From Verrucomicrobiota bacterium (GTDB lineage Bacteria > Verrucomicrobiota > Kiritimatiellia > Kiritimatiellales > Tichowtungiaceae), in NCBI GenBank assembly GCA_020853375.1, contig JADYZA010000053.1, positions 1 to 10,993 on the forward strand: 10,993 nucleotides of DNA. Direction: 5' to 3'. The notes below the pieces were generated by a model. The model searched no databases. It worked only from the letters and a program-made list of their open reading frames with translations, and was not told where the DNA came from. Every line of letters begins with the position of its first letter. Within the stretch, counting starts at the first letter, position 1. Below are positions 1 to 10,993 of the stretch, piece by piece. A program made the position numbers and the translations under genes.

Positions 1-605
1 CCGTTCCAGACCTGATCGGCGGTAAATTTTCCGGGATGGCCGATGCCGTAGGTGAGAAAGCCGCTTTTGACACCGGCGTTATGCGCGACTTCAAGGTCGG
101 TATGGTGGTCGCCGAGCATCCAGACGTTTTCCGTCAGCGCGCCGGATTCTTCTATCAGCGCAATAATGCCATCCGGCGCAGGTTTCAAATTTGGCACATC
201 GCCCCCGCCGATGATGCGGAAAAAGAGATCGCCCACGCCGAGGTGGTTGAGAATTGCCCGCGACGGATTGCCCGGCTTATTGCTGAGTACCGCCAGCAAA
301 TGACCCGCCGCAATCAGCTTTTGCAGTCCGTCCTTCACGCCTGGATAAAGTGTGGTTTCGTCGAGCATGTGTTCGGCATAAAACTTTTTGTCGAGCGCCA
401 GCGCCTCGTCGACATCGATATCCGCGCCTTGCAGCGATCGTTCGACCAGTACGCGAATGCCATCGCCGATAAAGCCCTCAATCGTTTCCATGCTGAGCGG
501 CGGCAGACTGTAATGCGCCCGCATCAGGTTGATGCCGGTCGCCAGATCGGCCCGCGAATCGGCCAGCGTTCCGTCGAGATCAAAAATGAGGAGTTGTTTT
601 TTCAT
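1..605 (-). CDS. Phosphoglycolate phosphatase-like HAD hydrolase (partial, C-terminus beyond left edge)
   Basis: This is a haloacid dehalogenase superfamily phosphatase, closest in pattern to Gph, which hydrolyses 2-phosphoglycolate to glycolate in the cytosol. I read it directly from the minus strand: the first 201 residues are visible and the rest lies outside the window. Motif I is FDLDGTLADS, with nucleophile D9 and acid/base D11. The cap region carries GDGIRVLVERSL (about 47-58), typical of Gph. Motif II is the serine in VLSNKPG (S108), motif III is K141 in NLKPAPD, and motif IV is GDHHTD (D166, D170). Family members are about 215-230 residues, so little is missing. The ATG shares one base (605) with the gcvT stop codon (TGATG), which implies translational coupling as the last visible gene of the operon. 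Substrate is inferred; other HAD phosphatases share these motifs. Confidence 0.88.
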   Translation of the reverse strand, partial: MKKQLLIFDLDGTLADSRADLATGINLMRAHYSLPPLSMETIEGFIGDGIRVLVERSLQGADIDVDEALALDKKFYAEHMLDETTLYPGVKDGLQKLIAAGHLLAVLSNKPGNPSRAILNHLGVGDLFFRIIGGGDVPNLKPAPDGIIALIEESGALTENVWMLGDHHTDLEVAHNAGVKSGFLTYGIGHPGKFTADQVWN

Positions 606-1684
606 CAGCCTCGCGCGGTTCCGTTTTTGTAGAAAGGCAGTTCGACCACTTTGGCGGGGAAAAGTTTTCCGCGGATTTCGACATCCAGAATGGTGCCGGT
701 AGTGGCGTGATCGGCTTTGACAAAGGCGAGCGCGACGGCTTTTCCAAGGCTTGGAGAAACAGAACCGCTGGTGACGCTCCCTATTTCCAATCCTTGGAAA
801 ACCACTTTGTCGAGAGAACGGGCGGCGCGTTTGCTGTCGAATTCCAGCGCGACCAGAAATTCCGGCGGGTTCGCGAGGTCGCGGCGGACAGCGGCTTCGC
901 CGATGAATCCGCCTTCCTTGCGGATGAATCCGCCACGGCTGGTGGCGACCGGTGTTCGGTCGAGCGAAAGTTCATGGCCGTAAAGCGAGTAGCCCATTTC
1001 GAGCCGGAGCGTGTCGCGCGCGCCGAGGCCGACCGGTTTGATGTTCGGGTTGGCGAGCAATGTGCGCCAGATCCGGACGGCATCTTTCGTCGGAAAATAG
1101 AGTTCATAACCCCAATCGCCGGTGTACCCGGTGCGGCTGACGAGCATTTCGGTTTCCAAGCATTGGAACGGTTCGGCTTTGAAATATCCAAGCTCCGGAA
1201 GTTTTTTGCCGATAACCGCTTCGATTTCGACGCGCGAGGTCGGCCCCTGCACGTCGAGTTTGGCCATGCCGTCGGAAAGATCGGTGAAAACGGTTTGCGG
1301 TGAAAGGTGCTGGCGGATCCATGCCGAGTCGCCTTCGAGCGTGGCGGCGTTGACGACGAGCATGTAGCGCTCTTCGCCAAGGCGGTAACAGGTGAGATCG
1401 TCGATGACGCCGCCCTGCTCGTTGAGCATGAAGCCGTAACGGCACTGGCCAACGGTCAGCGTGGAGACTTTCATGGTCAGCAGACGCTCGAGATCAGCGA
1501 CGGCGGTTTGGCCATTCAGCTCAAACTCGCCCATATGGCAGATATCGAACAGTCCGGTTTTGGTGCGGGTGTGTTCATGTTCGGCAAGAATCCCTTCGTA
1601 CTGGATCGGCATATCCCAGCCGCCGAATTCAGCCATGCGAGCGCCCAGGGCAATGTGTTCTTTATGAAGCGGTGTCGTTTTCAA
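605..1684 (-). CDS. gcvT: Glycine cleavage system T-protein (aminomethyltransferase)
   Basis: GcvT transfers the aminomethyl carbon from lipoyl-H-protein to tetrahydrofolate, releasing ammonia and giving 5,10-methylene-THF. Family signatures run the full length: KTTPLHKEH at the start, AEFGGWDMPIQY, a GGVIDDL segment with the conserved aspartates (D95-D96), then SRTGYTGDWGYELYF, LGARDTLRLEMGYSLYGHEL, and a C-terminal barrel with FIGEAA and a GSVTSGSVSPSLGKAVALA stretch. About 359 residues is normal for the family. Start choice: a TTG at 1684 overlaps the stop of the upstream HAD gene (TTGA) and has AAGGAG at 1701-1696, 11 bases upstream. It also fits the usual N-terminus. An in-frame ATG at 1705 would add seven residues (MEGVKAV) but has no clear ribosome site. 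No gcvH or gcvP is in view. Three copies of the TCCAA-N3-TTGGA palindrome lie inside the gene. Confidence 0.95.
   Translation of the reverse strand: MKTTPLHKEHIALGARMAEFGGWDMPIQYEGILAEHEHTRTKTGLFDICHMGEFELNGQTAVADLERLLTMKVSTLTVGQCRYGFMLNEQGGVIDDLTCYRLGEERYMLVVNAATLEGDSAWIRQHLSPQTVFTDLSDGMAKLDVQGPTSRVEIEAVIGKKLPELGYFKAEPFQCLETEMLVSRTGYTGDWGYELYFPTKDAVRIWRTLLANPNIKPVGLGARDTLRLEMGYSLYGHELSLDRTPVATSRGGFIRKEGGFIGEAAVRRDLANPPEFLVALEFDSKRAARSLDKVVFQGLEIGSVTSGSVSPSLGKAVALAFVKADHATTGTILDVEIRGKLFPAKVVELPFYKNGTARG
743..755. repeat. Interspersed palindrome copy 1 (TCCAA-GGC-TTGGA)
   Basis: Perfect 5-base arms around GGC, flanked by TTT and GAAA. It lies in gcvT, where it encodes part of PSLGK. Confidence 0.75.
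784..800. repeat. Interspersed palindrome copy 2 (TTTCCAA-TCC-TTGGAAA)
   Basis: Perfect 7-base arms around TCC, only 28 bases from copy 1. It lies in gcvT and encodes FQGLE. Confidence 0.8.
1154..1168. repeat. Interspersed palindrome copy 3 (TTCCAA-GCA-TTGGAA)
   Basis: Perfect 6-base arms around GCA. It lies in gcvT and encodes FQCLE. Confidence 0.8.
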
Positions 1685-2313
1685 AACTGCTTTAACTCCT
1701 TCCATGTGTATCGCGGAACGCCTTCAACCGATCGTCCAGTTCCATTTTCAATCATCACCACCGGACAACCAGCCGCCTGCGCGGCCGCGACCCCGGCGGG
1801 GCTATCCTCAAAAACCATCACATCGTCCGGCGCAAGCTTTAGATTCTTCAGCGTCGTTTCATACATCTCAGGATCCGGCTTGCGGTGCGTCACGTCATCA
1901 GCCGTAATCACCGATTCAAATAGATCGATCAGTTTGGCGCCGACCAGCGCCTGCTTAACAAATAACCGCTGGGAATTCGTGGCCAAAGCCATACGCATCT
2001 GTTTCCGCCATTTGTGGATAAAAACATCGGCGTCAGAAAATACCTCCACTTGGAAATGCCGATCCAGATAGCGCCGTTTCTGATCCAGAACATCCGCAAG
2101 ATTCAGCTTCAGCCCGTGCCGGGCGGATAGAAGCGGAGTGATTGCACCGCTGTGAGACTCAAAAAACTCGCGCCGCTCATCCGGAGTCAACCGGTAGCCG
2201 CTCAGCGTTTCGATGGCGTAGGCAAAACCGTCGGCGTGATACTTCTCGGAATTGATCAATGTCCCGTCCAAATCGAAAATGAAGGCTTTATATTCGTCCA
2301 AGTAGGTTTTCAT
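1681..2313 (-). CDS. HAD superfamily hydrolase, beta-phosphoglucomutase/phosphatase-like
   Basis: A 210-residue HAD subfamily IA protein with a helical cap. Motif I is FDLDGTLINSE (D14 nucleophile, D16), motif II is ATNSQ (T112), motif III is K145 in HRKPDPEMY, and motif IV is VFEDSPAGVAAAQAAG (E169-D170). The DLDGTLINSE start and the EDSPAG motif are typical of beta-phosphoglucomutases and of sugar-phosphate phosphatases, which cannot be separated by eye. It is the first gene of a minus-strand operon: its TGA overlaps the likely TTG start of gcvT, and a second HAD follows gcvT. No strong ribosome site precedes the ATG. The promoter must lie in the 63-base region shared with the divergent VanZ-like gene. 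The family call is firm; the substrate is unknown. Confidence 0.9.
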   Translation of the reverse strand: MKTYLDEYKAFIFDLDGTLINSEKYHADGFAYAIETLSGYRLTPDERREFFESHSGAITPLLSARHGLKLNLADVLDQKRRYLDRHFQVEVFSDADVFIHKWRKQMRMALATNSQRLFVKQALVGAKLIDLFESVITADDVTHRKPDPEMYETTLKNLKLAPDDVMVFEDSPAGVAAAQAAGCPVVMIENGTGRSVEGVPRYTWKELKQF

Positions 2314-2325
2314 AAGGGCGTTTAA

Positions 2326-2352
2326 TTTCCAGTATAAAACTTCCGCTGGAAA
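2326..2352. promoter_or_regulatory. Inverted repeat in the divergent HAD / VanZ-like intergenic region
   Basis: TTTCCAG (2326-2332) and CTGGAAA (2346-2352) form a perfect 7-base inverted repeat around 13 bases, inside the 63-base gap between two divergently transcribed genes. The spacer holds AGTATAAAAC, which reads as TATAAA on the plus strand (2333-2338) and TATACT on the minus strand (2336-2331), so -10 elements in either or both directions are plausible. No good -35 box stands out. The repeat could be a shared operator or a leader hairpin. Its arms resemble the TTTCCAA half-sites found elsewhere in the window, but the spacing differs. Confidence 0.35.
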
Positions 2353-2376
2353 GAAACTTTTGAGAGATTGTTTCCG

Positions 2377-3558
2377 ATGTTCGGAAAAACCTCCAAGCGA
2401 AACTTCTTTATCGGTGCTCTGGCGCTCTTGACGGTTGGCTCCATGGCGCTGTTTTACAACCTTTACGAGCCGTGGATTCCGGTCGGAAAGGAACTGATTC
2501 CGGACGGCGGGTTCAACACTGCGGCGGCCACCAATGTCTGGAGCGGATGGAATGAGCGTACCCGGCTGGTTGCGGACGGAGGCTTCGACGGATCGCCGGG
2601 CGTCGTATTAACGACTTCGCCGGGACAAAATGGGATCCTACGCTTCACGATATATAACCTGACAAACATCCCCGCTTTCCGTGTCTCCATGCGGGCTAAG
2701 GCGCAGGGCGTTGTCCGGGGTAAAGAAGGACATCACGTTCCGCGCGCCATTTTTTTCTTCCACGACACCAATGCAAAAAGCCTGTACAGCTTGCATCATG
2801 GCGTGATGGACATCACCCGAGATGCCGACTGGCAGTATTACAAAGATTTCTTTCCGGTTCCCCAGAATGCCGCAAACGCCCGCCTGCATATTCAAAACCT
2901 CGGGGCCGCCGGAATCATGCAGATTGACGATGTCTCGGTGATTCCGGTCCGCGAACGGCTCTCCGCCCCGTGGTGGAAAATGTTTTTCGGCACCTTATGG
3001 ACGATTTCGTTCAGCCTTTGCCTGTTCGCCCTGCGGCCTTGGGCTCGCCGCTATGGACTGATGATTACGGCAACCTTGGCGCTGATCATGACCGGCATTA
3101 TTCTTCCCGGGAAATTTCTGGATGATTCCATCGTGAAATCAATCCGTGTCATCAAAGATCTGGATGAGAAACGTGTTGCACCCGCATCTCCAGTTCAAGT
3201 GGAAAAAGCGGTGCCGGAGCAACCCGTCAGACCTAAACCGCTCAAACCGAAAGATGAGCCGATACTGTCCGGAACCGGAGTCGAGCGGACGCATGTCATG
3301 GGTCACTTCGTTCTCTTCAGTCTGCTGGCATTTCTCTCGGCGCTGTCGTGGGTTCCCTCGCCACCTTCACTGAAACGAATCGTCGCCGTATGCAGCGGAC
3401 TGATCTTTTTCGCCGCAGCAACCGAAGTGCTCCAATTTATTCCGGCCGGACGATCGGCCGGGTTAAGCGATCTGCAAATTGACATCGTCGGCATGACCGG
3501 CGCGGTGATGGCGGTGTTTATCCTGCGCAGTTTCCAGCGCCTTACGCTCCGTGATTAA
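2377..3558 (+). CDS. Membrane protein with periplasmic beta-rich domain and C-terminal VanZ-like domain
   Basis: Predicted inner-membrane protein of 393 residues. TM1 spans about 10-30. It is followed by a soluble region (31-198) whose tail, IDDVSVIPVRER, and alternating strands resemble carbohydrate-binding jelly-roll modules. Two membrane segments follow (about 199-222 and 228-248), then a proline/lysine-rich linker (about 268-295), then a VanZ-like unit with three membrane segments (about 310-328, 333-353, 368-390). VanZ-type residues visible are H306/H310 entering the first helix, E350 and Q353 in TEVLQF, the GR of PAGRSAG, and a D/G-rich entry to the last helix. The role of VanZ-like domains is poorly defined; the name comes from a teicoplanin-resistance gene, and resistance should not be assumed here. 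I chose ATG 2377, with GAGA about 10 bases upstream, over an in-frame TTG three codons earlier. The gap to the next gene is 44 bases, so cotranscription is likely. Confidence 0.75.
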   Translation: MFGKTSKRNFFIGALALLTVGSMALFYNLYEPWIPVGKELIPDGGFNTAAATNVWSGWNERTRLVADGGFDGSPGVVLTTSPGQNGILRFTIYNLTNIPAFRVSMRAKAQGVVRGKEGHHVPRAIFFFHDTNAKSLYSLHHGVMDITRDADWQYYKDFFPVPQNAANARLHIQNLGAAGIMQIDDVSVIPVRERLSAPWWKMFFGTLWTISFSLCLFALRPWARRYGLMITATLALIMTGIILPGKFLDDSIVKSIRVIKDLDEKRVAPASPVQVEKAVPEQPVRPKPLKPKDEPILSGTGVERTHVMGHFVLFSLLAFLSALSWVPSPPSLKRIVAVCSGLIFFAAATEVLQFIPAGRSAGLSDLQIDIVGMTGAVMAVFILRSFQRLTLRD

Positions 3559-3602
3559 CGTTGATCGAAGCTGATCACGCCGTTATCCTGTCCCGCTTCA
3601 TT

Positions 3603-6488
3603 ATGAATAAATTCAAACTCATCCGGGAACAGTTCGTCAGGGAATTCAACGGCACGGTTAAGGAATACCGCCATGAACCGACCGGAGCGGAAGTTATTTC
3701 GGTCGAGAACACGCACAACAACAAAGTATTCGGCATCACTTTTCGCACGCCGCCGTCCGATTCCACGGGGGTCGCGCATATCCTGGAACACACCGTTCTT
3801 TGCGGGTCGCGCAAATATCCGCTGAAAGATCCCTTCGTCCAGCTTCTGAAAGGCTCCCTGCAAACCTTTCTGAACGCCATGACCTATCCCGACAAAACGG
3901 TCTATCCGGTCGCCAGCCAGAACGAGCAGGATTTCTACAACCTCGTCGACGTTTATCTAGACGCCGTTTTTTTTCCGCGCATTACACCCGATTTTTTCCA
4001 GCAGGAAGGCTGGCATTACGAACTCGAAAACCTCGATGCCCCGCTCACCTGCAAAGGCGTTGTGTACAACGAAATGAAAGGCGCCTATTCCTCGCCGGAC
4101 AACCTTCTGCTCGAACGTTCCCAGCAGGCTCTTTTTCCCGACACCACGTACGGACTCGACTCCGGCGGAAGCCCGGCAAAAATCCCGACGCTGACCTATT
4201 CGGATTTCCGGAAATTCCACGAGACTCATTATCATCCTTCCAACGCCCGCATTTTCTTTTATGGCAACGATAATCCCGAACACCGCCTGAAAATCCTCGG
4301 CGAATACCTCGACCGTTTCCAACCTTTGGAAAATCCGCCCGATTCTTCCGTTCCGCTGCAAAAGCCGTTCGACAAACCGGTGCTGGTTGAAGAAACCTAC
4401 GCCGTCAGCGAAGGGGAAACCCACGCTTTCACTACCGTAAACTGGGCCATTCCCGATGGAATCCTTCATTTCGCCCTTATCATCCTCGACCAGATTCTCA
4501 CCGGAAACTCCGGTTCGCCACTGCGTAAAGCGCTGATTGAATCCGGCCTTGGTGAGGATATCGCCGGGTTCGGGCTCGAAACCAATCTGCGCCAGCCCGC
4601 CTGGTCTATCGGCATGAAAGGCGTCGAGATTCCAAACCTTGGAAAAGTTGAAGAACTGATCTTCCAATCTCTGGAAAAACTCGCCCGCGACGGCATTGAC
4701 CGCGGAGAGATCGAGGCAGCTATGAACTCGTTCGAGTTCGATTTGCGCGAAAACAACCACGGTAGTTTTCCGCAGGGGCTTTCCGTCATGCTCAACATGC
4801 TTGAAACATGGCTCTATGGCTGGGATCCGCTCGGCCTCGCCGCTTACGAACATCCGCTGGCGGAACTCAAAAATAAGCTGTCCGCCGATCCTCGCTATTT
4901 CGAAACGCTAATCGAAAACATTCTGCTCAAAAACACCCATCGCGCCACCGTCCGGCTCATTCCGGACACGGATAAGGCGGCCCGCGACGAGGCGGACGAA
5001 AAAGCACGCATGAAGGCCGTCCGCGACGCGATGAGTTCCGAAGAGCTGGCCCGCACTGTGGCGGCCACCGCAAGCTTGCTTTCCATGCAACAGACACCGG
5101 ATACGCACGAAGCCATCAAAACGCTGCCCCTGCTCAAACGCGCCGATCTGGATAAAAAAATCCGCACCATTCCGCGGGCCGTCGAACCGCGCGATAACGC
5201 CACGGTCCTTTTCCACGAAATTTTCACCGGCGGCATCGTTTATGTGGACATCGGTTTCAATCTTCACGCCGTCACCGCCGAAGACCTGCCATGGGTTTCG
5301 CTCCTCGGCAGTATGCTTCTCGAAATGGGCACGCAGAAAGAGGATTTCGGCTCGCTCGCCCGGCGCATCGCGCAGAAAACCGGTGGTATTCACACCTGCC
5401 CTTTCCTCGCCGCGCTGGAAGGTTCTCCGGAAAGTGCCGCGCATCTTTTCCTGCGCGGAAAATGTATGAGCGGGCAGACCGGCGACCTCTTTGATCTGCT
5501 GCACGACATTCTTTTCACGCCGGCTTTTAACAACCGGAAACGCTTCAGAGAAATTCTGCTGGAACAGAAAGCCGAAATGGAAGGTTCGCTTGTTCCCAGC
5601 GGACATTCCGCCGTCATGTCCCGGTTGAAAGCCCATTACCACGAAGCCCATCGCGCGGGCGAAGCGCTAAGCGGAATCGATGCGCTGTTTTTCCACCGCG
5701 CCATGCAGAAGAAAATGAAAGAAGACTGGCCCGGCACGGTCGCACGACTCGAAAGTATTCTGCAAAAACTCCTCGCCGGTGGACTGATCGTCAATATCAC
5801 CGCCGACGGCAAAGACCGCGTGCCGGCTATCCAATCGTTGGAAAAATTCCTCATCCATTTTCCAAAGACCGGAAGCCATCCGTCCAATGTCTGGAAATTT
5901 CAGGAAACGCAACCGCAGTCTGAAGCTCTACTGATTTCATCGAGCGTCAACTACGTCGGCCGCGCCATTAACCTGTTCGACAACGGCTATAAAATGGATG
6001 GCTCGGCACTCGTCATCACCAAATACCTGCGCACCGCCTGGCTCTGGGAAAAAATCCGTGTGCAAGGCGGAGCGTACGGTGCCAGCTGCGGGTTTGATCC
6101 AAACTGCGGCGTACTCGCCTTTGCCTCATACCGCGACCCAAACCTCGCCGAAACGCTTGCGGCCTACGGGCAAACCGCTGAATTCCTGAAAAACCTTCAA
6201 CTGGATGAAGACGAACTGACCCGCGCGCTGATCGGCGCTATTGGCGGAATCGACAGCTATCTGTTGCCCGATGCCAAAGGGTATGCCGATATGGTTCGTT
6301 ATCTGACCGGGCAGACCGACGAAAAGCGGCAGAAACTGCGCGAGGAACTTCTCTCGACAACCGCCAAGGATTTCAAGGAATTCGCCGACTTCCTGAGTAT
6401 GGAAAAGGCCGTCACCTCCGTCCTCAGCGCATCGGACGTCATCCGGAAGTGCGGCATCGCCTTCCAAAGCACCATCAAGGTGCTCTGA
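3603..6488 (+). CDS. Presequence protease-type zinc metallopeptidase (M16C, PreP/Cym1-like)
   Basis: A 961-residue inverzincin that degrades free peptides in a closed chamber; in organelles the family clears cleaved targeting peptides. The zinc site is HILEH (H59, E62 as base, H63), followed by the signature TVLCGSRKYPLKDPF and NAMTYPDKTVYPVAS. The distal zinc ligand is E157 in VVYNEMKG. The C-terminal half supplies the substrate-orienting pair R819 and Y825 in KIRVQGGAYG. All catalytic residues are present and the length suits M16C (about 970-1000). No signal peptide is visible, so a cytosolic location is inferred. ATG 3603 gives MNKFKLIREQF, which matches the usual family start; a TTG 14 codons earlier adds unrelated residues. 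No clear Shine-Dalgarno precedes the ATG. Three perfect copies and one near-copy of the TCCAA-N3-TTGGA palindrome lie inside. Confidence 0.93.
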   Translation: MNKFKLIREQFVREFNGTVKEYRHEPTGAEVISVENTHNNKVFGITFRTPPSDSTGVAHILEHTVLCGSRKYPLKDPFVQLLKGSLQTFLNAMTYPDKTVYPVASQNEQDFYNLVDVYLDAVFFPRITPDFFQQEGWHYELENLDAPLTCKGVVYNEMKGAYSSPDNLLLERSQQALFPDTTYGLDSGGSPAKIPTLTYSDFRKFHETHYHPSNARIFFYGNDNPEHRLKILGEYLDRFQPLENPPDSSVPLQKPFDKPVLVEETYAVSEGETHAFTTVNWAIPDGILHFALIILDQILTGNSGSPLRKALIESGLGEDIAGFGLETNLRQPAWSIGMKGVEIPNLGKVEELIFQSLEKLARDGIDRGEIEAAMNSFEFDLRENNHGSFPQGLSVMLNMLETWLYGWDPLGLAAYEHPLAELKNKLSADPRYFETLIENILLKNTHRATVRLIPDTDKAARDEADEKARMKAVRDAMSSEELARTVAATASLLSMQQTPDTHEAIKTLPLLKRADLDKKIRTIPRAVEPRDNATVLFHEIFTGGIVYVDIGFNLHAVTAEDLPWVSLLGSMLLEMGTQKEDFGSLARRIAQKTGGIHTCPFLAALEGSPESAAHLFLRGKCMSGQTGDLFDLLHDILFTPAFNNRKRFREILLEQKAEMEGSLVPSGHSAVMSRLKAHYHEAHRAGEALSGIDALFFHRAMQKKMKEDWPGTVARLESILQKLLAGGLIVNITADGKDRVPAIQSLEKFLIHFPKTGSHPSNVWKFQETQPQSEALLISSSVNYVGRAINLFDNGYKMDGSALVITKYLRTAWLWEKIRVQGGAYGASCGFDPNCGVLAFASYRDPNLAETLAAYGQTAEFLKNLQLDEDELTRALIGAIGGIDSYLLPDAKGYADMVRYLTGQTDEKRQKLREELLSTTAKDFKEFADFLSMEKAVTSVLSASDVIRKCGIAFQSTIKVL
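4316..4332. repeat. Interspersed palindrome copy 4 (TTTCCAA-CCT-TTGGAAA)
   Basis: Perfect 7-base arms around CCT, in the M16C peptidase gene, encoding FQPLE. Confidence 0.8.
4630..4644. repeat. Interspersed palindrome copy 5 (TTCCAA-ACC-TTGGAA)
   Basis: Perfect 6-base arms around ACC in the peptidase gene, in the second reading phase (encodes PNLGK). A one-mismatch relative, TTCCAA-TCT-CTGGAA, follows at 4662-4676 and encodes FQSLE. Confidence 0.8.
5830..5842. repeat. Interspersed palindrome copy 6 (TCCAA-TCG-TTGGA)
   Basis: Perfect 5-base arms around TCG in the peptidase gene, encoding IQSLE. A half-site TTTTCCAA follows at about 5858-5865. Confidence 0.75.
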
Positions 6489-6502
6489 GAAATGATGAGT
6501 GT

Positions 6503-6559
6503 TAAGCGATAAAGGCAGGAATAATTCCGCCTCGTTTATCATTCAGAATTAATCGCTTA
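6503..6559. terminator. Hairpins between convergent genes, possible bidirectional terminator
   Basis: The convergent gap between the peptidase and the MFS gene holds nested inverted repeats. TAAGCGAT (6503-6510) pairs with ATCGCTTA (6552-6559). An alternative inner stem pairs GATAAA (6508-6513) with TTTATC (6535-6540) around GGC-A-GGAA / TTCC-GCC (6514-6531, one bulged A, three-base loop). The two foldings compete for 6508-6510. There is no real T-tract on either side, so it is not a canonical intrinsic terminator. Its position downstream of both stop codons suggests shared 3'-end formation. Confidence 0.35.
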
Positions 6560-6570
6560 TAGTTCTCTTC

Positions 6571-6586
6571 AAAGCCCAACGGCTTT
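6571..6586. terminator. Short hairpin downstream of the MFS gene
   Basis: AAAGCC (6571-6576) and GGCTTT (6581-6586) form a perfect 6-bp stem with a four-base loop, 30 bases past the MFS stop codon on the minus strand. It lacks a following T-run in either direction, so termination is only a possibility. Confidence 0.25.
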
Positions 6587-6616
6587 ACGAAGCTTTTCCA
6601 AAGACCAACACGTGCG

Positions 6617-7900
6617 TCACGCTCTTTCTTTTGGTTTGTTCAGAAGTAGCGGGATGATGCAACTCATTGTAAACAGCGCACACCCTAGGAAGTAAATGTG
6701 GTAATGATTAAACACACTTCCGAAAAGTAAAATTTTCCAGCCGCGTATGTGCTGCATGATAAATCCTCCAAGCAGGGTTATCAGAATACTGCCGAATCCA
6801 ATAGCAATACGGGCAAATGAAAAATACGTCGAACGCCCTTTCTGCGGAATCACTTCTATCCCGTAATTATTGCCGAGCATCGAGTGCGTTTGCCCGGCAA
6901 CTCCGTTGAATACCTGATATATAATAATGGCAACCAGTCCCCACCAGGCTGAGACCACCCACAACAACATGGCTGCAGAGACGATACAGGAAATGATTAT
7001 CAGCGGCTTGCGCGAGCCGATTTTATCAGACATTTTTCCTATCAAGAAAAGCATTACGATCGATACTGAAAGCGACAGCCCCCATACCAGTGCGATTCGC
7101 CCCACGGCCATGCCTAAACAGTCAATCATGTATGCCGTTATAAAACCCGAGAACGCCGCCCGCCCGCCCGACCATGCAAAATAAAACCAGATATATCTCC
7201 ACAACGACCGATCAAAGTAATTTATCCGCTCCGGATCATCCTTCTTGCCAAAAAATGCCACCGTCATAGGCTTTCGCTCAATAACGGTGGACATCAGCCA
7301 AATGGCAATGGCGTGGGAAATCGCTATGAACGAAAAAATGGCGGAATATGCAAAAAAACTTGGCCTCTTTTCAACAATCTGTGAAAACACAATAAGAAAT
7401 ACAACTCCCCCTGCAACGCAGAGAATATACTTAAAGCTAGTGAACCAGCCTAGCAACGGACGTGCTACGAGATCGCCGATCCAGTTTGTCTCCACATTGC
7501 TTTGCACCCCTGTGGCGGCGGAAAATCCAGCCACAAATAAAATGTAGAGAATCAGGCAGATGCTCGTCACGGCAGGGTATAGTGCGACGGTTAACAGGGT
7601 CAGCGTTAGAAGAGCCCCGAAGAGAACGCCTCCAAACAAAGCAACTGTCATTGCTTTTTTGTTGGAGTTGAATAAATGCAATAATACAGAGCCAAGCCAT
7701 TGCATCAACGACCCCGCCTGAGTACACACGGCCGAAAGAACTCCAAGAGCCACGTCTCCGCCACCTAGAGCCCGAACTACTATTGTGTGAATAGGAACAA
7801 AAGCGTTGCCCTCGCTTTGATACAGGATAGAGGCTACGCCGAACTTGAGGCGGTCACGGCTCAACACATTTTTATCTGCGATCTGATTGTTGTTATTCAT
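6617..7900 (-). CDS. Major facilitator superfamily transporter
   Basis: A 427-residue polytopic inner-membrane protein with about 12 hydrophobic segments in two halves, split by a charged central loop (about 208-233, ERKPMTVAFFGKKDDPER). The loop between the seventh-to-ninth segments carries GKMSDKIGSRKPL (288-300), the MFS motif-A pattern GxxxDxxGxRK. The equivalent N-terminal loop (LFNSNKKA, 77-83) is degenerate. The N-half also has NWIGDLVARPLLGWF (139-153), resembling a W-x-x-D-L-V...RG pattern seen in some poorly characterised MFS proteins. Substrate cannot be predicted. The ATG is preceded by GAGGTG with a 10-base spacer, so the start is firm. Neighbouring genes are unrelated in function and 172 bases separate it from rluB, so it is probably transcribed alone. 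Its codons are visibly A/T-richer than those of the flanking genes and it has no copy of the palindrome, which may mean acquisition by transfer. Confidence 0.85.
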   Translation of the reverse strand: MNNNNQIADKNVLSRDRLKFGVASILYQSEGNAFVPIHTIVVRALGGGDVALGVLSAVCTQAGSLMQWLGSVLLHLFNSNKKAMTVALFGGVLFGALLTLTLLTVALYPAVTSICLILYILFVAGFSAATGVQSNVETNWIGDLVARPLLGWFTSFKYILCVAGGVVFLIVFSQIVEKRPSFFAYSAIFSFIAISHAIAIWLMSTVIERKPMTVAFFGKKDDPERINYFDRSLWRYIWFYFAWSGGRAAFSGFITAYMIDCLGMAVGRIALVWGLSLSVSIVMLFLIGKMSDKIGSRKPLIIISCIVSAAMLLWVVSAWWGLVAIIIYQVFNGVAGQTHSMLGNNYGIEVIPQKGRSTYFSFARIAIGFGSILITLLGGFIMQHIRGWKILLFGSVFNHYHIYFLGCALFTMSCIIPLLLNKPKERA

Positions 7901-7905
7901 CTGAT

Positions 7906-8033
7906 CCAGTCACCTCGGTCTTATTGATTCTCTCGAACTTAAATCCCCAAAAGACCTCTTTTTCGTGCAGTGAAGCTGCAAAACCGCATTCGTCTGGATT
8001 GGCCTAAACCCAGTCACACTGTGTGTCGGTCTA
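7906..8033 (-). promoter_or_regulatory. Upstream region of the MFS gene: imperfect direct repeat and CACACTGTGTG palindrome
   Basis: The 172-base gap between the MFS start and the rluB stop holds no gene. CCAGTCAC occurs at 7906-7913 and again at 8010-8017, each followed by TCGGTCT, directly offset by one base in the first copy and after eight extra bases in the second. The second copy contains the 11-base palindrome CACAC-T-GTGTG (8015-8025). The first copy, read on the minus strand, includes the MFS ribosome site GAGGTG. A regulator binding both copies is possible. I see no convincing -35/-10 pair. Confidence 0.3.
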
Positions 8034-8072
8034 TTTCTTACCAAGCGCCGTTACTCTAAAATTATCTAACGG

Positions 8073-8801
8073 TCAGAGCTTTCCCAGTCCAACAGTCTGC
8101 CGAAGCAATTCGACTTCCGAGGGTGCCAGCTCGCGGTGTTCGCCGGTGCGAAGCTTTTCCAGACGGAGCGGGCCGACCGATACGCGCAGAAGGCGGACCA
8201 CTTTGCATTCAAGAACTTCCATCATCCGGCGAATGTGGCGATTGCGCCCTTCGCCAAGTGTCAGCGTATAACCGGGCTGGCTGGCAATCGTACGGCGCAA
8301 GGGTTCAACCCGTAGAGCTTTCAGTTTTTCGCCCCGGCAGTTCAGTCCGGCGAGCATCCGGCTGATCTCATCCGGCGTCAGTTCGCGGTCGATCCAGACC
8401 TGATATTTTTTCTCAATATGGTGGCGCGGGTGCATCAACCGATGAGCTAAATCGCCGTCATTGGTAATCAGAATCAATCCTTCGCTCATCACGTCGAGAC
8501 GACCAACTGTATAAACGCGGCCGGCCACTCCGGAAACCATGTCCAGCACCCGTTCGCGACCTTCGGGGTCGTCAGAGGTGCAGATCACACCCACGGGCTT
8601 GTTGAGCATAATCCAAACCTTGTGATCCAAAACAACCGGCTTGCCGTCACAGGTGACCCTTTGAACCGCCGGATCAACTTTGGTGCCGAGCTCCGTAACC
8701 GTCACACCGTCAACCGTGACCATCCCGTCAGTAATAAGCTTTTCACAAGCGCGGCGGCTTGCCACCCCGCACTCCGCCAGATATTTCTGAAGTCGAATCA
8801 T
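8073..8801 (-). CDS. rluB: RsuA/RluB/RluE/RluF-family rRNA pseudouridine synthase
   Basis: A 242-residue enzyme that isomerises a specific uridine in rRNA to pseudouridine. An N-terminal S4 RNA-binding domain (about 1-60: RLQKYLAECGVASRRACEKLI...GMVTVDG) is followed by the catalytic domain: MLNKPVGVICTSDD (65-78), then the active-site motif VGRLDVMSEGLILITNDGDLAHRLMHP with D103 as the catalytic aspartate, the KKYQVW strand, and a C-terminal GRNRHIRRMMEVLECKVVRLLRVSVGPL block. The length and layout fit the RsuA-like group, and the sequence reads most like RluB (23S rRNA), but 16S-specific RsuA cannot be excluded. GAAGAG lies about six bases before the ATG. An intrinsic terminator ends only 14 bases upstream of this start, so expression depends on read-through from the small basic protein gene or on a promoter I cannot see. 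Confidence 0.9.
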   Translation of the reverse strand: MIRLQKYLAECGVASRRACEKLITDGMVTVDGVTVTELGTKVDPAVQRVTCDGKPVVLDHKVWIMLNKPVGVICTSDDPEGRERVLDMVSGVAGRVYTVGRLDVMSEGLILITNDGDLAHRLMHPRHHIEKKYQVWIDRELTPDEISRMLAGLNCRGEKLKALRVEPLRRTIASQPGYTLTLGEGRNRHIRRMMEVLECKVVRLLRVSVGPLRLEKLRTGEHRELAPSEVELLRQTVGLGKL

Positions 8802-8815
8802 TTTTTTCTCTTCAC

Positions 8816-8843
8816 AAAAAAAGCCCCGGCGGTTTACCGGGGC
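8816..8843 (-). terminator. Intrinsic terminator of the small basic protein gene
   Basis: Read on the minus strand, a GC-only 7-bp stem, GCCCCGG / CCGGGGC (8843-8837 with 8829-8823), closes a seven-base loop and is followed directly by seven T residues (8822-8816). This is a textbook intrinsic terminator. It sits 25 bases past the small basic protein stop codon and just before rluB. Confidence 0.93.
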
Positions 8844-8868
8844 CCTACTGAAAATAAGGTCAACTGGC

Positions 8869-9024
8869 TTACTCCGCAGGCTTGGTTTTCACCAGACCGA
8901 AACCGCGATCGCCGTCTTTCCATCTACCTTCGGCCTTGAGCAGATCCACACGCTCAAAACGCTTGAGAACGTTGCGGCGAATCATAATTTTGCTGGCGGA
9001 CTTCAAACTGGAATGCATTGTCAT
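8869..9024 (-). CDS. PVC-type small basic protein (51 aa)
   Basis: A 51-residue, strongly basic protein read directly from the minus strand. It begins MTMHSSLKSASKIMIRRN, continues VLKRFERVDLLKAEGRWKDG and ends DRGFGLVKTKPAE. This matches the small basic protein family known from Chlamydiae, Verrucomicrobia and Planctomycetes (TIGR04137 as I recall it), conserved in HSSLKSA, RNVLKRFER and the KTKP end. Its biochemical role is not established, and a ribosome association has been suggested from its character and distribution. The ATG has a strong AGGAGA (9036-9031) six bases upstream, a TTGACA promoter element further up and an intrinsic terminator below, so it looks like a highly expressed monocistronic gene. 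It is the best taxonomic marker in the window. Confidence 0.88.
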   Translation of the reverse strand: MTMHSSLKSASKIMIRRNVLKRFERVDLLKAEGRWKDGDRGFGLVKTKPAE

Positions 9025-9064
9025 GGTTCTTCTCCTAAAAATATTTTTCCTAAATGAGCGGCAC

Positions 9065-9092
9065 AGAGTACCGTTTCCAGAGCGGTTGTCAA
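9065..9092 (-). promoter_or_regulatory. Candidate sigma-70-type promoter of the small basic protein gene
   Basis: On the minus strand a perfect TTGACA (9092-9087) is followed after 16 bases by TACTCT (9070-9065), a weak -10. Transcription would start near 9058 and leave a leader of about 34 bases ending in the strong ribosome site. The -35 is convincing; the -10 matches the consensus at only three positions. Confidence 0.45.
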
Positions 9093-9141
9093 ACTCTCAT
9101 CTTATGTAACAAGCCCTATTTTAGACGCACCAGCAACATCC

Positions 9142-9170
9142 TTCGGAATCAACGGATTAACCTCTATAAC
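9142..9170 (+). promoter_or_regulatory. Possible promoter of the FadL-like gene
   Basis: TATAAC (9165-9170) is a good -10 and lies 17 bases after a poor -35, TTCGGA (9142-9147). If used, the leader would be about 120 bases. The 276-base divergent region (9025-9300) holds no gene, and no better plus-strand promoter is visible. Confidence 0.25.
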
Positions 9171-9300
9171 AGCCACAAAAGACGCGAATCTGCCCGCTTT
9201 TTGTGTGGAAAAATCAATTCTCAGAAACTAGACTCCCCCGACTTGTGAATGTGAATTGAATAACCTTCGGATAAAAATAAAAGCAGGAGACACTAAGCGC

Positions 9301-10494
9301 ATGATCAACAAACCCCGTGTTACACCGAGCCAAATTGTAGTCTTTATCACCACATTGCTAGCCTCATCACTTCTCCTTGCAGACGGTTTTCGAAATCCGC
9401 CGGAGGGTGCGCGCGCTGTAGGCGCATTCGGTGGACATCGCGCCTTCGCGGACGATGCCAACGCCAATATCCATAACTCCGCCAACCTCGTTGACCTTGA
9501 ACAGCCAATGGTTCAGTACAACACGACGTTCGGATACGGACGAACAACATTTGACCGCCCCGGCGTATCCGAGAAGACAGGAAATCCTTTCTTCGCCATT
9601 CCGGGTTTTTCCGCAGCCATTCCTTCCAAAGATGGGAAGTATGCGGCGGGGCTTTCTCTTTATGTGCCCTACGGACGTTCCGTGGAGTGGAAAGATAACG
9701 GCTACTTTGCCGCCAACGGAATGTCATATGCGGGCAGTATGACGGTTGCCGATCTCACCCCGAACTTCGCAATGCGCCTTTGTGATTCACTGTCTATCGG
9801 GATCGGCGCGGACCTTTATTATGGCGCAGTCAAGCAATGGACCTACGTTGGCCCCGGCGTGAAATCAAAACTGGTAGCGGACGGACAAGCCATTGGCTGG
9901 AATGCCGCAATGACTTGGAAAATGACCGAGAAACAACGCCTGACAGCCACCTATCGGTCTCCCTTCAAAATAAAATATACCGGTAACGATTACATTACCG
10001 GCGGAACAAAAAGTGATGTTGACGCAACGATTGAGTATCCAACGATCGTCGGTCTGGCCTACGGGATTCAACTGACCGACACACTGCGTGCCGAAGTCAA
10101 CGGAGAGTGGCTCGATTTTTCTCAGTATGAGTCATTGACCATCCATGATCCGGCGATTGCATGGCCGGTAAGCCAGCAACGCCTAAAAGACACTTGGACC
10201 GCCGGCACGGGTCTAGCTTGGAATTTTAAGCCGAAATGGACACTTCGGTCTGGTTTTATGTACCTCAAGAACCCCACACCGAACGATACCTACGGGCCGC
10301 TCAGTCCAGATGAGGATCAAGGAGTCCTCTCTCTCGGTCTTGGTTATGAAATAGAAAATCATTCGATCGATGTTGGATATGCCTACGGACTATTTAACGG
10401 ACGGACTGTCAGCGGAAACCAGTACCCCGCTTGTAATGGAAATTACGATTATAATGTTCACCTGCTCAGCCTTTCCTATGGCTACAAGTTCTAG
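9301..10494 (+). CDS. FadL/OMPP1/TodX-family outer-membrane transport protein
   Basis: A 397-residue outer-membrane beta-barrel that lets hydrophobic molecules (long-chain fatty acids, aromatics, alkanes) across the outer membrane. Residues 1-27 are a signal peptide with a hydrophobic core (IVVFITTLLASSLLL) and a signal-peptidase I site after LLA. The mature start, DGFRNPPEGARAVGAFGGHRAFADDANANIHN, matches the FadL N-terminal hatch pattern (G-F-x-x-x-P-x-GAR...ADDA...N-x-A). Alternating aromatic strands follow, and the protein ends YGYKF, the terminal phenylalanine expected for Bam-dependent insertion. The length is typical (about 400-450). ATG 9301 has AGGAG 11 bases upstream; an in-frame TTG 15 codons earlier would place charged residues ahead of the signal peptide and was rejected. 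The next gene starts 11 bases later, so the two are probably cotranscribed. The substrate is unknown. Confidence 0.9.
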   Translation: MINKPRVTPSQIVVFITTLLASSLLLADGFRNPPEGARAVGAFGGHRAFADDANANIHNSANLVDLEQPMVQYNTTFGYGRTTFDRPGVSEKTGNPFFAIPGFSAAIPSKDGKYAAGLSLYVPYGRSVEWKDNGYFAANGMSYAGSMTVADLTPNFAMRLCDSLSIGIGADLYYGAVKQWTYVGPGVKSKLVADGQAIGWNAAMTWKMTEKQRLTATYRSPFKIKYTGNDYITGGTKSDVDATIEYPTIVGLAYGIQLTDTLRAEVNGEWLDFSQYESLTIHDPAIAWPVSQQRLKDTWTAGTGLAWNFKPKWTLRSGFMYLKNPTPNDTYGPLSPDEDQGVLSLGLGYEIENHSIDVGYAYGLFNGRTVSGNQYPACNGNYDYNVHLLSLSYGYKF

Positions 10495-10505
10495 AGGTAA
10501 CCCCC

Positions 10506-10993
10506 ATGACAAAAGACAACTTACTTGTAATTGACGATGAACTCGGCCCGCGCGAAAGCCTTCGCTTTCTTTTCAAAAGCATCTACAACGTCACCTGTGT
10601 CGATTCTGTTGATAAAGCGGTGGAAGAACTCAAAAAATCGGCCCCAGACTGCATCATCACAGACATTAAAATGCCGGGGAAAACCGGCATTCAAGGGCTC
10701 AAAGAAATCCGCGCCATCGATCCGCAGGTTTCCATTATTATGCTCACAGGCTTCGGCTCGCTCGAAACCGCGCAGGAAGCCATCCGTCACGGCGCCACCG
10801 ACTACCTTAAAAAGCCCTTTGATACGGACGAACTCCGCGAAGTGGTCGCCGGTTACATTCAGCGAACAAAAATAAACCGGAAGCGGGTTGCCGCCACCGA
10901 CCATCTGGAAAATCTGACCACCCAGCTTCAGGAACAGCTCAACGCTAAAGAAAAGCTGGCCTCACTCGGAGAGGAATCCTCCGAATTTGTGCA
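10506..10993 (+). CDS. Receiver domain-histidine kinase hybrid (partial, C-terminus beyond right edge)
   Basis: A CheY-like receiver fills about residues 1-120: acidic pocket D10-D11, phospho-acceptor D53 in CIITDIKMPG, T81 in IIMLTGFGS and K103 in LKKPFD are all present, so it should be phosphorylatable. A hydrophilic, heptad-like helix follows (about 118-150: DHLENLTTQLQEQLNAKEK) and leads into LASLGEESSEFV, which closely resembles the start of a HisKA dimerisation helix (LASLGELsaGiaH). The window ends with CA, the first two bases of the codon where the phospho-acceptor histidine is expected. A cytosolic receiver-first histidine kinase is therefore likely, but the kinase half is not seen. 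GAGG overlaps the FadL-like stop codon, eight bases before this ATG, which points to coupled expression. Confidence 0.82.
   Translation, partial: MTKDNLLVIDDELGPRESLRFLFKSIYNVTCVDSVDKAVEELKKSAPDCIITDIKMPGKTGIQGLKEIRAIDPQVSIIMLTGFGSLETAQEAIRHGATDYLKKPFDTDELREVVAGYIQRTKINRKRVAATDHLENLTTQLQEQLNAKEKLASLGEESSEFV

Follow-up and report, generated by a model that had tools for sequence, protein, structure and literature searches.

Helically phased palindromes recur in and between genes of Kiritimatiellia genomes as putative sites of a cooperatively binding dimeric protein

HIP1 of cyanobacteria (GCGATCGC) is a highly iterated palindrome that is found in coding sequence and has no spacer, the matS site has a palindromic 5-3-5 layout, and DNA uptake sequences (DUS) are non-palindromic, require no second site and are not known to be helically phased. 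We know of no helical phasing of HIP1, of no phased matS pairs, and of no genome-wide system of sites that is both phased and dialect-forming in the way described below. The respective papers describe DUS and the related USS as present in about one thousand to three thousand copies, within and between genes, with lineage dialects and with bases of unequal weight (PMC3630211); matS as a 13-bp site on the chromosome for the architectural protein MatP, with 23 sites in one 800-kb domain (PMC3330122); Lrp/AsnC sites as imperfect inverted repeats of 13–17 bp, spaced by two or three turns along a single face of the DNA, where oligomers bend or wrap it (PMC2995911); and NrdR boxes as paired about three turns apart (15–16 bp between boxes), with four turns tolerated, and bound by a tetramer (PMC12051234).

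The palindrome analyzed here partly resembles several of these classes. It is similar to DUS and USS in copy number, genic and intergenic spread, dialects and unequal weight of bases, whereas the palindromic form and the phasing are its own. Site size and layout are close to those of matS, but matS is described with 23 sites in a single 800-kb domain, and this motif numbers hundreds of sites genome-wide. NrdR boxes show the same three-turn pairing, but they have another sequence and are few, located before ribonucleotide reductase operons. The motif has the geometry of Lrp/AsnC operators (dyads of 13–17 bp, whole-turn phasing), but a G/C middle base in place of their AT-rich center; like HIP1, it is an iterated genic palindrome, but one with a spacer. 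The combination, with its partial likeness to DUS, matS and Lrp or NrdR operators, appears to be new: searches of open-access papers for the motif itself found none, and among the matches listed for palindromes in Kiritimatiell-, Verrucomicrobia, Pontiella and Tichowtungi- taxa and for iterated palindromes, no title or abstract opening pointed to such a motif.

The window, that is, the whole stretch of DNA analyzed, comprises 10,993 nucleotides (contig JADYZA010000053.1 of assembly GCA_020853375.1). A preliminary description had reported six palindromes with TCCAA/TTGGA arms and three spacer bases, together with one near-copy, and all of these positions were confirmed. The features of the window are as follows.

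605..1705, minus strand: gcvT, aminomethyltransferase gene (Pfam GCV_T); hosts dyads 1–3, not part of the system
742..756, no strand: dyad 1 (TTCCAAGGCTTGGAG), in gcvT; 10 core arm bases exact; exact core in the same alignment column in G412, G409, G032, G406 and G407
785..799, no strand: dyad 2, in gcvT; 12/12 arm bases exact; 43 bp (4 turns) from dyad 1
1154..1168, no strand: dyad 3, in gcvT; exact; also in G032
1186..1200, no strand: degenerate dyad; 3 mismatches; 32 bp (3 turns) from dyad 3
3603..6488, plus strand: gene for an M16C/PreP-type peptidase (Pfam M16C_assoc, PreP_C); hosts dyads 4–6, not part of the system
4317..4331, no strand: dyad 4, in the M16C peptidase gene; exact; also in G407, G321 and G032
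4630..4644, no strand: dyad 5, in the M16C peptidase gene; exact; also in G412, G409, G406, G407, G321 and G032
4662..4676, no strand: near-dyad; 1 mismatch; 32 bp (3 turns) from dyad 5; exact core in G409, G407, G321 and G032
5829..5843, no strand: dyad 6, in the M16C peptidase gene; 10 core arm bases exact; also in G409, G406 and G032
5860..5874, no strand: degenerate dyad; 2 mismatches; 31 bp from dyad 6
5882..5896, no strand: degenerate dyad; 2/12 mismatches; 22 bp beyond the copy at 5860..5874; exact core in G412, G409, G407, G321, G032 and motif-poor G003
9624..9638, no strand: near-dyad; 1 mismatch; in a FadL-like gene
2372 and 9678: degenerate copies with 2 and 3 mismatches, respectively, from a scan of the 12 arm bases allowing up to 3 mismatches

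The degenerate dyad at 1186..1200 is weak and may have arisen by chance. In total, the window contains 6 exact sites and 9 with at most one mismatch, compared with 0.41 (largest 3) in 200 dinucleotide shuffles. The recurrence noticed between positions 743 and 5842 was borne out, although it extends over the whole genome, and the two reading phases originally noted become all three when near-copies are included (FQxLE, PxxGK and SNxWK). The M16 protein is 70–86% identical to relatives in public records that bear names such as Kiritimatiellales, Pontiellaceae and Verrucomicrobia, and these correspond to the genus-mates used here; L019 and G409, for instance, gave identical match coordinates. An Rfam scan of the window and a query of the GenBank phage collection with the M16 gene gave no match.

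The 10-base core TCCAANNNTTGGA occurs in 340 copies in the 1.55-Mb genome that contains the window (an assembly of 1,546,500 bases in 230 contigs, 88% complete), and its reversed control in 2. The preliminary description had proposed counting against codon-shuffled sequence and other spacers, and in the sampled coding sequences (CDS), called by a simple hexamer method made for this analysis, both counts show a large excess that is specific to spacer 3. The core was found 38 times in 124 CDS of this genome, where 20 synonymous codon shuffles averaged 1.4 copies and never exceeded 4, and 45 times in 264 CDS of G081, a relative with a complete 3.88-Mb genome, against 1.65 (maximum 3) under codon shuffling; spacers 0, 1, 2, 4, 5, 6 and 7 yielded 0 in the 124-CDS sample and at most 1 in G081. 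When all 5-base dyads with spacers 0–8 were compared, the motif dyad, in some register, ranked first in the samples from the own genome, G081, G012, G162, G405 plus G388, and G007, and also in four motif-poor genus-mates; it was absent from the top ten in the samples from G029 (26 kb), G050 and G264 (20 kb each) and in outgroup loci.

Chance, or conservation of FQxLE-type peptides at the protein level, thus has a negligible probability as the source of the motif: it is refuted by the codon shuffles (1.4 expected versus 38), and all three frames as well as intergenic DNA carry the motif. What speaks for a peptide contribution is that FQTLE is kept at one M16 position in some orthologs of family f2. 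The preliminary description had pointed to strict conservation of FQxLE in distant homologs, regardless of codon choice, as evidence against a DNA-level signal. In the M16 gene, the f2 orthologs that keep FQTLE, from G397 and G227, are both motif-bearing and have a one-mismatch dyad at this position, and the nearly motif-free G050 has HSTLE. The peptides thus offer the motif some landing places.

Sites with one mismatch (n = 224, from five samples), folded to the half-site T0 T1 C2 C3 A4 A5, have 50, 12, 17, 1, 52 and 92 changes at the respective positions, the second C being nearly invariant (1/224) and the innermost A the most variable (92/224). Changes at A4 are mostly A>G (38/52), and those at A5 likewise (74/92). 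Judged from the sequences, this spectrum looks like that of a protein site. Part of the tolerance at A5 may be synonymous freedom, given that, in the FQxLE frame, neither CAA>CAG nor TTG>CTG changes the amino acid; A5 changes are found too (17/33) in G012, a genome with mostly intergenic sites. A G or C occupies the middle of the spacer in 41/44 sites of the own genome, 40/42 of G012, 13/13 of G162 and 65/69 of the named relatives. The half-site cores, TTCC and GGAA, lie about one helical turn apart, an arrangement in which one dimer could contact a whole dyad from a single side of the helix.

A feature absent from the preliminary description is the helical phasing of neighboring copies. Distances between neighbors cluster at 21/22, 31/32, 42/43, 52/53 and 62/63 bp, that is, at whole helical turns, with a thin tail to 125 bp, and a few are out of phase (among them 17, 29, 34, 40, 65 and 87). 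When adjacent sites that deviate at no more than one of the 12 arm bases are pooled over genomes, R at 10.5 bp is 0.86 (n = 121; best period 10.38), a statistic that takes in related genomes, so that its p value is not independent; it is 0.87 in CDS only (n = 69) and 0.85 elsewhere (n = 52). With up to three mismatches, the motif gives R = 0.58 (n = 297) and the reversed control 0.06 (n = 54). Single genomes are phased on their own: R is 0.88 in the own genome (n = 14), 0.84 in G081 (n = 19), 0.94 in G012 (n = 28), 1.00 in G162 (n = 7) and 0.96 in G386 (n = 17), where a seven-dyad array has steps of 31, 32, 31, 32, 31 and 32 bp (mean 31.5). In the window, nearby copies follow at steps of 43, 32, 32, 31 and 22 bp, three of which depend on copies with 2–3 mismatches, and a sixth, of 54 bp from 9624 to 9678, is in poorer phase. 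The DNA between dyads is mostly unshared, repeated inter-dyad pieces being found in a few arrays of G162 and G090. Two arrays of G090 (L076, 7082–7263, steps 22, 30, 31, 31, 31, 22; L171, 6842–6992, steps 22, 31, 31, 30, 22) have nearly mirror-symmetric steps. A partner with at most 2 mismatches within 75 bp accompanies 18/31 exact sites in the own genome, 19/69 in G081, 34/37 in G012, 30/55 in the motif-rich genus-mates and 2/12 in G405 plus G388; many exact sites are single, with no nearby partner.

Because of this phasing, a nucleoid-type, chromosome-wide protein site fits best among the options raised in the preliminary description, of which a modification target is unlikely. On balance, we consider it somewhat more likely than not that the palindromes are sites of a dimeric protein that binds cooperatively along one face of the DNA, most likely structuring the chromosome. 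A dimeric protein of the Kiritimatiellales lineage would bind the palindromes, and dimers on dyads separated by two to five turns would touch, giving cooperative tetramers or longer runs; dimeric reading and cooperative contact are suggested by the geometry of the sites. The architectural role is suggested by their distribution: with hundreds to thousands of sites in and between genes, the chromosome could be bent, wrapped or bridged.

The fate of individual sites was followed in alignments of the M16 gene (codon-aligned, 14 genomes) and gcvT (DNA-aligned, 9 genomes). Most dyad columns in both are gap-free between species with and without the dyad; length changes in at least one species disturb M16 position ~2270 and gcvT positions ~526 and ~943 (alignment columns). 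Dyad arms agree at 0.936 with motif-rich species, where the rest of the gene agrees at 0.773, and at 0.744 with motif-poor species (rest of the gene, 0.754). At seven ungapped positions in 8 motif-rich and 6 motif-poor species, the exact dyad is kept in 135/216 comparisons with motif-rich and 5/169 with motif-poor species, the comparisons being ordered species pairs and hence not independent. The check at orthologous sites that had been suggested therefore shows dyads retained among motif-rich relatives and hardly among motif-poor ones. Because arm agreement and exact retention are high against motif-rich species only, the constraint acts at the DNA level and mainly in motif-rich genomes. There are exceptions in both directions: motif-rich G081 has no exact M16 dyad and motif-poor G003 has one. 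Motif-poor genus-mates often carry TTCCAG or CTGGAA arms. In the alignments, sites in the two genes turn over mainly by substitution. The selection at the DNA level proposed in the preliminary description is supported by the codon-shuffle excess, the one-mismatch spectrum and the arm retention in motif-rich relatives.

This turnover bears on the suggestion that the dyads stem from a mobile palindrome of the REP/RAYT kind, whose copies entered genes and then decayed. In relatives, dyad positions do contain in-frame insertions of other short sequences, and two dyad positions show a length change between species, but the alignment is gap-free at most dyads of the two genes, which does not show them as insertions, the inter-dyad DNA is mostly unshared, and the one-mismatch spectrum is not plainly mutational; we regard such an origin as highly improbable.

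The insertions themselves, of at least 6 residues in gcvT and M16 of relatives (L018, L019, L020, L024 and L025), amount to seven rows and six events; some look palindromic by eye, and they lie at or beside dyad positions, one of them inside a dyad. Dyads may be insertion hot spots, or insertions and dyads may both favor tolerant loops. Two other insertions, in rluB of L101 and in a VanZ-like gene of L099, are located away from dyads. A repeat with the ends GCCTTCGCC and GGCTTCGGCG was considered and set aside: it is found at 6 places in 3/6 genomes, near dyads in some cases only.

In a scan of 387 genomes of the phylum, counts of the 10-base core are low outside the class, the highest being those of G339 (54), G161 (29) and G289 (28). 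G339 was rejected as a carrier of the same motif: it has 54 copies of TCCAANNNTTGGA but 1 of the 12-base form TTCCAANNNTTGGAA, and thus probably harbors another repeat with the same core. The control numbers 4 in G161 and 0 in G289. Within the class, the common form TTCCANNSNNTGGAA is present in at least 20 copies in 58 of the 146 genomes, which span 13 families, and reaches 3,174 copies in G429, with the control at most 5 in each. The other 88 genomes have at most 17 sites of this form, including G050 (15) and G087 (17) of the same order, and the system therefore looks dispensable. A low count of TTCCANNSNNTGGAA is not always absence: G415 (15) and G267 (17) have phased pairs, some of those in G267 taking the form TTCCATNNNATGGAA, and G007 has 3 sites of the common form but 152 10-base cores, mostly with outer G/C, the form GTCCAANNNTTGGAC accounting for 9 of 15 sites inspected. 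Among 50 G007 sites listed, 34 make up 17 pairs, every one at exactly 32 bp. Thus, inner base, outer base and step all vary across the class as dialects. In a survey that looked for 31/32-bp steps only, the step is 32 bp in 16/16 cases in G423 and 4/4 in G038, 31 bp in 21/23 in G437 and 5/5 in G415, and mixed in other species.

Pairs at 31/32 bp were also found in 13 of ~2.9 million viral contigs, a set whose phasing is partly ascertained because it was found through these very steps. Four contigs could be typed as phage: L087 encodes a terminase, Portal_Mu and a Mu-like protease; L270, a terminase and Portal_Mu; L088, proteins similar to transposase and transposition-protein PHROGs and a small terminase; and L271, a terminase only. 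Some of the nine remaining contigs could be host flanks. The array of L271 comprises seven phased dyads, one of them imperfect, and that of L270 eight by a relaxed pattern. The phage arrays sit in stretches with no called gene, ~0.6–1.7 kb ahead of the gene for the large terminase, from which three small open reading frames (ORFs) separate the L087 array; the L088 pair begins one base behind a small-terminase-like ORF. Gene-poor stretches with phased dyad arrays near terminase genes are present in the Mu-like contigs L270, L271, L086/L087 and L088.

On the chromosomes, CDS contain 40/50 sites in the own genome (coding fraction 0.88), 46/73 in G081, 8/11 in G405, 11/13 in G388, 6/13 in G162 and 11/42 in G012; intergenic DNA is therefore favored, weakly in the own genome and strongly in G012. 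The own CDS sites divide 20/11/9 among the reading frames. Intergenic sites of G012 and G081 are not clearly enriched in convergent, divergent or tandem gaps, and 20 stretches around G081, with 0–14 TTCCANNNNNTGGAA sites each, show no plain ori/ter pattern. The genes that flank arrays are diverse. In the samples, then, the sites are distributed chromosome-wide without promoter or gene-orientation bias, as are those of nucleoid-associated proteins, with G012 preferring intergenic DNA; the genic placement and the lack of orientation bias make them unlike promoters or terminators. This weighs on the proposal that they are operators of a global transcription factor, bound in cooperative pairs and repressing or activating many genes. 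Such pairing at two to four turns is described for NrdR boxes and Lrp sites (PMC12051234, PMC2995911), and arrays stand upstream of or beside terminase genes in the four phage contigs; the location of 40/50 own sites in CDS, the absence of a divergent-gap preference and the diversity of array flanks argue against operators, which we deem improbable.

A target of restriction-modification or methylation, or a HIP1-type palindrome kept by modification, is a very unlikely source of the motif. CCANNNNNTGG does lie within the core, and the array-bearing phage contig L087 encodes a C5 cytosine methyltransferase, but an enzyme site would not be expected to be helically phased, to tolerate A>G changes or to form dialects at several positions, and a cognate restriction enzyme would favor loss of sites.

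The preliminary description had also called for a conserved dyad-binding protein, and the search for one came out negative for Lrp/AsnC and NrdR, which fail to track the motif, and among the array neighbors examined. The geometry of Lrp/AsnC fits, but 51/53 genomes encode one or two copies whatever the motif count; NrdR has one match in each of 39/39 genomes, motif-bearing or motif-free. An autoregulated binder gene beside arrays was likewise rejected, Pfam annotation of 20 and then 10 array neighbors giving no recurrent DNA-binding gene; SMC was the sole gene with a chromosome role among them. An all-against-all comparison of 126 neighbors of 79 arrays yielded five shared groups, namely, M16 (in this genus), pheS, a T2SSK-like protein, DUF1456 and one without identity, and by a rough estimate a few such groups would be expected by chance. 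In 41 loci, the recognition helix of Lrp/AsnC, a family near-universal in the class, is acidic and variable by eye, which is unusual for a specific DNA binder, and does not track the motif.

The main rival of the architectural reading is a signal for DNA uptake or self-recognition, comparable to the DUS of Neisseria or the USS of Haemophilus, in which a receptor would prefer dyad-bearing DNA, and transformation and recombination would spread the sites. A large excess over shuffles and lineage dialects, both of the DUS type, were seen, and the population pattern as a whole is DUS-like, with hundreds to thousands of genic and intergenic copies, substitutional turnover, unique variants and lineage-specific dialects (PMC3630211). 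Matches to ComEC were found in 30/30 motif-bearing genomes, and the only two of 41 genomes with no match, G300 and G139, are both motif-free; but ComEC is present as well in 9/11 genomes that are motif-free or nearly so. Helical phasing and the 17 G007 pairs at exactly 32 bp are unexpected for an uptake signal, and it is not obvious how uptake would profit from arrays concentrated at a single place in Mu-like phage contigs. Altogether, we hold this explanation to be rather unlikely. A long ComEC-like open frame (1,130–1,369 codons), mostly beside an ordinary ComEC, was observed in 10/30 motif-bearing genomes (G095, G056, G206, G074, G068, G090, G104, G267, G007 and G242) and in 0/11 motif-free or nearly motif-free ones.

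The architectural reading can be extended, tentatively, to a chromosome-wide self code: a clade-specific protein would polymerize along one DNA face on phased genic and intergenic dyads, the code would drift into dialects of half-site and step, and Mu-like phages would carry arrays near their packaging genes, either using the host protein or passing as self. We consider this broader scheme possible but doubtful. Protein-like sites by the hundreds to thousands in the coding sequence of whole genomes, helically phased and split into dialects, would amount to a record of coevolution between a chromosome-organizing or self-recognizing protein and its sites, and would make the geometry of binding readable from sequence alone.
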